NCBI RefSeq assembly: GCF_000614185.1
Contig: NZ_BAKM01000009.1
Coordinates: 1 to 64,000 of the forward strand
DNA: 64,000 nucleotides
Source: Phocaeicola sartorii JCM 17136 = DSM 21941
GTDB lineage: Bacteria; Bacteroidota; Bacteroidia; Bacteroidales; Bacteroidaceae
Reading direction: 5' to 3'
The notes under the pieces are model-generated. The model saw only the letters and a program-made list of their open reading frames with translations, was not told the origin of the DNA and searched no databases. This document shows positions 1-64,000 of this stretch, piece after piece. A program made the translations under genes and the position numbers. How positions within the stretch are numbered: the first letter of the stretch is position 1; every line of letters begins with the position of its first letter.

Positions 1-93
1 AAAATGATGAAAAACTGAAAATCTGCGGTTGATATATTATCAAGCAACACATTTATCATGAACCGTGATACTTCGGTTAATCGGTCATCGTCA

Positions 94-173
94 CATTGGA
101 TAATCGATACATTGGATAATATGATAATGAGCCATTGGACAATAAGTCATCGGGTAATGGAGCATTGGATAAT
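94..173. repeat. four direct repeats CATTGGAYAAT upstream of mob genes (possible oriT)
   Basis: Near-identical copies of CATTGGATAAT start at 94, 110, 133 (CATTGGACAAT) and 163 within an AT-rich leader. The whole stretch 1-324 holds no convincing gene. It continues with short ATCA/TCAAT-rich repetitions up to about 300. Iterated repeats just upstream of a MobC/relaxase pair are typical of an origin of transfer, where accessory proteins bind next to the nick site. No nick site could be assigned by eye, so the oriT call is inference. Confidence 0.45.
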
Positions 174-324
174 CAGACAATCGAGACAACCAGATATTAT
201 ATCATCAAGGTATCAGTTCATCAAATCATCAAGCAATCATTATACCAAGTCATATAGTCTTCATTGTATCAGATATTCAATCAACCAATCTATCAAACCA
301 TAATATCTTAAAAAGTTAATCTCT

Positions 325-705
325 ATGCCGGATAAAAAATCCATCACTATAAAAATACGTGTCGATTCGCAGACCCACGCAGAAATGCAGTCAAGAGCCG
401 ACCGATACACCGACGGTAATCTGAGTGCGTTTGTACGTTGTGCCACACTCAAATATGAAGAGCAGCCGATGGCTGACCGAGACAATCCCCGTATGATTGC
501 TTTGATCAAGTCCGCTATCAAGCTCATCGAAAGAACCGGCACCAACACCAATCAGGTTGCAAAGCACATCAACGAGCAGCAGAAAATTAATCCTTACTCG
601 TTGCGGGCGGCAGATCTTCTTCCCTTCGGTCAGTTTTGCGAGGGTACAGATAAAATCCAACAGATGCTGACATACCTCTATAACATGATAATATCAGGAA
701 AATGA
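325..705 (+). CDS. MobC-like relaxosome accessory protein
   Basis: This 126-residue protein has an N-terminal ribbon-helix-helix-like segment (about residues 5-45: SITIKIRVDSQTHAEM, then a helix ending in AFVRCATLKY). A MobC-type motif GTNTNQVAKHIN follows at about residues 71-82. MobC-family proteins bind oriT and help the relaxase open the strands. Its stop overlaps the relaxase start by 4 bp (ATGA), so the two are translationally coupled and should act together. The start at 325 is the first ATG after the repeat-rich leader. The family is clear from motif and context; the DNA target is unknown. Confidence 0.8.
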   Translation: MPDKKSITIKIRVDSQTHAEMQSRADRYTDGNLSAFVRCATLKYEEQPMADRDNPRMIALIKSAIKLIERTGTNTNQVAKHINEQQKINPYSLRAADLLPFGQFCEGTDKIQQMLTYLYNMIISGK

Positions 706-2459
706 TAGTCAAGAAACTCAACGATGTGTCCGGCGGCGGTTTCCCCGGCGCTCGATATAACGAGAAGAAGATTGCTGATGGCGTGGCAACCCTTATGGCG
801 ATGGAGAACGTCAGCGAGGCGTTGCGTCACAATGTCGAGACGTTGCACCGCTTCGGCCTTGATGCCTCGGCTGAAGTCGAAAGGTATCTGAAGGAAAACT
901 CTAAGACTTACGGCAACACAAAGACGACTCGTTTCCAGTTCCATGTGTCAGCATCTGTGAAAGGACGCGCCATGTCGCCTGAAGAACTCACCGACTTCGC
1001 GCGAGAGCTTATGGTGGGTATGGGATATGCCCATCAGCCGTATTTTGTTTACGCCCATCATGATACCGGCAACAACCATGTGCATATTCTCTCGACGAGA
1101 ATAAAGCCAAACGGTTATGCCATATCTGACCATCAGGACAGGCACAGGCTTAACGAGTGTGCCAACCGCATACTATCTCCTGACATCAAGAAAGATATTA
1201 ACCGGATTCTCAGCTACGACTACGAAACGGAGAGGCAGTTTGCCAATATCGTCAAGACTCATGGCTACAAGATAGAGAAATCGCTCGACGGATACCGTCT
1301 GTTCAAGTGTGGCGGCAATGCCGGAAATATCGCCATCGGCGACATTCTCAATCGAATCACCAGGAACAGCCCCAAGCGCAAAGACCGCGCTACGCAGCTT
1401 CGTGCCATAATCCGGAAATACAAGAGCGAGATAGCCGAGGGAAAATGTCAAAGTGTCGATAATGTCAAAGTGTCAAAAGGTAAGAAGCGAAAGCCGGTAA
1501 AGGCAAAGCTGAACACCGACATCCGCAAAATACTTGACAACCACGGCAAGCCGTTGAGCGAGGAGAACTGCCAGCGCATACAGACTCTCATTGATGTTCT
1601 CAAGACAAAGTTTGGCATAGACATCAGTTTCCAGAAGGACAAGGACGGCAGGGTGAGAGGCTACAGTATAATCGACCATGCCGAAAAGATTGCCTTCGAC
1701 GGCAGCAAGGTGATGAAACTGTCGGAGCTTGTTGATTTCGCCATCAAGCCACAGAGGAAACCATCGCCGCTTGACGTGTACCGCGGCCTGTTCACTGTCG
1801 AGGTGGGCAAAGACAGCATAGGGAACTATATGCTCATCAATGTCAAAGACGGCTCGACGTACAGCAAGCCAATCTCACCGAGGCAGTACGCATGGTATAA
1901 CGGCGTAAAGGATGACGAGCGCGAAGATGTAGGTCTGACAATAGCTGCCACGATATTCTCCGAGGAGATACTGACCGAATATCTCATGCGCTATCCTATA
2001 CACAACCATCAAGAGAGGATAAAGAGTATGGCAGTTGTCAAACATAGAAACGGCAACTATTGCCTCCGCGCTGCCTTGACTGACGGCTATATGCCTTTGA
2101 TCGAATTAACTCCGGAGGAGGAAGCCAAGTTCCGCTCTCTACATGCCGATGAACAAGCAAGACAAGACTTCCTGATGTCAATAGCCATGCTGCATCTTAC
2201 TCGAAAGGATGCCGAGGCGGTTAAAGAGAGGATAAGGCAGAATACCCAGTCCAAAGCCGGAGTCCGTATTCTCCCTTCCCGTCCACAGGACTACTCCCCG
2301 GAAATCTCGCAAGTGTTCGCATTAAACCTTGCCAACGCACTCTCTTCCCTCAATGTCAGTTCCGGCTCCTCCGGCTACAAGCGCGAGCACGAAGTCAGCA
2401 ACAGCTCCCGCTACGACGACATTGATGACCGTCAGTCCGGCACACGACTTACAATGTAA
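702..2459 (+). CDS. relaxase / mobilization nuclease (MobB/MobA type)
   Basis: A 585-residue relaxase of the relaxase/mobilization nuclease family. The metal-binding HUH motif is visible as YAHHDTGNNHVHIL (His120, His126, His128). A likely catalytic tyrosine is Tyr19 in ARYNEKK, the usual N-terminal position in Bacteroides Mob relaxases. Such enzymes nick oriT, stay covalently bound to the 5' end and pilot the strand into a recipient through a conjugation machine supplied in trans. The C-terminal half is lysine-rich and has no recognisable helicase or primase motif. The frame is intact over its full length, unlike many genes in this window. It is followed by a strong hairpin terminator. Confidence 0.9.
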   Translation: MIVKKLNDVSGGGFPGARYNEKKIADGVATLMAMENVSEALRHNVETLHRFGLDASAEVERYLKENSKTYGNTKTTRFQFHVSASVKGRAMSPEELTDFARELMVGMGYAHQPYFVYAHHDTGNNHVHILSTRIKPNGYAISDHQDRHRLNECANRILSPDIKKDINRILSYDYETERQFANIVKTHGYKIEKSLDGYRLFKCGGNAGNIAIGDILNRITRNSPKRKDRATQLRAIIRKYKSEIAEGKCQSVDNVKVSKGKKRKPVKAKLNTDIRKILDNHGKPLSEENCQRIQTLIDVLKTKFGIDISFQKDKDGRVRGYSIIDHAEKIAFDGSKVMKLSELVDFAIKPQRKPSPLDVYRGLFTVEVGKDSIGNYMLINVKDGSTYSKPISPRQYAWYNGVKDDEREDVGLTIAATIFSEEILTEYLMRYPIHNHQERIKSMAVVKHRNGNYCLRAALTDGYMPLIELTPEEEAKFRSLHADEQARQDFLMSIAMLHLTRKDAEAVKERIRQNTQSKAGVRILPSRPQDYSPEISQVFALNLANALSSLNVSSGSSGYKREHEVSNSSRYDDIDDRQSGTRLTM

Positions 2460-2464
2460 AATAA

Positions 2465-2511
2465 AATAGTGACTATCTCAGCGCACCACGCCGATAGTCA
2501 CTATTATTTTG
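2465..2511 (+). terminator. rho-independent terminator of the mob operon
   Basis: Perfect 13-bp arms AATAGTGACTATC (2465-2477) and GATAGTCACTATT (2493-2505) are followed by ATTTT. It lies 6 bp after the relaxase stop. Each arm carries one copy of the TAGTGACTA motif that recurs three more times at 2611-2647, so the hairpin may also serve recombination. Confidence 0.75.
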
Positions 2512-2610
2512 CAGAGAATTTAATGTAGAATTTAATTGGGTTTAGAATTAAACGCTACTTTTTAATACAGTTTAATCAAGCCGATTTATCGTGGTTTATA
2601 GCGATTTAGA

Positions 2611-2647
2611 TAGTGACTATTATAGTGACTACGCCCTGTAGTGACTA
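2611..2647. repeat. TAGTGACTA direct repeats near the element end
   Basis: Exact copies of the 9-mer TAGTGACTA start at 2611, 2623 and 2639. Two more, in inverted orientation, form the arms of the hairpin at 2465-2505. Clustered short direct repeats between a mobilization gene and a tRNA 3' end fit arm-type integrase or excisionase sites flanking an attachment site. That role is inference; no core-site duplication can be tested within the window. Confidence 0.45.
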
Positions 2648-2684
2648 AAAGAAAAATCGCCAACTCTGTAAGAATTAGCGATTT
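2645..2684 (-). terminator. terminator downstream of tRNA-Phe
   Basis: Read on the minus strand, AAATCGCTAA pairs with TTGGCGATTT (one G-T pair) and is followed by TTTTTCTTTT. It begins about 15 bp beyond the tRNA 3' end. If the element is integrated at the tRNA, this terminator belongs to the element side. Confidence 0.7.
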
Positions 2685-2698
2685 AATCTTTGCTTGGG

Positions 2699-2771
2699 TG
2701 GTGCCACCAGGAATCGAACCGGGGACACAAGGATTTTCAGTCCTTTGCTCTACCAACTGAGCTATGGCACC
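2699..2771 (-). tRNA. tRNA-Phe (GAA)
   Basis: A 73-nt cloverleaf can be folded by hand: acceptor GGTGCCA/TGGCACC, D stem GCTC/GAGC, anticodon stem AAGGA/TCCTT around loop CTGAAAA (anticodon GAA), T arm CCCGG-TTCGATT-CCTGG, discriminator A. The CCA end is not encoded. It is divergent from tRNA-Pro, and each has its own promoter. Confidence 0.97.
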
Positions 2772-2792
2772 ATTGTCTCTCGTTTGCGGTTG

Positions 2793-2823
2793 CAAAGGTA
2801 GGTATATTTTTTGATTCTACAAA
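2793..2823 (-). promoter_or_regulatory. promoter of tRNA-Phe
   Basis: On the minus strand a Bacteroides-type -33 box TTTG (2820-2823) and -7 box TACCTTTG (2793-2800) are separated by 19 bp, the usual spacing. The tRNA begins 21 bp downstream of the -7 box. Confidence 0.8.
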
Positions 2824-2851
2824 TTTTTTGCAAATTTTCTGCGAATTTCTT

Positions 2852-2880
2852 TTTGATTTCAAAAAAATGCTTTACCTTTG
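2852..2880 (+). promoter_or_regulatory. promoter of tRNA-Pro
   Basis: The -7 box TACCTTTG lies at 2873-2880 and a TTTG at 2852-2855 serves as -33 with a slightly short 17-bp spacer. The mature tRNA starts 18 bp after the -7 box. Confidence 0.7.
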
Positions 2881-2897
2881 CACACGCAAAACAGAAA

Positions 2898-2970
2898 CGG
2901 AATGTAGCGCAGTTGGTAGCGCACTACGTTCGGGACGTAGGGGTCGGGCGTTCGAGTCGCCTCATTCCGA
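2898..2970 (+). tRNA. tRNA-Pro (CGG)
   Basis: A 73-nt cloverleaf: acceptor CGGAATG/CATTCCG, D stem GCGC/GCGC, anticodon stem CTACG/CGTAG around TTCGGGA (anticodon CGG, reading CCG), T arm GGGCG-TTCGAGT-CGCCT, discriminator A. C1-G72 is typical of bacterial tRNA-Pro. CCA is not encoded. Confidence 0.96.
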
Positions 2971-2981
2971 CACTGTAAAGG

Positions 2982-3013
2982 ATAAGCCGCTAATAATTAG
3001 TGGCTTATTTTAT
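2982..3013 (+). terminator. terminator after tRNA-Pro
   Basis: ATAAGCCGCTAA pairs with TTAGTGGCTTAT (one G-T pair) around a 3-base loop and is followed by TTTATTT. It lies 11 bp past the tRNA and just before the end of the convergent porin gene. Confidence 0.8.
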
Positions 3014-3016
3014 TTC

Positions 3017-4093
3017 TCAAAAACCTATTTGAAGCATCGCCCAAAGTTCATTAACTGAAGCATTCCTTTCATAATTAAAATGCGCATAATTCAGCATGAT
3101 ACGCGTTTTCGGCGTTATATGATAAGCGCCTCCTATTGTATAGATCATCTCGGAATCAGAGACTGCCGTATCCGCTTCATAGCGCTCCAGTTTTGCCACA
3201 ACCGCCCATCGGGAGGGAACGGCAAACCAGTGTCCTAACGCATAAAAACCCCGACGGTTGACCGCACCATCTTCTCCCCACAGGTATTCTCCCCTGCAAG
3301 TCAACCGGGGAGTCTGATAACAGGCACTCAGTGCCATGCGGTTACGCTTCATATTTGCATTATAAATAGTTTCTTCCCCCGTTTCATCATGTACCACCGT
3401 ATAGTCAGCATTCAATTTTCCAATATAGGCAGACGCACCCACCTTCAACCCCTTGACAGGCTGCACAGTAAGCCATGTGGCAAAATCCTTTGCATCATTA
3501 TGATCTTTCATGCTGAGTCCGGAACCATTGTATACACCTGCCCGATATTCCAGAAAATAATCGTCGAAAGAGGTCTTGAACAACTCACCGCCCACCTGCA
3601 AACCCATATCACGGCCACCTTGGTTCCCACATACATCTCCACTGAAACCTGCCAGACGCTCAATCACACGACTGAAGTTTACCGTCTCATAAACCGAAGG
3701 TGACATCTGGTTCTCTAATGTAAAACAGGTCTTCATCCGACCTATCTTGACCTGAAAAAAAGAATACGGTTTGTAACAAGCATAGAGTTCCAGCAGCTGT
3801 GAAGTAAACAGTTCATACTGAACCATCCACGACAGTTTATCCGTGATATCCCCCGAAAGGATCAGCATCCCCAGCCTTCCAAAAAACTGATTATCCGCCT
3901 GCCTCACATCCAGGTCTTTCCTGTCCGTATAACTATAACCGAACTGACCGTAGGCAGTCAACTTCACATGTTTACTCAAAAAGCCGTTCACTTGTCCCAA
4001 TATGGATGAATTTTCCTTTTTTTCTTGTGAATACCCCTGAGGTAAAACCAAGAACAACATCCAAACAACCAATAATAAGCGCGTGTTTTTCAT
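3017..4093 (-). CDS. outer-membrane porin (phosphate-selective porin O/P-like)
   Basis: A 358-residue protein with a signal peptide (cleavage probably after GYSQ, about residue 23). The body is made of alternating aromatic/hydrophobic strands typical of an outer-membrane beta barrel (for example LTAYGQFGYSY, VGASAYIGKL, MLNYAHFNY) and it ends in the classic C-terminal Phe (LQIGF). The pattern VKIGRMKTCFTLEN resembles the R/K-G-K-Q-F segment of OprP/OprO-like porins. The substrate is not known. It is single-cistron, between the tRNA pair and the terminator of the next operon. Confidence 0.75.
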   Translation of the reverse strand: MKNTRLLLVVWMLFLVLPQGYSQEKKENSSILGQVNGFLSKHVKLTAYGQFGYSYTDRKDLDVRQADNQFFGRLGMLILSGDITDKLSWMVQYELFTSQLLELYACYKPYSFFQVKIGRMKTCFTLENQMSPSVYETVNFSRVIERLAGFSGDVCGNQGGRDMGLQVGGELFKTSFDDYFLEYRAGVYNGSGLSMKDHNDAKDFATWLTVQPVKGLKVGASAYIGKLNADYTVVHDETGEETIYNANMKRNRMALSACYQTPRLTCRGEYLWGEDGAVNRRGFYALGHWFAVPSRWAVVAKLERYEADTAVSDSEMIYTIGGAYHITPKTRIMLNYAHFNYERNASVNELWAMLQIGF

Positions 4094-4259
4094 AATCTAT
4101 TTCTCATTACCAATGTACAACTACGTTCTGAAAGCTAACAAGCTGCTAAGATATTCAAAAAGTTTAATTATCGCTTATTATCCGTACACTTTATCCATAT
4201 TTCCGCTTATCTTTCATACAAGATGAATATTCATTCATCTTTATCCATCCGAAAAGCCA

Positions 4260-4301
4260 ATAAAAAAGGCCGGTTGCCCCATTTACAGGAAGCAACCGAC
4301 C
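4260..4301 (-). terminator. terminator of the ECF/SusCD/hydrolase operon
   Basis: On the minus strand GGTCGGTTGC (4301-4292) pairs with GCAACCGGCC (4277-4268) and is followed by TTTTTTATT. It lies 28 bp after the hydrolase stop. Confidence 0.85.
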
Positions 4302-4329
4302 ATCCTTTATCCTGTCACCAAGTTAATTA

Positions 4330-5366
4330 TCAGAACTTATAAGCCGCTTTACGCAATTCTTTCACCGAGCCGAATGGCTTATTGGGCTTCAAATAACGAC
4401 CCATGAACTTATAAATGTCCAGACGAATCTTGCTTGACTCATACGTGTCCAGCCGGTCAAAACTATGCGCACCGGGAGCTCGTTCGAATATCTTATATTC
4501 AAATTTCTTGCCTTCCGCCTTCAAGCACGGATCATTGATTCCACCTCGACTACATTCACATCATCATCACTGGTATTGGTGTAGATGAGCAACGGATCCT
4601 TCAACTTCTCCGCATGCCACACAGGGGAACGCCGTTTATATTCCGCTATGTTATCCTTGGCAGTCTGCCCGATATGATTCTTGGCCGAGAAGATTTTGCG
4701 GTAACTGTCGCTGGCATATCCCATACGCATGATCACATCCGAAACCGGCACACCGGCGAAACCACATTTATATTGTCCCGGATAATTGAAAAGATTCATC
4801 AGCGTAATCATACCACCATGACTCCATCCCATGATCCCCACACGGTTACCATCCACAATATCAAAATTATCCACCATATAGTTACGGCTGATGTACACGT
4901 CTTCGTTTTCCAATCCACCATAATCTATATTATTATATGTTCCCGCTCCGTATCCGGTACTTCCCCGGTAATCTGCCGCTACCACAATGTATTCCTGCGC
5001 TATCAGCTCGCGGATGATATGGGCATAATAGGTGTCCATATCGGCATGTACCCCACTGTGCGGAAATACGATCAACGGATATTTCTTGTTTTCATCCACG
5101 CTTTTGGGAATAAAAATGTATGCTCTGAATTTAAGTTCGTTACCGGCGCTCATCGAAGTGGGATTAGACTCCTTCCAACGCGGCGGCCCACACAATATTA
5201 CTTTATCTACATGAGCGATATCACCCACTTTCTCGTACCACAGGACATCATCAATCTTTTTCATCAGCTGGTCAAACTGATGAACGGACAACTGTGCCCG
5301 TACTATCCCGGGCATCGTACACAAGCAGCACACAAATGCCACGAATATTACCAATCTGTTTTTCAT
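4330..5366 (-). pseudogene. secreted prolyl-oligopeptidase-like serine hydrolase, frame-broken
   Basis: Residues 1-24 form a signal peptide. An alpha/beta-hydrolase domain follows with nucleophile elbow GWSHGG (Ser182), the acid in TSDDDVN, and the catalytic His in GAHSFDR. The His lies in a different frame: the first frame stops at about 4521 and the second carries on with LKAEGKKFEYKIFERAPGAHSF. One missing base near 4524 restores a continuous protein of about 345 residues, so I read it as one gene with a single-base deletion (typed pseudogene because the frame is broken as given). It is the last gene of the SusCD operon and may process a peptide or ester imported or bound by that system. 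Confidence 0.8.
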
Positions 5367-5398
5367 ACGTATATATTTAAATAATGATTAATAGCGTG

Positions 5399-6841
5399 TC
5401 AATTCTTGGGATATCCCGAATTCTGTTCCATCTCAGGGCTAAAGATAAACTGGTCCTCAGGTATCGGCAACACACACTTGTAAAAATCCCAATCCACCTC
5501 TTCGTCCACACTGGGCAGATGATATCCCCCCTTACGGATGATGGTCTTACCATTCCGAAGCAAATCAAAGAAACGATGTCCTTCACCTACCAGCTCCTTG
5601 CTCCGCTCGTCCAACACACGGTCCAAGGTATAGTCAGCCATTGTCACTTCGTTATCGGGGTTACCCCGCTTCACAATCTCATTCAAATAACCAAGTCCCT
5701 GAACCGCAGCATCACCGCCCAACTTGCAACCAGCCTCAGCGGCGATCAGATACACCTCGGACAGGCGAAGGACCACATTGTTACATTCCAGCGGTGCAGT
5801 CTTCAGATCCGTCCCTCTCAGTTTGTACAACCACCATACCGTTTTTCCCGCATATTTATTCTCCTCCAGCAACTGCCCGCGCACATCCCCCGGATCAGCC
5901 AGCATCTGCTCCGCATATTTCTGAGTGACAAATCCCTTCTGATAGCCATACCAGTTCAACAAATACCCCCATGAATCCCGTCCCGGAGTATCATCCACAC
6001 TATTGGCTATCTCAAAAAACGATTCTGAACCAAACTTGGCTTCCACCGACCAGGCAGCCACATATTTCTCATGCGGATAAAGAGCATAGCTTCCCGATGC
6101 ATCCGCATCCTTTATCAGTTGGTCCGCCATATCAAACGCTTTCCGGTTGTCATTATGATACAGGTAAACACGGGCCAGCAACGCACGGGCCGCATACCGG
6201 TTCATACGTCCGTTATTTTTCTCTTCAGACATCAATGTGACCGCCTCTTCCAGCATTTCTATCATAAAATCGTACGCCTGAGCGACAGTGGAACGGGGAG
6301 GATTCTCATGGATCCCCACCAGATGGTCTATCAACGGAGCACCCAGTGACACGCCATTGTCTTTTGTATAAGGATAGCCGAAGCAACGGGTCAGGTCAAA
6401 CTGGCAAAGCGCAATCACCGCCATCGTCTCGCCTTTCAAAGCATTCAACTTCTTTTCATCCCCGCTTTCAATTTTTCCTTCAGCAATGGCATTCAAAATA
6501 TTCCACGCCTCACGAAGAATATAAAAAGGCCGTCCCCACAATGAACCGGCATTCAAGCTATTAGGGCGATGATTGAACATATAGCATGTATTGCATACCC
6601 CGCTTTCCTCGGAACTCTGCATATCATCTCCCTTCATATCTCCATAGGCAAACATAGCAGCCCCGTAATATCCGGACCCCGACATCAGATCATACAATCC
6701 ATTCACCGCATTATCCACATCGGTTACTGTACGGAAAGCCATCGTAGTAGGGATTTTATTGCTGGGAGCTGTATCGAAGAAATCACCACAACCGGTAACG
6801 AGCAGTGAAACGAATCCTAAAATAAAAAGTATTTTCTTCAT
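5399..6841 (-). CDS. SusD/RagB-family nutrient-binding lipoprotein
   Basis: A 480-residue lipoprotein with lipobox LLVTGC (Cys18). It shows the SusD/RagB pattern: an N-terminal helical region (FFDTAPSNKIPTTMAFRTVTDVDNAVNGLYDLM), an internal TPR-like stretch (ARALLARVYLYHNDNRKAFDMADQLI) and the C-terminal LDERSKELVGEGHRFFDLLRNGKTI signature. It should sit on the cell surface as the lid of the neighbouring SusC barrel. It is 31 bp downstream of SusC and 32 bp upstream of the hydrolase, in one operon driven by the ECF sigma / FecR pair. Confidence 0.93.
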   Translation of the reverse strand: MKKILFILGFVSLLVTGCGDFFDTAPSNKIPTTMAFRTVTDVDNAVNGLYDLMSGSGYYGAAMFAYGDMKGDDMQSSEESGVCNTCYMFNHRPNSLNAGSLWGRPFYILREAWNILNAIAEGKIESGDEKKLNALKGETMAVIALCQFDLTRCFGYPYTKDNGVSLGAPLIDHLVGIHENPPRSTVAQAYDFMIEMLEEAVTLMSEEKNNGRMNRYAARALLARVYLYHNDNRKAFDMADQLIKDADASGSYALYPHEKYVAAWSVEAKFGSESFFEIANSVDDTPGRDSWGYLLNWYGYQKGFVTQKYAEQMLADPGDVRGQLLEENKYAGKTVWWLYKLRGTDLKTAPLECNNVVLRLSEVYLIAAEAGCKLGGDAAVQGLGYLNEIVKRGNPDNEVTMADYTLDRVLDERSKELVGEGHRFFDLLRNGKTIIRKGGYHLPSVDEEVDWDFYKCVLPIPEDQFIFSPEMEQNSGYPKN

Positions 6842-6872
6842 AATGATTCTGTTTTTTTAGTGTAATTGATGA

Positions 6873-9800
6873 TTAAAATTTAAGTTCCAGTCCGAAAGCA
6901 TAAGTTTTCAACGGAGGCGTGTAGAATCCTACCACCCCACTCATTTCAGGATCATATTGGTCGTAAGCAGCCCATGTCAGCAAATTCGTACCCGAGAAAT
7001 AAACACGGGCATTCCCTATTCCTAATTTCTGCAACCATGCTTTAGGAGCGTTCACCCCCAATATCAGACTTTTCAGACGGATATGATCCGTAGAATGGAT
7101 GGCACGCGAAGAATTATAGTTACCCCCCTTTTTATTTCCATATACAAAACGGGGAACATCCGTTATATCACCCGGTTTCTGCCAACGGCGGCGTTGCTCG
7201 GTACTTTTATTGCTTATCACCGAATAACCATCATCTTGCAGAATATAGGACGCATTATCATACGAATAACCACCGAAACTATAGGATAGATTGAATGACA
7301 AATCAATGAATTTATAATTAAAGGTATTCATAAAACCTCCCGAGATAGTGGGCGTAATATCTTTCAGCGGAATTGGATTTGCCTTGCCGGGGTCTGTCAC
7401 CGTATTTTTGGTATAACCGCCATTCTCATCCTGCCGGTTATCATAATACAAAGCACTTCCGGTTTCAGGATCCACTCCTGCAAACTCACGCAGATAAATC
7501 GTATTAAACGGATAACCTTCCTTACGCACATATCTGCCATCCACAAACCAGGCAGATCCGCCAGTTTCAGAATCTTATTTTTATTATGGCTCAAATTAAA
7601 GGCGGTAGTCCAACTGAAATCTTTTGTCTTGATATTATTGGAACGGACTTCAAGTTCCACACCGGTATTCCGCATCTGCCCCACATTGGTCAGCAGAGAA
7701 GAGAACCCACTGATGGAATTCAATTGCTTGCTCATCAACAGATCTTTCGTTGTACGCGTGTACCAGTCCAAGGAAACATTCACACGACTGAACAAACCGA
7801 TATCCAGTCCCAGATTCAATGCATAATTCTTCTCCCAAGTAAGTTCCTCATTCCCCAATGTACTTTCCCACGGAGAAGGTTTTCCATTATAAAACGCTCC
7901 TGTGGTATAAGTACTCTGATAACCATAATATGAAGAGGGAAGATTTCCGTTCACCCCATAGGAAGCACGAAGTTTCAAATCACTTAAGACTGACTTCAAC
8001 GGCTGCATGAACTTCTCCTGAGAAAGCCTCCACGAACCGGACAAGGACCAGAAATTACCCCAACGAGTATCGGGAGACAGGCGGGATGATCCATCCCTGC
8101 GGAAACTGAAGCTGGCATAATATTTATCACCATAAGAATAGTTCACACTGGCCACATAGGACATCAATGCATCCTCCTGCAAAAGCTGGTCCGCATCTAT
8201 CGGATCGGCTGCGTTCCCCAATGAAGTGTTGATATCCTGCCCGTAAGTTTTCTTTGCAGCATACAAATCCTCATAATCATACTTCATCACCTCGAAAGCA
8301 GCGACCGCACTGACCGAATGCCTGCCGAACGTTTTGGAATAAGTCAAATTATTCTGTGAAGTATAACGCATACGGTCAGTCATCTGCATACGTCCCCGCC
8401 CTTGATAAGTCGCTCCGTCACGTCCCTCAGGAGACTGGAAGAAAAAGTCCTTTGTCAACGAATAATCTACCGTAAACACACTGGATACCTTCAAATTATC
8501 CCAAACATTATAAGCTATTTTAGCCGTACCCATCGCACGTACGTCCGGGCATAATAATCATTGACCTCGGCCTCCAGCACCGGATTGTAACCGTTATTTT
8601 CACGGTAACCGCTGGCATAGGTTCCATCTTCATTATAAATAGGAGTAGAAGGTGTCAGATTCACTTTCGATGCATAAATGGCACTTCCATAGAACTTTCC
8701 TTCGGGCAAGTGAACGTTCTTTGTCCACGAGAAGGAAGCGTTCATGCCAAATTCCACCCTTTTATACTTGTTACTTGCATCCACACGCCCCGTAAAGCGC
8801 TCCATTTCCGAATTCAGGGAAACACCCGTCTGCTTGGTATATCCCAAAGAACCGATAAAACTGGAATTTTGATTGCCGGCACTGGCAGACAGGTTATAAT
8901 CCTGTTGATAACCTTTCTTGAACAAAGCACTCTCCCAGTCCGAATATCCCTGAGGCAGGCGTTTGGCGTACTGGTCTATATTCGCATCCGCATACCGCTG
9001 TGCCTCTTGTTCGCTTGCCCCCTTATCCAGTTGGAAATTAACCAGTCCTTCGTGAATCAATTCCCTTCTTTCCTCGCCTCCCATCAACGGACGATAGGTA
9101 TAAGCGAAATCAGTGATTCCGTATTTCGCCGCCATATTGACACGAAGCTTGCCTTCCTTTCCTTTTTTAGTAGTGATCAGCACGACTCCATTAGCACCTT
9201 TCGCACCATACAATGAAGCGGATGCCGCATCTTTCAAGACGGTGATGCTCTCAATATCCGCCGGATTCAGCGTTTCAATGAACCCCATTCCTCCCGCATC
9301 GGACATACTGGTAAAGTTACTCAAGTCATAAGATGGAATAGGCACTCCGTCCAATACATACAAAGGCTCGGTAGAAGCATTCATGGAAGCGACTCCCCGC
9401 ACCCGTAAAGTTGTTTTCGCACCGGGCTGCGAAGAAGTACCGGCAACCACACTGATGCCCGGTATATTCGATTCAATCATCTGCCCCACGGACACAACAG
9501 GCAATGCCTCCAGCTTTTCAGTAGTCAGCACAGAAGCCGATCCCGTATAAGTCGCCTTCTTGAAATCCCCATATCCGGTAACGACAACCTCGTCCAACGT
9601 ATTGGCGTCCTCTTTCAATGTAATATGAAAATCCCCTTTTCCTTTTGTCGGAACATCTTGTGCCAGATATCCTATATAGCTCACAACCAACGAAGCGGAT
9701 TCGTCCACTTCCAACGTAAACTTCCCATTAAAATCGGTGATAACCCCATTGGTACTTCTGCCTTTTTCCACAACATTGGCACCAATCAGAGGTTCTCCCA

Positions 9801-10176
9801 TCGCATCTTTCACCACTCCGGTCACTCTTTTCTTTTTAGAGCCGGGTTGCGAGACAGTTTTCTTCTCGATGAAATAGATTTTGTTGTTCCTGATTTCAAA
9901 AGTAAGATTAGTTCCTGAAAGAAGTTTTGTCAATGCCTCCTTCAGTGTGGCATCTTTGAGCTGCATGGTTACCTTACGATTCACATCGACCAACTGGTCA
10001 CTGAAAACCAAGCTCATACCGGTCTGGCTTTTAATAGACGCCAGTACTTTTTCCACTCTCTCATTCTTAAAATCTAAAGAGACTTTTTGCGACTGTGCTG
10101 AAACAGTAAAGCCAAATAAAAGGACTCCCAACAGCAGTAATGTCTTCATTTTGGTTCTTGCTTTCATTTTCATCAA
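6873..10176 (-). pseudogene. SusC/RagA TonB-dependent receptor with STN domain, two frame breaks
   Basis: Three consecutive frames make one receptor of about 1101 residues once two missing bases are restored. Order: signal peptide; STN domain (about 30-105, VSLDFKNERVEKVLASIKSQTGM), which contacts the FecR anti-sigma factor; carboxypeptidase-regulatory-like domain (VTGVVKDAMGEPLIGANV); plug with LDEVVVTGYG; barrel. The first break is near 8533 (ARTYVR / MGTAKIAYN), where restoring a base, for instance in ACG-GTA, joins the frames. The second is near 7555 (LADLPG / VDGRYVRKE), in a TTTT/TTT tract. Both look like sequence errors. The STN domain, absent from the second SusC in this window, marks sigma/anti-sigma control. 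Typed pseudogene only because the frame is broken as given. Confidence 0.88.
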
Positions 10177-10321
10177 TAATTAGTTTGAAACAAAAGGATT
10201 TCTTATACAGGCTAACACATCACCCGGGAAAAGGTATGAGTCCGTTTTTTCATTTTTCCGAAAAAAATAGATGCAAGTGTATTCACTCACATCTATTCCC
10301 TGTTTTCCTTTATGGTTCCCA

Positions 10322-11320
10322 TCATTTAGAGTTCACTTCAAACAGACCGTCCCCCACCTCCGTGAAACAGATATTGGAAACAGTCTCCAAATCATAGAGT
10401 ACATCCGACGCGTTGACTTTTCCTGTTGACAGAGTAAACCTGTTCTTCAGTACCGTAGAGTCCTTCACCATAAAATGAACGTCATAATGTCTTTCCATCA
10501 CCTTTAGAATCTCATTGAGCGGAGTCAGATAAAAATTAAGGCTGTTGGAGCGCCATGCCGAAATCTGCTCCATATTATCCGGACGGGAAATCAGGCATTT
10601 TCCCGAGTGACGGTTATATTCCGCACTCTCCCCCGGAACAAGCCTGTACTCCTTCGCATTATGATCTCTGAAAAGAATGCCTCCTTCATCCAAGGTTATC
10701 CAGATATTGGGTTCGGCAGCATACGCCTTTACATTAAATCTGGTCCCGGTCACTCTCACTTCCACCCCTTGCAAATCCACCTTAAAAGGGCGGTTCTCAT
10801 CTCTGGCAACATTAAAATACCCTTCCCCCCAAAGCTCCACCGTACGGTTGAACAATCCAAACTGTCTGGGATACCTCAAGCGGGAATCCGAGTTCAAGTG
10901 CACAATACTGCCATCCTGCAAAACCACCCGTATCTGTTCACCATAAGGAACATTTATTTCAGCATACTCCGTTTCCGAGAAAATCCCCGTCCGGTTCGCC
11001 AAAAACAACAAGGAGACGCTTAAGAAAACAAACGGCAACAGTACAGCCGCCACCCACATCCACTTACGGCCGGCCGGCCTTCTTTCACGCTCACGTTTTA
11101 TCTCACTCATAAACCGCTGTTTCATCTTCATGCCGCGAATAGAAGGAGGCCGGACATCTTCCGGCACCTCTTCTGCAAGCTCTTCCATCTCGCGGTCCAA
11201 TCGTCCGGACAAGTACTTACGCCCTTCTTCCGTAACGAACCAGCCGGCAACTCTCCGAGCTTCTTCAGGAGCAGCTTTGTTGTCAAGTACTTTATCTATC
11301 ACCGATTCATCTATCTTCAT
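10322..11320 (-). CDS. FecR-family anti-sigma factor
   Basis: A 332-residue inner-membrane protein: a cytoplasmic N-terminal sigma-binding part (residues 1-80), one membrane helix (WMWVAAVLLPFVFLSVSLLFLA, about 84-105), a FecR domain (YAEINVPYGEQIRVVLQDGSIVHLNSDSRLRYP) and a C-terminal DUF4974-like domain (LNFYLTPLNEILKVMERHYDVHF). It should hold the upstream ECF sigma factor until the STN domain of the adjacent SusC signals ligand. It lies 60 bp after the sigma gene; a 145-bp gap separates it from SusC. Confidence 0.93.
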   Translation of the reverse strand: MKIDESVIDKVLDNKAAPEEARRVAGWFVTEEGRKYLSGRLDREMEELAEEVPEDVRPPSIRGMKMKQRFMSEIKRERERRPAGRKWMWVAAVLLPFVFLSVSLLFLANRTGIFSETEYAEINVPYGEQIRVVLQDGSIVHLNSDSRLRYPRQFGLFNRTVELWGEGYFNVARDENRPFKVDLQGVEVRVTGTRFNVKAYAAEPNIWITLDEGGILFRDHNAKEYRLVPGESAEYNRHSGKCLISRPDNMEQISAWRSNSLNFYLTPLNEILKVMERHYDVHFMVKDSTVLKNRFTLSTGKVNASDVLYDLETVSNICFTEVGDGLFEVNSK

Positions 11321-11380
11321 AATCTATTTTTTTCGTATATTTATAATAACACCCCACTCCGATAAAAGTATGAGTACATT

Positions 11381-11989
11381 TCAGTCTATTAAATAAATCC
11401 ATATTACAGGAAACCACATAATCAAAGATTCAATCTCGTTACGAAGCGCCTTTATAGCCTGTGTGTAATGAGATTTCACTGTAGGGACAGTGATGCCCAT
11501 CCTGTCGGCAATCTCTTGATTGGATAACCCATATTCTATTTTCAGCAAGCAGATTTTTTGTTTCTGAGGAGGAAGTTTGTCAATGGCAACCCGCAAGTAT
11601 TTTCTGAGTTCACCCTGTTCAAACCGGGTTAAAAAAGCATCTTCGTCCTCATCATTCACCTGTTGGGCCATTTCATACAACTTCTCGAATACCAGACTGC
11701 GATGCCTCAATTCATTCAGTATATAATTCTTCAAAATAGTAAATAACAAACTGCGGATACCCGACTCAAAACTAAAAGTTTCCCTCTGTTCCCACAATTT
11801 CATGAAAAGATACTGAACTGCATCCTCCGCCTCTTCTTCCGATTTCAAAAAACGATAGGCTATGGTGTACAATAACCGATGATAGCGATCAAAGACAGCG
11901 GCAAAGGCATACTCTTTACCACGGCGAAGATCGTCATATAACTTCTGGTCAAAATCCGGATATTGATTCATAATAAATGCTTTTCCCAA
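11381..11989 (-). CDS. ECF RNA polymerase sigma factor (FecI-like)
   Basis: A 202-residue sigma-70 family protein with region 2 (FDRYHRLLYTIAYRFLKSEEEAEDAVQYLFMKLWEQ, about 33-70) and region 4 (LPPQKQKICLLKIEYGLSNQEIADRMGITVPTVKSHYTQAIKAL). The start may be at residue 7 (MNQYPDFDQKLYDDLRRGKE) rather than residue 1. It heads the operon sigma-FecR-SusC-SusD-hydrolase and should direct transcription of the SusCD genes when the sugar or peptide ligand is present. Confidence 0.93.
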   Translation of the reverse strand: MGKAFIMNQYPDFDQKLYDDLRRGKEYAFAAVFDRYHRLLYTIAYRFLKSEEEAEDAVQYLFMKLWEQRETFSFESGIRSLLFTILKNYILNELRHRSLVFEKLYEMAQQVNDEDEDAFLTRFEQGELRKYLRVAIDKLPPQKQKICLLKIEYGLSNQEIADRMGITVPTVKSHYTQAIKALRNEIESLIMWFPVIWIYLID

Positions 11990-12025
11990 GTTTTCTTAAA
12001 AGGCCAACTTATCACAAAGATAGCA

Positions 12026-12058
12026 CAAATGTAGATATCTTTTGTTAGATTTCTCAAA
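12026..12058 (-). promoter_or_regulatory. promoter of the ECF sigma operon
   Basis: On the minus strand -33 TTTG (12055-12058) and -7 TACATTTG (12026-12033) are 21 bp apart. A second -7-like box, TATCTTTG, lies at 12015-12022. Confidence 0.6.
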
Positions 12059-12171
12059 AAAAACAGTTCATTTTGTTTTTGATTTCTAAAATTTCTCACA
12101 CAAGAAGACAAATATCACACACAAAGACATCGATCCAACATCTATAAACAAAGTACATACTGAGAATATCA

Positions 12172-12368
12172 TTACTGTGGGGGAGCACAATCGTGACCGG
12201 CCTCTGATTTCGTCGAAAGGAACAGGTTCATGTCATGTGCTTTGGTTTCCGCACTATCTGCAAGGATTTCTTTATCGGTACTATTACGTCCGTTGATCAT
12301 CGTCCAATAACGGTAAAAGGCGGACCACCATGATCCGGACTTAAAATTTCTGTCTTTTCCATTTTCAT
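12172..12368 (-). pseudogene. possible small protein (about 65 aa), frame-broken
   Basis: An ATG at 12368 (MKMEKTE...) and a downstream frame ending at 12172 (FKSGSWWSAFYRYWTMINGRN ... GHDCAPPQ) join into 65 codons if one base is restored in the AAATTTT tract near 12345. That is the same kind of single-base loss seen in the large genes here. The aromatic-rich middle and the Cys-Ala-Pro-Pro-Gln end are unlike random sequence. I do not recognise the family. It sits alone between the sigma operon and the GH36 gene. It could still be a chance open frame. Confidence 0.35.
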
Positions 12369-12410
12369 TTTGTTTATGGACACGAAGATACGACAGACGG
12401 GCCAAGAAAA

Positions 12411-12455
12411 AGTTGATTCTTGTAGGTTGTTGTAGGTTATAGTTGATTATTGTAG
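12411..12455. repeat. 15-bp direct repeat in a gene-free stretch
   Basis: AGTTGATTCTTGTAG (12411-12425) and AGTTGATTATTGTAG (12441-12455) are 30 bp apart, with two copies of TTGTAGGTT between them. The gene-poor stretch 12370-12740 also holds an imperfect AT-rich palindrome (12543-12575, GGAGG...CCTCC arms) and a repeated GATATAAAAC (12578 and about 12600). No function can be assigned. Confidence 0.4.
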
Positions 12456-12740
12456 ATTTGCGCAGGTTAACGTAATTCAGAAGGACGGGGCTGTCTTCAG
12501 AATAAAAAAGATATTCCGGCACGGAAACAAAGTCGGATTTGGAGGAGGGTATATATATAAATATATACCTCCCCCAAGATATAAAACCCGAACCTCTCTG
12601 ATATAAAACTTAAGCCCGAAAGATTATATATCTTACAAGTGTAACATATATAACGATGACACCTGAAGATCTATCATGTGTCACGGCATCTTCTATGAAT
12701 TAAGATCATGATCCAACCGGCCAAGTATCATTCATCTGTA

Positions 12741-12788
12741 GAAAAGAAAATTGCCTTCATCATTCATAAAGACGAATAATGAAGGCAA
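12741..12788 (-). terminator. terminator of the GH36 gene
   Basis: On the minus strand TTGCCTTCAT (12788-12779) pairs with ATGAAGGCAA (12760-12751) and is followed by TTTTCTTTTC. It starts 30 bp after the GH36 stop. Confidence 0.8.
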
Positions 12789-12818
12789 TACACTAAATTA
12801 TATACAATCAATCCCCGA

Positions 12819-14975
12819 TCATTCAGCTACAACTTCAATTACACGACTGTTGAGTTGCTGTGTAGTAAACAGATTCAATCCTACATTCATCAAGAATTCT
12901 CCGGAGAAGACCTCACCATTGCCCGATAAAGAAGAGTTGGCTCCGGGCATCAGGTTGATTTCTTTCACACGATACATTTTGTCCGCATCAAGCCCCTGCA
13001 AACGCACCGGCAATGTTTTTTCCGCATACCGAGGATGAATATCGAAAGCAAATACCACTGCTTTATCCTTATCTTTGCCCACATACATAGTGGAGGTATG
13101 ATTACTGCCATAAGGAGATACCAAACGGTACATATCGCCTTCCAAGACAACTGGTTTCAAACGGTTATAATTCTGTACGGCAGCACGGCAATAAGCCTCA
13201 TCATCCTTACTCATGTCCGCTAATTTTATATCAAAGCCGAGTTTACACATCATAGCCACATCCGTACGGAATTTCACACTGCTATTCTTATTCCAGGTCG
13301 TTACGTGCGCACACATTGTCTTGGCCGGGAACACCTGTGAGAATCCCCACTGAATAAATAAGCGTTCAATAGGATCGGTATTATCACTAGGCCAGAATTC
13401 TGTAAAATATTTCAAGGCCTCATAGTCCGAACGTCCACCACCACCGGAACAAAGCATCATCGGCAGATTAGGATATTTTGCTTTCACACGTTCCAATACA
13501 TTATACAGGCCACGCACATAATCAATATATAAATGTGACTGCTTGTCTTTCAAGTAAACAGAATAAATATTTGTAATAGGGCTATTGCAATCCCATTTAA
13601 AGAAGGCGATATCAGGATATTTTGTCATCAAATTATCCACGACTCCGAATACATAATCCTGCACTTTCGGGTTGCTCAAATCCAGTACCAACTGATTACG
13701 AAAATAATACTCGTCACGATTCGGAAGATGGATCACCCAGTCTTTATGCTTCTCGTACAACTCGCTTTTGGGATTCACCATTTCCGGTTCAATCCAAATA
13801 CCGAACTTTATACCTTTTTTTCTGGCAGCTTCCGTCAGATAACCAATACCATGAGGAAGCTTATCAGCCGTTTCATCCCAGTCGCCTAACCCTTGATGAT
13901 CACCACTGCGCGGATACTTGTTGGCAAACCAACCATCATCCAACAAAAACATATCCACACCCAGTTCTACCGCATCATCCATCAGCTTCACCAATTTCGC
14001 TTCATCAAAATCAAAATAGGTGGCTTCCCAGTTATTCAACAAAGTCATACGAGTCTGGTTCCCATCCTTTACCTGATGCTTACGGGCCCAATCATGGAAA
14101 TTACGGCTAGCCTGTCCTTTGCCTGTAAAACTGTAAGTAAAATAAAAATCGGGAGTACGGAAAATTTCATTCGGTTTCAGACTATATTCCGAAGCATACG
14201 GATTAATACCCGAAATAACACGCAGTTCGTTCTTATTATCTACTTCGAATACAAAACTGAAATTACCCGTCCATCCTAATGTTCCGACTAACACTTCACC
14301 TTGGTTCTCTTCTGACTTTCCGTCCAATGCAAGTTGGAAGAAAGGAGAGCAGAACATATTGGCACGTGCTCCCAACTTGGTATCAATCGTTTTCTTGCCA
14401 AATTCCAAAGGCTGTTCCTTCACATGCGCCTCACTGGCCCAGTCTCCCGAGAATTCAGTCAGGAAATAGTTGTCACGATTCAAATGCAACATGGAAGACG
14501 CATACTTATGAAGCTGCACAGGTTTCTTTTCCTGATGACTGATTTCAGTGAAAGTCTTTATCAGATTTTCTTTCTGGTAAGCCACATAATGAAGTTTTAC
14601 AGTGACAGGATATTTATCATCCTGCATGGTAATCACCACTTCATCTACCCCCGGCGACACTTGATTCCGAGTATGAGATACATATTTTAATAAAGTAGAA
14701 GGATTGCCGTCATTATGCACTACATGAATAGCCGGTTCAAAATAATCTTCCATGCCATGAGTAAGATATGCTTCGCTGCCCTGTGGCAAGTGGACAATAT
14801 CTGTAGCATGATTCAACTTCTTTCCCAAATAACTTTGATATAGACGTCCGTTATCACCAACCCGGTAAATAAGGTCTACATTTTCTGTACTAATTTTGAT
14901 GACTGGCTTATCCGCCGCTTTTAACATAAATGACATGCATAAAAAACATATCAAGAAGAGCAATCTTTCTTTCAT
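12819..14975 (-). CDS. GH36-family alpha-galactosidase, secreted
   Basis: A 718-residue enzyme with a signal peptide (about 1-20) and the GH36 arrangement: an N-terminal beta-sandwich, then a (beta/alpha)8 barrel. The nucleophile lies in FFKWDCNSP (Asp462) and the acid/base in WPSDNTDPIERL (Asp531). The CSGGGGRSDYE segment before it is typical of the family. It removes terminal alpha-galactose from oligosaccharides, probably in the periplasm. It is transcribed alone, divergently from an AraC regulator, from a promoter that carries the cluster's shared upstream element. The frame is intact. Confidence 0.93.
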   Translation of the reverse strand: MKERLLFLICFLCMSFMLKAADKPVIKISTENVDLIYRVGDNGRLYQSYLGKKLNHATDIVHLPQGSEAYLTHGMEDYFEPAIHVVHNDGNPSTLLKYVSHTRNQVSPGVDEVVITMQDDKYPVTVKLHYVAYQKENLIKTFTEISHQEKKPVQLHKYASSMLHLNRDNYFLTEFSGDWASEAHVKEQPLEFGKKTIDTKLGARANMFCSPFFQLALDGKSEENQGEVLVGTLGWTGNFSFVFEVDNKNELRVISGINPYASEYSLKPNEIFRTPDFYFTYSFTGKGQASRNFHDWARKHQVKDGNQTRMTLLNNWEATYFDFDEAKLVKLMDDAVELGVDMFLLDDGWFANKYPRSGDHQGLGDWDETADKLPHGIGYLTEAARKKGIKFGIWIEPEMVNPKSELYEKHKDWVIHLPNRDEYYFRNQLVLDLSNPKVQDYVFGVVDNLMTKYPDIAFFKWDCNSPITNIYSVYLKDKQSHLYIDYVRGLYNVLERVKAKYPNLPMMLCSGGGGRSDYEALKYFTEFWPSDNTDPIERLFIQWGFSQVFPAKTMCAHVTTWNKNSSVKFRTDVAMMCKLGFDIKLADMSKDDEAYCRAAVQNYNRLKPVVLEGDMYRLVSPYGSNHTSTMYVGKDKDKAVVFAFDIHPRYAEKTLPVRLQGLDADKMYRVKEINLMPGANSSLSGNGEVFSGEFLMNVGLNLFTTQQLNSRVIEVVAE

Positions 14976-15004
14976 GGTATTATTTATCGATTAAAATTAT
15001 AGTG

Positions 15005-15076
15005 CAAAGATAGGGAGAGAACCTCAAAAATTCCGACTCAAATGCGCCATAAAATAAGAAAATTGACGATTATAGC
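15005..15076 (-). promoter_or_regulatory. GH36 promoter with shared upstream element
   Basis: The -7 box TATCTTTG lies at 15005-15012 on the minus strand, with no clear -33 box. Starting 42 bp further upstream, at 15055-15076, is a shortened relative of the element seen before the GH95, GH92 and alpha-gal/SusC operons: read in the gene's direction it begins GCTATAAT and ends TTCTTA. It is the most diverged of the four copies. The divergent AraC gene shares this 187-bp region. Confidence 0.5.
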
Positions 15077-15129
15077 CTCAAAACCATCGAAATCAGGCCT
15101 GTATTGTAGGTAAAGTCGAGGAAGTCTGC

Positions 15130-15137
15130 TATCTTTG
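15130..15137 (+). promoter_or_regulatory. -7 box of the AraC-family gene
   Basis: TATCTTTG lies 25 bp before the ATG at 15163. A possible weak -33 (ATTG, 15103-15106) lies 23 bp upstream of it. Confidence 0.5.
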
Positions 15138-15162
15138 TTATCCAATTCTAATACATGGATAT

Positions 15163-16059
15163 ATGCCACGAATTAAAGAGGGATTTAAAGGAGAACGCGC
15201 CATCGTGCTCCCAACTTTTCTGATTGAAGAATTAAAGCAAGATCCGCTAGGCAGCGAACTTTACATTACAGATATAGGATATTATCCTCATGCCTGTTTT
15301 CATTACCGGAAACGTGACACCGAGGAAGCGACCGAGTTCATCCTCATTTACTGTATGGAGGGAGAAGGGTGGTTCGAATTAGACAAATATCGATATGCAG
15401 TTACCGCCAACCAATTTTTCATTCTACCCGAACATCAGGCACATGCTTATGGCAGTAATGAGAAAAATCCCTGGACTATTTACTGGATCCATTTCAATGG
15501 AACAAAAGCTGCATTTTTCAGTGCCGGTTTTGACCGTCCGAAAGACATCACTCCACAAGAGGATTCACGAATCAAAGAACGATTAGTACTCTTCGAAGAA
15601 ATCTACTCGTCCATCAGCTCCGGATATAGCAAGAATTATATGCTTTATGCCACTACCAGTCTTTTCCATTTTTTAGGTTCCATGAAGTTTATTGGTGAAT
15701 ATCGGGATTGCGGTTCCATGCGCAATGGTTGCAGAAGCAAGGATGTGGTGCAAATAGCGATTCATTTCATGCAAGAAAATTTGAGCAAAACCATTCGTCT
15801 GGCAGATATCGCTGCGGAAGTAAACCTCTCGGTTTCCTATTTCTCTAATCTGTTTGAAGAAAAGACAGGCTCCTCTCCTCTTCGATATCTTACCTATCTC
15901 AGAATACAGGAAGCCTGTCATTACCTGGATTTTACCAACCTGAAAATTAACCAAATAAGTCCCTTGGTAGGCTATGAGGATTCTCTTTATTTCTCCCGGT
16001 TATTCACTAAGACGATGGGAGTGCCTCCATCAGCTTACAAAGAGAAGAAAAAAGGTTAA
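15163..16059 (+). CDS. AraC-family transcriptional regulator with cupin sensor
   Basis: 298 residues: an N-terminal AraC-type cupin ligand-binding domain (about 30-150, containing EFILIYCMEGEGWFELDKYRYAV and ILPEHQAHAYG) and a C-terminal double helix-turn-helix domain (about 200-295, IRLADIAAEVNLSVSYFSNLFEEKTG and INQISPLVGYEDSLYFSRLFTKTMG). It is the only cytoplasmic one-component regulator in the glycan cluster. Being divergent from GH36, it may control that gene, possibly in response to a galactose-containing product. It converges on the SGNH esterase gene with 12 bp between them. Confidence 0.92.
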   Translation: MPRIKEGFKGERAIVLPTFLIEELKQDPLGSELYITDIGYYPHACFHYRKRDTEEATEFILIYCMEGEGWFELDKYRYAVTANQFFILPEHQAHAYGSNEKNPWTIYWIHFNGTKAAFFSAGFDRPKDITPQEDSRIKERLVLFEEIYSSISSGYSKNYMLYATTSLFHFLGSMKFIGEYRDCGSMRNGCRSKDVVQIAIHFMQENLSKTIRLADIAAEVNLSVSYFSNLFEEKTGSSPLRYLTYLRIQEACHYLDFTNLKINQISPLVGYEDSLYFSRLFTKTMGVPPSAYKEKKKG

Positions 16060-16071
16060 GACTTACGACAT

Positions 16072-18024
16072 CTACCAACAGTCGGTCCGGAAAGGAGCAA
16101 CCGGGAGGCCGTTCTCTCCGTACAAATTACAATCCGGATTATCCGCCCAGCCATAACGTGCAGCAAGAGGGATAGAAACTTCAGGAGAAAAAACTATAAT
16201 TTTCCCATTCTGGACCATCGCCTCTGCCGGATAAAACACACGGTCCGGCCCTGCAATGGTAAAGCCTTTTAAAGTTGTACCTTTAATCTGAAATCCATCT
16301 TGCTTTTGTCCGAAATCCAATTCCATTTTATCCCCTTTGATTCTATAATTCCGGAATACAGGAGCCGAATCGGAAACATTTTTTCCATAACTACCGGCCA
16401 GGGCAACCAAGGCCAAACGGCGTCCCACCTCTTGCTTATTCTTAGGATGAATGTCATCAGCCAAACCAATATCAATGGTCACAGCCATACCAACTTGGTC
16501 AAGTTTTAATGCTTTAGTTTGTGCTTCACGCAAAGCCGCCCATTCGGAATCCGGCTGTATTTCCTTGGATTCCATAAAATTAGCCAATTGTACAAAATAA
16601 AAGGGGAAATCACTCCGCCATTGCTGGCGCCAATCCGTAATGAGAGCAGGAAACAAATCCCCATATTGTTCCGGACGGCCTACATTGGCTTCACCTTGAT
16701 ACCATATTACTCCTTTAATGGGAAAAGCAGTCCATGGTTTGACCATCGCATTGAACAGTACCGTAGGATAACTGGAACTTTGAACGGGAGAAACCGGTGC
16801 GGGTGGAAACCCTTTTAAAGAAAGTCCGATACGATATTTCCAATCTCCGGCCAAACTGATCCGCTTTCCATCAGCTTCTACATAAAGTTCCTCTGCCTTG
16901 CCATGAATACCGCCCTCTCCACCAAAATCAGAAACACGAACAGCAAGAACCGCCTTACCAGCCTTCACTAATTTTGCAGGAATGGTATAAGTACGCGGTG
17001 TCATATAACCTGCCCCCCGGGCAATCTCCACCCCATTAAAATAAGTGATGTCTTCATCATCAATCATCCCCAAATTTAACTTTAACGGTTTGCCAATCCA
17101 TTCTACCGGGATTTCAAAGCTACGACGGAACCATACAACTCCATCAAAATCTTTCAAACCATTCCTTTCCCAGTAACCGGGAAGACACATATCCTGCCAT
17201 TGTTCTTCTGACAAGTCCGGTGCAATCCAGCAAGGCTTATCTTCCTCCATTCCCTTGTCTTCCTTAGAAAAAAGAGATTGCCACTCGGAGCGCTCTTGAT
17301 TATAGGCCTTTTCCATACGAACAGGGTCAAAATCCAATTGTTCCATCTTAGCCAACTCCTCATGAAAGCCCAGTACCTGTTTCAATGTTTCATAGCTGGT
17401 CCACGCTTCAGCAGGTGTTCCTCCCCATGTACAGTCAATCACTCCTACAGGAACATTTAACTCCTTCCATAATGAACGGGCATAAAAATAAGCGAGCGAA
17501 GAGAATTCAGGAATTGTGGCGGAAGAACATTCCTGCCATCCTCCCATCGTAGCCTCCACATCACTCAACGGAGTTACTGAAGTATTTTTCTTCACTTGGA
17601 ACAAACGGATAGAAGGATAATTCGCCTCCGCTATCTCCTGCTCATAATTCATGACTTTCCCCCAACCCGCAACAGGCATCTCCATATTAGACTGGCCGGA
17701 ACAAAACCATACCTCTCCCACCATTACATTTTTTAATTGCAATTTCTTACCATCCGTAAATGTCAACGTATAAGGCCCTCCTGCAACAGGAGTAGGCACA
17801 GACAAAGTCCAATAACCATCCTTATTCACCGGAGTCACATACACTTCATTATTCCAGCCTGTAGTTACTTTTAAGGTTTTGCCCAATGCCGCCTTACCAT
17901 GAAAAGTAACCTTCGTATTTTGCTGAAGAACCATATTGTCCGTAAAATAAGCGGGCAAGACCACCTTGGCGTAAGAAATACACGTCAGGCTGAAAAAAGA
18001 AAGAAAAAACAAGATGCTTCTCAT
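16072..18024 (-). CDS. sialate O-acetylesterase-like SGNH carbohydrate esterase
   Basis: Starting at Met 18024 (MRSILFFLSFF) the protein has a signal peptide and about 650 residues; a longer frame upstream to 18135 lacks sense as a signal. Motifs: VGEVWFCSGQSNMEM with the catalytic Ser at about residue 112, WGGTPAEAWTS, GVIWYQGEAN, and DDIHPKNKQEVGRRLA carrying the Asp-His pair. An inserted beta-sandwich (about 270-420, GYWERNGLKDFDGVVWFRRSFEIP) resembles a GH2 sugar-binding domain. It should remove O-acetyl groups from sugars so the glycosidases of the same operon can act. Despite the family name, sialic acid is not implied. Last gene of the alpha-gal/SusCD operon. Confidence 0.88.
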   Translation of the reverse strand: MRSILFFLSFFSLTCISYAKVVLPAYFTDNMVLQQNTKVTFHGKAALGKTLKVTTGWNNEVYVTPVNKDGYWTLSVPTPVAGGPYTLTFTDGKKLQLKNVMVGEVWFCSGQSNMEMPVAGWGKVMNYEQEIAEANYPSIRLFQVKKNTSVTPLSDVEATMGGWQECSSATIPEFSSLAYFYARSLWKELNVPVGVIDCTWGGTPAEAWTSYETLKQVLGFHEELAKMEQLDFDPVRMEKAYNQERSEWQSLFSKEDKGMEEDKPCWIAPDLSEEQWQDMCLPGYWERNGLKDFDGVVWFRRSFEIPVEWIGKPLKLNLGMIDDEDITYFNGVEIARGAGYMTPRTYTIPAKLVKAGKAVLAVRVSDFGGEGGIHGKAEELYVEADGKRISLAGDWKYRIGLSLKGFPPAPVSPVQSSSYPTVLFNAMVKPWTAFPIKGVIWYQGEANVGRPEQYGDLFPALITDWRQQWRSDFPFYFVQLANFMESKEIQPDSEWAALREAQTKALKLDQVGMAVTIDIGLADDIHPKNKQEVGRRLALVALAGSYGKNVSDSAPVFRNYRIKGDKMELDFGQKQDGFQIKGTTLKGFTIAGPDRVFYPAEAMVQNGKIIVFSPEVSIPLAARYGWADNPDCNLYGENGLPVAPFRTDCW

Positions 18025-18093
18025 ATAAAATAGTTGTAAATTAACAAGAAAATATATACATACCAGTACTAACAATACGATCACATGGCTTGC

Positions 18094-18125
18094 CTTCTTG
18101 TTATCAGAAAAGAAATAACAAGAAG
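18094..18125 (-). other. perfect stem-loop between GH3 and esterase genes
   Basis: CTTCTTGTTAT (18094-18104) and ATAACAAGAAG (18115-18125) are perfect 11-bp arms around a 10-base loop. There is no T-tract on the minus strand, so it is not a standard terminator. It lies in the 117-bp gap between GH3 and the esterase and could act in mRNA stability or partial attenuation. Confidence 0.6.
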
Positions 18126-18141
18126 ACAAGCACATTTATTT

Positions 18142-20415
18142 TCAGTTTATAGTAATTGTTTTCTTAAAGCGTATATCATCTGAGGCGGCTCCTATCTGAA
18201 TTTCAAAGTCCCCAGGTTCTACCACTTCCTCCATTTTTGCATTATACAGAGCTAATTCTGCGATTGGCAAAGAAAGCTCCACACATTGACTTTCGCCCGG
18301 CTTGACCAGAACTTTTTGAAATGCCTTTAACTGTTGGATGGGAGTAGCCACCGTGCTTACCTTATCACGTACATAAAGCTGCACAACCTCCTTGCCATCG
18401 CGCCTACCCGTATTCTTGATCGTAACGGATACTTTCAATGTATCACTTGCAACCAATAACGTATCACTCAGTGCACAATCCACATAATCAAACGTAGTAT
18501 AACTTTTTCCATGTCCAAAGTTCCATAAAGGTTCCGGTTTATCAAAGACATAATGACCTTTAGGTTCTTCAGGAGTACCCGGCTGGTCAAAAGGTTCTTC
18601 ACGATCTGTCACGAAATGATTATAAAAACAAGGAGTATTACCTGTGCTACGCGGGAAAGATACATTCAACTTACCCGACGGATTCACCTTTCCAAGCAAA
18701 ATATCTGCCAATGTACATCCTTGCTGCTCACCTGCATACCATTGCACCAACACTGCATCAGCATTTTCTTTCACCCAAGGCATAGCAAGCGGTTTACCCG
18801 CAATCAGAACGACAATCATAGGCTTGCCCGTTTTCTTTATCTCCTTCAACAGCTCCTCCTGCACCCCAGGAAGTTCCAATGAGGAAAGATCAAATCCTTC
18901 ACCTGCCGTAGAATATTTAGGACTTCTTCCCAAATAAGTGCTTCGTGTACCTACCGCCACCACAGCTATATCACTGTTACGGACAACTTCCACAGCTTCG
19001 GCAATATGTGATTTGTCCTGGCTCCACCAATCACATCCTTCAGCATGACGGATCATTATTTTATCACCTGCACTTTCCTGCAATCCTTGCAACAAACTGA
19101 CTGCTTCTTTAGTATCCCCCATCGTCCAAGCGTAATCGCCCAACACGGCTTGATTACTGTTAGGCCCCACCACTGCAACAGACTTGTATTTATTCAAGTC
19201 TAAAGGAAGAATATCATTTCTGTTTTCCAATAATACGGCACTCTCGTCAGCCACTTTCTTAGCCAATGCCACCTTTTCAGCATTGCGAACGACCTTCTTC
19301 ACCAGTTTAGGATCACCATAAGTTTCATCAAATAAGCCCAATTCAAACTTCACCGTCAATATTCTGCGCACGGCCTGATCTATATATGCAACATCAAGCC
19401 TTCCCTCCTCAACTTGTTTTTCCAATGTTTCGTAAGTCGAATCAATGTTCAAGTCCACTCCGGCCATTAATGCCATACGCGAAGCCTCCTCACGGCTGCC
19501 TGCTGCATGATGAAAAGTCATCAGACGCTCCACCGAACCCCAGTCAGAATAAGTGTATCCTTTAAAGCCCAGTTCTCCCCGAAGAATATCAGTCATATAA
19601 TAAGAAGAACCTGTAACCGGCACTCCATCATACGCACTGTAACAAGTCATCACCGCCCACGGAGAAGTTTCCCTTATAGCTTTACGGAACGGATAAAGAT
19701 AGAGACTACGCAATTTACGTTCTCCTCCACTTACTCCCGCACAATTCAAGCCTCCAGACGGAGTGCCATGGGCTACAAAATGCTTGGGCATACAAGTAAT
19801 TCTGTGTTTTTGATACCCTTTGATAAACGCCACTCCCATTTCCGCTATCAGATAAGGGTCTTCTCCGTATGTTTCTTCAATACGTCCCCAGCGTAACTCG
19901 CGGGCAATGTCAAAAACCGGAGAAAGAATTTGATGAATACCTATCGCCTTAGCCTCTTCGCCAGCCGCCTCAGTCATTTGTTGTATTAATTCAGGATTGA
20001 AAGTGCTTCCCTGCGCCAAAGCATGAGGAAACAGCGTACAATTATTCTGAATAATACCCTGTATGCCCTCAGCAGAAGTCAACAACGGAATTCCCAAACG
20101 AGTCTTAGTACGCATATAATGCTGTAATTCTTTATACATCACGGCGCAATCATAAGCAGACATACTCATTTCATGAGTTGTCCCATAACTTTCCCCCGCG
20201 AAGATCCGGTCAATCTCATCCAACTGGCCAGACGCACGATTCTGTAATTGCAATACCTTTTCGTGCAATGTCATTCTAGACATAAGGTCGTCTACACGCT
20301 TCTCTATTGGAACCGTCCTGTCTTTATAGAGAGGGGTATCATCTCCAGCCCAAGCTGAAGATGATACACTCATCACTATCCCCATACAGAACAGAATAAA
20401 TTTATTAGTACACAT
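18142..20415 (-). CDS. GH3-family beta-glycosidase, secreted
   Basis: 757 residues with a signal peptide (about 1-23). Domains in order: TIM barrel with nucleophile Asp291 in GYTYSDWGSVERL, an alpha/beta sandwich (AVVGPNSNQAVLGDYAW, IAVVAVGTRSTY) and a fibronectin III-like C-terminus (VSVTIKNTGRRDGKEVVQLYVRD). It is close to beta-glucosidase / beta-xylosidase type GH3 enzymes; the exact sugar cannot be fixed by eye. It follows GH2 by 11 bp in the operon and should finish beta-linked oligosaccharides in the periplasm. Confidence 0.93.
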   Translation of the reverse strand: MCTNKFILFCMGIVMSVSSSAWAGDDTPLYKDRTVPIEKRVDDLMSRMTLHEKVLQLQNRASGQLDEIDRIFAGESYGTTHEMSMSAYDCAVMYKELQHYMRTKTRLGIPLLTSAEGIQGIIQNNCTLFPHALAQGSTFNPELIQQMTEAAGEEAKAIGIHQILSPVFDIARELRWGRIEETYGEDPYLIAEMGVAFIKGYQKHRITCMPKHFVAHGTPSGGLNCAGVSGGERKLRSLYLYPFRKAIRETSPWAVMTCYSAYDGVPVTGSSYYMTDILRGELGFKGYTYSDWGSVERLMTFHHAAGSREEASRMALMAGVDLNIDSTYETLEKQVEEGRLDVAYIDQAVRRILTVKFELGLFDETYGDPKLVKKVVRNAEKVALAKKVADESAVLLENRNDILPLDLNKYKSVAVVGPNSNQAVLGDYAWTMGDTKEAVSLLQGLQESAGDKIMIRHAEGCDWWSQDKSHIAEAVEVVRNSDIAVVAVGTRSTYLGRSPKYSTAGEGFDLSSLELPGVQEELLKEIKKTGKPMIVVLIAGKPLAMPWVKENADAVLVQWYAGEQQGCTLADILLGKVNPSGKLNVSFPRSTGNTPCFYNHFVTDREEPFDQPGTPEEPKGHYVFDKPEPLWNFGHGKSYTTFDYVDCALSDTLLVASDTLKVSVTIKNTGRRDGKEVVQLYVRDKVSTVATPIQQLKAFQKVLVKPGESQCVELSLPIAELALYNAKMEEVVEPGDFEIQIGAASDDIRFKKTITIN

Positions 20416-20426
20416 ACTAATCTGAA

Positions 20427-23375
20427 TTATTTGTTATTATAAGGAGTTACCACTAACTTATATTTGTCGCCCTGCAACAAATTCTCATCAAATGTAATGC
20501 TCAAATTCTTTGTTTCTCCAGGCATCAACGTAAAATAGTTGTCATTCATCAATGCCGGCAGAATGCGTTCGCCATCCGAAGTACGAACAGCCTGCACATG
20601 TACAGCAAAAGCTACTCCCTTAGCCGATTTCGGAAGTGTTATGACCGCTTGTATCTCCGCCTCACCATTCTTACGAATTAACTTGGAAGAAGTTTTCAGT
20701 TCAGCTTTTGGCAAAGTATTCAAAGCCGTAAAGTCCAGACGGTCGTTGCCACGCCAGTAATTGTTTTCTGACACGATCTTTCCCGATTTATCTTTCAACG
20801 TCAGGCGGATAAAATGTACATCACTCAAACCCTCACTAGGCTGTGTTCCACCCAATACATCAAAGCTCCATAATGAGTAACCAAACCACCAACCTAGTTC
20901 AATACCAAACATACGTACATAGCGGGCATCGACTTCAGGGAAAGTAATTACTTCCAAGCCCTCACGTCCCTCAGATGTTTTATAGACCTCCATCCAATTT
21001 TCTGCATCGTTAGATACTTGTATCTTATAAGACTTACCGTATGCAGCCTCAAAATTTAATCGCACTCCACCTACAGGCTGTACACTGCCAAGGTCTACAT
21101 ATATCCATTCATTATCTGCTTTTTTAGCCCCCCAGCGAGTATCATCTTTTCCATCCACAACATACGAAGGGTCACCCGTAGAAGTAGAAGAAGCCACGAC
21201 ACGCTTGCCTAATGAAAGATTAGGACGTTCACAATTCAAACCAAGCACAAAACACCGCGCTGTAGTATTGGGATAAGAAGTAACCAACTGACTTTGAGAA
21301 TAACGCTGTACAGGCTTGCCATCCAAATTATAGATAACAGCTTCGGCGGTCAATCCATCAAAAGTCTGTGTCGTTGTGTTTACAACTTTCACTTCCTCCG
21401 TTGCTGGATTCCAATAAATATGCAATGGTTCACAAGCAGATTTACATCCCCAATAAGCTCCTGTCAAATCATAATAATAATCATAAGTTTGCCATACCAT
21501 AGAGGGATAAGCAGATTGCCCCATCCAAGTCATAATGCCCGAAGCATCTTCCCAAATATGATCCAACCAGCCCTCATACATTGCTTTATTCGATTCCAAA
21601 TTCACCAATTGAGCTTTCCGACAGAAATCCTCCGCATTTTCAGCCTTACCATATCCTTTATCAATAGAAGCAACATAGTGATCCGGACGAGCATTGCCTG
21701 CATTAGAGCCAAAATAATGTTTGTTCCACATCTCGTTACGAGGCCACCAATCAGACTCAGGCATAAATTTTTTAAAGCTTTCAAAAGTAGGCACCACCGC
21801 CGTACCTATTTCAGTGCGGAACCCCCAGCCACGTTTTCCATCACCACCCGAAGAAGGATCTGGATAATTTAAGAAATAATAGCGCGAGTCAAAAGCTCCC
21901 CAATAACCACTTCCGCTCAAGCCCCCTGTATTAGAACAAGCTTGAAAATAACGGTCACCGCCATCAAATGTTTTAATATTCACATCCATCCACCCCTGAA
22001 TAGGCTGTTCAGGATAAGCTTCATTATCTCCACACCATACGGCAATACAAGGATGATTGCGTACACGTTTTATCTTTTCTACTACATTATTATTAAATAC
22101 ATTCAAATCATAAGGCAGATTCGGATTGGAATTAATCCAAAAATCGTCCCATACCATAAGTCCATATTTATCACAATATTCGTAGAACTCTTCATCCGTA
22201 ACCGAACCTAACCAGTTGCGTATCATATTGAAGTTCATCTCTTTATGAAGGCGGATTTTAGTCTCATATTCATTACCACGACACCGAAGCATATATTCAG
22301 ACATTCCCCAATTAGCTCCTTTCACAAATACACGCATTCCATTGATGGAAAGGTGAAAGACTCCTCCTTCCCAATCATATGTGTACTTCTTGATACCAAA
22401 TGTCAATTCCTTTGTTTCAGAAACTTCACCATCAGCCAGCACCTCCAGCTTACAAGTATAAAGATTCGGCTCACCATATCCATTGGGCCACCACAATTGG
22501 GGACGCGCGATACTGAGTTGTGGGAAATAACGTTTGTCAAATTTCAATGTAGAAAAGCGGTTAGCTTCCACTTCCACCTCTTTCTCGAAAGTTATGTCAC
22601 CCGGAAGAATCGTACCACGCACTACAAACTTACTTTTCTTTGAAGAATTATTCTTCACTTCCATCTCTACACTCACATCCGCACGTGCATTAGTAGGCAA
22701 ATCTGTACGTATCCAAGGATCCCGCACTGTAGCTTTTCCCGTATTGGAAAGAAAGACTTTATCAGTAATACCACTATTCAGTCCAGGTACATACGGCATC
22801 CAGTCCCAACCACCACTGGAAAGATAAGTAGGGCTTCCCTGATTAGCCAATGGAGTATCTGGCATGTGCACCAACACAGCCAGCACATTTTTGGCATCAC
22901 GTTTGGCTATTCGGGTCACATCAAAACGCCCACGATGCATAAAACCATCCAAACGTCCCAAGAAAACACCATTCATGTATATATCAGCACGACGATTCAC
23001 ACCATTAAAATTCAGCCATATCAAGTCTTTAGTAAAATCAGCAGGAATATCAAACGTAGTACGATACCAGAAACTACGATCATATTTTTCACGACTCACC
23101 TGATGAATATTATCTCCAAAATTAGGATCCTTTTCTAATCCTGCCACCACATACGAGTTAAAAGCTGTTCCAGGCACAACAGCATCTACCCATTTCGAAG
23201 CATCAAGCCCCGTACTACACAGCACTGCCCCATCTCCATTCACTTCTGCCTGCGGTTTCAGTTTCCATACAGTTTGCGGATTATCCGAATGTAAATAAAT
23301 CGTTTGCTGTGCTTGCAGCCCTGTCATACAGGCTGCAAGCGCAAATGATGCTATTATTTTTTTGAATTCTATCAT
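20427..23375 (-). CDS. GH2-family beta-glycosidase with CBM32-like domain
   Basis: 982 residues with a signal peptide (about 1-22). Order: sugar-binding jelly roll, immunoglobulin-like domain, TIM barrel, then an F5/8 type C (CBM32-like) domain at about 715-840 (NLSLGKRVVASSTSTGDPSYVVDGKDDTRWG). The acid/base is Glu452 in AVWCGDNEAYPE and the nucleophile is about Glu522 in FRTEIGTAVVP. The WCGDNE form, rather than WSLGNE, groups it with exo-beta-glucosaminidase / beta-mannosidase-like GH2 enzymes instead of LacZ. The CBM32-like module suggests binding of terminal galactose or GlcNAc. It lies between SusD and GH3 in one operon. Confidence 0.9.
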   Translation of the reverse strand: MIEFKKIIASFALAACMTGLQAQQTIYLHSDNPQTVWKLKPQAEVNGDGAVLCSTGLDASKWVDAVVPGTAFNSYVVAGLEKDPNFGDNIHQVSREKYDRSFWYRTTFDIPADFTKDLIWLNFNGVNRRADIYMNGVFLGRLDGFMHRGRFDVTRIAKRDAKNVLAVLVHMPDTPLANQGSPTYLSSGGWDWMPYVPGLNSGITDKVFLSNTGKATVRDPWIRTDLPTNARADVSVEMEVKNNSSKKSKFVVRGTILPGDITFEKEVEVEANRFSTLKFDKRYFPQLSIARPQLWWPNGYGEPNLYTCKLEVLADGEVSETKELTFGIKKYTYDWEGGVFHLSINGMRVFVKGANWGMSEYMLRCRGNEYETKIRLHKEMNFNMIRNWLGSVTDEEFYEYCDKYGLMVWDDFWINSNPNLPYDLNVFNNNVVEKIKRVRNHPCIAVWCGDNEAYPEQPIQGWMDVNIKTFDGGDRYFQACSNTGGLSGSGYWGAFDSRYYFLNYPDPSSGGDGKRGWGFRTEIGTAVVPTFESFKKFMPESDWWPRNEMWNKHYFGSNAGNARPDHYVASIDKGYGKAENAEDFCRKAQLVNLESNKAMYEGWLDHIWEDASGIMTWMGQSAYPSMVWQTYDYYYDLTGAYWGCKSACEPLHIYWNPATEEVKVVNTTTQTFDGLTAEAVIYNLDGKPVQRYSQSQLVTSYPNTTARCFVLGLNCERPNLSLGKRVVASSTSTGDPSYVVDGKDDTRWGAKKADNEWIYVDLGSVQPVGGVRLNFEAAYGKSYKIQVSNDAENWMEVYKTSEGREGLEVITFPEVDARYVRMFGIELGWWFGYSLWSFDVLGGTQPSEGLSDVHFIRLTLKDKSGKIVSENNYWRGNDRLDFTALNTLPKAELKTSSKLIRKNGEAEIQAVITLPKSAKGVAFAVHVQAVRTSDGERILPALMNDNYFTLMPGETKNLSITFDENLLQGDKYKLVVTPYNNK

Positions 23376-23407
23376 ATTTTCTATATGCCTATCGATTAAA
23401 CCTTCTT

Positions 23408-25012
23408 TTAATATCCCGGATTCTGATCATCAGGAGTTAATGCTGAGTTATTATTAATTTCAGAATCAGGAATAGGATAACGCATGTGATAGTCTTCAAT
23501 TGTTCCGGATTCTTTTGCCCAGCGGTTACGTTCTTTTATCAATTTTACAAACTGACCCGTTCTGATAAGATCCATACGTCTCCAACCTTCAAAGCAAAGT
23601 TCACGTAAACGCTCATTCAAGATTTCAGTTCTAAATTGTTCCTTAGAGAAGCCAGTCCATTTCTTATCAGCAGGTAAATTCCCTCCCCAAGCACGTGTAC
23701 GGACATCATTCACTATTTTCATCGCTTCTTCCGTTTTTCCTGTTTCATTCAGACATTCTGCCAAACAAAGCAATACATCAGCAAAACGAATCATCGGATA
23801 ATTCTTTCCCACACGATAATAGCTTCTATTAGGTACATTAGGAAAATCTGGAGCAAAACGGTCAACACGTCTATCTTCCCATTTCTTTATATGTGGATCC
23901 AGTTCATCAATAGCATCTGTAGGAACTGTATATTTCTTTCCATCATACTCCCATTCATAGCGCAAATTGACATTTCTGCGCAAATCGCCTTCTTCCCAAA
24001 CGCCACCATCTTCTTGCATGCTATACATATAAACAGTAGGCATAATAACATCCCATCCGCCCAAATAGCATTCTTCTGAATAACCGGCCTGTCCTAAGGT
24101 TTTGGAACCCATATCCCATTGCCATCCGCTTCTTCCATTATCATTTGGCTCATAATCAATTTCATAAACTGATTCCGGCGAATTGAATTCCAATGTTCCC
24201 CATTCATCAAACAAGGTGCCATAGTCAGGTTCCAACGAATAACGTCCATCATTAATTTCTTCAAAATAACCAATAGCTTTCTCAAAATCACGATAGCCGC
24301 TTTCTACTTGTGCGTACATGTGAAGCTTTCCCAACATAGCCAGAGCAGAGCCTTTAGTGGCACGCGGACCTGTTTGCCTACCACTAGCCAAATTCTGAGA
24401 AGCGTAAGTAAAATCATCAAAAATTTGTCCCCAGACTTCAGGCAATGGTCTTCTTGTGTACTCTATATCAGTCTGTTCAAGAGAAGGGAAATCCACAATA
24501 GGTACTTCTCCCCAATGCATAGCCAGCTCAAACATAGACATAGCACGCATAAAACAAGCATTAGCCTTTAATTCTCTGATTTTTTGCATTGTCGCCTCAT
24601 CTCCTCCTTTTTCTTCCAAACCGGTAAGACCACAAATAGCCAATGAAGAAGTATTGATAATGGGCCACTTACTTTTCCACATTGCTGATATCTTATCAAG
24701 CGAGCTATTAAGCTGACCATTGTAATAATCAAATCCAGGCTGGCTGGAATAAGTAATCATTTCTTTAATGCCTTGTTGAGCTTCATCCGTACCAATCATA
24801 TAGAAAGTAAAACCTTCTCTAGCCACTTTGGAATTACGGAAACTAACATATAGGCCATCTACGGTAGGCTCCAGTCTGTTCAAATCTGAATAAATCTGAT
24901 TAGCAGTCAAAGCACTTTGCGGTTCCTTATCCAAGAAATCCTGGCAGGAAGTTGTACCTAGCAGGCACAGGGATGAGACTAATAATGTATGTATTGTTTT
25001 CATAGATTTCAT
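23408..25012 (-). CDS. SusD/RagB-family nutrient-binding lipoprotein
   Basis: 534 residues with a signal peptide and lipobox LLGTTSC (Cys23). The SusD hallmarks are present: QDFLDKEPQSALTANQIYSDLNRLEPTVDGLYVSF at the N-terminus, a TPR-like middle (ALAMLGKLHMYAQVESGYRDFEKAIGYFEE) and LNERLRELCFEGWRRMDLIRTGQFVKL near the C-terminus. Surface-exposed partner of the SusC encoded 53 bp upstream. Frame intact. Confidence 0.94.
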   Translation of the reverse strand: MKSMKTIHTLLVSSLCLLGTTSCQDFLDKEPQSALTANQIYSDLNRLEPTVDGLYVSFRNSKVAREGFTFYMIGTDEAQQGIKEMITYSSQPGFDYYNGQLNSSLDKISAMWKSKWPIINTSSLAICGLTGLEEKGGDEATMQKIRELKANACFMRAMSMFELAMHWGEVPIVDFPSLEQTDIEYTRRPLPEVWGQIFDDFTYASQNLASGRQTGPRATKGSALAMLGKLHMYAQVESGYRDFEKAIGYFEEINDGRYSLEPDYGTLFDEWGTLEFNSPESVYEIDYEPNDNGRSGWQWDMGSKTLGQAGYSEECYLGGWDVIMPTVYMYSMQEDGGVWEEGDLRRNVNLRYEWEYDGKKYTVPTDAIDELDPHIKKWEDRRVDRFAPDFPNVPNRSYYRVGKNYPMIRFADVLLCLAECLNETGKTEEAMKIVNDVRTRAWGGNLPADKKWTGFSKEQFRTEILNERLRELCFEGWRRMDLIRTGQFVKLIKERNRWAKESGTIEDYHMRYPIPDSEINNNSALTPDDQNPGY

Positions 25013-25065
25013 TTTACATAAACGTTATTGAATTATTTATAAACTGTTCTTTCTTCAGAGAATGC

Positions 25066-28000
25066 TTAGAAACTTACATTCAAGCCAAATACGAACATCC
25101 TTGTAGGAGGATACCAGTCACCGGTTTCCGGATCATATCCTTTATACGGAGTCCAACAAAAGACATTGGAAGCCGTAGTATAGAATCTCACATTATCCAA
25201 TTTCATTGTATTAACCAATTTCTTAGGAAGTGTATAAGCCAAAGTCATTGTTGACAAACGCAAGTAAGAAGCATCTTGTACGGAAAAGTCCATTTGTCCG
25301 GCATTAAACGTATTATAAGAAGGAGCTCCATCATTTCCGTCATGCAACATCGGGCGTGGGAACTTTGCATCCGTATTTTCAGGTGTCCAGCGATCCAGTA
25401 AATCCACTGAAGCCAGAGAACGTCCCACACTTCCAACCAATGTTTCATACATGTAGCTCAGTTTCTTTGCACCATAAGAATAATTAAATACAAGATTCAA
25501 CGAAAGACCCTTCCAACTAAGATCTGTACTGAAACCACCATAAAATTTAGGGTCAGGAGAACCTACTATTACCCGGTCGTATTCATCATTAATCTTTCCA
25601 TCAGGCTTACCATCAGGACCTGAGACATCCAACGGATACAAATCACCCGGATTCACCTGTCTTCCCTGCCAATCTATTTGATTCAAACGATCCATGTCAG
25701 CAACCTGAGCGATGCCACCTGTGCGCCATATATAAATAGTATTACGCGATTCACCCAAGAAAAGGTTACCTTCTTTTTGCAAATTATGATCCCCATCGTA
25801 TTTCTTGATAAACTGCACTCCATCACCATACAACTTAGTCACCTCATTACGGTCTCTCGAGAAATTAGCAGAAATGTTCCATTCCCAATCCTTGGTTCTT
25901 AGCGCATTTATATCTACAGTAAATTCAACACCTTGATTTTTAATTTCACCAATATTCTCTATTGACGTACTAAAGCCTGTTGTTTCTGCCAGATTTCTCG
26001 TCAGCAACAAATTATCATTAACGATATGGAAATAGTCTGCTGACAGTTTAATACGATTATTCAAAAATGCCATATCTACTCCAATATTAAACTGACGCTG
26101 CCCTTCCCAAGTAATATCCGATGTACCTCGTTTAGAATCTGGCACATAAGTAGTACTGCCTGTAGAAACGTTCGGTCTATATAAAGTCAAGAAAGCAAAG
26201 TTGTCAATTTCCTGGTTACCAACTACACCATATCCAGCACGCAGTTTCAACTGATCAAAAATAGTTTGTTTTTGCATAAAATTTTCTTCAGCAATATTCC
26301 ATGCAGCAGAAAAAGAAGGGAATAACCCCCATCTATGTCCTTGGGCAAATTTAGAAGAACCATCATAACGGGCTGTTACAGTTAAATAATACTTACTTGC
26401 ATACGTATAATTAGCACGCAAGAAGTAAGACATCAATGAAGAAGAATAGAAATCAGAACCTAATTGTCTGTCAGCTAGCTTCTCTGATGCTCCAATGTTA
26501 TGATAACCAAACAAATTAGAATCAAAGCCACGTCCTATAGCGTTGGTGTAATTACGTGAAATATTAGAAGCACTTGTACCTAACACAGCATTGACACGAT
26601 GAACATCTGCTAAAGTTGTATCATAAGAAACTGTATTGTCCCACTGCCAGGTCACCACATTGTCTCTGTTATGGGAAGCTTGTCCCTTATTAGAATAACG
26701 AATCGCCTGTTGAATATCATTGGGTTGATATCTAAATGTTTGCTCATCCAAATAATTCACTGAAAAAGTAGTACGGAAGTTCAATCCTTTAACAGGATTA
26801 ACATTCAAAAAGTTAGAACTAATGATACGATTTCTTATTCGATCATTTTCAATACGCATAGTACCTAATGGATTAAAGTAGTTTTCATCAACATAGCCAC
26901 CATAATTCAATGTCAATAAGTCATAATCAATTGGTAACATCGGATTGGCTCCACGGGCTTTATCGAAAACTTCATCACCATCACCAAGCTGTGATTCAGT
27001 ACGTACATACGAAGTATTGGTTCCTACTTTTAACCAAGGCTTAACATTATATTCCGCATTAATACGGCCTGAAATATTCTTATTATTCAAATTTCTCACC
27101 ATACCTTGTTGATTGGCATAATTCAAACTAAGGAAGAAAGAGCCTTTTTCACTTCCACCTGAAAAACTCAATGAATGATTATGCTCAATAGCGTTACGTG
27201 TCACCTCATCCATCCAATCATAGTCTTGAAAAGAAGGGTCATTATAAGCATCTATTTCATATTGGCCAAATACATAGCCACCGCCCCCTAATGGATTATA
27301 AGGAGTCATAATACGATTTTGCAGATTTGCATTAATCTCAGCTTCTGTTGCATTGGGATGACGAGCCGCAAAGCTATTCATGGCAGCATCTCTACGAAGT
27401 TCAAACAATTGCTTAGAGTTCATCGTCTCGGGCATATTGGCATACGAGCGAACGCCAATCCATCCATCATAACTCACCTTACCTTCTCCCTTAGCACCTT
27501 TCTTGGTTGTAATCAAACACCATTTGCCGCACGTGATCCATACAATGCTGTAGCCGATGCATCTTTCAATACTTCAATAGAAGAGACATCATTCAGATTA
27601 ACAGAATTAAAACCGCCACCATAATTATCCATCACCAAACCGTCCACTACATAAATCGGATCAGTAGAACCGTTAATCGTATTGATACCTCTTACCTTAA
27701 TAGAAGAGTTATCACCTGGTTTTGCTGCCGTATTAATCAACACACCAGCCACACGTCCTTGTAACGCTTGATTAATATCAGTCACCGGTTTTTCTTTCAA
27801 TACCTCAGAACTAACACTGCCTACAGCTCCTGTCAAATCACTCTTCTTCATCGAAGTACCTACAACAACCACTTCGTCTAATGTTTCAGTATCTTCCGCC
27901 ATCACCACTTTGACAGGTTGGTTACCCATCACTTTTACATCTTGGGCAACATATCCTATATAAGAAATATGTAATGTTCCCCCTTCTGAACTGATAATGT

Positions 28001-28180
28001 AAATTTACCATCAAAATCGGTAATAGTCCCATTGGTTGTACCTTTTACCACTACACTTGCACCAATGATAGGTTCGGATGTAACATCCACCACCTGTCCT
28101 GTAACCGTTATGTTCTGTGCCAACATATTGCAGCAACAAAACATGATAAGGATTAAATTAATAAGCCTAATTCTTTTCAT
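25066..28180 (-). pseudogene. SusC/RagA TonB-dependent receptor, two frame breaks
   Basis: Three frames join to about 1038 residues when two missing bases are restored. The N-terminal piece (28180-27956) has the signal peptide and carboxypeptidase-regulatory-like domain (ITVTGQVVDVTSEPIIGASVVVKG). The middle piece (to 27513) holds LDEVVVVGTSMKKSDLTGAV and the plug (IYVVDGLVMDNYGG). The last is the barrel, ending in GLNVSF. The breaks are near 27985 (VQKGEHYI instead of V-x-EGGTLHISYIGY; a C lost from CC) and near 27515 (AANGV / LITTKKG; T lost from TTTT). No STN domain, in keeping with control by the nearby hybrid two-component system. Typed pseudogene only because the frame is broken. Confidence 0.88.
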
Positions 28181-28219
28181 AATTTGTAAATTTAAGTACG
28201 ATTTAAAGTTTATATTGGT

Positions 28220-30247
28220 TTATTCTTCCATTTTGAAAATTGCGACATCACATGCAGGAACCGTTACTTCCAGGTTAGTCTTAGCAGTACTTTCAATGCC
28301 ACTCCATAATTCTTTCAACTTATATTCCTTTGACGAATCCAACCCCAGACGCTCTAAAGCTGTAGTCATCTTCAACTCTTGATCCATATAGTTGAACACC
28401 GCATAATAAGCCTTACCATCCTTATCCATGCGTACAAACTGATTTTCTGACTTTTCACCATTCCCATCTACAGGATGAAAAGATTCCCCATTGGCTATGG
28501 CATTGATCTCGGCATTCGTCAAATATTTCATCGCCTTCTCTTTCACCTCTTTAGAACCGCCTTTGCTGAAATCATCTCCAGCAATGAAAATTCCAGTGAT
28601 AACCCCCGAAGTGACACGCGCTCTGTTCTCACCATCTGTAGCATCGCGCAATACAATATGGTCAGGATCATTAAACAGATAGACCTTATCCTGCCACCAA
28701 CCGTATGAAAGTGCATTCAAGGTATATTCGGTATCCTTCATCTTATTCCATGCATCACAAGCAATTCTTCTGGACTGAGCATAATGAGCAGGAAAAACAG
28801 GAGAAATAGAAAGATTGATATACATATCACCAAAATATTTGTCAAGCAATTGCATTCCATAATTGTATCCCTGAATACCTGTTTGTATTTCCGGATTATA
28901 CCATTTGTCGGCTTCCATTGCTCCATGTGTCATAAAGTCCATTTTCACATATTCAAAGCCGGCCCGATGGAATAGCTCCGATGTATGCTTCATCATAGCC
29001 TCAATAGCCGGATGGGTAGGATCAACAGCATAAGCTCCGTCTAATTCCTGCGGTTTTCCATTTGCATAGAGATACACATCTTTATATTTATATCCCGGCA
29101 TTTCTTTTATTTCACGTTCAGGATTTTTGGCCCAATCAGTAAACGGAGTCCAATAAACGCCGGCGACCTGACCGTTTGCCTTACATCTATCCACAAAAGC
29201 TTTCAACTCCTCTTCTGAAAAGCTATTCCAGCCAGAATCCAAACCTGTATAGACCAGATTATCCGAATTCACAAAATGATGGGACTGCAAATTCTCTTTA
29301 TAAAAATCAGAAACTTCCAACGCTTTCGGATAGGTCAGATTAAATTGTAACGCTCCCCAGCTGTTCCAGCCAAAAGGAACAGCTTTATCCCAAGCCTTGG
29401 GAGGAGCAATCACAGCATTAGCCTGAGCGTATTCTTCCATACCTTCACGCCAGTCTTTAAAAAATCCTACTAAAATTTTAGGTGACTTGATTTTCGTACC
29501 TTTCAATGCACCGTGAGGTTTCGAATCACGTGTTGTCTTATCGGCAACACCGCCATAACATACCAACGAACCTACATTATATATATTACCTTTACCTATT
29601 GTTATACCTGTTTTCCAAGAATCATGTTCTACAGAACCTACCACCACAGCTTCACGGTCATCATTATTAAATATGGCAGTAACTTCATAACTAGTCAGTT
29701 CTGTAAATGTGAGCGGATGAGATTGATATCTGATCCAACAGTCATTATCAAAAGGGATGAAAAGCGCACGATTATTTTCTCCCTGGTTCAATACTTCAGG
29801 CATTTGGTCCACATTGACCGGTGCCATATAATTCGAGGCTATTTCAGTCGTACTCTCCAAAGTGAAATCTGTCAGCACATAATCCTTTGCCGGATATACA
29901 TAAAAAGATTGAACCAGTGCAGGCAGATTATTCCCGGTATAAGTCACCTCATAATGATATCCTTCTCCAAAATGATCATTGATTTTTTTGGTAGAAACAT
30001 GATGCTTTGCATAATCACGGGTAGAAACAACACTGTCGGCCAGCTTATAAGATGCATATACATTATCATAAATAAGCTTAGAGCCTTTGCTGATATCAAT
30101 ACCATTAGCGTGAGCATCGTACTCCAAAGACCATTCACCGACATTCAGATTTGCACTTTCAGCGCACCCGGACAAAATAAGACCGGAAACGCCCAATGCA
30201 GAAACACAGAGAAACAATGATTTTAAAGTTAACCAATTATTCTTCAT
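28220..30247 (-). CDS. alpha-galactosidase-like glycosidase (clan GH-D), lipoprotein
   Basis: 675 residues with a lipoprotein signal (LILSGC, Cys28). An N-terminal beta-sandwich (about 30-290) precedes a (beta/alpha)8 barrel with FGWNSWGALQFN and the nucleophile motif YVKMDFMTHG (Asp437). Both are typical of GH27/GH36-like enzymes. A LacZ-like or fucosidase role is excluded by these motifs. It could act on alpha-galactose or alpha-N-acetylgalactosamine ends. As the first gene of the SusCD operon and a predicted surface or periplasmic lipoprotein, it may trim the glycan before uptake. Confidence 0.85.
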   Translation of the reverse strand: MKNNWLTLKSLFLCVSALGVSGLILSGCAESANLNVGEWSLEYDAHANGIDISKGSKLIYDNVYASYKLADSVVSTRDYAKHHVSTKKINDHFGEGYHYEVTYTGNNLPALVQSFYVYPAKDYVLTDFTLESTTEIASNYMAPVNVDQMPEVLNQGENNRALFIPFDNDCWIRYQSHPLTFTELTSYEVTAIFNNDDREAVVVGSVEHDSWKTGITIGKGNIYNVGSLVCYGGVADKTTRDSKPHGALKGTKIKSPKILVGFFKDWREGMEEYAQANAVIAPPKAWDKAVPFGWNSWGALQFNLTYPKALEVSDFYKENLQSHHFVNSDNLVYTGLDSGWNSFSEEELKAFVDRCKANGQVAGVYWTPFTDWAKNPEREIKEMPGYKYKDVYLYANGKPQELDGAYAVDPTHPAIEAMMKHTSELFHRAGFEYVKMDFMTHGAMEADKWYNPEIQTGIQGYNYGMQLLDKYFGDMYINLSISPVFPAHYAQSRRIACDAWNKMKDTEYTLNALSYGWWQDKVYLFNDPDHIVLRDATDGENRARVTSGVITGIFIAGDDFSKGGSKEVKEKAMKYLTNAEINAIANGESFHPVDGNGEKSENQFVRMDKDGKAYYAVFNYMDQELKMTTALERLGLDSSKEYKLKELWSGIESTAKTNLEVTVPACDVAIFKMEE

Positions 30248-30327
30248 AATATTATTAGTTTGTCAAAGAGATAAATTTACTTAAGGTCTGCTTTACTGTC
30301 CGGAATTCTTTTCCTTTCAAGCATGGT

Positions 30328-30401
30328 CAAAAGTAGGCATATCTTGACAACCTGTTAATATACAAACGCTGCAATAAATAGGATTTTTGCAGCAATGACG
30401 C
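30328..30401 (-). promoter_or_regulatory. promoter and upstream element of the alpha-gal/SusCD operon
   Basis: The -7 box TACTTTTG lies at 30328-30335 (minus), about 80 bp before the ATG. The element at 30379-30401 (plus strand TAGGATTTTTGC followed by AGCAATGACGC) matches the GH95 and GH92 elements in its TAGG...TTTTGC..CAAT..GC frame and sits 43 bp upstream of the -7 box. Next to it, TGCAGCAATGA (30388) and the inverted TCATTTTTTGCTGCA (30429-30443) form an imperfect inverted repeat. Confidence 0.55.
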
Positions 30402-30454
30402 ATCCACACCCGCAGAATCCGCAAATGCATCATTTTTTGCTGCATTTCTTTCAA

Positions 30455-33400
30455 TCAGAGATTCTCCGTCAGATCTATTTTAACTTTTTCCTTGGATGTT
30501 TGATACTGTTTCTCAAACTCTTTCGGGGTCATTCCGAATTGTTTCAGGAATAATTTGCTGAAGTAAGATGAAGAGTTTATTCCTACCATATAACAGATAT
30601 CCCCAATACGATACTTACCTTCCTGAATCAATTCGGCCGCTTTTTTCAAACGGATCAACCGGATAAAATCTATGGGTGAAAGATTGAATAGAATCTTTAT
30701 TTTCCTCAACAAGCTGGAACGGCTCATACATAAGATATCAGCCATACGTTCCACATTGAAATTTTCATCCGAGATATTCTCTTGAATCACATTGATCACT
30801 TTATTCATAAACTCCTCATCCGCCTTGTTCATCTGCATATTATGCACAGGGAAAAAAGGACGTTTGGAGAATGCCTCACGCTCTTTCCTTCGATTACTGA
30901 GTAAAGACAAAATCTGAGTCTTCAAATAATTGAAAGAAAAAGGCTTTTCCACATAAGCTTCCGCTCCTATCTTCAATCCGTTAATCTTACTCTCCAAATC
31001 GTTCTTGGCAGTAAGGAAAATAACCGGAATATGGCACAAATCAATATCCGCCTTTATTTCCTTACATAATTCATAGCCATTCATCACCGGCATCATTATA
31101 TCACTGATGACCAAATCTATGTGATTACTACGTAAAACCTCCAACGCTTTCTGTCCATTCACAGCGGTTTCTACTGTAAACAAGGCTTCCAATCGTTCAA
31201 AAATAAAAGATCTCATACTTTCATTGTCCTCTACTAACAATAAAGTATAACCTTTCATCTGGTCTGTTTCTGTTGATGTTTCCTCATCCAATACTTCAAT
31301 ATTTTGCTCCACAACCTTCTCTATTTGCTGCCTTACTTCCTCTTTATTCAAAGGAATGGTCAAAACAAATGTATTCTCCGGTTGTTCTATATCCAAATAA
31401 AGCCTGCCTTTATGCAAAGTAGCCAGCGAACGAGCTAAAGGTAATCCTATGCCTACTCCCATCCGAGCTGCATCCTTCTTCTTCTCCAACTGATAAAAGG
31501 GTTCAAAAATCTGCTGGCTGGAGGATTCAGGGATCTTTTCTCCGTCACTGACAACACGAACAGTAAAATCTACTTCATCTTGGGATAAATCTATTGTAAT
31601 AGTATGACGGGCATATTTCAAAGCATTATTCAACAAATTGCTCAATACTTTTGTAATGGCCTCCTTATCTATGGCAGCCATAATTCTTTCTTGGGGAATA
31701 TGCTGCAATAATTCTTTCTGCTTTTGCAGAATAGTAGGCTCAAAACGAGCAATCGTTTCATTCAACAATGCCGTTACATCAACCGTTTCAAATTTCAGCT
31801 CAAATTTACTCGCTCCTATTTTCTGAAAATCAAGCAACTGTCCGGTCAGATCCAATAATCTCTTGGTATTCTGCCCGATTACTTTCAAATTCTTGTTCAA
31901 TTTCTGGTCCTTGATATCCATTTCCTCAATAGCTTCCAACGGACCATTAATCAATGTCAAGGGCGTGCGCACCTCATGAGCTATTTCAGTAAAGAAACTG
32001 ACTTTTGATTCATAGAGTTCTTTCTCCTTCTCAATTTCAAATAATTTCTGCTTTTCTTCCATCTGTTTCTCCTTACGTCTTTTATACCAGAAGAACCAAC
32101 AAAGTACGACACAGATTCCCCATATAATGTACAGAAAATAAGCCCAAACAGACTGCCACCAAGGAGGCAGGATAACAATAGATAAAGAACGGGTAGCATA
32201 GGGACCTTCCTTGACACTATTGGTAGCCCGAACTTGCAAAGTATAATTTCCCGGAGGCAATTTTGCATAAGAAATATTCTGATTACTTGCCGCCCTGATC
32301 CAATCTTTATCCAACGGAACCAATTTATAATAGTATTGATTGGACTCCGTAGTGGAATAACTTAATAAAGCAACATCAAAACTAATATTTGACTGATCAT
32401 AAGGCAACACGATCTCGTCCGTATGTTCTATACACTTTTTCAAAGGAGAATTAGGAGTATGAACCGTTATCTCCTGATTGTAAATACTAAATTTTGAGAT
32501 ATAAACAGGTGGCAAGAAATTAATTTTTTCCGAAGAATCAGGATCAAAGGCAATCAGTCCGTCTATACCGCCAAAATAAAACTTACCATCCTCCCCCTTC
32601 AAAGCTGACTTATAATTAAACTGGTTCCCTAATAAACCATCCTTAGTAGTATATACCCGCACGTCTTTCGATTCCGGGTTAAACCTGACCAGCCCCCGAT
32701 TTGTCCCGAACCATAAATTTGATTGCTCATCTTCCAATATCTTATAAGCCACATCATCCGGCAAACCGTCTTTAATGGAAAAAGAGGTAAAATCATCCGT
32801 TTGAGAATTGTAACGACAAATTCCACCACGATCAGTGGAAATCCAAATCCGCCCTTTACTATCCTGCATTACCGAACTGACAGAATTGGATCCCAATGTA
32901 TTCTCCTTACCTTCCTCATAAGTATATTTTTTAAAGATATTCTTTCCCGGATCATGCTTCCATAACCCGCTTCCCATGGAAGCGAACCATATCATTCCAT
33001 CCTTATCTTGAAATGCATCGAAAATCCAATCAAAACCCACTTCTTCCACCTTTTCAAAATGAAAACTTGCAGGAGCCGCTTTATAAAGTCCCCAACCTGT
33101 GCCAATCCACTTATATCCTGCCTCATCTATAAAGAAAGTATAAACACTTCCTTCTCCTATATTCAACTCCTCTGGAGTATAATGACAAACTTTATTCTCA
33201 GGTAACTGAATCACATCCAATCCTTGCTTGAACAAGCCGCAAAACAGTTGGTTTCCTTTAACAAACATCCCCAAAGTAACCATGTGACTCCCTTTATCAC
33301 CATCCACCGGATGCAATCGGTTTACCTGCCCGGAAGCAATATCCAATATATTAATTCCGTCGTCTTCAGTTCCAACCCATATATTGCCCTTATTATCAGA

Positions 33401-34488
33401 AGCTAGTTCCCTTATCCGTTTTGTAGTCAACGAACGTCCGTCACTTCCTGGTACATATTTATCAAATAACAAGTCATGATGAGGCAGATAATTCACCCCA
33501 CCAAACATGGTTCCTAACCAAATTCCATCTTCACGATCCCGATAAATAGTATAAATAATCTTATCCGACAAGCTGAACGGACGCATCAAGTCTTGTTTCA
33601 AATGAACTATTTTATTCTTTTTTTCATTTACCACAAACAAACCTTCATAAGTTCCCACCCACAGTTCATCGTCAAAACAAGCCACATTACGTACAAATGT
33701 ATGGTCAGCTTCCGGTATGTCTATTTTTACCAACTGATTCGTACTGGGATTATATTTCATCAATTCCCCTTCATGAACAGCCATTGCAATCCAATCGCCA
33801 TAATTACAAATAAAATTAATATTCTTTCCTTTTAATGAATACCCGGTTTTATCAACACAATATTGTTCAAATCTATCCGTACTCCCATTATATCGGAAAA
33901 GTCCGACTCCCCATGTACCAACCAGACCTCTCCATCAGGACGCACCAGAATACACTCCGGAGCTTCTGTCTTAAAATGCTCTTTGTTGGTGACTTCATAA
34001 AAATAAAGTTTCTCATTCCTATAGCGAAAAACTCCCTGATCAGGAATTACAATCCAAATATTGCCTATAGAATCCGCTACAATATCAGATACCCAATTAT
34101 TCATATTCACCCCTTCTTCCGTCTCCTGATTCATGAACGTGAATATATCCGAAGTCGGATTATAACGATAAACTCCTCTATCCGTCCCGACCCATAACTG
34201 ACGTTCCTTATCTTCAAATAATGCAGAGATATTATGATTTCCCGTACCGGCCACATAGTCATCACAATCCATCTGCACAATAGAAGTTCCGTCAAAACGG
34301 TTCAAACCATTCTTTGTACCAAACCACATAAACCCGTAACTATCCTGAATAATAGCTTTCACATTACTTTGTGACAGCCCATTCTCACCCGTTATATGAG
34401 AAAAATAAAAATTGGACAATCCCCTATCAACAGCCTGTAATGTAAATACAACATACAAACAACATATAATGAGCCAAGTCTTTTTCAT
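30455..34488 (-). pseudogene. hybrid two-component system sensor/regulator (HTCS), one frame break
   Basis: Two frames join to about 1344 residues when one base is restored near 33850 (LIKPG / YSLKGKNINF). Order: signal peptide; two-component-regulator propeller repeats (for example GLSQSNVKAIIQDSYGFMWFGTKNGLNRFDG); Y_Y_Y domain ending NYTLQVRATNS; membrane helix (VWAYFLYIIWGICVVLCWFFW); HisKA with His in FFTEIAHEVRTPLTL; HATPase; receiver with Asp in DLVISDIMMPVMNGYE; C-terminal AraC-type HTH. HTCS proteins bind an oligosaccharide in the periplasm and activate their own utilization genes. It has its own promoter and is the prime candidate to bind the shared upstream element. Typed pseudogene only because the frame is broken. 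Confidence 0.9.
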
Positions 34489-34508
34489 AGTTTGCTTGAA
34501 ATTTTAGT

Positions 34509-34516
34509 CAAAGATA
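34509..34516 (-). promoter_or_regulatory. -7 box of the HTCS gene
   Basis: TATCTTTG on the minus strand, 20 bp before the ATG at 34488. No copy of the shared upstream element is found 40-45 bp upstream of it, so the regulator gene seems to be outside the regulon, as expected for constitutive expression. Confidence 0.5.
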
Positions 34517-34545
34517 GAAAAAAAAAGGATAAATAATACCAATAT

Positions 34546-34580
34546 AAAAGAAATAGAGGGTCACCCCTCTATTTCTTTTC
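34546..34580 (-). terminator. terminator of the symporter/DUF5107 operon
   Basis: AAAGAAATAGAGGG and CCCTCTATTTCTTT flank a short loop; on the minus strand the hairpin is followed by TTTCTTTTAT. It separates the DUF5107 gene from the HTCS gene. Confidence 0.8.
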
Positions 34581-34616
34581 ACGAATAACCATTACAAATT
34601 CCCCCATTCTTTTCTT

Positions 34617-37600
34617 TCATACAGCACACAAATTACGATGGATTTGTCCACCTTGATGGTTAATATCCAATTCTCGCACCTTATCCAAAAAATCAATGGC
34701 TTTTCCCATCTCACGCAATCCCAAATAACCCAATCCCATCACATAATTGCAATGAATGCGGTTACGTTTATCCAAGTCGTCTTTCCAAATAGCCAGATCA
34801 GGCAGAGAAACAGCAAAATAATCAATCCGGCAGTGGTCAAACAAATGCTTCTCACCATGCTTTATCAATTTGTTAAAGCAGCTACGTGCCTTATCCTCTC
34901 TGCCCAATGCACGCCATGCCAGACCTTGATAGAAAATCTTATCGGGTTGTTGGTCATTGTAGAAGAAAGCCTGTTGTGGTTCTGAAGAACCAATGGTCGC
35001 TTTGGTAAAACAATCTATCGCTTGTTGCTCATTTCCCAAGCCACGAAGCGCCTCGCCTTTATAATACCAGATATCATTCTCCTCAGCATTTGCCAATTTT
35101 CCCTCACCTAAATTAACCGGATAAACATCCGTCTCATTTAAAAGGGCTAAAGCATCGGCATAGCGTTTTTCACTTAAAGCAATCTTTGCTAATTCTACAC
35201 GACACAATACATATTGTCCGGTGATTTTTCCTTCTCCTCCTTCCCATGGATGGAAATTACGCGCGGCAATCAATTCTTTTGCTTCAGCATAGCGGCCTGA
35301 TTGATTATACAAAGTGATACGTTCAATGGAAAGATCATCACGCTGCTCTACTTCGGGCAGATGTGCTTCCAAAAAAGCCAAACGTTCACTATGCGGCCGC
35401 CCTAAACGTTTATAAAGTTGATCCAACTCCATTAATATACGAGAATCGTGCTCATCCAATGCATAAGCTTTTTCCAAAGTTTCCAAGGCTTTCTGCTTGT
35501 CATCGCGTTTATTATAATAAGCCAACGACAAATTACGCCATACGGTGGGATATGCCGGATTTATGGCCGCAGAATGTTCCCAACAGGCAATGGCATTGTC
35601 ATACTGACGGTTAGCATACCAGAAATTACCTAAACTATATGCCGCTTTTGCCCCATGAATATTCAGACGTAAGGCATCTTGAAGAATCAATACTTCTTCT
35701 ATACGATTCGGGAAACAATATGAATGATTCTCTTTTTCTGCCCGCTGATAATATTCCAATGCTTTACTCTCATCTCCCTTACAGGTATGGAAATATCCCA
35801 TTGCATAATAAACGACAGGATATATTTCTGTAGTTCCGGTGACATGGCATTCCAGTAAAGATAGAGCTTCCTCATACAATCCGGCAGCAGCAAAATCCAA
35901 TGCGTATTCTATATATCCGTGTGCCCAACCACGCATCAACTCTTTCATTTCCTCCAATACTTTCACATCCCGGGTTAACAGATAATGTTCAAAACGACAT
36001 CCCATATTAAAACGATCTATCTGCAATGATTCGGATACGAGTGCCAAAGCTTCCTCTTTACGTCCCAACTTGCGCAGAATGGAAGTTTTCAACTGACGCG
36101 CCTTGTGATTATGCCAATTGCGAATCAATGAACGGTCTATCTTATCCAGAGCACTTTCATACTTTCCTTTACGAGTGTCAAGCTGCGCCAGAGCATAATA
36201 AGCCGCATCCTGCCAAGCAGCATTCCATGCCGACTTGAAAAAAGCATCATAAGCCTCCTCCCACTTCTGTTGCATCATACAACTCCAGCCCAAATTATAA
36301 TAAGGTTCACCGTCATAAGGATTCGGATTACGTTCTGTCAAGGTTTCCACCGCTTTCCGGAAATAACTTTCCGCCATTGCAAATTGTCCTTTACGCATCA
36401 ACAGTAGTCCTACTGCATTGTTGCAACGTACATCTCCCGGCTCACGTCTTAACGCTTCCTTATAATAATCCATCGGATTATAAGTGGCATGCCGATATTG
36501 TTCCAAATGTAATCCTGTCAAAAACAATTGCTCGATGGAAGCAATATCCTGAGGATCTTTAGCAGCCTTGGCAGGATCAGGAATCGGTTTGATTTCCGGT
36601 TTATCCGCCTGATAGGAAAGCAAAACGGCACCTTCTTTATCACGAACCTCCGCACATACGTCCTCTTCTTTTAGCCCTTCCGCCGCAAAAGTCGTAACAA
36701 ACGGCTCTGATGGTGAAACCTGTGTAGTTCTGTCCAATAAGACAGTTCCTTTTATATCCTTCACTATAATGCGTACCCCACTATTCACTCCCGTAGTATA
36801 AAGTAGCAGACGAGCTTTACCTTCTTTTATCTCCAAATTCAACAAAGCATCTTTAGTTGCGTTTTTCACATATCCCACCTCACTGTAAGGCATAAAATAC
36901 TGTACCCATGATTTTTCTTCGTAGGGTTGCAACCAAGTGAAATCCGGCTGATTGTCTGTGTACATACCGGTCATCAGTTCAATATAAGGGCCGTCCTCAT
37001 CAGTCAGATTACGATCCCAAGCCTTACCGAAATCACCATTTCCCCATGTCCATTGTTTCTTTCCCGGAGAAACATGATGATCGGCCACGTGCAGAAGTCC
37101 CCCACGAACATCTTCTTCATAGCCACCCACAAAATCATATTTAGACTTGATAGCCATATATGATGTAGGAACCGGAATATTCTTATATTTAGAGATATCC
37201 ACACCAGCAGAATAATCCTGCTTATAATAAACCCCTGTAGCAATAGGGAAAGAAGAGACATCGCGCTTGCCGTGATCGAACACCGCATTCACATCAGGCG
37301 GGAATACCGAATGATAATGGTCATTGACCACCACTGCAGGGTTGGCCCACCACAAGAAAGTCTGAGGGAAAGACGTACGATTATAAATCTTCACTTTAAT
37401 TTCTATATAAGCCTTGCCCGGATAAAGCGTAAATCCCTGCATACCTTTAGTACGAAACATTCTCTCCACTTCATTGCACCATATTGTCTTACTGCCATCC
37501 GCATTTTCCTCTATCAAGAAATCAGTAGGCAAAAAAGTAGAAGGACGGTGATGCTGAGGCCAGTTAAATTCGATTCCTCCAGAAATCCAAGGTCCTGTCA

Positions 37601-37958
37601 ATCCCACCAATGCCGGTTTCACCACTTGGTTATAATAAACAAAGTGACGTTTCTTCACCTTATCATAAGCCATGTGTATACGTCCTCCCAACTCGGGAAG
37701 CACCATCACCTTAATGTATTCATTCTCGATAAACAACGCATGATATTTCTTGTCTGCTTTCTTATCTGAAATCTTCTCGACTACCGGATAAGGATAAACA
37801 GCTCCACAACTTCCCTGATAAACTCTCTTTTCAAGAAAAATAGGATTCTTCTCTTCCTCTCCTATCTCATAAGTAGGAAGCATAATATCTTCCTCCCATG
37901 CACGCACCTCACTGCCATGAACGGTACTTTGAATTAAATATTGAGTTATTTTTTCCAT
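34617..37958 (-). CDS. DUF5107 / tetratricopeptide-repeat protein, cytoplasmic
   Basis: 1113 residues without a signal peptide. The N-terminal ~400 residues match the DUF5107 pattern, a galactose-mutarotase-like beta-sandwich (YHALFIENEYIKVMVLPELGGRIHMAYDK, GLTGPWISGGIEFNWPQHHRPST, TDNQPDFTWLQPYE). The rest is a long array of TPR-like helical pairs (for example NAVGLLLMRKGQFAMAESYFRKAVE, HYTKGDESKALEYYQRAE-type units). It is paired with a sugar symporter 12 bp upstream, so it probably acts on an imported sugar in the cytoplasm. Many DUF5107-TPR proteins occur in Bacteroidetes glycan clusters, but I know no proven activity to assign. Frame intact. Confidence 0.8.
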   Translation of the reverse strand: MEKITQYLIQSTVHGSEVRAWEEDIMLPTYEIGEEEKNPIFLEKRVYQGSCGAVYPYPVVEKISDKKADKKYHALFIENEYIKVMVLPELGGRIHMAYDKVKKRHFVYYNQVVKPALVGLTGPWISGGIEFNWPQHHRPSTFLPTDFLIEENADGSKTIWCNEVERMFRTKGMQGFTLYPGKAYIEIKVKIYNRTSFPQTFLWWANPAVVVNDHYHSVFPPDVNAVFDHGKRDVSSFPIATGVYYKQDYSAGVDISKYKNIPVPTSYMAIKSKYDFVGGYEEDVRGGLLHVADHHVSPGKKQWTWGNGDFGKAWDRNLTDEDGPYIELMTGMYTDNQPDFTWLQPYEEKSWVQYFMPYSEVGYVKNATKDALLNLEIKEGKARLLLYTTGVNSGVRIIVKDIKGTVLLDRTTQVSPSEPFVTTFAAEGLKEEDVCAEVRDKEGAVLLSYQADKPEIKPIPDPAKAAKDPQDIASIEQLFLTGLHLEQYRHATYNPMDYYKEALRREPGDVRCNNAVGLLLMRKGQFAMAESYFRKAVETLTERNPNPYDGEPYYNLGWSCMMQQKWEEAYDAFFKSAWNAAWQDAAYYALAQLDTRKGKYESALDKIDRSLIRNWHNHKARQLKTSILRKLGRKEEALALVSESLQIDRFNMGCRFEHYLLTRDVKVLEEMKELMRGWAHGYIEYALDFAAAGLYEEALSLLECHVTGTTEIYPVVYYAMGYFHTCKGDESKALEYYQRAEKENHSYCFPNRIEEVLILQDALRLNIHGAKAAYSLGNFWYANRQYDNAIACWEHSAAINPAYPTVWRNLSLAYYNKRDDKQKALETLEKAYALDEHDSRILMELDQLYKRLGRPHSERLAFLEAHLPEVEQRDDLSIERITLYNQSGRYAEAKELIAARNFHPWEGGEGKITGQYVLCRVELAKIALSEKRYADALALLNETDVYPVNLGEGKLANAEENDIWYYKGEALRGLGNEQQAIDCFTKATIGSSEPQQAFFYNDQQPDKIFYQGLAWRALGREDKARSCFNKLIKHGEKHLFDHCRIDYFAVSLPDLAIWKDDLDKRNRIHCNYVMGLGYLGLREMGKAIDFLDKVRELDINHQGGQIHRNLCAV

Positions 37959-37970
37959 AATAAATGATTG

Positions 37971-39355
37971 TTATTTCACTAATTCCTTTTCTATTTCCTC
38001 CAGACTCTTTCCTTTGGTCTCCGGCAAACGGAATACAACAAATATTCCCCCACTCAGGCAAATCAGCCATACAGCCAGAATGTCCCGGCAGCTCCCAAAC
38101 CACTATTCAACATCGGGAAAGTATAGGTCAGTATAAAGCAGGCCGCCCACAAAGCGAAAGTACAAACAGACATGGCAACTCCACGAATACGGTTCGGGAA
38201 AATCTCAGAGATAATGACCCACATCACTGTAGCCAAAGTCATGGCATAACAGGCAATAGCCATCACAACAATAATCAACAGCACAACTCCTGTGATATGA
38301 AAATAATAAGCGGCTCCCATAAAGGCATAAATTACTGCCAGTCCAAATGATCCGATCAGTGTCAACGCCTTACGTCCCCAACGGTCTACCACAAACATGG
38401 CTAGAATAGTAAATATGACATTTGTAATACCGGTCACCACAATATTCATCAAGACATCAGACACGCCATAACCTGCCGCCATAAATATTTCCTGTGCATA
38501 GTTGAAAATAACATTAATACCACACCATTGCTGCAAAATAGCCATGACAACACCTATAGTCAACACTTTATACATAGCAGGATTCAATAATTGACGAAAA
38601 CCTCCTTCTTGCGTCTGACAGGCTGAAGCCGCTTCTATGGCCGCCAACTCAGTAACAGCATATTCCTTTCCTCCCATACGAGTAAACACCTTGAGTGCAG
38701 CCTCCCGCTTTCCCGAAGAGGCTAACCAACGAGGACTCTCCGGTAATATAAAACTAAAAACAAAGAACAAGGCGGCCGGGACAGTCATTGCCCAAAACAT
38801 CCAGCGCCATCCCATCTGTCCGTTCCATGATTCACGGATCATTTCATGAGTAGCTCCTAATGCCACAGGCTCGGCTATCTGCCAATTAACAATCTGAGAA
38901 GTCAAGATACCTAACACTACCGTCAACTGATTGATGGACACAAACCGTCCCCGCAAATGTGCCGGAGCTATTTCTGCTATATACATAGGTGACAAACTGG
39001 AAGCAATCCCAATGGCAAAGCCCCCCACCAAACGAAATACATTAAAGAAAGTAAAAGAATGCACCGCCCCTGTACCGACAGCCGTACAGATAAATAATCC
39101 TGCCGCCAAAATCAAAATCGGCTTACGTCCCAAACGGTCACTCAGCTTACCGGCACTTAGCGCCCCAAACAAACAACCAATCAAGGCACTGCTCATAGCC
39201 CATCCCTGCATAACAGGGTTACCAGCTATACCAAAATATTGTTCATAAAAAGGTTTTGCTCCTCCGATCACTACCCAGTCATATCCAAACAGGAAACCTC
39301 CCATAGCAGAAATCAAAGCAATAAGAAATAGATAAAAATTAGATTGTGTTTTCAT
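37971..39355 (-). pseudogene. sugar:H+ symporter, MFS (XylE/sugar porter family), one frame break
   Basis: With one base restored near 38062 (FWLYG / LICLSGGIFVVFRLPETKGKSLEEIEKELVK; a C lost from CC) the protein is about 461 residues with twelve membrane helices. Sugar-porter signatures are clear: GGFLFGYDWVVIGGA in helix 1, GKLSDRLGRKPIL in loop 2-3, GFAIGIASSLSPMYIAEIAPAHLRGR, PESPRWL, and the restored C-terminal PETKG. I start it at the second Met (MKTQSNFYLF, 39355). It would bring the released monosaccharide (xylose, glucose or a relative) across the inner membrane. Typed pseudogene only because the frame is broken. Confidence 0.88.
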
Positions 39356-39479
39356 GAATATCATATATTAGTTATTTTTATGATGCAAAGTAACAAGGAT
39401 TCAAGGACTTAAAGAATAGAAAAAATTACTGAGGATATGGACAATATTACTATTTCATTACTTTGCTGGTTGCCTTATC

Positions 39480-39522
39480 ATAAAACGAGGACTACACCTC
39501 AATATACTGAGATGTAATCCTC
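39480..39522 (-). terminator. terminator of the GH95 gene
   Basis: On the minus strand GAGGATTACATCTCA pairs with TGAGGTGTAGTCCTC (G-T pairs allowed) and is followed by GTTTTAT. It lies about 28 bp after the GH95 stop. Confidence 0.75.
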
Positions 39523-39550
39523 AATCAAGCTATGCAAAGCAACCTGTTTT

Positions 39551-41959
39551 TTACAACAATTCCAGCAAATCTCCACGTTTCATTTCCACTGTTATCAAAC
39601 CTTTTGCATCAGGATTTGCAATTGCCTCCTTACTATTTAAAAGCACTCTATATTTTTTCCCTTGAGGAATTTTCACTTTTAAAACCTGATCAGCAGTAGC
39701 TTTTAAAGAAGCTTTATTAATGACAGTATTCGTCCACTCAGCAGTCGCTTCAGCTCCTCCCTTTAAACATAGACCTTTAAAACCACCATCTTTCCATTCA
39801 ATAGGCAAACAAGGTAAGAATTCTACATAACCCTCATGATTCTGTATTAGCATTTCTGCCATACCAGCTGTACCGGCGGGATTCCCGTCAAACGAATAAA
39901 TATCACCTTCCGCCCCAGCAATGCCACCTGGAGATACAGTCATTAAATTCTCACGTGAAAGCTTGCCCTGCAATAATTGAACACTCTTATATGCTTCCTG
40001 TGCATCTTTCAAGCGGGCATACATACAAATCATATTGGCACGACTCCACTCTGTATCTTCCAGTTCTCGGCAGACAAACGATTCTCGATGGTCTTGCGGG
40101 CAGCTTCCGCCAATTCGGGAGTCTTCTCCAAAGTGATTTGGGAGAAAGGATAGAGTGCCAGCAGGTGGGAAGTGTGACGATGGTTGGGATGAGCTTCCTC
40201 GAAATCTTCAAACCATTCACGAATGGCACCATTGGCACGCAACTGGATGGGAGGAAGTTGGGCGATGGCAGTACGCAGGCTATCGGCAAACTCGCGGTCG
40301 GTATTCAATATCTCTGAAGCCTGAACACAATTCGACAAGATCTCGTAGGCCAGTTCACGGTCACAGGCAGGCATCATGGAGGCAACCATTTCCTCACCGC
40401 CTGCTGTACGGAACCAGTTTTCGGGTGAGATGCTCGGCCCTGTCATCAGATAACCACTCTTCGGGTCTTTTGCCAAGAAATCCAGGATGAACTGTGCATT
40501 ACCTTTCAAAAGCGGATAGGCCATTTCGGCCAGATATTGCTTGTCCTGTGTAAATTCATATTGTGTCCACAGATGGGAAGCTATCCATGAGCTTGCCATC
40601 GGGAACAGTCCCCAAATAATGGTACTGGAGGCGGGAGTATATCCCCAGACATTGGCTGTAGTGTGAGCAGTCCAGCCTTTACATCCATAGACCACTTCGG
40701 CTGTCTTCGCACCGTGATGCGCCAAATCCTTAATATAGGTAAACAGAGGGGCATTACATTCGGCAAGATTGCGACATTGGCTGCCCAATAATTCTGTTCA
40801 GTATTGATATCCAGATGATAGTCATTGGTCCAGCCCATGTTGCACGCCTTGTTATCATTGAAAAAACCCTGCAAGGCAATGGGCAATGGAGAGTTTTCGC
40901 GGGAACTGGCAATGGTGAGGTAACGGCCATATTGGAAGAACAAGGCATCCAGACCAGTATCAGTCTTGCCTTCCTTCACTTGTTTCCAACGGACATCCGT
41001 AGCAACGCGCGGTTAGCGTCTTGCCCGAAATGAATAGAGACACGATTGTACAACGTGTTATAATCCTTTATATGCGCCTGCTTCAATTCATCATAAGATT
41101 TAGCTGCAGCCTTCTTCACGCCATCAGCACAAAGAGTCTTGTAATCAGGACTTTTATAATCGGTACGCACATCGACAATCAAAGTCACAGCATCAGCTTC
41201 TTTTATACCTACTCCAGACTGTTCCATCTTTACCTCTCCATTATCAGCCAGAACGGCTATTCTTCCTTCAAAACAGACTCCGCCCGGACCATGCAAGGGA
41301 AAATCTACTTTCCCGGTAAATACCAATTGGTTATCTTCTACAGAAAGGTCGGCTTGACGCATCAAATCCAATCCCATATTCATAGTAATGGACTTTTGCT
41401 TATCAGCGGTCAAGCGGAGTACGAGAACATTATCCGGGTTTGTAGCAAAATACTCACGTTTATAGTTCACACCACCGGAGTTGAAAGAAACGCTGCTGAC
41501 AGCCTCATCCAAGCTTAACGAACGACGGTAGCCGGTCACTTTACCTTCGGGGTAAATGAATTGCATCTTCAAATCTCCAATGGGAAGATGAGTTCCGAAA
41601 GAAGTCTGGTTGCCATGAAGATTATCTCCGGCTATACGGTTTCCTTCCGATAGTTTTCCCTCAAAGAACAACTTTCTGAGCTGGTTCATTTTCTCTCGTC
41701 CGAAAGGTATGTTCTGGTTCTCATTGTACTGGCCGGACCACATTGTCGATTCATTCAACGCCAGTTTCTCTTCCTCTATCCCACCATAAGTCATAGCTCC
41801 CAAGCGTCCATTACCAATAGGTAAAGATTCCATCCAAACTTCTGCCGGCTGGGCATACCATAATTCTGTAGTTTCACAGGAATCAGTCGCACTCTGGCAT
41901 CCGGAAAGCGCCAAAGCCATTGCTCCCAAATAAGTCTTAAAATGTTTCATATTTTTCAT
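39551..41959 (-). pseudogene. GH95-family alpha-L-fucosidase lipoprotein, three frame breaks
   Basis: Four frames join to about 803 residues when three single bases are restored: near 41010 (DANRALL / DVRWKQVKEG), near 40785 (YWAAN / RNLAECNAP) and near 40050 (SAENWK / DTEWSRANM). The start at 41959 gives a lipoprotein signal ending LALSGC. GH95 marks: ELWYAQPAEVWMESLPIGNGRLGAMTYGG near the N-terminus and WTNDYHLDINTEQNYW at the active site. GH95 enzymes mostly cleave alpha-1,2-linked fucose from galactose; some members act on L-galactose. The middle part (about 40040-41000) looks richer in G+C than the ends. Typed pseudogene because the frame is broken; I favour sequence error. Confidence 0.85.
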
Positions 41960-41980
41960 GATTAATAGTTTCTTCCAAGG

Positions 41981-42054
41981 CAAAAGTAAACATACCTCTC
42001 CCATCAGGTAGAGAATATTTCGCCATTTTTAGGCTCTTTTGCTTCAATTACAGC
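41981..42054 (-). promoter_or_regulatory. GH95 promoter with shared upstream element
   Basis: The -7 box TACTTTTG lies at 41981-41988 (minus), 22 bp before the start. At 42017-42054 is a 38-bp block that agrees at 32 of 38 positions with 46648-46685 upstream of the GH92 gene. It includes the exact 13-mer TTTGCTTCAATTA. Both blocks begin exactly 28 bp upstream of their -7 box. Confidence 0.65.
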
Positions 42055-42069
42055 CTATAAAAGGAGGAT

Positions 42070-44352
42070 TCAGTGCTTAGGATCTTTTCCCAGCACAAAT
42101 TCCAGAACGCCACCCTTTGTTATCTCTTCATGGGTAATCCAAAGACGGTTCAAAGGCTTTCCATTCAAGGAAACAGACTGGATATATACATTCTCCGGAG
42201 AATTATGATGTGCTATGATCGTAAATGTCCTTCCTTTATAATATCGATTATCTAAAGATAAAATAACTTTACGGAACACAGGACTTGTCAGTTCATAACG
42301 GTTGTTGCCGGGACAAATAGGATGGAATCCCATAGCCGCCAGAATATACCAGGCAGACATCTGTCCCACATCCTCATTTCCACACAATCCGTTCACTGTA
42401 TCACCGTATGCATTCCGGCAGATACGCCGTGTCCAATATTGGGTGAGCCACGGACGCGAAGTATAGTTCAACATGAAAGGTACCTGATGATCAGGCTCGT
42501 TAGGATGATTATAGTAATCCCCCCACATGAAACGTTCATCTGCTCCCTCGAAGAATGCTACCAATTCCCGTTCAAAGTACTCTTTTCCCATAAGAGAAAT
42601 CAATCCTTCCAGATCATGCGGGACAAACCAGCCCTGCTGATAATTATTACTTTCTATACAACCTTGCCAATGTACATTCCGCCCCTTCCACGGCATCCAG
42701 CTACCATCTGCCGAACGTGCACGGAACCATTTCACACTATCACACCATACCTGATGATAAGATTGTGCCTTCCTCTCAAATGCCACAGCTTCCTGTTCCC
42801 TTCCCCTATCACGAAGCATAGTGCTGACACACCAGTCCGTATAAGCATACTCCAACGTTTTCGAAAGATCATCCGGCGTATATCCCTGCTCATTATTGCC
42901 AAATGTGCGGACTGTGTTCAAAGAATATTCCAAAGCTTTCCGGGTATCATAATTCCGGATACCTTTATTGTAAGCATCCGCCACCACCGATACGGCCGGA
43001 TTACCCACCATACAACCCGAATAGGCATTCAAGAATTCCCAACGTGGAAAATATTTCTTACCGCTCAGTTCCGCCAGTTGAATCAATGAGTTTATTTCAT
43101 CGTCCACCAGCCGGGGATTGATAATGGTCTGTAAAGGAAACTGGCTACGGAATACATCCCAGCCGCTGAAAATAGTACGATAGATAAAATTATCCGCATA
43201 ATGCACCTTGCCATCCGCCCCCGGATAGGCGCCGTCCACATCCGAGAAACAACGCGGATCTATCATAGTGTGATATAAAGATGTATAGAAAATAGTCTTA
43301 TCCTTTTCCTCTCCTTCCACCTGTACACCCGAGAGAGCCTCATTCCACTGCCTGCGGGCACGCTGACGCACTCCATCAAAATTCCAATCGGAAATATCGC
43401 TTTGCAGATTCTTTCGCGCACCCTCCATGCTGACAAACGAGATGCCGCATTTCAACAAAGCCTGCTCCCCTTCACGAGTGGAGAACTCAGTATAAAAGCC
43501 TAGATGTTTCCCTTGAGCTATCTTTTTCCGGGGAAATACATGAGCATTCTTGATATATTCATGGTAAGCCGGATCATCATTGGAAGCATTCTTACGTTCC
43601 ACTCCCTCGGGGATATCCGCACTCCATACGCCAAAATTTTTCAAAGGACGGTCAAAGCAGCAATAGAAATAAGCTGTATAGTTACCTTGTCCTGCCCCAT
43701 CTCCCCAACCGCCACCATCGGGGGTACATTTCATCCAACCTTTAATGGTATAATCGTCCTCCACTTCTACATATTGTTCAGTAGAAGTACCACCGATACG
43801 GCGTGCCAAATCTATCTGTATGCGGGAAACCTCAGACTGAGGATAGGTAAAACGCATCATTCCCGAACGGGAAGCCGCTGCCAATTCCACCTGAATACCA
43901 TAATCATCCAGCATCACAGAATAACCGTCCACCTTCGCCACCTCACGGTCATGAGAGTAACGGGAACGGTAACCGCTTTCGGGATTTTCTTCCGTACCTT
44001 TGAACGTATGCAGTTCTCCCGTGGTAGGCATAACCAGGAAATTACCCAAATCGCCATACCAACCGATGCCGCTCATGTGGGTGAAGCTGAATCCTTCGAT
44101 GGTAGAATGATGCCAGGAATACCCGGGGCCGTTATCTCCTCCGGTCTTTGTATCGGGACTCAATTGCACCAGGCCGAAAGGAGTGCACACACCGGGAAAT
44201 GTTTTTCCCAGTCCGTGATCGGAGCCGGCCATCTCATCAGCGGTGGTTGCTCCGATGATCGGGTTGACATAGTCTACAGGGGCCTTTTGAGCCCAGGCAT
44301 TTACAATATTCAAACTAATGAACAATAAACATACAGATATCGGTCTTTTCAT
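42070..44352 (-). CDS. GH92-family alpha-mannosidase-like enzyme (variant site)
   Basis: 760 residues with a signal peptide (about 1-21, NAWAQ). GH92 landmarks: VDYVNPIIGA, GKTFPGVCTPFGLVQLSPDT, a likely acid in CIESNNYQQGWFVPHDLEGL, HPNEPDHQVPFMLNY and GNEDVGQMSAWYILAAMGFHP. GH92 enzymes are calcium-dependent exo-alpha-mannosidases. Compared with its neighbour it has NEPDHQ instead of NEPSHH and GNED instead of GNDD, positions close to the sugar- and metal-binding site, so a different linkage or sugar is likely. Second gene of a two-gene operon, 34 bp after the other GH92. Frame intact. Confidence 0.9.
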   Translation of the reverse strand: MKRPISVCLLFISLNIVNAWAQKAPVDYVNPIIGATTADEMAGSDHGLGKTFPGVCTPFGLVQLSPDTKTGGDNGPGYSWHHSTIEGFSFTHMSGIGWYGDLGNFLVMPTTGELHTFKGTEENPESGYRSRYSHDREVAKVDGYSVMLDDYGIQVELAAASRSGMMRFTYPQSEVSRIQIDLARRIGGTSTEQYVEVEDDYTIKGWMKCTPDGGGWGDGAGQGNYTAYFYCCFDRPLKNFGVWSADIPEGVERKNASNDDPAYHEYIKNAHVFPRKKIAQGKHLGFYTEFSTREGEQALLKCGISFVSMEGARKNLQSDISDWNFDGVRQRARRQWNEALSGVQVEGEEKDKTIFYTSLYHTMIDPRCFSDVDGAYPGADGKVHYADNFIYRTIFSGWDVFRSQFPLQTIINPRLVDDEINSLIQLAELSGKKYFPRWEFLNAYSGCMVGNPAVSVVADAYNKGIRNYDTRKALEYSLNTVRTFGNNEQGYTPDDLSKTLEYAYTDWCVSTMLRDRGREQEAVAFERKAQSYHQVWCDSVKWFRARSADGSWMPWKGRNVHWQGCIESNNYQQGWFVPHDLEGLISLMGKEYFERELVAFFEGADERFMWGDYYNHPNEPDHQVPFMLNYTSRPWLTQYWTRRICRNAYGDTVNGLCGNEDVGQMSAWYILAAMGFHPICPGNNRYELTSPVFRKVILSLDNRYYKGRTFTIIAHHNSPENVYIQSVSLNGKPLNRLWITHEEITKGGVLEFVLGKDPKH

Positions 44353-44386
44353 AAAATAATCAAACTAAAGGACAACAAACCATTCA

Positions 44387-46585
44387 TTATTTTCGCGGTG
44401 TGGCACTCATTACAAACTCCAGCGTTCCGCCATTCATAATATCCTGATGGGTAATATAATTCTTTGTATATTTCTTACCATTCAGTTTCATGGAACGGAT
44501 ATAAATCTCATTGTGCTTTTTACGTGGGGCTTTGATGGTAAAAGTCTTTCCATCAGGCAACTGAATAGTCGCTTCCTCCAACATAGGAGTACCGATAATG
44601 TACTCTCCGCTGACCGGATTTACCGGATAAAAGCCAAGTGCGCCAAACACATACCAAGCAGACATTTCCCCGCAATCATCATTACCGGCATAACCCGAAG
44701 AAGAATCGTTGTACAGTTCATTCATGATATGCGCCACATATTTCTGTGTCTTCCAAGGTTCTCCCGCACAAGCATACAGATAAGCCACATGATGGCTCGG
44801 TTCATTGCCATGCGCATATTGCCCTACAAAACCGGAAGCATTGTCATTCAGCTCACCACTTTGATCATTGACAGTGAAGAAGGTATCCAATTTTGCGGTA
44901 AAAGCGTTGTTGCCCCCTGTCAGTGAAATCAAGTCGGGTATATTCTGGGGTACATACCAGAAGTATTGCCAGGCATTCCCCTCAGTGAAAGGATAGCCGC
45001 CATTGGCTCCATATTTATAAGGATCGAAAGGTTCCATCCATTCTCCTTTCTTATTTTTCGGTTGAAAGAATTTTGTCTCTGCATTAAACAGATTCCGGTA
45101 AAAAGCGGAACGCTTCATAAAGCGGCTATAATCTTCTTCTTTCCCTAATTTCCGGGCCAACTGTGCGACACACCAATCATCAAAAGCTTGTTCTAAAGTA
45201 ATAGAAACAGATTGTGTCTGAATATCCTCAGGCATGTATCCATATTTCTCCCATACTTCAAAAGGAGAGTTCGGATGAGATACGATGGAACTGCTACGAA
45301 CTGCTTCATAGGCTTTTTCCGCATCCACTCCTGCAACACCTTTCAGCACAGCATCCACAATGACAGGAATGGAGTGGTTGCCAATCATACAATAATTATC
45401 CTGCCCCCATAATTGCCACACAGGCAGATAACCATAATAATCATATTGACGCATCATGCTTTTAATAAAATCAGGAATGCGGCCGGTATGCAGCAAAGTA
45501 TAAAGCGGATGAGCCGCCCTGAATGTATCCCATAAAGAAAAAGTGGAATAATGCACTTCATTATCGGCAACCTTACGTGTCGTATAATCGGCAGCCATAT
45601 ATTCACCGTTTACATCACTCATGGTATTGGGCTGGACCATCGTGTGATATAAAGCCGTGTAGAAGATCGTTTTCTGCAGATCAGTACCCCGGACGGTTAT
45701 CTTTTCCAGTTCCTTTTCCCAACTGTCTCCGGCAGCAAAAGCAATATTATCAAAATCCCAACCGGGAACTTCCTTAGACATATTCAGACGGGCGTTCTCT
45801 ATAGAAACCGGTGACAAGGCTACTTTACACACCAATTCCTGATCCTGCCGCATATCGAACGTAAACAAACCATGAAGATCCGTTCCGTTAATGACCGGTG
45901 TATTTTTATATTTCCGGCCTCCGTCATGAAATTCAGAAAAGTGTATCGGTTTAGAAAATTCAATGTGGAAATAGATTTTTCTCAGTTTCGCCCATCCGGT
46001 AATGATACGATAACCTTCTACCTCAGTAGGAGAAATGATCCGGATTTGTGACTGGATAATACGACGGTTCCAGCTTCCTTTATTGGCGGAATGATCCAAG
46101 TCCAGCCACAGTTTGGCTTCCTTACCCTGCGGATACGTATAACGATGTACGCCCACACGTACAGAGGCTGTCAATTCCGCCTGAATCCCTTCATCATCCA
46201 ACAACACCTGATAATATCCCGGACGTGCCTGTTCCTGTTGGTGAGTGAAAGCTGATTTCGTTTTATCACTGACCGTGGGGAACATCAATATATCAATAAA
46301 ATCGGAAGCTCCCGTCCCACTTAAACGGGTATGGCTGAAACCATAAATGGTAGAGTCGTTATAATCATATCCCGAAGCCTGCGCCCAGTCGGGAGCTTCG
46401 CGAGTATCAGGACTTAACTGGACCATACCGAAAGGTACAGTGGCTCCCGGATAATTGTTTCCCGAAAGACTGGAATTAACTGCCCCTGTTCCAATAAACG
46501 GATTTACCCAACGGGTTAGATTCTGAGCATAGATGAAATTTGCGGAAAGAATAAATGTTACTAATAAATGAACCAGCCTCTTCAT
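44387..46585 (-). CDS. GH92-family alpha-mannosidase
   Basis: 732 residues with a signal peptide (about 1-20, FIYAQ). GH92 landmarks: TRWVNPFIGTGAV, NNYPGATVPFGMVQLSPDTR, FTEGNAWQYFWYVPQNI with the probable catalytic Glu, AHGNEPSHHVAYLYA, and GNDDCGEMSAWYVFGALGFYPVNP with the acidic pair of the inverting mechanism. The HGNEPSHH form is the one I associate with alpha-1,2/alpha-1,3 mannosidases. First gene of the GH92 pair, with its own promoter and a copy of the shared element. Frame intact. Confidence 0.92.
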   Translation of the reverse strand: MKRLVHLLVTFILSANFIYAQNLTRWVNPFIGTGAVNSSLSGNNYPGATVPFGMVQLSPDTREAPDWAQASGYDYNDSTIYGFSHTRLSGTGASDFIDILMFPTVSDKTKSAFTHQQEQARPGYYQVLLDDEGIQAELTASVRVGVHRYTYPQGKEAKLWLDLDHSANKGSWNRRIIQSQIRIISPTEVEGYRIITGWAKLRKIYFHIEFSKPIHFSEFHDGGRKYKNTPVINGTDLHGLFTFDMRQDQELVCKVALSPVSIENARLNMSKEVPGWDFDNIAFAAGDSWEKELEKITVRGTDLQKTIFYTALYHTMVQPNTMSDVNGEYMAADYTTRKVADNEVHYSTFSLWDTFRAAHPLYTLLHTGRIPDFIKSMMRQYDYYGYLPVWQLWGQDNYCMIGNHSIPVIVDAVLKGVAGVDAEKAYEAVRSSSIVSHPNSPFEVWEKYGYMPEDIQTQSVSITLEQAFDDWCVAQLARKLGKEEDYSRFMKRSAFYRNLFNAETKFFQPKNKKGEWMEPFDPYKYGANGGYPFTEGNAWQYFWYVPQNIPDLISLTGGNNAFTAKLDTFFTVNDQSGELNDNASGFVGQYAHGNEPSHHVAYLYACAGEPWKTQKYVAHIMNELYNDSSSGYAGNDDCGEMSAWYVFGALGFYPVNPVSGEYIIGTPMLEEATIQLPDGKTFTIKAPRKKHNEIYIRSMKLNGKKYTKNYITHQDIMNGGTLEFVMSATPRK

Positions 46586-46611
46586 AATAGATTTAAAGTT
46601 TTGTTTATTGG

Positions 46612-46685
46612 CAAAGGTAGTTCATTCGTGTTCTGGAAACAGATATAATTTCGTCTAATTTAGGCTCATTTGCTTCAATTATAGC
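46612..46685 (-). promoter_or_regulatory. GH92 operon promoter with shared upstream element
   Basis: The -7 box TACCTTTG lies at 46612-46619 (minus), 26 bp before the start. The 38-bp block 46648-46685 matches the GH95 block (32/38 identical) at the identical 28-bp distance from the -7 box. No TTTG is present at -33, which fits an activator-dependent promoter. Confidence 0.65.
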
Positions 46686-46797
46686 ATTCAGCGACCTGTG
46701 TAGCCCTCCAATCTGCTTTTCTTTCATATCTTTTCCAGCCGGGAAATGAAGTTACAAGTCGGGAAATACCCCAACGGACTTCTTTAAATAAAACAAA

Positions 46798-46822
46798 GTA
46801 AGCCGCAAAATTTGCGGCTTAC
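46798..46822 (-). terminator. terminator of the acyltransferase/DUF418 operon
   Basis: GTAAGCCGCAAA and TTTGCGGCTTAC are perfect 12-bp arms around one base. On the minus strand they are followed by TTTGTTTTATTT. It lies 29 bp after the DUF418 stop. Confidence 0.85.
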
Positions 46823-46851
46823 AACTATACATAAACGATCTTACATACTAT

Positions 46852-48030
46852 TTACTTGTCCCCCATCCAAGTCCATTTATGCCAGATACTTTCCAACGGT
46901 CCTTGCTTGTGGCTCTTCAACCACCATTTGCAGAATTGAACCTGCAACAGGAAAAGCACGAGACCGACAATCAGGCTCAGCGTATATCCGCAATACGGAG
47001 CCAGATAAAGCCCAAACGGAAAATAAATAACCGCACCGGCAATGGACTGTCCTATATAGTTGCTCAGACTCATCTTCCCATAGGAACGGAGGCTGGACAC
47101 GAGCTTCTGAAAGCCTGTCCTTTGATAAAGCAGGACAAAAGAAGCAACCAGCACCACAGTGAAGGCAAACTTCTGCCACATATCAAAAGCGGTTCCTGCC
47201 GTACTTTTAATAATATCGCTGTCACTTGCCATGATCAATTCCTTTAACTGGAAAAGAGGGGCAAAGGCAATGGCAGAGACAATGAGCGCCTTCACCCAAA
47301 AACGCGTATGTTTTTCAGAAATAACAAACAACTGTTTACGCCCGATATATAATCCCATCAAAAACAAGCCGGCAGTCTGCCAAAAACGCCCTGCACCCAG
47401 AGCCCAATACAAGCTAGCTTTCTGTCCCAAAGTAATATTCCGCCATATAAATTCTCCAAAGTTTCCTTCTTTGGTATAAGCTGCCACTTCTCCATACATC
47501 TCGCCTACCCCCAAATCGGGCAAAGTGTGCGAAGGATCGTACAGACTTACTATATAATGATACCACTCAACGGGTTGCAAAAGGAACAAGATAGCGGTGA
47601 TAAGGACGGCGCAATCACTCCACTTGCGGACAAGGAAAAGCACAACACCCACTACCACAAAGAGTAACAACACATCTCCTGCCGGAAAAAAAGCAGCGTT
47701 CAATGTGGCAAACACCGCCAGCAATACCAAACGCCAAAGAAAGCGATAACCGAAATCCTTTCCTTTCCGTTGCTGGTTGGCAGACTGTATGTAGAAAGTA
47801 AACCCGAACAAAAGGGCAAAAATGGCATACGCTTTTCCGGCAAATAAAGAGAAAGTGACGTTGAATACTCCGTCATTCAAGATCTTCAGCCAAGCAGGCT
47901 GATCTGTGGGATAAACCGGAAAAATGAAATGCTCCAGATTATGTACTAAAAGAATAGCCATTACCGCGAATCCGCGCAAGGCATCCACCACTTCAATGCG
48001 TGGCGTTTTTTCTGCTAATTGTTTTTCCAT
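46852..48030 (-). CDS. DUF418 / YeiB-like multi-pass membrane protein
   Basis: 392 residues with about ten hydrophobic segments. The N-terminus PRIEVVDALRGFAVMAILLVHNLEHF is the acyltransferase-like DALRG motif of the YeiB/heparan-acetyltransferase superfamily. The C-terminal half (YRTGFQKLVSSLRSYGKMSLSNYIGQSIAGAVIYFPFGLYL) is the DUF418 domain. The biochemical role of DUF418 proteins is unproven; a membrane acyl transfer role is inference from the superfamily. It lies 7 bp downstream of an acyltransferase-3 gene in the same operon. Confidence 0.85.
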   Translation of the reverse strand: MEKQLAEKTPRIEVVDALRGFAVMAILLVHNLEHFIFPVYPTDQPAWLKILNDGVFNVTFSLFAGKAYAIFALLFGFTFYIQSANQQRKGKDFGYRFLWRLVLLAVFATLNAAFFPAGDVLLLFVVVGVVLFLVRKWSDCAVLITAILFLLQPVEWYHYIVSLYDPSHTLPDLGVGEMYGEVAAYTKEGNFGEFIWRNITLGQKASLYWALGAGRFWQTAGLFLMGLYIGRKQLFVISEKHTRFWVKALIVSAIAFAPLFQLKELIMASDSDIIKSTAGTAFDMWQKFAFTVVLVASFVLLYQRTGFQKLVSSLRSYGKMSLSNYIGQSIAGAVIYFPFGLYLAPYCGYTLSLIVGLVLFLLQVQFCKWWLKSHKQGPLESIWHKWTWMGDK

Positions 48031-48037
48031 GAAATAG

Positions 48038-49087
48038 TTATTGTTGTTTGTTTAAAATACGTTTTACCACACGGTTGGCCGGTTTCTCAAAATAAGAATA
48101 AGAAAGCAGGCTCAATCCAATTGTAACTGCAAGAATAAGCGGAATGCTGATATACAGGCTGATGTGACAATCGTATGTTTTCGCCAGTTGCACGTAGGCC
48201 AATATAATCCACAAATGAATCAGATAAAAACTATAACTGATATCGCCACCAATGACCAGATATTTATTGGAAAGGATACGCGAAAGGAACCCTTTCTGCA
48301 AAGAGAATATCAGGAGAACCAATGAAATAGGTATCCAGTAATAACAGGAGTAACGATAGACTTTCGGAACCAGATCCTCCGAAGCCAGGTAAAAGAGCAG
48401 AAAGAGACACACTGCACCCACTTCGAGCAAAGACGCCGTGAAGAAAGACAACTGTTTGGAACGGCACCATCCATAGGCTTGATAAAGCAACATACCCACC
48501 AGAAAATCGGGGAAGCGGGCCAAAGGATTCACATACCAATAGCCACGGATATTTGCCTCATCCGTCAGCGACATCAGTACCGGAACCGCCACAGCGCATA
48601 CCAGCAAAGTTCCTGCCAATCTTTGTCTTTCCTTAAAGAACAAAGCCAAGAACGGGAACAGGAAATAGAACAACTGCTCACATCCCAAACTCCACGAGGG
48701 ACTGCCGAAATAAAAGAAATAATCCATCCGGGGGACAAAAGGATGCAACAGGAACAGTGCAGGAATAAAATGTTTCAACCCTTCACACCAGCCCGTCGGT
48801 GTCAACCAATTGCCTACAACAGCCACTCCCAGCAAAGTCAATACATGCAATGGATAAATACGGGCAACACGTGCCGCCCAGAACCGACGTTTCGTCACCA
48901 GCCGTTCCTCCATCTTCTTTTGATAATTGTATGCTATAATAAAGCCACTTAGTATAAAGAAGAAGCTTACGCCCACAAATCCTTCTTTAAAAATATGAGT
49001 AGAGAAGCTGGAATCGACTACATAGCAATGCGCCCCGAAAACCATCAGCGCAAAGAAGAGGCGTAAAGAAGTTAATGTATCAATCAT
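48038..49087 (-). CDS. acyltransferase family 3 (OafA-like) membrane protein
   Basis: 349 residues with about ten membrane helices. The N-terminus has the family's LTSLRLFFALMVFGAHC (the conserved R...H spacing) and GFVGVSFFFILSGFIIAYNY. RVARIYPLHVLTLLGV and PSWSLGCEQLFYFLFPFLALFF follow. Such enzymes O-acylate surface polysaccharides or lipids from the cytoplasmic side. The acceptor is unknown and no surface-polysaccharide genes lie nearby. First gene of a two-gene operon. Confidence 0.9.
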   Translation of the reverse strand: MIDTLTSLRLFFALMVFGAHCYVVDSSFSTHIFKEGFVGVSFFFILSGFIIAYNYQKKMEERLVTKRRFWAARVARIYPLHVLTLLGVAVVGNWLTPTGWCEGLKHFIPALFLLHPFVPRMDYFFYFGSPSWSLGCEQLFYFLFPFLALFFKERQRLAGTLLVCAVAVPVLMSLTDEANIRGYWYVNPLARFPDFLVGMLLYQAYGWCRSKQLSFFTASLLEVGAVCLFLLFYLASEDLVPKVYRYSCYYWIPISLVLLIFSLQKGFLSRILSNKYLVIGGDISYSFYLIHLWIILAYVQLAKTYDCHISLYISIPLILAVTIGLSLLSYSYFEKPANRVVKRILNKQQ

Positions 49088-49116
49088 AGTATCGTCATTT
49101 CTGTCTCAATCGGACA

Positions 49117-49124
49117 CAAAGGTA
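49117..49124 (-). promoter_or_regulatory. -7 box of the acyltransferase operon
   Basis: TACCTTTG on the minus strand, 29 bp before the ATG at 49087. No clear -33 box. Confidence 0.5.
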
Positions 49125-49251
49125 CGGTTCTTTTTCGAACTATTTATTGATCTGGATTAAATTCACTCTGCCATCAGGTGATTTCCGCTCCTTCATTTTA
49201 CTAAAATGTAAATTTTAACAGTTTACTCAGACATCCAAACCATTATTTTCC

Positions 49252-49259
49252 TACATTTG
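49252..49259 (+). promoter_or_regulatory. -7 box of the iron alcohol dehydrogenase
   Basis: TACATTTG lies 30 bp before the ATG at 49290. No TTTG at the expected -33 distance. Confidence 0.5.
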
Positions 49260-49289
49260 TTATTAGTAAAACTTTAAATACGAAAGAAC

Positions 49290-50462
49290 ATGAAAGCAAA
49301 CCCTGTATTTAGTTTGTACATCCCTACCAAATTAATATTTGGTTGTGGAGAAATCAAGAAATTATCCAGTGAGAAACTACCGGGGAAAAAGGCATTAGTT
49401 GTCATCTCATCCGGAACTTCCATGCGGAAATATGGATATCTGGAGAAAGTGCTCGCCCAATTAAGACTGAATCATGTAGAGACACTGGTTTACGATAAGA
49501 TCCTTCCCAACCCCATCAAAGAACACGTGATGGAAGCAGCAGGCATCTGCCGCGAAGAAAAATGCGACTTTGTGGTAGGACTGGGAGGCGGAAGTTCCAT
49601 CGACTCCGCCAAAAGCATCGCTGTCATGGCCTGCAATGATGGCGACTACTGGGACTATGTATCAGGGGGCAGCGGCAAAGGGCGTCCCGTAAGCAAAGCA
49701 CTTCCCATTATCGCCATCCCTACCACCGCCGGAACCGGAACGGAGATGGATCCATGGACAGTGATCACCCACGAAACGGCTCAGGAAAAGATAGGCTTCG
49801 GTTGCCAGCTGACCTTCCCCACCTTATCTATTGTAGATCCGGAACTGATGGTTTCCATTCCCCCGCACCTCACCGCCTATCAAGGGTTCGATGCATTCTT
49901 CCATGCCGCCGAAGGTTTTATCGCCAATTGCGCGACCCCCATCAGCGACCTCTATGCCTTAGAAGCCATTCGTCTGATCTACAAATATCTGCCAGTAGCC
50001 GTAGCCGACGGAAAGAATTTGAAAGCGCGTGCCAAAATTGCTTGGGCCAGCACCTTGGCAGGCATGGTGGAAGCTACTTCTAGTTGCACTTCCGAACATT
50101 CATTAGAACATGCCATGAGTGCATATTATCCGCAACTTCCTCACGGAGCCGGACTCATTGCCTTGTCGGAAGCATACTTCGAAACCTTCCGTCATGACTG
50201 TACAAAACGTTACATGAAAATGGCCGAAGTGATGACTCAGAAGAAGAGCAACCGTTCGTCCGATTTCATTGATGCATTGATCACGCTCCAGAAAGAATGT
50301 AAAGTACATCCTGTCAAGTTGAGTGAATTCGGCATCCAGCCCGAAGATTTCCCGAAATTCCTGCAAAATGCAAGAGACACCATGGGAGGGCTGTTCACGC
50401 TGGACCCACGCCCGATTACTGATGAAGAGATCCTGCATGTCTTTGAGAAGTCTTATAAATAA
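49290..50462 (+). CDS. iron-containing (type III) alcohol dehydrogenase
   Basis: 390 residues. The NAD(P)-binding part has the family GGGSSIDSAKS loop (in CDFVVGLGGGSSIDSAKSIAV). The metal site is formed by residues in the stretch FDAFFHAAEGF, EHSLEHAMSAYYPQLPHGAGL. It reduces or oxidises a small alcohol/aldehyde with a divalent metal. Which substrate is not readable; butanol/lactaldehyde-type dehydrogenases are the nearest guess. It is monocistronic, with a bidirectional hairpin after it. Frame intact. Confidence 0.93.
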   Translation: MKANPVFSLYIPTKLIFGCGEIKKLSSEKLPGKKALVVISSGTSMRKYGYLEKVLAQLRLNHVETLVYDKILPNPIKEHVMEAAGICREEKCDFVVGLGGGSSIDSAKSIAVMACNDGDYWDYVSGGSGKGRPVSKALPIIAIPTTAGTGTEMDPWTVITHETAQEKIGFGCQLTFPTLSIVDPELMVSIPPHLTAYQGFDAFFHAAEGFIANCATPISDLYALEAIRLIYKYLPVAVADGKNLKARAKIAWASTLAGMVEATSSCTSEHSLEHAMSAYYPQLPHGAGLIALSEAYFETFRHDCTKRYMKMAEVMTQKKSNRSSDFIDALITLQKECKVHPVKLSEFGIQPEDFPKFLQNARDTMGGLFTLDPRPITDEEILHVFEKSYK

Positions 50463-50477
50463 TGGATAAAGAACCAG

Positions 50478-50505
50478 ACCTTGCCGTAACCTGTTACGGC
50501 AAGGT
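50478..50505. terminator. bidirectional hairpin terminator
   Basis: ACCTTGCCGTAAC and GTTACGGCAAGGT are perfect 13-bp arms with a 2-base spacer. It sits between the convergent alcohol dehydrogenase and thioesterase genes. T-tracts are weak on both sides. Confidence 0.7.
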
Positions 50506-50544
50506 TAAACCATTGAACTACGATTTGATCCGGAAAATCAACGA

Positions 50545-50994
50545 CTATTTCCGCTCCTTTGAAAGTTCCTCCAACGTTTTTTCCTCGTACTTGCAAATCG
50601 CCTCCTTATAATCCTCGGAAATCAATCTAGGTTCCTTGGTAGCCAGATCATACCCCACCATCACCGTGCGGCACTCACATTTCACCTCATGGGTATCCGT
50701 AGTCACGGCACGCTGTAACAAGGTAAAGCTCTTGTGCCCCAAATGTACCACTGCCGTTTCTATCACCAAGTGATCCGAGAAAAACACCGGCATAAAGAAG
50801 TTGGCATTGATGTTCGCCACCACAATAGCCAGCTTGCTCCAGTCGGCATCACCCAATACATCTTTTATATAAGTAGTCTTTGCCAAATCATACAAAGAAA
50901 AGTAAACTGAATTGTTCATGTGACCAAACTGATCCACATCGCTGAATCGTATCTGCACCGGCATAGTATGCCTGAATTTTATATCCTCTGCCAT
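50545..50994 (-). CDS. acyl-CoA thioesterase (YbgC/4-hydroxybenzoyl-CoA thioesterase type)
   Basis: 149 residues forming one hot-dog domain. The active-site segment IRFSDVDQFGHMNNSVYFSLYDLAKTTYI carries the conserved Asp and the GHMNN turn of the YbgC family. A second strand pair ETAVVHLGHKSFTLLQRAV follows. It hydrolyses acyl-CoA thioesters in the cytoplasm; the chain is unknown. Single gene, divergent from the PLP enzyme gene. Confidence 0.9.
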   Translation of the reverse strand: MAEDIKFRHTMPVQIRFSDVDQFGHMNNSVYFSLYDLAKTTYIKDVLGDADWSKLAIVVANINANFFMPVFFSDHLVIETAVVHLGHKSFTLLQRAVTTDTHEVKCECRTVMVGYDLATKEPRLISEDYKEAICKYEEKTLEELSKERK

Positions 50995-51016
50995 AGTTTA
51001 GTTAATTAAAATCGTT

Positions 51017-51074
51017 CAAATATAACACTTTTCCCGGCAATTGACCCCTAAATGACAGATTATTCTTAATTTTG
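51017..51074. promoter_or_regulatory. divergent promoters of the thioesterase and PLP-enzyme genes
   Basis: TATATTTG on the minus strand (51017-51024) serves the thioesterase. TAATTTTG on the plus strand (51067-51074) lies 42 bp before the ATG at 51117. Both match the TAnnTTTG -7 pattern; -33 boxes are not convincing. Confidence 0.45.
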
Positions 51075-51116
51075 CTGCGAAATAAATGAATATGTAATTT
51101 TAATAACAATATAAAC

Positions 51117-52393
51117 ATGGATAAGAAATATAGCAGGGAGACCTTATGCGTACAGGCAGGCTGGACTCCGAAAAAAGGCGAACCGCGTGTTTTGCCTATT
51201 TATCAAAGTACCACATTCAAGTATGACACCAGCGAACAAATGGCGCGTCTGTTCGATCTGGAAGACTCGGGATATTTCTACACACGCCTGCAAAACCCCA
51301 CCAATGACGCTGTCGCCGCTAAAATAGCAGCTCTGGAAGGCGGTGTAGGTGCTATGCTGACCTCGTCCGGACAGGCTGCCAACTTCTATGCCATTTTCAA
51401 TATCTGCCAGGCAGGCGACCACTTCGTATGCTCGTCCACCATCTACGGAGGCACATTCAATCTGTTCGGTGTCACGCTGAAAAACTGGGTATCGAGTGTA
51501 CCTTCATTGACGCCAATGCATCCGAGGAGGAGATAGACCAGGCTTTCCGCCCGAACACCAAAGCCTTGTTCGGCGAGACCATCTCCAATCCGAGCATCGA
51601 CGTGCTGGACATCGAAAAGTTCGCACGTATCGCCCACAAGCACGGTGTGCCTTTGATTGTGGACAACACCTTCGCCACGCCCATCAACTGTCGCCCGTTT
51701 GAATGGGGAGCGGATATCGTCACCCATTCCACCACCAAATACATGGACGGTCATGCCACCAGTGTAGGCGGCGCCATTGTGGACAGCGGTAACTTTGACT
51801 GGGAAGCCCATGCGGACAAATTCCCCGGCCTGACCCAGCCCGACGAATCTTATCACGGACTGACATACACCAAAGCGTTCGGCAAAATGGCTTACATGAC
51901 GAAAGCAACCGCCCAACTGATGCGCGACCTCGGCTCCATCCAGTCTCCGCAAAATGCGTTCTTGCTGAATCTGGGACTGGAAACACTGCACCTGCGCATG
52001 CCCCGTCATTGCGAAAACGCACAGAAGGTGGCCGAATGGCTGGAAGCCAACCCGAAAGTGAAATGGGTGAACTATTGCGGACTGAAAAGCAGCAAATACT
52101 ATGATCTGGCACAGAAATATATGCCAAACGGCTCGTGCGGTGTCATCGCTTTCGGCTTGAACGGCACCCGTGAGGAAGCGATAGAATTTATGGACAGACT
52201 GAAATTCATCTGCATCGTAACCCATGTGGCCGACGCACGTACCTGCGTACTGCATCCCGCCAGCCATACTCACCGCCAGCTCACCGACGAGCAGTTGCGC
52301 GAAGCGGGAGTCGCTCCGGACCTGATCCGTTTGTCGGTAGGCATTGAGAATGTAAGCGACATCATTGCCGATATTGAACAAGCTTTACAATAA
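51117..52393 (+). pseudogene. PLP-dependent Cys/Met metabolism enzyme (O-acetylhomoserine sulfhydrylase / methionine gamma-lyase type), one frame break
   Basis: Two frames join to about 425 residues when one A is restored in the A-run at 51482-51486 (VTLK / KLGIECTFIDA). Motifs: SRETLCVQAGWTPKKGEPRVLPIYQSTTF, LTSSGQAANFYAI, the PLP-lysine segment STTKYMDGHATSVGG (Lys about 208), and LIRLSVGIENVSDIIADIEQAL at the C-terminus. The YMDGHATSVGG and LSVGIE forms fit O-acetylhomoserine (thiol)-lyase, which makes homocysteine from O-acetylhomoserine; methionine gamma-lyase is the alternative. It precedes an SDR gene by 10 bp. The break in a homopolymer of a core-metabolism gene is the clearest sign of sequence error. 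Confidence 0.87.
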
Positions 52394-52403
52394 GGCGAAG
52401 CGG

Positions 52404-53131
52404 ATGAAAAGGATCATTATCATTGGCGCCACTTCCGGCATCGGACTGGAAGTGGCGCGATGCTATCTGAAAGCCGGCTGGCAGGTAGGCGTGGCAGGAC
52501 GTAGAGAGGAAGAACTGGAAAAACTCCGGCAGTCCGCCCTCGGACAGATATGTACCCAGCGGATAGATGTCACCCGCGAGGATGCCCCTGCCTTATTAAA
52601 GCAACTGATTATGAAAACGGGAGGTATGGATGTGTTCCTGCTCAGCTCGGGCATAGGCAAACAAAATCTTTCACTCTGCCTGATATAGAATTACAGACCG
52701 CAGCCACCAATGTCTCGGGATTCATACGGATGGTCAATGCCGCCTATCACTATTTTGAACAGCAAGGCAAAGGACATATAGCGGTGATCAGTTCCATAGC
52801 AGGCACCAAGGGACTGGGGTCCGCCCCTGCCTATTCAGCGACCAAACGGTTTCAAAACACCTATCTGGATGCTTTGGACCAATTGGCGCACATGAACAAA
52901 CTACACATTTCCTTCACCGACATCCGTCCCGGATTTGTTGCCACCCCTCTGTTGAAAGATGACAAATACCCACTGCTGATGCAGGCTCCCCACGTGGCGT
53001 CACACATTGTAAAAGCCATCTCCCGAAGGAAAAGAACAGCTGTCATAGACTGGCGTTATCAAATTTTGGTGTTCTTTTGGAAACTGATTCCCGGATGGTT
53101 ATGGGTGAGGCTTCCCGTACGGAATCAATAA
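52404..53131 (+). pseudogene. short-chain dehydrogenase/reductase, one frame break
   Basis: Starting at 52404 (MKRIIIIGATSGIGLEVA) two frames join to about 242 residues when one A is restored in the AAAA run at about 52662-52665 (SGIGKQ / KSFTLPDIELQTAATN). The Rossmann GxxxGIG motif (GATSGIG) and the catalytic Ser-Tyr-Lys set (ISSIAGTKG, AYSATK) are present. It is probably NADP-dependent; the substrate is unknown. It follows the PLP enzyme in one operon. Typed pseudogene only because the frame is broken. Confidence 0.87.
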
Positions 53132-53157
53132 TCCTCCAACCGATATCATTTCATAGG

Positions 53158-53221
53158 GAAGCCCCTTGTTCTCATCCTGAACTTGCGAAAGATTTGTAAA
53201 CAAGGCGAGGGCTTCTTTATT
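53158..53221 (+). terminator. possible terminator after the SDR gene
   Basis: GAAGCCC and TTGTT near 53158-53170 can pair with AACAAGG and GGGCTTC at 53198-53215, followed by TTTATT. The stem is long and interrupted, so confidence is limited. The 338-bp gap 53132-53469 also contains the ECF-type promoter and palindrome listed next. Confidence 0.4.
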
Positions 53222-53382
53222 CCCCCTCCCCGGAACTACCTGAATGAAAGAAATTGATCAAGGAGACCGGCAAAGCCTGTGATCTGGCTGATGAAAGATC
53301 AAACAGGCTATTGAATGATGCTTTCTTTGCAAAGCCGGACCACTTTACAAACATAGAAACTTAAAAAAAATCTTTTCCCTTT

Positions 53383-53431
53383 GTAACAACTTTCCCGCTT
53401 CCCCCGTCTATCTGATTGAAAGCGCTTTCAA
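53383..53431 (+). promoter_or_regulatory. ECF-type promoter plus 16-bp palindrome
   Basis: GTAAC (53383-53387) and CGTCTA (53405-53410) have the AAC / CGTC character and ~17-bp spacing of ECF sigma promoters. This suits auto-regulation by the sigma factor in this operon. Directly downstream, 53416-53431 is the perfect 16-bp palindrome TTGAAAGCGCTTTCAA, which has the form of LacI/GalR-family operators (central CG, TGnAA half-sites). It lies about where transcription would begin, so a repressor there could block the operon. Confidence 0.5.
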
Positions 53432-53469
53432 AAAACAAATTCAGTTATGAACAAAAACAAAATAAAACC

Positions 53470-53964
53470 ATGAAAAAGTTTGTATTTACTCTATTGTTAG
53501 TCTTAGGGTGTCAGATTAGTCTTGCACAAAATTCTGCAGCACTCTTTGATGAATTTCGCCGGGAGAAAAACGCTGAATATGTCAGTGCATCCCCTTTCCT
53601 CATGTTTATAGGAAAAATGTTTTATTCTTATAATGATGAGGGCAAAGAAATAGCAAGCAAAATACGCTCCGCCAAAATACTAGATCTGGATGAGTGCTCA
53701 CCAGACGTAAAACAACGCTTTTCCCGACAATTCGAGGCATTGTCCAACAACGGCTACGAAACGCTGATGCAAATGAATGAAGATGGAGAACGAATACACA
53801 TACAAATGAGAATGAAAAAGGAGGTCATCCGGGAATTGCTCATTGCTATCATAGAGGATGATGAATGCTCACTGATACAAGTAAACGGAAAAATACGCAA
53901 ACAAGATATTGCCCAACTTATAAACGATCAAACAACAAATAAAAAGAAGCATGGACGCCGCTGA
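53470..53964 (+). CDS. DUF4252-family exported protein
   Basis: Starting at Met 53470 (MKKFVFTLLLVLGCQISLAQ) it has a signal peptide and about 164 residues; an upstream in-frame ATG at 53416 falls in the palindrome and is unlikely. The mature part (SAALFDEFRREKNAEYVSASPFLMFIG ... NNGYETLMQMNEDGERIHIQMRM) matches the DUF4252 layout. DUF4252 proteins have no proven function and are often encoded beside ECF sigma factors. The gene overlaps the sigma gene by 14 bp. A second DUF4252 gene ends the operon. Confidence 0.75.
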   Translation: MKKFVFTLLLVLGCQISLAQNSAALFDEFRREKNAEYVSASPFLMFIGKMFYSYNDEGKEIASKIRSAKILDLDECSPDVKQRFSRQFEALSNNGYETLMQMNEDGERIHIQMRMKKEVIRELLIAIIEDDECSLIQVNGKIRKQDIAQLINDQTTNKKKHGRR

Positions 53965-54463
53965 GTTTAAACAACAATTCCTGCCTTACCACCGCAAACT
54001 CTACCGGACAGCCTTCCGGCTGACAGAAAACCCTCAGGAGGCGGAAGATATGGTGCAGGAGGCGTATCTGAAATTATGGAACAAGCGCAATGAGCTGACG
54101 GGCGTGCTGAACACTGAAGCCTACTGTGTCACCCTTGTCAAAAACCTGTGCTACGACGCCCTCCGCAGAAGCCGGCCCGATGAAGACGGACATGCACCCG
54201 AAGAGCTGAACCTCCCTACGGACACCAACATAGCCCGGGAAGTAGAACAACGGGACGAGGTAAACCAGGTACGCCGGCTCATCGGCCGGCTGCCCGAGCA
54301 ACAAAAGCGGGTGATTCTGCTTCGTGATGTCAATGATTGCTCCTTTGAGGAGATAGAGCAAGCCACAGGACTGAACGCCATCAACATACGTGTGTTGCTG
54401 AGCCGTGCCCGCAAAAAGATACGTGAACAATATAATGCTATAATGAACTATGAAAGTAAATGA
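53951..54463 (+). CDS. ECF RNA polymerase sigma factor
   Basis: 170 residues with region 2 (YHRKLYRTAFRLTENPQEAEDMVQEAYLKLWNKR, about 10-45) and region 4 (LPEQQKRVILLRDVNDCSFEEIEQATGLNAINIRVLLSRARKKIREQY, about 115-163). It overlaps both neighbours by 14 bp, so sigma and the predicted anti-sigma protein are made together. It probably reads the ECF-type promoter at 53383. Confidence 0.93.
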   Translation: MDAAEFKQQFLPYHRKLYRTAFRLTENPQEAEDMVQEAYLKLWNKRNELTGVLNTEAYCVTLVKNLCYDALRRSRPDEDGHAPEELNLPTDTNIAREVEQRDEVNQVRRLIGRLPEQQKRVILLRDVNDCSFEEIEQATGLNAINIRVLLSRARKKIREQYNAIMNYESK

Positions 54464-54980
54464 AATAGAACAACTATTGACCCGGTATTACGATGGAGAA
54501 ACCAGCGAAACCGAAGAAAAGGAACTGAAACGCTTTTTTACCGAAGAGGACGTTCCGGCTCATTTACTTGCCGAGAAGGAAATCTTCATGCAACTGGCAG
54601 CGCCTCCCGCCCCCGAGATACCGGAAGGACTGGAAAGCAGGCTGAGCCGCAAGATAGACGAATGGGACACAGGCGAAAGACGCACGCTGAAAATAAAAAG
54701 ACATACACGGGTCCTCCGCTTGCAATGGATAGGAAGCATAGCCGCCAGCCTGCTCATCCTGCTCTCCGTAGGACTGTACCTATACAAACCCTATCCGGCA
54801 CCGCAAGACACCTGCGCCACCCCCGAAGAAGCATACACACAGGCCCAGAAGGCACTTATCATGCTTTCCAGCAGCCTGAATAAAGGAATAGAAAAGGTGG
54901 AATCGGTGCAGGAAGCCACCGGAAAGATTCAAGAGAACGTAAACGAACAATTAAACCGATTAAATAACATAAAACAATGA
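54450..54980 (+). CDS. putative membrane anti-sigma factor
   Basis: 176 residues. The N-terminal part (EIEQLLTRYYDGETSETEEKELKRFFTEEDVPAHLLAEK) is the zf-HC2-like / DUF-type anti-sigma start without the zinc ligands. One membrane helix follows (LQWIGSIAASLLILLSVGLYLY, about 92-113), and then a periplasmic coiled-coil-like tail rich in Q/E/N (ALIMLSSSLNKGIEKVESVQEATGKIQENVNEQLNRLNNI). Position after the sigma gene and topology support an anti-sigma role; sequence alone does not prove it. Confidence 0.7.
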   Translation: MKVNEIEQLLTRYYDGETSETEEKELKRFFTEEDVPAHLLAEKEIFMQLAAPPAPEIPEGLESRLSRKIDEWDTGERRTLKIKRHTRVLRLQWIGSIAASLLILLSVGLYLYKPYPAPQDTCATPEEAYTQAQKALIMLSSSLNKGIEKVESVQEATGKIQENVNEQLNRLNNIKQ

Positions 54981-55435
54981 AACGTACATATATCATTACC
55001 TTATTGCTCTCTCTGTGCTCACTGTTTACCTACGCACAGGACAGTTTTTTCGACAAGTTCGCTGATATGGAAGGGGTAACCTCTGTCTATATCTCAAAAG
55101 CCATGCTCAGCCTGATGCCCAACATGAAAACGGAAGGGGTAAATATAGGCGAAGTAGCCTCCAAACTGGACAACATCCAGATTCTAAGTTGTGAAAAGCC
55201 CGACATTATCGCCAAGCTGAAAAAGGAAACAGCTTTCATCAGCCCCAAGAACGGCTACGAGGAACTGATGCGCATAAACGATGAAGGCGAGAAAACCATC
55301 ATTTATCTGAAACGGAACAAAAACAAAGAAAAGGAATTTGTATTGATGAGTCAGGAAAAAAATGAATTTACCATCATCGCCATCACAGGAAATCTGACTC
55401 TGCAAGAGATACAAGGCATCATCAACAAGGAGTAA
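54977..55435 (+). CDS. DUF4252-family exported protein
   Basis: 152 residues with a signal peptide (about 1-20, LFTYAQ). The mature part is a typical DUF4252 domain (DSFFDKFADMEGVTSVYISKAMLSLMPNM ... GYEELMRINDEGEKTIIYLKRNKNKEKEFVLMSQEKNEFTIIAITGNLTLQEIQGII). It starts inside the stop region of the anti-sigma gene (4-bp overlap). It is the better conserved of the two DUF4252 copies flanking the sigma/anti-sigma pair. Likely an envelope protein under control of that sigma factor. Confidence 0.85.
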   Translation: MKRTYIITLLLSLCSLFTYAQDSFFDKFADMEGVTSVYISKAMLSLMPNMKTEGVNIGEVASKLDNIQILSCEKPDIIAKLKKETAFISPKNGYEELMRINDEGEKTIIYLKRNKNKEKEFVLMSQEKNEFTIIAITGNLTLQEIQGIINKE

Positions 55436-55496
55436 CTCCACGCATACCCCACCTTAAGGCTTTTCCCCCGTCTGCTAAGGCCTGAAGAAAGGATAC

Positions 55497-55591
55497 ATAC
55501 TATCTCCATAGCACTATGGAGTTATCTCCAAAGCTTGCGGAGTTAACTCCAAAGGCTATGGAGATAACTCCGCAGGTTTTGGAGATAGTAA
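55497..55591. repeat. 21-bp tandem array of palindromic units
   Basis: Units begin at 55518, 55539, 55560 and 55581, exactly 21 bp apart, with a partial one before (55497). Each carries a dyad core: GGAGTTATCTCC, GGAGTTAACTCC, GGAGATAACTCC, GGAGATAG. The stretch 55436-55693 has no gene; a short frame across the repeats (ELTPKAMEITPQ) is only the heptad read-through of the array. Phase-locked palindromes two helical turns apart look like protein-binding sites or a folded RNA. Confidence 0.7.
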
Positions 55592-55693
55592 CCGGACGGC
55601 CGGAAAAGCTTAACAATAGGACTGCGAACGCTTACGTTGTCTCCGGAAAAAGGTTATCCGCCCGCAGAATCCCCGCCCCGCCAATCAAGAGAC

Positions 55694-56365
55694 TTATTTC
55701 TTTATCCGTTTTTGGGTAGGCAAAGTAAACTCATGCGCTTCGGTCACCGCCCCGTTGCTCTCTGTTGCAAAAACACGGAATTGCGCCTGGCCTGTTTTCA
55801 ACTTCCTGCCTCCGCGAATAGTAGCCGTGTACCTTATCTGATTCCCGGCAGGCATATAGGCTATCTGAGCCGAAGGTGAGATCAGAAGATGCTTCATGCC
55901 GTTCATTTCCTCTATCACCGGAGTGACGTTGTAAGCGGGCACATCCCCATCATTCACCAAGTCGAACACCAGTTTGCTGTCTTCCTCCGCATCAATCACA
56001 TGGTTACGGTTATCATCGATAAAACGCAGGTTGACAATCCTCAATCCCGACAAAGGCGCATAAGAGGGAGTATTCTCATACCGCGAAGAGGACGGACTGG
56101 TCTCCACGTAATACTCATCCGCCGGATAAGTTTCCTCCCGGGGTGTAGTCACGGCATTTCCCACAGCCGCCCCTGCCACCGTTCCCAGCAGCGCGCCGAA
56201 CTGCGAGCCGTTATATCCACCAGCCCTGTCACCCACAATAGCGCCCAGTACTCCGCCGATGGCCGCACCGGCTTGCACTGCCGCCGGATTACCTTGCATG
56301 CCGTATGGCGAGCAGGCCGTAAGCAGACTGACCACCATCCCCCCAACAAATATCATTCTTCTCAT
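55694..56365 (-). CDS. glycine-zipper outer-membrane lipoprotein
   Basis: 223 residues with lipobox SLLTAC (Cys18). A glycine-zipper segment (AGAAIGGVLGAIVGDRAGGYNGSQFGALLGTVAGAAVGNAV, about residues 32-72) can insert in membranes as packed helices. The C-terminal half (LRIVNLRFIDDNRNHVIDAEEDSKLVFDLVNDGDVPAYNVTPVIE) resembles an EF-hand-like/CARDB beta-sandwich. The precise role is unknown. It is monocistronic, with a -7-like TATATTTG at 56399-56406 on the minus strand, and is bracketed by the two palindromic repeat arrays. Confidence 0.75.
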   Translation of the reverse strand: MRRMIFVGGMVVSLLTACSPYGMQGNPAAVQAGAAIGGVLGAIVGDRAGGYNGSQFGALLGTVAGAAVGNAVTTPREETYPADEYYVETSPSSSRYENTPSYAPLSGLRIVNLRFIDDNRNHVIDAEEDSKLVFDLVNDGDVPAYNVTPVIEEMNGMKHLLISPSAQIAYMPAGNQIRYTATIRGGRKLKTGQAQFRVFATESNGAVTEAHEFTLPTQKRIKK

Positions 56366-56666
56366 ATTCCCAATCGTTTATCATCTTTATCAGACAGACA
56401 AATATACTTTTTCCTATTGACAATGGGGTTATCTGCAATGTTAAAATTTCATTCTCCGTCATTCATCCTCACCGGTCAAGCCGGCACAATTCCTGATGGA
56501 GGGTTCTTCTTCCCAAAAGCACGGCTTTTTCATTTAAGCTTTGAATTGAGCGTACAATTCCCCTACCCATGCCAGTGCGTTATGTTACCTTTATTGGATC
56601 GCCAAGGTTATCCGGCTTATCCTTAAATACAATCATAAGTTATTGAAAGGTTCAATATCCGTTAAC

Positions 56667-56754
56667 CACGGACGTGGTTAAGTCTGTTCACCTAAGTGGT
56701 TAACTTTAATCACCCTAGTGGTTAGACTTAACCACCAAGGTGACTAAGCAATTA
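56667..56754. repeat. 22-bp tandem array of palindromic units
   Basis: Units start at 56667, 56689, 56711 and 56733, exactly 22 bp apart. Each begins with a CACnnnnGTG dyad (CACGGACGTG, CACCTAAGTG, CACCCTAGTG, CACCAAGGTG) and the first three continue GTTA. The sequence differs from the 21-bp array at 55497 but the design is the same. The stretch 56366-57381 has no convincing gene; besides this array it holds a possible relic at 57016-57165. Confidence 0.7.
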
Positions 56755-57015
56755 TAACCTATAAAAAGTAAGAAAAGAAAAGGTAGAAAACAACTAATAG
56801 ACAGGGGAATATGCGCATATAGACCACCGCCAACCCGATACACAAGCCATGCAGTTGCTTTATAAGGACGAACGGTTAGGGGTTGAATGATGAAAAAGAG
56901 GAGGTATTGCGGCAAAACAGCACCGAATTTGAGCAAATTTCGCCTTTGGAACAGTTTCTTAAATGTTAATTTTATTCTGCCACTACAGAGAAGAGAGAAG
57001 AATGGATGACCGCCC

Positions 57016-57165
57016 ATGAAGATTTTCAATTATCAGCAAGAATATACGTATGAGAATCTGTCAATCAATAAGATGAATTGATCCGAACGCATTCTCCGTA
57101 AGCTGAACATTCCCCAAAAAGCCAGCAACAAAGCTACTTTATATCATGTTGTAAAGTTTGAATAA
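57016..57165 (+). pseudogene. short coding-like relic with in-frame stop
   Basis: From ATG 57016 the frame runs 21 codons to TGA, then 27 more codons in the same frame (SERILRKLNIPQKASNKATLYHVVKFE) to TAA. The second part has a helix-turn-helix-like composition and good codon character. No family is recognised. It may be the end of a decayed regulator or transposon gene. Confidence 0.25.
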
Positions 57166-57381
57166 TTTATTTTTAAGCATCCATTAGTGAGAGCAATGCC
57201 CTCACTGAAGAATATGCTTCCACCACTAATAAGTAGTTCATAATAAATCAGTTAGAACAAAAGTGAGAGTATGAGGGCATTTTCGCATCCAACTTTCTAT
57301 TGAATTACATCCCTACGCCACTGTCACTTACGGAAGTATGAAATATCGTTTTGTCTTTTCATATTCCGGCATCTATTTCTT

Positions 57382-57700
57382 TCAAAGAATGGTGTCCAGA
57401 TTCACGACCGCCCGTTCAGCCTTACGCTTTATGCTGCCCTGCCGGAGGTTGCGGTCAGGATCCCGATGCATGCTTTCAATAGCCCAATGCTGTCTGATTA
57501 TCTGACCAAGTCGCTCTGCAGTGCTATCTAGGCTTGAAATGTACAGTCACTGTTCAGATGTACTCCTGCCATCAGACTTTTTCTCCGTAGATGTGAGTAT
57601 TTCTATAACTGTCAAATTCCCATTCCATGTTTTCCTGTCAACAATCAGTTCTTCCCCACGGTAGATACAGCCTGTCCTTGACTCAATCCTGCCGTGTTCC
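57382..57700 (-). pseudogene. ISAs1-family transposase C-terminal relic
   Basis: On the minus strand the residues EHGRIESRTGCIY, then TSE-stop-LYISSL, then RLGQIIRQHWAIESMHRDPDRNL and RQGSIKRKAERAVVNLDTIL follow the ISAs1 transposase C-terminus (HGRIE.R, SE..YYISSL, IR.HW.IEN.LHW.LDV, ...ALN.L). Everything is in one frame but one codon has become TGA (at 57547-57549) and the catalytic N-terminal half is missing. A clear dead fragment, about 320 bp. No terminal repeats were found. Confidence 0.75.
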
Positions 57701-57747
57701 AAAGGCACAAAATAAATCCAAATAACAGAAGGGGACGTTTTTTTGTC

Positions 57748-57755
57748 TATCTTTG
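57748..57755 (+). promoter_or_regulatory. -7 box of the MutS-like gene
   Basis: TATCTTTG lies 116 bp before the preferred ATG at 57871, leaving a leader of about 110 bases. No clear -33 box. ATGs at 57790 and 57841 are alternatives in frame. Confidence 0.45.
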
Positions 57756-57870
57756 CCGGAAAACAAGTTAAAAGTCCATCGCCATATCCTTGCATTGCCG
57801 CAGAAGGCTTCCCCCTCTCCACGGTAAAACCGTGCCCGATATGGCAAAAGGACATTTACAACCTATCATT

Positions 57871-59670
57871 ATGGAATTGAAAGCAAAATACGAACAACGC
57901 ATCGGACAGGCCGAGGCAGAGCTCCGCCGAGTAAAAAACAAGATTCTCCGCATCAGCACGCTGAGGGTCTTGCTATTTGTAGCGGGAATTATAGGAATCA
58001 TCTACTTCTATCAGACAGGAACGACCATTATATGCCTCACCATAGCGGTCACTTTTCTCCCTTTCCTGGCATTGGTGAAGTATCACAACCGGCTGTTTTT
58101 CCGAAAAGACTGGCTGGTAACCTGCATACGGGTGAATAGTGACGAACTTTCCGCACTGGCGGACAACTATGAGCCTTTTGAGGACGGAAAGGAATTCACA
58201 AACCCCGCCCACAGGTATTCTTTCGATCTGGATTTGTTCGGAAGACACTCCTTGTTCCAAGCCTTGAACCGTACCTGCACTTCATTCGGAAAGGAGAAAC
58301 TGGCGGAATGGCTGCAAAATCATCTGGAGACCAAGGAAGAGATCATCCGACGGCAGGAGGCGACAAAGGAACTGGCTGCTTATTCCGATTTCCGGGAAGC
58401 CTTCCGGATCACCGGCCTGCTCTACAAAGGGGCGACAAGTGACCGCGACGAAATTAAAGAGTGGACGGAAGCATCGGCCTATTTCAGCGAGAAATGGTGG
58501 AGCCGCCCGTTATTGATACTAGTTCCCGGAGTCAATATCGTACTAGCTGCGCTGGGGCTCGCCGGGGTCATTCCGATGATGTGGTTCGGACTGATTTTCG
58601 GATTGTTCGTGATCGGTAGTTTCGGACTGATAAAGCCTGTCAGCAACCTGCAAAGAGTTTATGACAAGAAGTTACGCATCCTGTCCATCTATGCCGAACT
58701 GATCAGCCTGATAGAGAACCGGGATATGAACGCTCCGCTACTGAGACAGCTGAAAGCAGAATTCGGCATGGACGGGAAACCTACCACCCATATTTTGAAA
58801 GAGCTCTCACGGGAACTGGATAAACTGGACTTGCGCAACAACCAATTATTATATGTCCTGCTGGAAGGTTCCATGTTCTGGCAACTCCGGCAGGTTATGC
58901 GCATTGAGCAATGGAGGCACAAATATGGAAAACATCTGCTCCACTGGCTGGACGTGCTGGGTGACATTGATGCTCTTTGTTCGCTGGCGACATTTGCCGG
59001 CAACCATCCCGCGTACGCTTATCCGGCCATTGCCGACAAGCCTTTCGTCTTCCTTGCCAAGGAAATGGGACACCCTCTGATGCCGGCGCGGCAATGTGTG
59101 ACCAATAATGCCGATATCCCCTCAAGGCCTTTCTTCGTCATCATCACAGGAGCAAACATGGCGGGTAAAAGTACTTATCTGCGCACGATCGGAGTGAATT
59201 ATATACTGGCATGTACCGGCTGTCCCGTATGCTGTTCCTCCCTTGAACTATATCCTGCCAAACTGGTGACAAGTCTGCGCACTTCCGATTCGCTGACAGA
59301 CAACGAGTCTTACTTCTTCGCCGAACTGAAACGATTGAAACAGATCATAGACCGCCTGAACAAGGGAGAGGAGTTGTTCATCATTCTGGATGAGATTTTA
59401 AAAGGAACCAACTCGATGGACAAACAGAAAGGCTCATTCGCTTTGGTACGCCAGCTGATGGAGCTGAAAGCGAACGGCATCATTGCCACACACGACCTGC
59501 TGCTAGGGAAATTAATAGAATACTTTCCTGAGGAAATACGGAACTATTGTTTTGAAGCTGACATCGCCAACGACGAGCTGGCCTTTTCATACAAACTCCG
59601 TGAAGGAGTAGCCCAAAACATGAATGCCTGCTTCTTGATGAAAAAGATGGGGCTGATCATCAACGACTAA
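57871..59670 (+). CDS. MutS-related membrane ATPase
   Basis: About 600 residues from 57871 (MELKAKYEQR); an in-frame extension to 57790 lacks conserved features. Two hydrophobic hairpins (LRVLLFVAGIIGIIYFYQTGTTIICLTIAVTFLPFLALV and LLILVPGVNIVLAALGLAGVIPMMWFGLIFGLFVIG) precede a MutS core and ATPase domain. Walker A is GANMAGKST (from about residue 427), Walker B LFIILDEILKGTN, with the MutS-type STHD-like IATHDLLLG. The mismatch-recognition domain I is absent and the membrane segments argue against mismatch repair. Its real job is unknown. Confidence 0.85.
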   Translation: MELKAKYEQRIGQAEAELRRVKNKILRISTLRVLLFVAGIIGIIYFYQTGTTIICLTIAVTFLPFLALVKYHNRLFFRKDWLVTCIRVNSDELSALADNYEPFEDGKEFTNPAHRYSFDLDLFGRHSLFQALNRTCTSFGKEKLAEWLQNHLETKEEIIRRQEATKELAAYSDFREAFRITGLLYKGATSDRDEIKEWTEASAYFSEKWWSRPLLILVPGVNIVLAALGLAGVIPMMWFGLIFGLFVIGSFGLIKPVSNLQRVYDKKLRILSIYAELISLIENRDMNAPLLRQLKAEFGMDGKPTTHILKELSRELDKLDLRNNQLLYVLLEGSMFWQLRQVMRIEQWRHKYGKHLLHWLDVLGDIDALCSLATFAGNHPAYAYPAIADKPFVFLAKEMGHPLMPARQCVTNNADIPSRPFFVIITGANMAGKSTYLRTIGVNYILACTGCPVCCSSLELYPAKLVTSLRTSDSLTDNESYFFAELKRLKQIIDRLNKGEELFIILDEILKGTNSMDKQKGSFALVRQLMELKANGIIATHDLLLGKLIEYFPEEIRNYCFEADIANDELAFSYKLREGVAQNMNACFLMKKMGLIIND

Positions 59671-59764
59671 CCCCATCCGACAATTTATCACATTAACGTC
59701 TTAAGCAAATAAAGCAGACCTTCACAGGCACACCTTATTTCATAACATAAAGAGTCATAGAAAA

Positions 59765-60304
59765 TCAAAATTCGCTTGTCTCCAAGCAATGTACAAACGC
59801 GCTTGCATCATTTCCCGTGAAATAAAACACAGAAGATGCAGGTTCGTATGTATAGGGGATAAAACGGAACAACTGGGCGGCTACGAATTTCTTATCTTGA
59901 GAAATCATATAGTCCATACGCACGTTTCCGTTTGTCTTTACTTTCACGTCATTCTTGGTTTCAAAACCTTTCTTCTCCAACGCCTCCGTCAAGGCATGCA
60001 AATCGCATACATCAAAGAAGCATGTCCCTTCTTTCGCCACACTACCGGTTGGCACATATACCCATTCCTTGCTTCGCCAGAAAAAACGGAATATGGCCCA
60101 CAGGAACAGAATGGTTCCACCGGTCATGCATACCATACTCATGGTGGATGAGGAATCATCCAGCTTTAAAGAAGTTACAAACGCACCCGCACCTGCCACA
60201 CAAAGGATAGCGGATATAAGAACGGAAGAGACGCTGGTACGTTTTACAATATCGGGATGTGTTGCCGAAAACAAGGTTACTTCAGCAGAAACTGTATCAC
60301 TCAT
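59765..60304 (-). CDS. hypothetical membrane protein
   Basis: 179 residues with two membrane helices (VSSVLISAILCVAGAGAFVTSL, about 24-45, and MVCMTGGTILFLWAIFRFF, about 58-76). A soluble C-terminal domain follows (KEGTCFFDVCDLHALTEALEKKGFETKNDVKVKTNGNVRMDYMISQDKKFVAAQLFRFIPYTYEP). I do not recognise a family. Frame and composition look like a real gene. It lies alone between the MutS-like ATPase and another small exported protein. Confidence 0.7.
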   Translation of the reverse strand: MSDTVSAEVTLFSATHPDIVKRTSVSSVLISAILCVAGAGAFVTSLKLDDSSSTMSMVCMTGGTILFLWAIFRFFWRSKEWVYVPTGSVAKEGTCFFDVCDLHALTEALEKKGFETKNDVKVKTNGNVRMDYMISQDKKFVAAQLFRFIPYTYEPASSVFYFTGNDASAFVHCLETSEF

Positions 60305-60421
60305 AATAATCTGAATTTTATTCTTTACTAATTAAAAATACGATAACTCATACCACGGTCGCATCTCGCCATCACCGACAAGACAGAACCATGGAAAAAC
60401 AAATTGGTGAAAGAATAAAAG

Positions 60422-60847
60422 CTAAATGAGAATACGCCTCATACCGAAGATATAATGCTCGCAAGCACTATCCCAGTTAAGGAAATGGGAAGAGGCATAC
60501 ACACGGGTGTGACAGTTTGCAAGACTGGCCATCCGAGTGGCCATCTTACGCAACAAGGTTTTTATAAATTGGGTAGTCTCGATGGAGGAAAAACGGTACA
60601 TGCGCTCTGCGGAAGCACTGACACGATGTGCTAACGTATGAGCATCTCCAAACTCCATATCCGCTATTCCCTTATTGCTATCCAAGGGAATGACACGATC
60701 CTCATTGATGGAGTGTTGTGAAGCAGCATCCGTATGCTGTACAGTGCATACCTCCATTGATGTAGCCGCAGCTACATCAACATATTCTGTTCTGGCCAAA
60801 GCCAAAGTCAACAGAAAAAATAATATGACTGTTACAAATCCTTTCAT
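60422..60847 (-). CDS. hypothetical exported protein
   Basis: 141 residues with a probable signal peptide (MKGFVTVILFFLLTLALARTEYVDVAAA). The mature part ends SHFLNWDSACEHYIFGMRRILI and contains FGDAHTLAHRVSASAERMYRFSSIETTQFIKTLLRKMATRM. No family recognised. A -7-like TATCTTTG lies at 60867-60874 (minus) 20 bp before the start, which supports a real gene. Confidence 0.55.
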   Translation of the reverse strand: MKGFVTVILFFLLTLALARTEYVDVAAATSMEVCTVQHTDAASQHSINEDRVIPLDSNKGIADMEFGDAHTLAHRVSASAERMYRFSSIETTQFIKTLLRKMATRMASLANCHTRVYASSHFLNWDSACEHYIFGMRRILI

Positions 60848-60866
60848 CGTTTTACTATCTGTGTTA

Positions 60867-60874
60867 CAAAGATA
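60867..60874 (-). promoter_or_regulatory. -7 box of the exported hypothetical
   Basis: TATCTTTG on the minus strand, 20 bp upstream of the ATG at 60847. A second box TACCTTTG lies at 60923-60930. The rest of the 337-bp stretch 60848-61184 holds only the ribosomal-operon terminator and nothing gene-like. Confidence 0.45.
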
Positions 60875-61130
60875 ACATAAATAGCTTCTCGGAGTTCATT
60901 TCATACAATAATTAACAAATATCAAAGGTATTTTGTTCTGCAAGCGTCTTTTTGTTTTGCACGCTGAGGAGAAACTTCCTATAAGCTTTGACACGGTTAA
61001 CGGAGAACCTGCATGCTCCCCCAATCTAAAACAGTTTTTGGGCAATATAACTCCTTTGCAGGCATTGACAAGACCAATTGTAAGCGTCTCTCTCTTTGTC
61101 CGCCCCCTCTCATTATCGCCGGTCATGACA

Positions 61131-61163
61131 TAAAAAAAGCCACAGCTTTTATAGCTATGGCTT
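61131..61163 (-). terminator. terminator of the S13-S11-S4-alpha-L17 operon
   Basis: On the minus strand AAGCCATAGCT (61163-61153) pairs with AGCTGTGGCTT (61147-61137) and is followed by TTTTTTTA. It lies 22 bp after the rplQ stop. Confidence 0.9.
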
Positions 61164-61184
61164 TTATATATGATGATATACAGA

Positions 61185-61673
61185 TTATTCAGCTTTAGGG
61201 GCTTCCTCTGTAGTTTCAGCTGCCGGTGCTGCAGGAGCTTCTGTAGCGGCCGCACTCTTCTTGGAACGACGAGTACGAGTTGCTTTCTTAGCAGTTGCAG
61301 TCTTAGCCATGTTTTCATCGTAATCTACCAACTCGATGAAGCACATTTCAGCGTTATCACCCAAACGATGACCCGTTTTGATGATACGAGTGTAACCACC
61401 CGGACGATCTGCTACTTTTACAGAGATTTCTTTGAACAACTCCGTTACAGCAAACTTATCTTGCAAGTTACTAAATACAACACGACGTGAATTAGTTGTG
61501 TCATCTTTAGATTTTGTAATTAAAGGCTCAACGAATTTCTTCAAAGCTTTAGCCTTTGCAACAGTCGTAGTGATTCTTTTGTGCTTGATCAAAGAACAAG
61601 CCATGTTAGATAACATAGCACTTCTGTGAGAAGCAGTACGACCTAAATGATTGAATTTCTTATTATGTCTCAT
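61185..61673 (-). CDS. rplQ: 50S ribosomal protein L17
   Basis: 162 residues. The N-terminal ~115 residues are standard L17 ([53 protein letters not shown]). A Bacteroidetes-type Ala/Lys/Glu-rich extension follows ([39 protein letters not shown]). Last gene of the operon, 3 bp after rpoA. Confidence 0.98.
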
Positions 61674-61676
61674 TTT

Positions 61677-62669
61677 TTATTCTTTATCTAATTTATATTT
61701 AGAGATGTCGGTTCCAAACGACAGATTCAGACCCTCGAGCAAATCATCAAGCTCCGTGAGCGATTTCTTACCGAAGTTTCTGAACTTCAGCAGATCTGTC
61801 TTGTTGAACTGTACCAAGTCTCCCAATGTTTCCACATCGGCAGCTTTCAAGCAGTTCAAGGCACGAACTGAGAGGTCCATATCAACAAGCTTCGTCTTAA
61901 GCAGCTGGCGCATGTGCAATACTTCTTCATCAAATTCTTCATTGCCGTCCACATCGGATGTTTCAAGAGTAATCTTTTCATCAGAGAACAACATGAAATG
62001 ATAAATCAATATTTTAGCAGCTTCTTTCAAAGCTTCCTTCGGGTGAATGGAACCATCGGTAGTAATTTCCAATACCAGCTTTTCGTAGTCAGTCTTCTGT
62101 TCAACACGGAAGTTTTCCACCTGATATTTTACATTACGTATCGGTGTGTAAATAGAATCGATAGGAATTACATTAACATCGGTACAATATTCGCGGTTTT
62201 CATCAGCCGGAACATAACCTCTACCTTTATTAATAGTAATGTCCATCTGCATTGTTGCTTTTGAATCTAAATGGCAAATAACCAATTCAGGATTTAACAC
62301 TTCAAATCCAGTCAAATACTTACTTATATCACCTGCCTTAAATTCACTAGAATTCTCAACGGTAATGCTTACCTTTTCATTTTCGAACTCTTCTACTACT
62401 TGCTTAAATCTGACTTGCTTCAGATTTAAGATAATGTTGGTCACATCTTCTTTAACACCGGGTACAGATGCGAATTCATGTTCCACACCTTCGATCTTAA
62501 TCGTGTTGATTGCAAATCCTTCCAATGAAGAAAGAAGAATACGGCGTAAAGCATTACCTACGGTAATACCGAAACCGGGTTCAAGTGGACGGAACTCAAA
62601 TTTTCCAAATCTGGAGTCCGCTTCCAACATTAATACTTTATCAGGTTTTTGAAATGCTAATATCGCCAT
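61677..62669 (-). CDS. rpoA: DNA-directed RNA polymerase alpha subunit
   Basis: 330 residues, full length. The N-terminal dimerisation/assembly domain contains [29 protein letters not shown]. The C-terminal domain (about 255-320) contains [48 protein letters not shown]. It lies 11 bp after rpsD and 3 bp before rplQ. Frame intact. Confidence 0.99.
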
Positions 62670-62680
62670 GAAATTAATTA

Positions 62681-63286
62681 TTATTTAGAGTACAATTCAA
62701 CGATCAAGTGTTCTTTAATGTTTTCAGGAATGTCCGCTCTTTCAGGTATATGTAATAACTTACCTACCTTTGAACTTTCATCCCACTCCAACCAAGGATA
62801 TTTGCTATGATTGAATCCTGCAAGTGAATTAGCAATCACTTCCAATGATTTAGATCTTTCGCGTACACCTACAATCTGACCGGGTTTTACAGAGAAGGAA
62901 GGAATATTAACTACTTTTCCATCTACTGTAATGTGCTTGTGACCTACCAACTGACGGGCAGCAGCACGAGTCGGAGCAATACCCAAACGGAACACCACGT
63001 TGTCAAGACGAGCCTCTAAACTCTGCAACAAGATCTCACCGGTAATACCGTTAGCACTTGCAGCCTTTTCAAACAGGTTACGGAATTGTTTTTCCAATAC
63101 ACCGTAAGTATATTTAGCTTTTTGTTTTTCTGCCAACATGATACCGTACTCAGAAGTCTTTCTTCTTCTGTTGTTACCATGCTGTCCGGGAGGATAATTT
63201 TTCTTAGATAAAACTTTATCTGCTCCAAAGATTCCTTCACCGAATTTACGGGCAATTCTTGATTTTGGTCCAGTATATCTAGCCAT
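62681..63286 (-). CDS. rpsD: 30S ribosomal protein S4
   Basis: 201 residues. It begins [21 protein letters not shown] and carries the S4 RNA-binding domain ([48 protein letters not shown]). The single Cys-free N-terminus is the C-minus form common in Bacteroidetes. It primary-binds 16S rRNA. A 116-bp gap separates it from rpsK, with no gene in it. Confidence 0.99.
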
Positions 63287-63402
63287 TTCTTTTTCTAATT
63301 TAATTGTTACTAATGAACTTAATTTGTTGCAGCCGCGATTACAGAAAGGAAGTGCAATCCATTATTAACAAAATCAAGTTACATATAAAAATAGGTTATC
63401 TA

Positions 63403-63792
63403 TTAAACTCTTCTTCTCTTTGGAGGACGACAACCGTTGTGTGGAAGCGGAGTTACATCAATTATTTCAGTAACTTCGATACCTGCTCCGTGAATAGTTC
63501 TGATAGCAGACTCACGTCCGTTTCCAGGACCTTTAACGTATGCTTTCACCTTTCTCAAGCCAAGATCAAACGCTATCTTAGCGCAATCTTGTGCAGCCAT
63601 TTGTGCTGCATACGGAGTATTCTTTTTAGAACCTCTAAATCCCATCTTACCTGCAGAAGACCATGAGATAATCTGACCTTCACTATTTGCCAGAGATACA
63701 ATGATGTTGTTGAATGAAGAATGAACATGCAACTGTCCATTAGCGTCAACCTTCACATTTCTCTTCTTAGCTGCGACTGTTTTTTTTGCCAT
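63403..63792 (-). CDS. rpsK: 30S ribosomal protein S11
   Basis: 129 residues, full length: [50 protein letters not shown], ending [20 protein letters not shown]-type tail ([21 protein letters not shown]). It starts 11 bp after the rpsM stop. Confidence 0.99.
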
Positions 63793-63803
63793 ATCAACAA
63801 TTA

Positions 63804-64000
63804 TTATTTAGTAGCTTTTTTCTTATTTGCAACTGTTTTCTTTCTTCCCTTACGTGTACGAGCGTTGTTCTTAGTGCTCTGACCACGAACCGGCAGACCA
63901 ATACGATGACGCACACCACGATAGCAACCAATATCCATTAATCGCTTAATGTTCAATTGCACTTCTGAACGAAGATCACCTTCTACTTTATACTCAGCAC
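63804..64000 (-). CDS. rpsM: 30S ribosomal protein S13 (partial, C-terminal part)
   Basis: The gene runs off the right edge. The visible part decodes as [64 protein letters not shown] and a stop at 63804-63806. These are the conserved S13 helix and the RGQRT-like tail (here [14 protein letters not shown]). First visible gene of the rpsM-rpsK-rpsD-rpoA-rplQ operon. Confidence 0.97.

Follow-up and report, generated by a model that had tools for sequence, protein, structure and literature searches.

A DUF4252/ECF sigma/probable anti-sigma operon of Phocaeicola sartorii with a conserved dyad at its expected start site and apparent exchange of its first DUF4252 gene between sister species

The operon of Phocaeicola sartorii considered here has its closest described counterparts in the PG_0214 operon of Porphyromonas gingivalis, whose sigma factor belongs to the same NCBIfam family, and in clusters of the GFO_1088-1091 type (NF058625, NF058626, and NF058619). 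PG0214 is presumably the same gene as PGN_0319, which encodes SigCH. Judged by its locus tags, the P. gingivalis operon begins with the sigma gene, followed by genes for a putative anti-sigma factor, a DUF4252 protein (PG_0216) and two hypothetical proteins, and the published passages describe co-varying expression: in a PG_0686 mutant exposed to peroxide, PG_0214-0218 and PG_0985-0987 rise jointly, by as much as about tenfold. The same literature, as excerpted, reports that PG0985-0987 are lowered in two sphingolipid-pathway mutants and states that PG_0987 is among the vesicle-located proteins. Direct regulation of cdhR and hmuYR is ascribed to SigCH; these reported targets set it apart from the P. 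sartorii operon as characterized here, and members of this family may therefore control genes far from their own operon. In Prevotella bivia, the genes PREBIDRAFT_RS05890-05910 are described as lowered together in mixed biofilm; by tag order this set resembles the P. sartorii operon in having a sigma factor and a hypothetical protein between DUF4252 genes, but it has two DUF4252 genes in front (DUF4252/DUF4252/sigma/hypothetical/DUF4252). Two further comparisons come from published accounts of P. vulgatus and Bacteroides. The EcfO-Reo and Dma systems likewise pair an ECF sigma factor with a membrane anti-sigma factor and are reported to answer envelope stress, although Reo is described as crossing both membranes with an outer-membrane barrel. 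The CirYZ-Spy operon of P. vulgatus also joins an ECF sigma/anti-sigma pair to a gene for an exported protein, co-transcribed in that case, but its product is described as a Spy-like chaperone, whereas the DUF4252 proteins here are predicted to be alpha/beta.

The window, by which we mean the whole 64,000-nucleotide stretch analyzed (P. sartorii JCM 17136 = DSM 21941, contig NZ_BAKM01000009.1, positions 1 to 64,000), belongs to a genome (G000) of 160 contigs that is 91.7% complete and 5.5% contaminated; its near relatives in the same genus include the type strain of P. vulgatus, ATCC 8482. A preliminary description of this DNA had proposed a four-gene operon with overlaps of 14, 14, and 4 bp, and the gene coordinates agree with it. 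All four genes lie on the forward strand: the first DUF4252 gene (53470..53964; 164 aa), the ECF sigma factor gene (53951..54463; 170 aa), the probable anti-sigma gene, orf3 (54450..54980; 176 aa), and the second DUF4252 gene (54977..55435; 152 aa). Comparison supports these assignments, including the signal-like N-termini of the outer two products; both are probably exported, and the first has a hydrophobic N-terminus. Overlaps of this kind suggest that the genes are probably translated as coupled units. The two DUF4252 proteins pass the gathering cut-off of PF14060 (83 and 104.5 bits for the first and second, respectively, vs. 23.9 bits), share 27% identity, and are the only two found in the genome. 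According to Pfam the second gene encodes ECF sigma regions 2 and 4, and its product is a member of the sigma_PG0214/GFO_1088 family (NF058625; 199.2 bits, cut-off 130, residues 1-169 of 170). Both DUF4252 proteins also match NF058626 (GFO_1090), although at 42.4 and 87.5 bits they fall under the curated cut-off of 150. By its gene content the operon is thus an ordinary member of a widespread, known kind, differing from both the GFO_1088-1091 type and, by tag order, the PG_0214 operon in that a DUF4252 gene precedes the sigma gene, and from the former also in carrying a dyad at the start site.

The product of orf3 is probably the anti-sigma factor of the operon's sigma, an assignment made on its position plus weak similarity. 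It scores under every curated cut-off (NF052375, 27 vs. 100 bits; zf-HC2, 15.5 vs. 22.2 bits), and there is no cysteine before its membrane helix, as a zinc-finger anti-sigma factor (ZAS, zf-HC2) would have. With 176 residues and a single transmembrane helix at about residues 88-112, followed by a short helical tail, it does not have the inner plus outer membrane span of the EcfO-Reo type. As for a class I (ASD) protein, its structure model is helical but poor (pTM 0.27), and complexes of RsiW and MucA head the Foldseek rows, weakly, with E values above 1. Sequence searches of solved structures gave no credible relative for orf3 or for either DUF4252 protein.

The sigma family is common: among 151 genomes sampled from the taxonomic family, 126 have a member that scores above its cut-off. 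DUF4252 was found in 29 of the 61 genus genomes (12 of 37 among those of good quality) and, at the level of the class, in 33 of the 295 genomes sampled. Of 28 genus loci retrieved in addition to the window, 25 share the order DUF4252-sigma-anti-sigma-DUF4252, and at least one DUF4252 gene stands ahead of the sigma gene in all 19 loci examined in the contig set (20 were found and L090 was left out), three of which have two. Across the class, the commonest orders are sigma-anti-DUF4252 or sigma-anti-DUF4252-DUF4252, the GFO_1088-1091 arrangement, many of these loci having the same promoter (34 hand-picked regions; of the 32 other genomes that had a match, 27 were used, and the weak matches of G259, G263, G274, G386, and G434 were left out). 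We rejected a dedicated regulator encoded next door: only the operon's own gene families are common to all 20 neighborhoods compared, and every other family occurs in at most seven.

Ahead of the first gene lies an ECF-type promoter, TGTAACAAC-N15-CGTC (53382..53408, forward strand), within the promoter-like sequence TGTAACAACTTTCCCGCTTCCCCCGTCT (53382-53409). The AAC/CGTC look noted previously was borne out, as the element stands at the same place in diverged relatives. The strict pattern TGTAACA-N15..17-CGTCT has a single match in the genome, at this operon; a reversed control pattern also has one, so that the single match is no enrichment by itself, and the evidence for both promoter and palindrome rests on their holding the same place in diverged relatives. 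Of 48 loci (collection duplicates counted), 45 have AAC-N15..19-CGTC no more than 170 bp from the first start codon, the exceptions being L083, L116, and L117. In the class regions, 19 of the 29 loci with a sigma gene have the pattern [TC]G[TC]AAC-N14..18-CGTC next to their first gene and the remaining 10 operons lack it; among the five loci where DUF4252 stands alone, three have it. The 34 regions contain no further match (0 in 258,866 strand-bases). In the mostly Bacteroidaceae set there are 10 off-site matches in 413,974 strand-bases, which include the promoters of three loci missed by the script; L072, L091, and L094 were scored as misses only through the stop-to-stop ORF start used as reference, their promoters being present nonetheless. 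Because this promoter is kept across the distance of a class and also precedes some lone DUF4252 genes, it is best read as a mark of self-activation with DUF4252 as a target, and the self-activation proposed previously gains support from this recurrence. A TAnnTTTG housekeeping box was not found on the forward strand of 53132-53470, a weak result with about 0.2 expected by chance. A wider regulon defined by the strict promoter was rejected: the genome has no other site, and the five non-operon matches in five sister genomes are inside ORFs.

Adjoining or overlapping the transcription start expected from the usual ECF spacing is a perfect 16-bp palindrome, TTGAAAGCGCTTTCAA (53416..53431, no strand), a probable operator or start-site element. 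Its presence and position, claimed in the preliminary description, were confirmed in the window, where four matches with up to three mismatches compare with 0.40 expected (none of 100 shuffles reached four). The P. vulgatus type strain has an imperfect version with one central mismatch, TTGAAAGTGCTTTCAA. In a non-redundant set of 23 promoters, whose sigmas all share less than 85% identity and from which L083, L116, and L117 are missing for lack of a promoter match, 18 have a dyad at a fixed distance and the other five have none. Assigned by eye, the elements are TGAAAGCGCTT or TGAAGCGCTT in 13 promoters, ATGCGCAT in three and other dyads in two (L086 and L114). Perfect 16-bp palindromes occur in three of the 23 (the window, L074, and L075). 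Related, imperfect versions were also seen by eye in L172 and L176, which are outside this set, and no dyad was found in four Prevotella-type loci. The dyad symmetry alone is only modestly over background, with a mean best-dyad score of 4.6 at the element vs. 3.6 upstream of the -35 element and 2.9 further down the leader, and p < 0.05 against shuffles of its own 22 bases in nine of the 23 promoters; more weight lies with the sequence itself, which is conserved at a fixed position.

We rank an operator for a dedicated regulator first among the readings of this dyad, as the most likely one on comparative grounds. That a second repressor acts on this operon had been suggested previously, and of this suggestion the conserved DNA element at the expected start stands, while its function as a repressor site does not follow: the repressor reading is a best guess and no more, since the left half of the element is better kept than the right (left-half GAAA columns, 1.0-1.6 bits; mirrored right-half TTTC columns, 0.3-0.9 bits) and only nine of the 23 dyads are individually unlikely. 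The asymmetry would also be expected if TGAAAGCGCTT were no repressor site and instead belonged to the start region that the sigma holoenzyme recognizes, its symmetry being secondary. We rank this reading second and consider it unlikely, though it would also account for the modest symmetry scores, the fixed spacing (GCGC-core elements begin 13 nt after CGTC, or 12 nt in L074 and L080), the Parabacteroides locus that keeps the left half TGAAAGC and lacks the right half, the change of the dyad type in step with the sigma clade and the -35 sequence (TGCAACATT with ATGCGCAT), and the restriction of non-ORF occurrences within the genus to this promoter (TGAAAGCGCTTTNA has 11 places in 61 genomes, eight at the operon and three inside ORFs). 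Against it is the fact that symmetry outlasts sequence change, as seen in ATTGAAGCGCTTCAAT of B. faecis, in ATGCGCAT of another clade and in TGAAAG-GA-CTTTCA of L086, and we know of no requirement of ECF promoters for a dyad of this kind.

The feature that is new here concerns the first DUF4252 gene. In DNA comparisons with the sister-species genome IMSAGC_004 (one genome was used per species throughout), the flanks are mostly 90-100% identical on both sides, whereas identity is 52-62% in seven 60-base steps from 53530 to 53949; the step that covers the signal peptide is at 77%. The same trough appears against G156 (55-65%, with flanks of 80-100%), while P. vulgatus is 82-100% identical throughout with no trough. 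The comparison with IMSAGC_004 also has one dip to 63% at 55510, downstream of the operon. At the protein level, the sigma factor, the anti-sigma factor and the second DUF4252 protein are each 99% identical between the window and IMSAGC_004, and the mature part of the first DUF4252 protein is 47% identical. The trees differ accordingly: the first gene of the window groups with those of P. vulgatus and G198 (100/100), and its sigma factor with those of P. vulgatus and IMSAGC_004 (97/93). From this comparison, the mature part of the first DUF4252 protein (53505..53943, forward strand) appears beside near-identical neighbors as a segment exchanged between sister species.

The exchange is repeated in a second pair of loci, L097 and L104, in which sigma (92%), anti-sigma (92%), and the second DUF4252 protein (86%) are again similar; the first DUF4252 proteins share 90% of the signal peptide and 37% of the mature part, with breakpoints nearly those of the first case. 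In both cases the second DUF4252 gene is the unchanged copy. Among 35 pairs with a sigma identity of at least 80%, the first DUF4252 is below 60% in eight, comprising the two exchange cases plus L073/L091, whose sigma identity is 80%; no such drop is seen in other pairs (e.g., L073/L082 and L099/L101), and in L079/L096 the larger difference lies in the second DUF4252 (80 vs. 96%). Trees and pair tables were made without collection duplicates and L116-L118, the trees also without L085 and L087-L089, and for loci with two front DUF4252 genes one was entered in the pair table. Over 630 pairs of 36 loci, mean identities were 57% for sigma, 51% for the second DUF4252, 43% for anti-sigma, and 40% for the first DUF4252. 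Since the first copy is overall just slightly more variable than the anti-sigma factor, it is the exchange that stands out rather than a steady fast rate. The accompanying suggestion that the two copies may have different jobs has become likelier, as the exchange affected the first copy only in both cases.

These observations bear on what the DUF4252 proteins might do. Rather than effectors, they could be sensors or feedback partners of the anti-sigma factor, RseB- or CpxP-like, and DUF4252 is indeed linked to sigma/anti-sigma genes in loci from the genus to the class. We nevertheless regard this as improbable because first copies 47% identical in their mature part stand beside anti-sigma factors that are 99% identical, an argument that bears on copy 1 only, and the same promoter precedes three of the five stand-alone DUF4252 genes, as expected for effectors. 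An anti-sigma factor that stays unchanged next to two widely divergent versions of the first DUF4252 protein makes it unlikely that this protein needs specific contact with it. In the excerpts consulted from papers that name DUF4252, no function is assigned to it. A structure model of the second DUF4252 protein, from 41 sequences, is alpha/beta (mean pLDDT 81), and the nearest solved folds are DcrB, Eag chaperones, and PsbP/Mog1-like proteins, with Z scores of at most 6.5 and TM-scores of about 0.4 or less. The DcrB match (Z 6.5, rmsd 4.6, 113 aligned) is under the trusted level, and the EagT6 rows combine an E value of 3.3e-4 with TM-scores of only 0.33-0.38. A Mog1/PsbP/DcrB-like fold is accordingly a weak lead from modeling, of which we make no functional use.

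A bolder and doubtful proposal, to which we give still less credence, is that the first DUF4252 protein is a cassette-exchanged envelope or surface recognition protein, serving as target, decoy, or shield toward a phage, a rival toxin, or a host factor. Its gene would be exchanged by homologous recombination between conserved flanks, namely the signal peptide and the overlapping sigma gene, and the ECF switch and a start-site repressor would time its display. Carriage of the first DUF4252 gene by phages or plasmids was considered separately and rejected: a scan of viral contigs, which reaches close relatives only, gave no relative, and two records deposited as plasmids are both typed as non-mobilizable.

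The proposed link of the palindrome to carbon state through a LacI-family repressor fared poorly. We take the palindrome to fit a LacI/CcpA-type consensus, and the genome has two LacI-family genes. However, the exact 16-mer occurs once in the genome, and none of its eight two-mismatch sites lies outside ORFs, the nearest to an exception being one (L009) that falls within the final codons of its ORF, roughly 80 bases ahead of the next gene; there is thus no clearly intergenic second site. Neither do any of the five other TGWAANCGNTTWCA sites lie outside ORFs, no perfect palindromes of at least 12 bp were found around either LacI gene (3.1 kb), the operon has no sugar gene, and the published Bacteroides Crp-like motif is unlike the palindrome. 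A LacI-type operator is hence very unlikely; a carbon regulon was rejected for want of further intergenic sites in the genome, as was a Crp-like global motif for the mismatch with the published one. By eye, one of the two LacI-family genes neighbors a sugar-kinase-like gene and the other a peroxiredoxin-like gene. An RNA hairpin at the 5' end of the message was dismissed as scarcely credible: the window sequence could form a 6-bp stem (-2.4 kcal/mol), yet 10 of 18 non-redundant dyad carriers form none (0.0 kcal/mol) while keeping the DNA core, so the stem is not conserved in relatives.

Of the earlier interpretation as a whole, the ECF sigma with its probable anti-sigma and the self-activation are supported by comparison, and the link to LacI and carbon state is not. 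We consider it rather probable that the four genes form an ECF sigma/anti-sigma operon of the PG0214/GFO_1088 kind that activates itself and serves an envelope response, with a start-site dyad and an exchangeable first DUF4252. The one-helix anti-sigma factor would keep sigma at the inner membrane until an extracytoplasmic signal releases it, and freed sigma would transcribe its own operon from TGTAACAAC-N15-CGTC, each response refilling sigma, anti-sigma, and two exported DUF4252 effectors. In Bacteroides and Phocaeicola, the dyad on the expected start would act as an operator for a regulator that damps or gates this promoter alone. Of the two DUF4252 proteins, the first would be the exchangeable effector and the second the more conserved one. 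Envelope sensing is suggested by analogy and by the published excerpts of expression data for P. gingivalis and Prevotella.

DUF4252 operons are widespread in Bacteroidota, and the promoter signature, which recurs across the class, may define a regulon that includes some stand-alone DUF4252 genes. Two features together make this operon more than routine: an operon-specific start-site element, which points to a further regulator, and an exported protein whose mature part has been exchanged more than once. Recurrent swaps of this sort often mark an arms race, and here they occur in common gut bacteria.

On the 5' side of the operon (53470-55435, plus strand) lie two adjacent genes, a PLP-dependent sulfhydrylase-like gene assigned by eye (51117-52393) and a short-chain dehydrogenase gene (52365-53131), each of which occupies two frames in the window and a single ORF in the loci L071 and L072. 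The frame splits in both genes reflect either sequencing error or decay. On the 3' side, a series of related units, direct and inverted and based on tatggagataactcc, was observed at 55490-55600, and IMSAGC_004, a relative carrying the other allele of the first DUF4252 gene, diverges from the window in this stretch (identity dip at 55510).

Elsewhere in the same genome, a profile search identified another sigma factor (C143:79535-80017, 168 bits) above the PG0214-family cut-off of 130 bits (NF058625). Both DUF4252 genes found in this genome are on contig C152, away from that sigma factor. A LacI-family regulator (L205, C138:68975) was noted immediately 3' of a gene judged by eye to be peroxiredoxin-like, an unusual neighbor for a sugar regulator.

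Among other genomes, the Prevotella-type operon promoters (L085, L087, L088, and L089) are without the dyad (53416-53431 in the window) and have in common an ATAAAGA stretch positioned where the dyad sits in other promoters. A record labeled as a P. massiliensis plasmid (L211, OY726002.1) has 95-100% identity over the operon to the P. faecalis locus L073, versus 78-100% to the P. massiliensis type-strain locus L082; its species label or its plasmid label is doubtful. The operon is also present in a genome labeled as a different family, Odoribacter sp. Z80 (L076; sigma identity 77%), whose first DUF4252 protein clusters in the tree with the IMSAGC_004/G156 allele, and this occurrence represents either between-family transfer or contamination.
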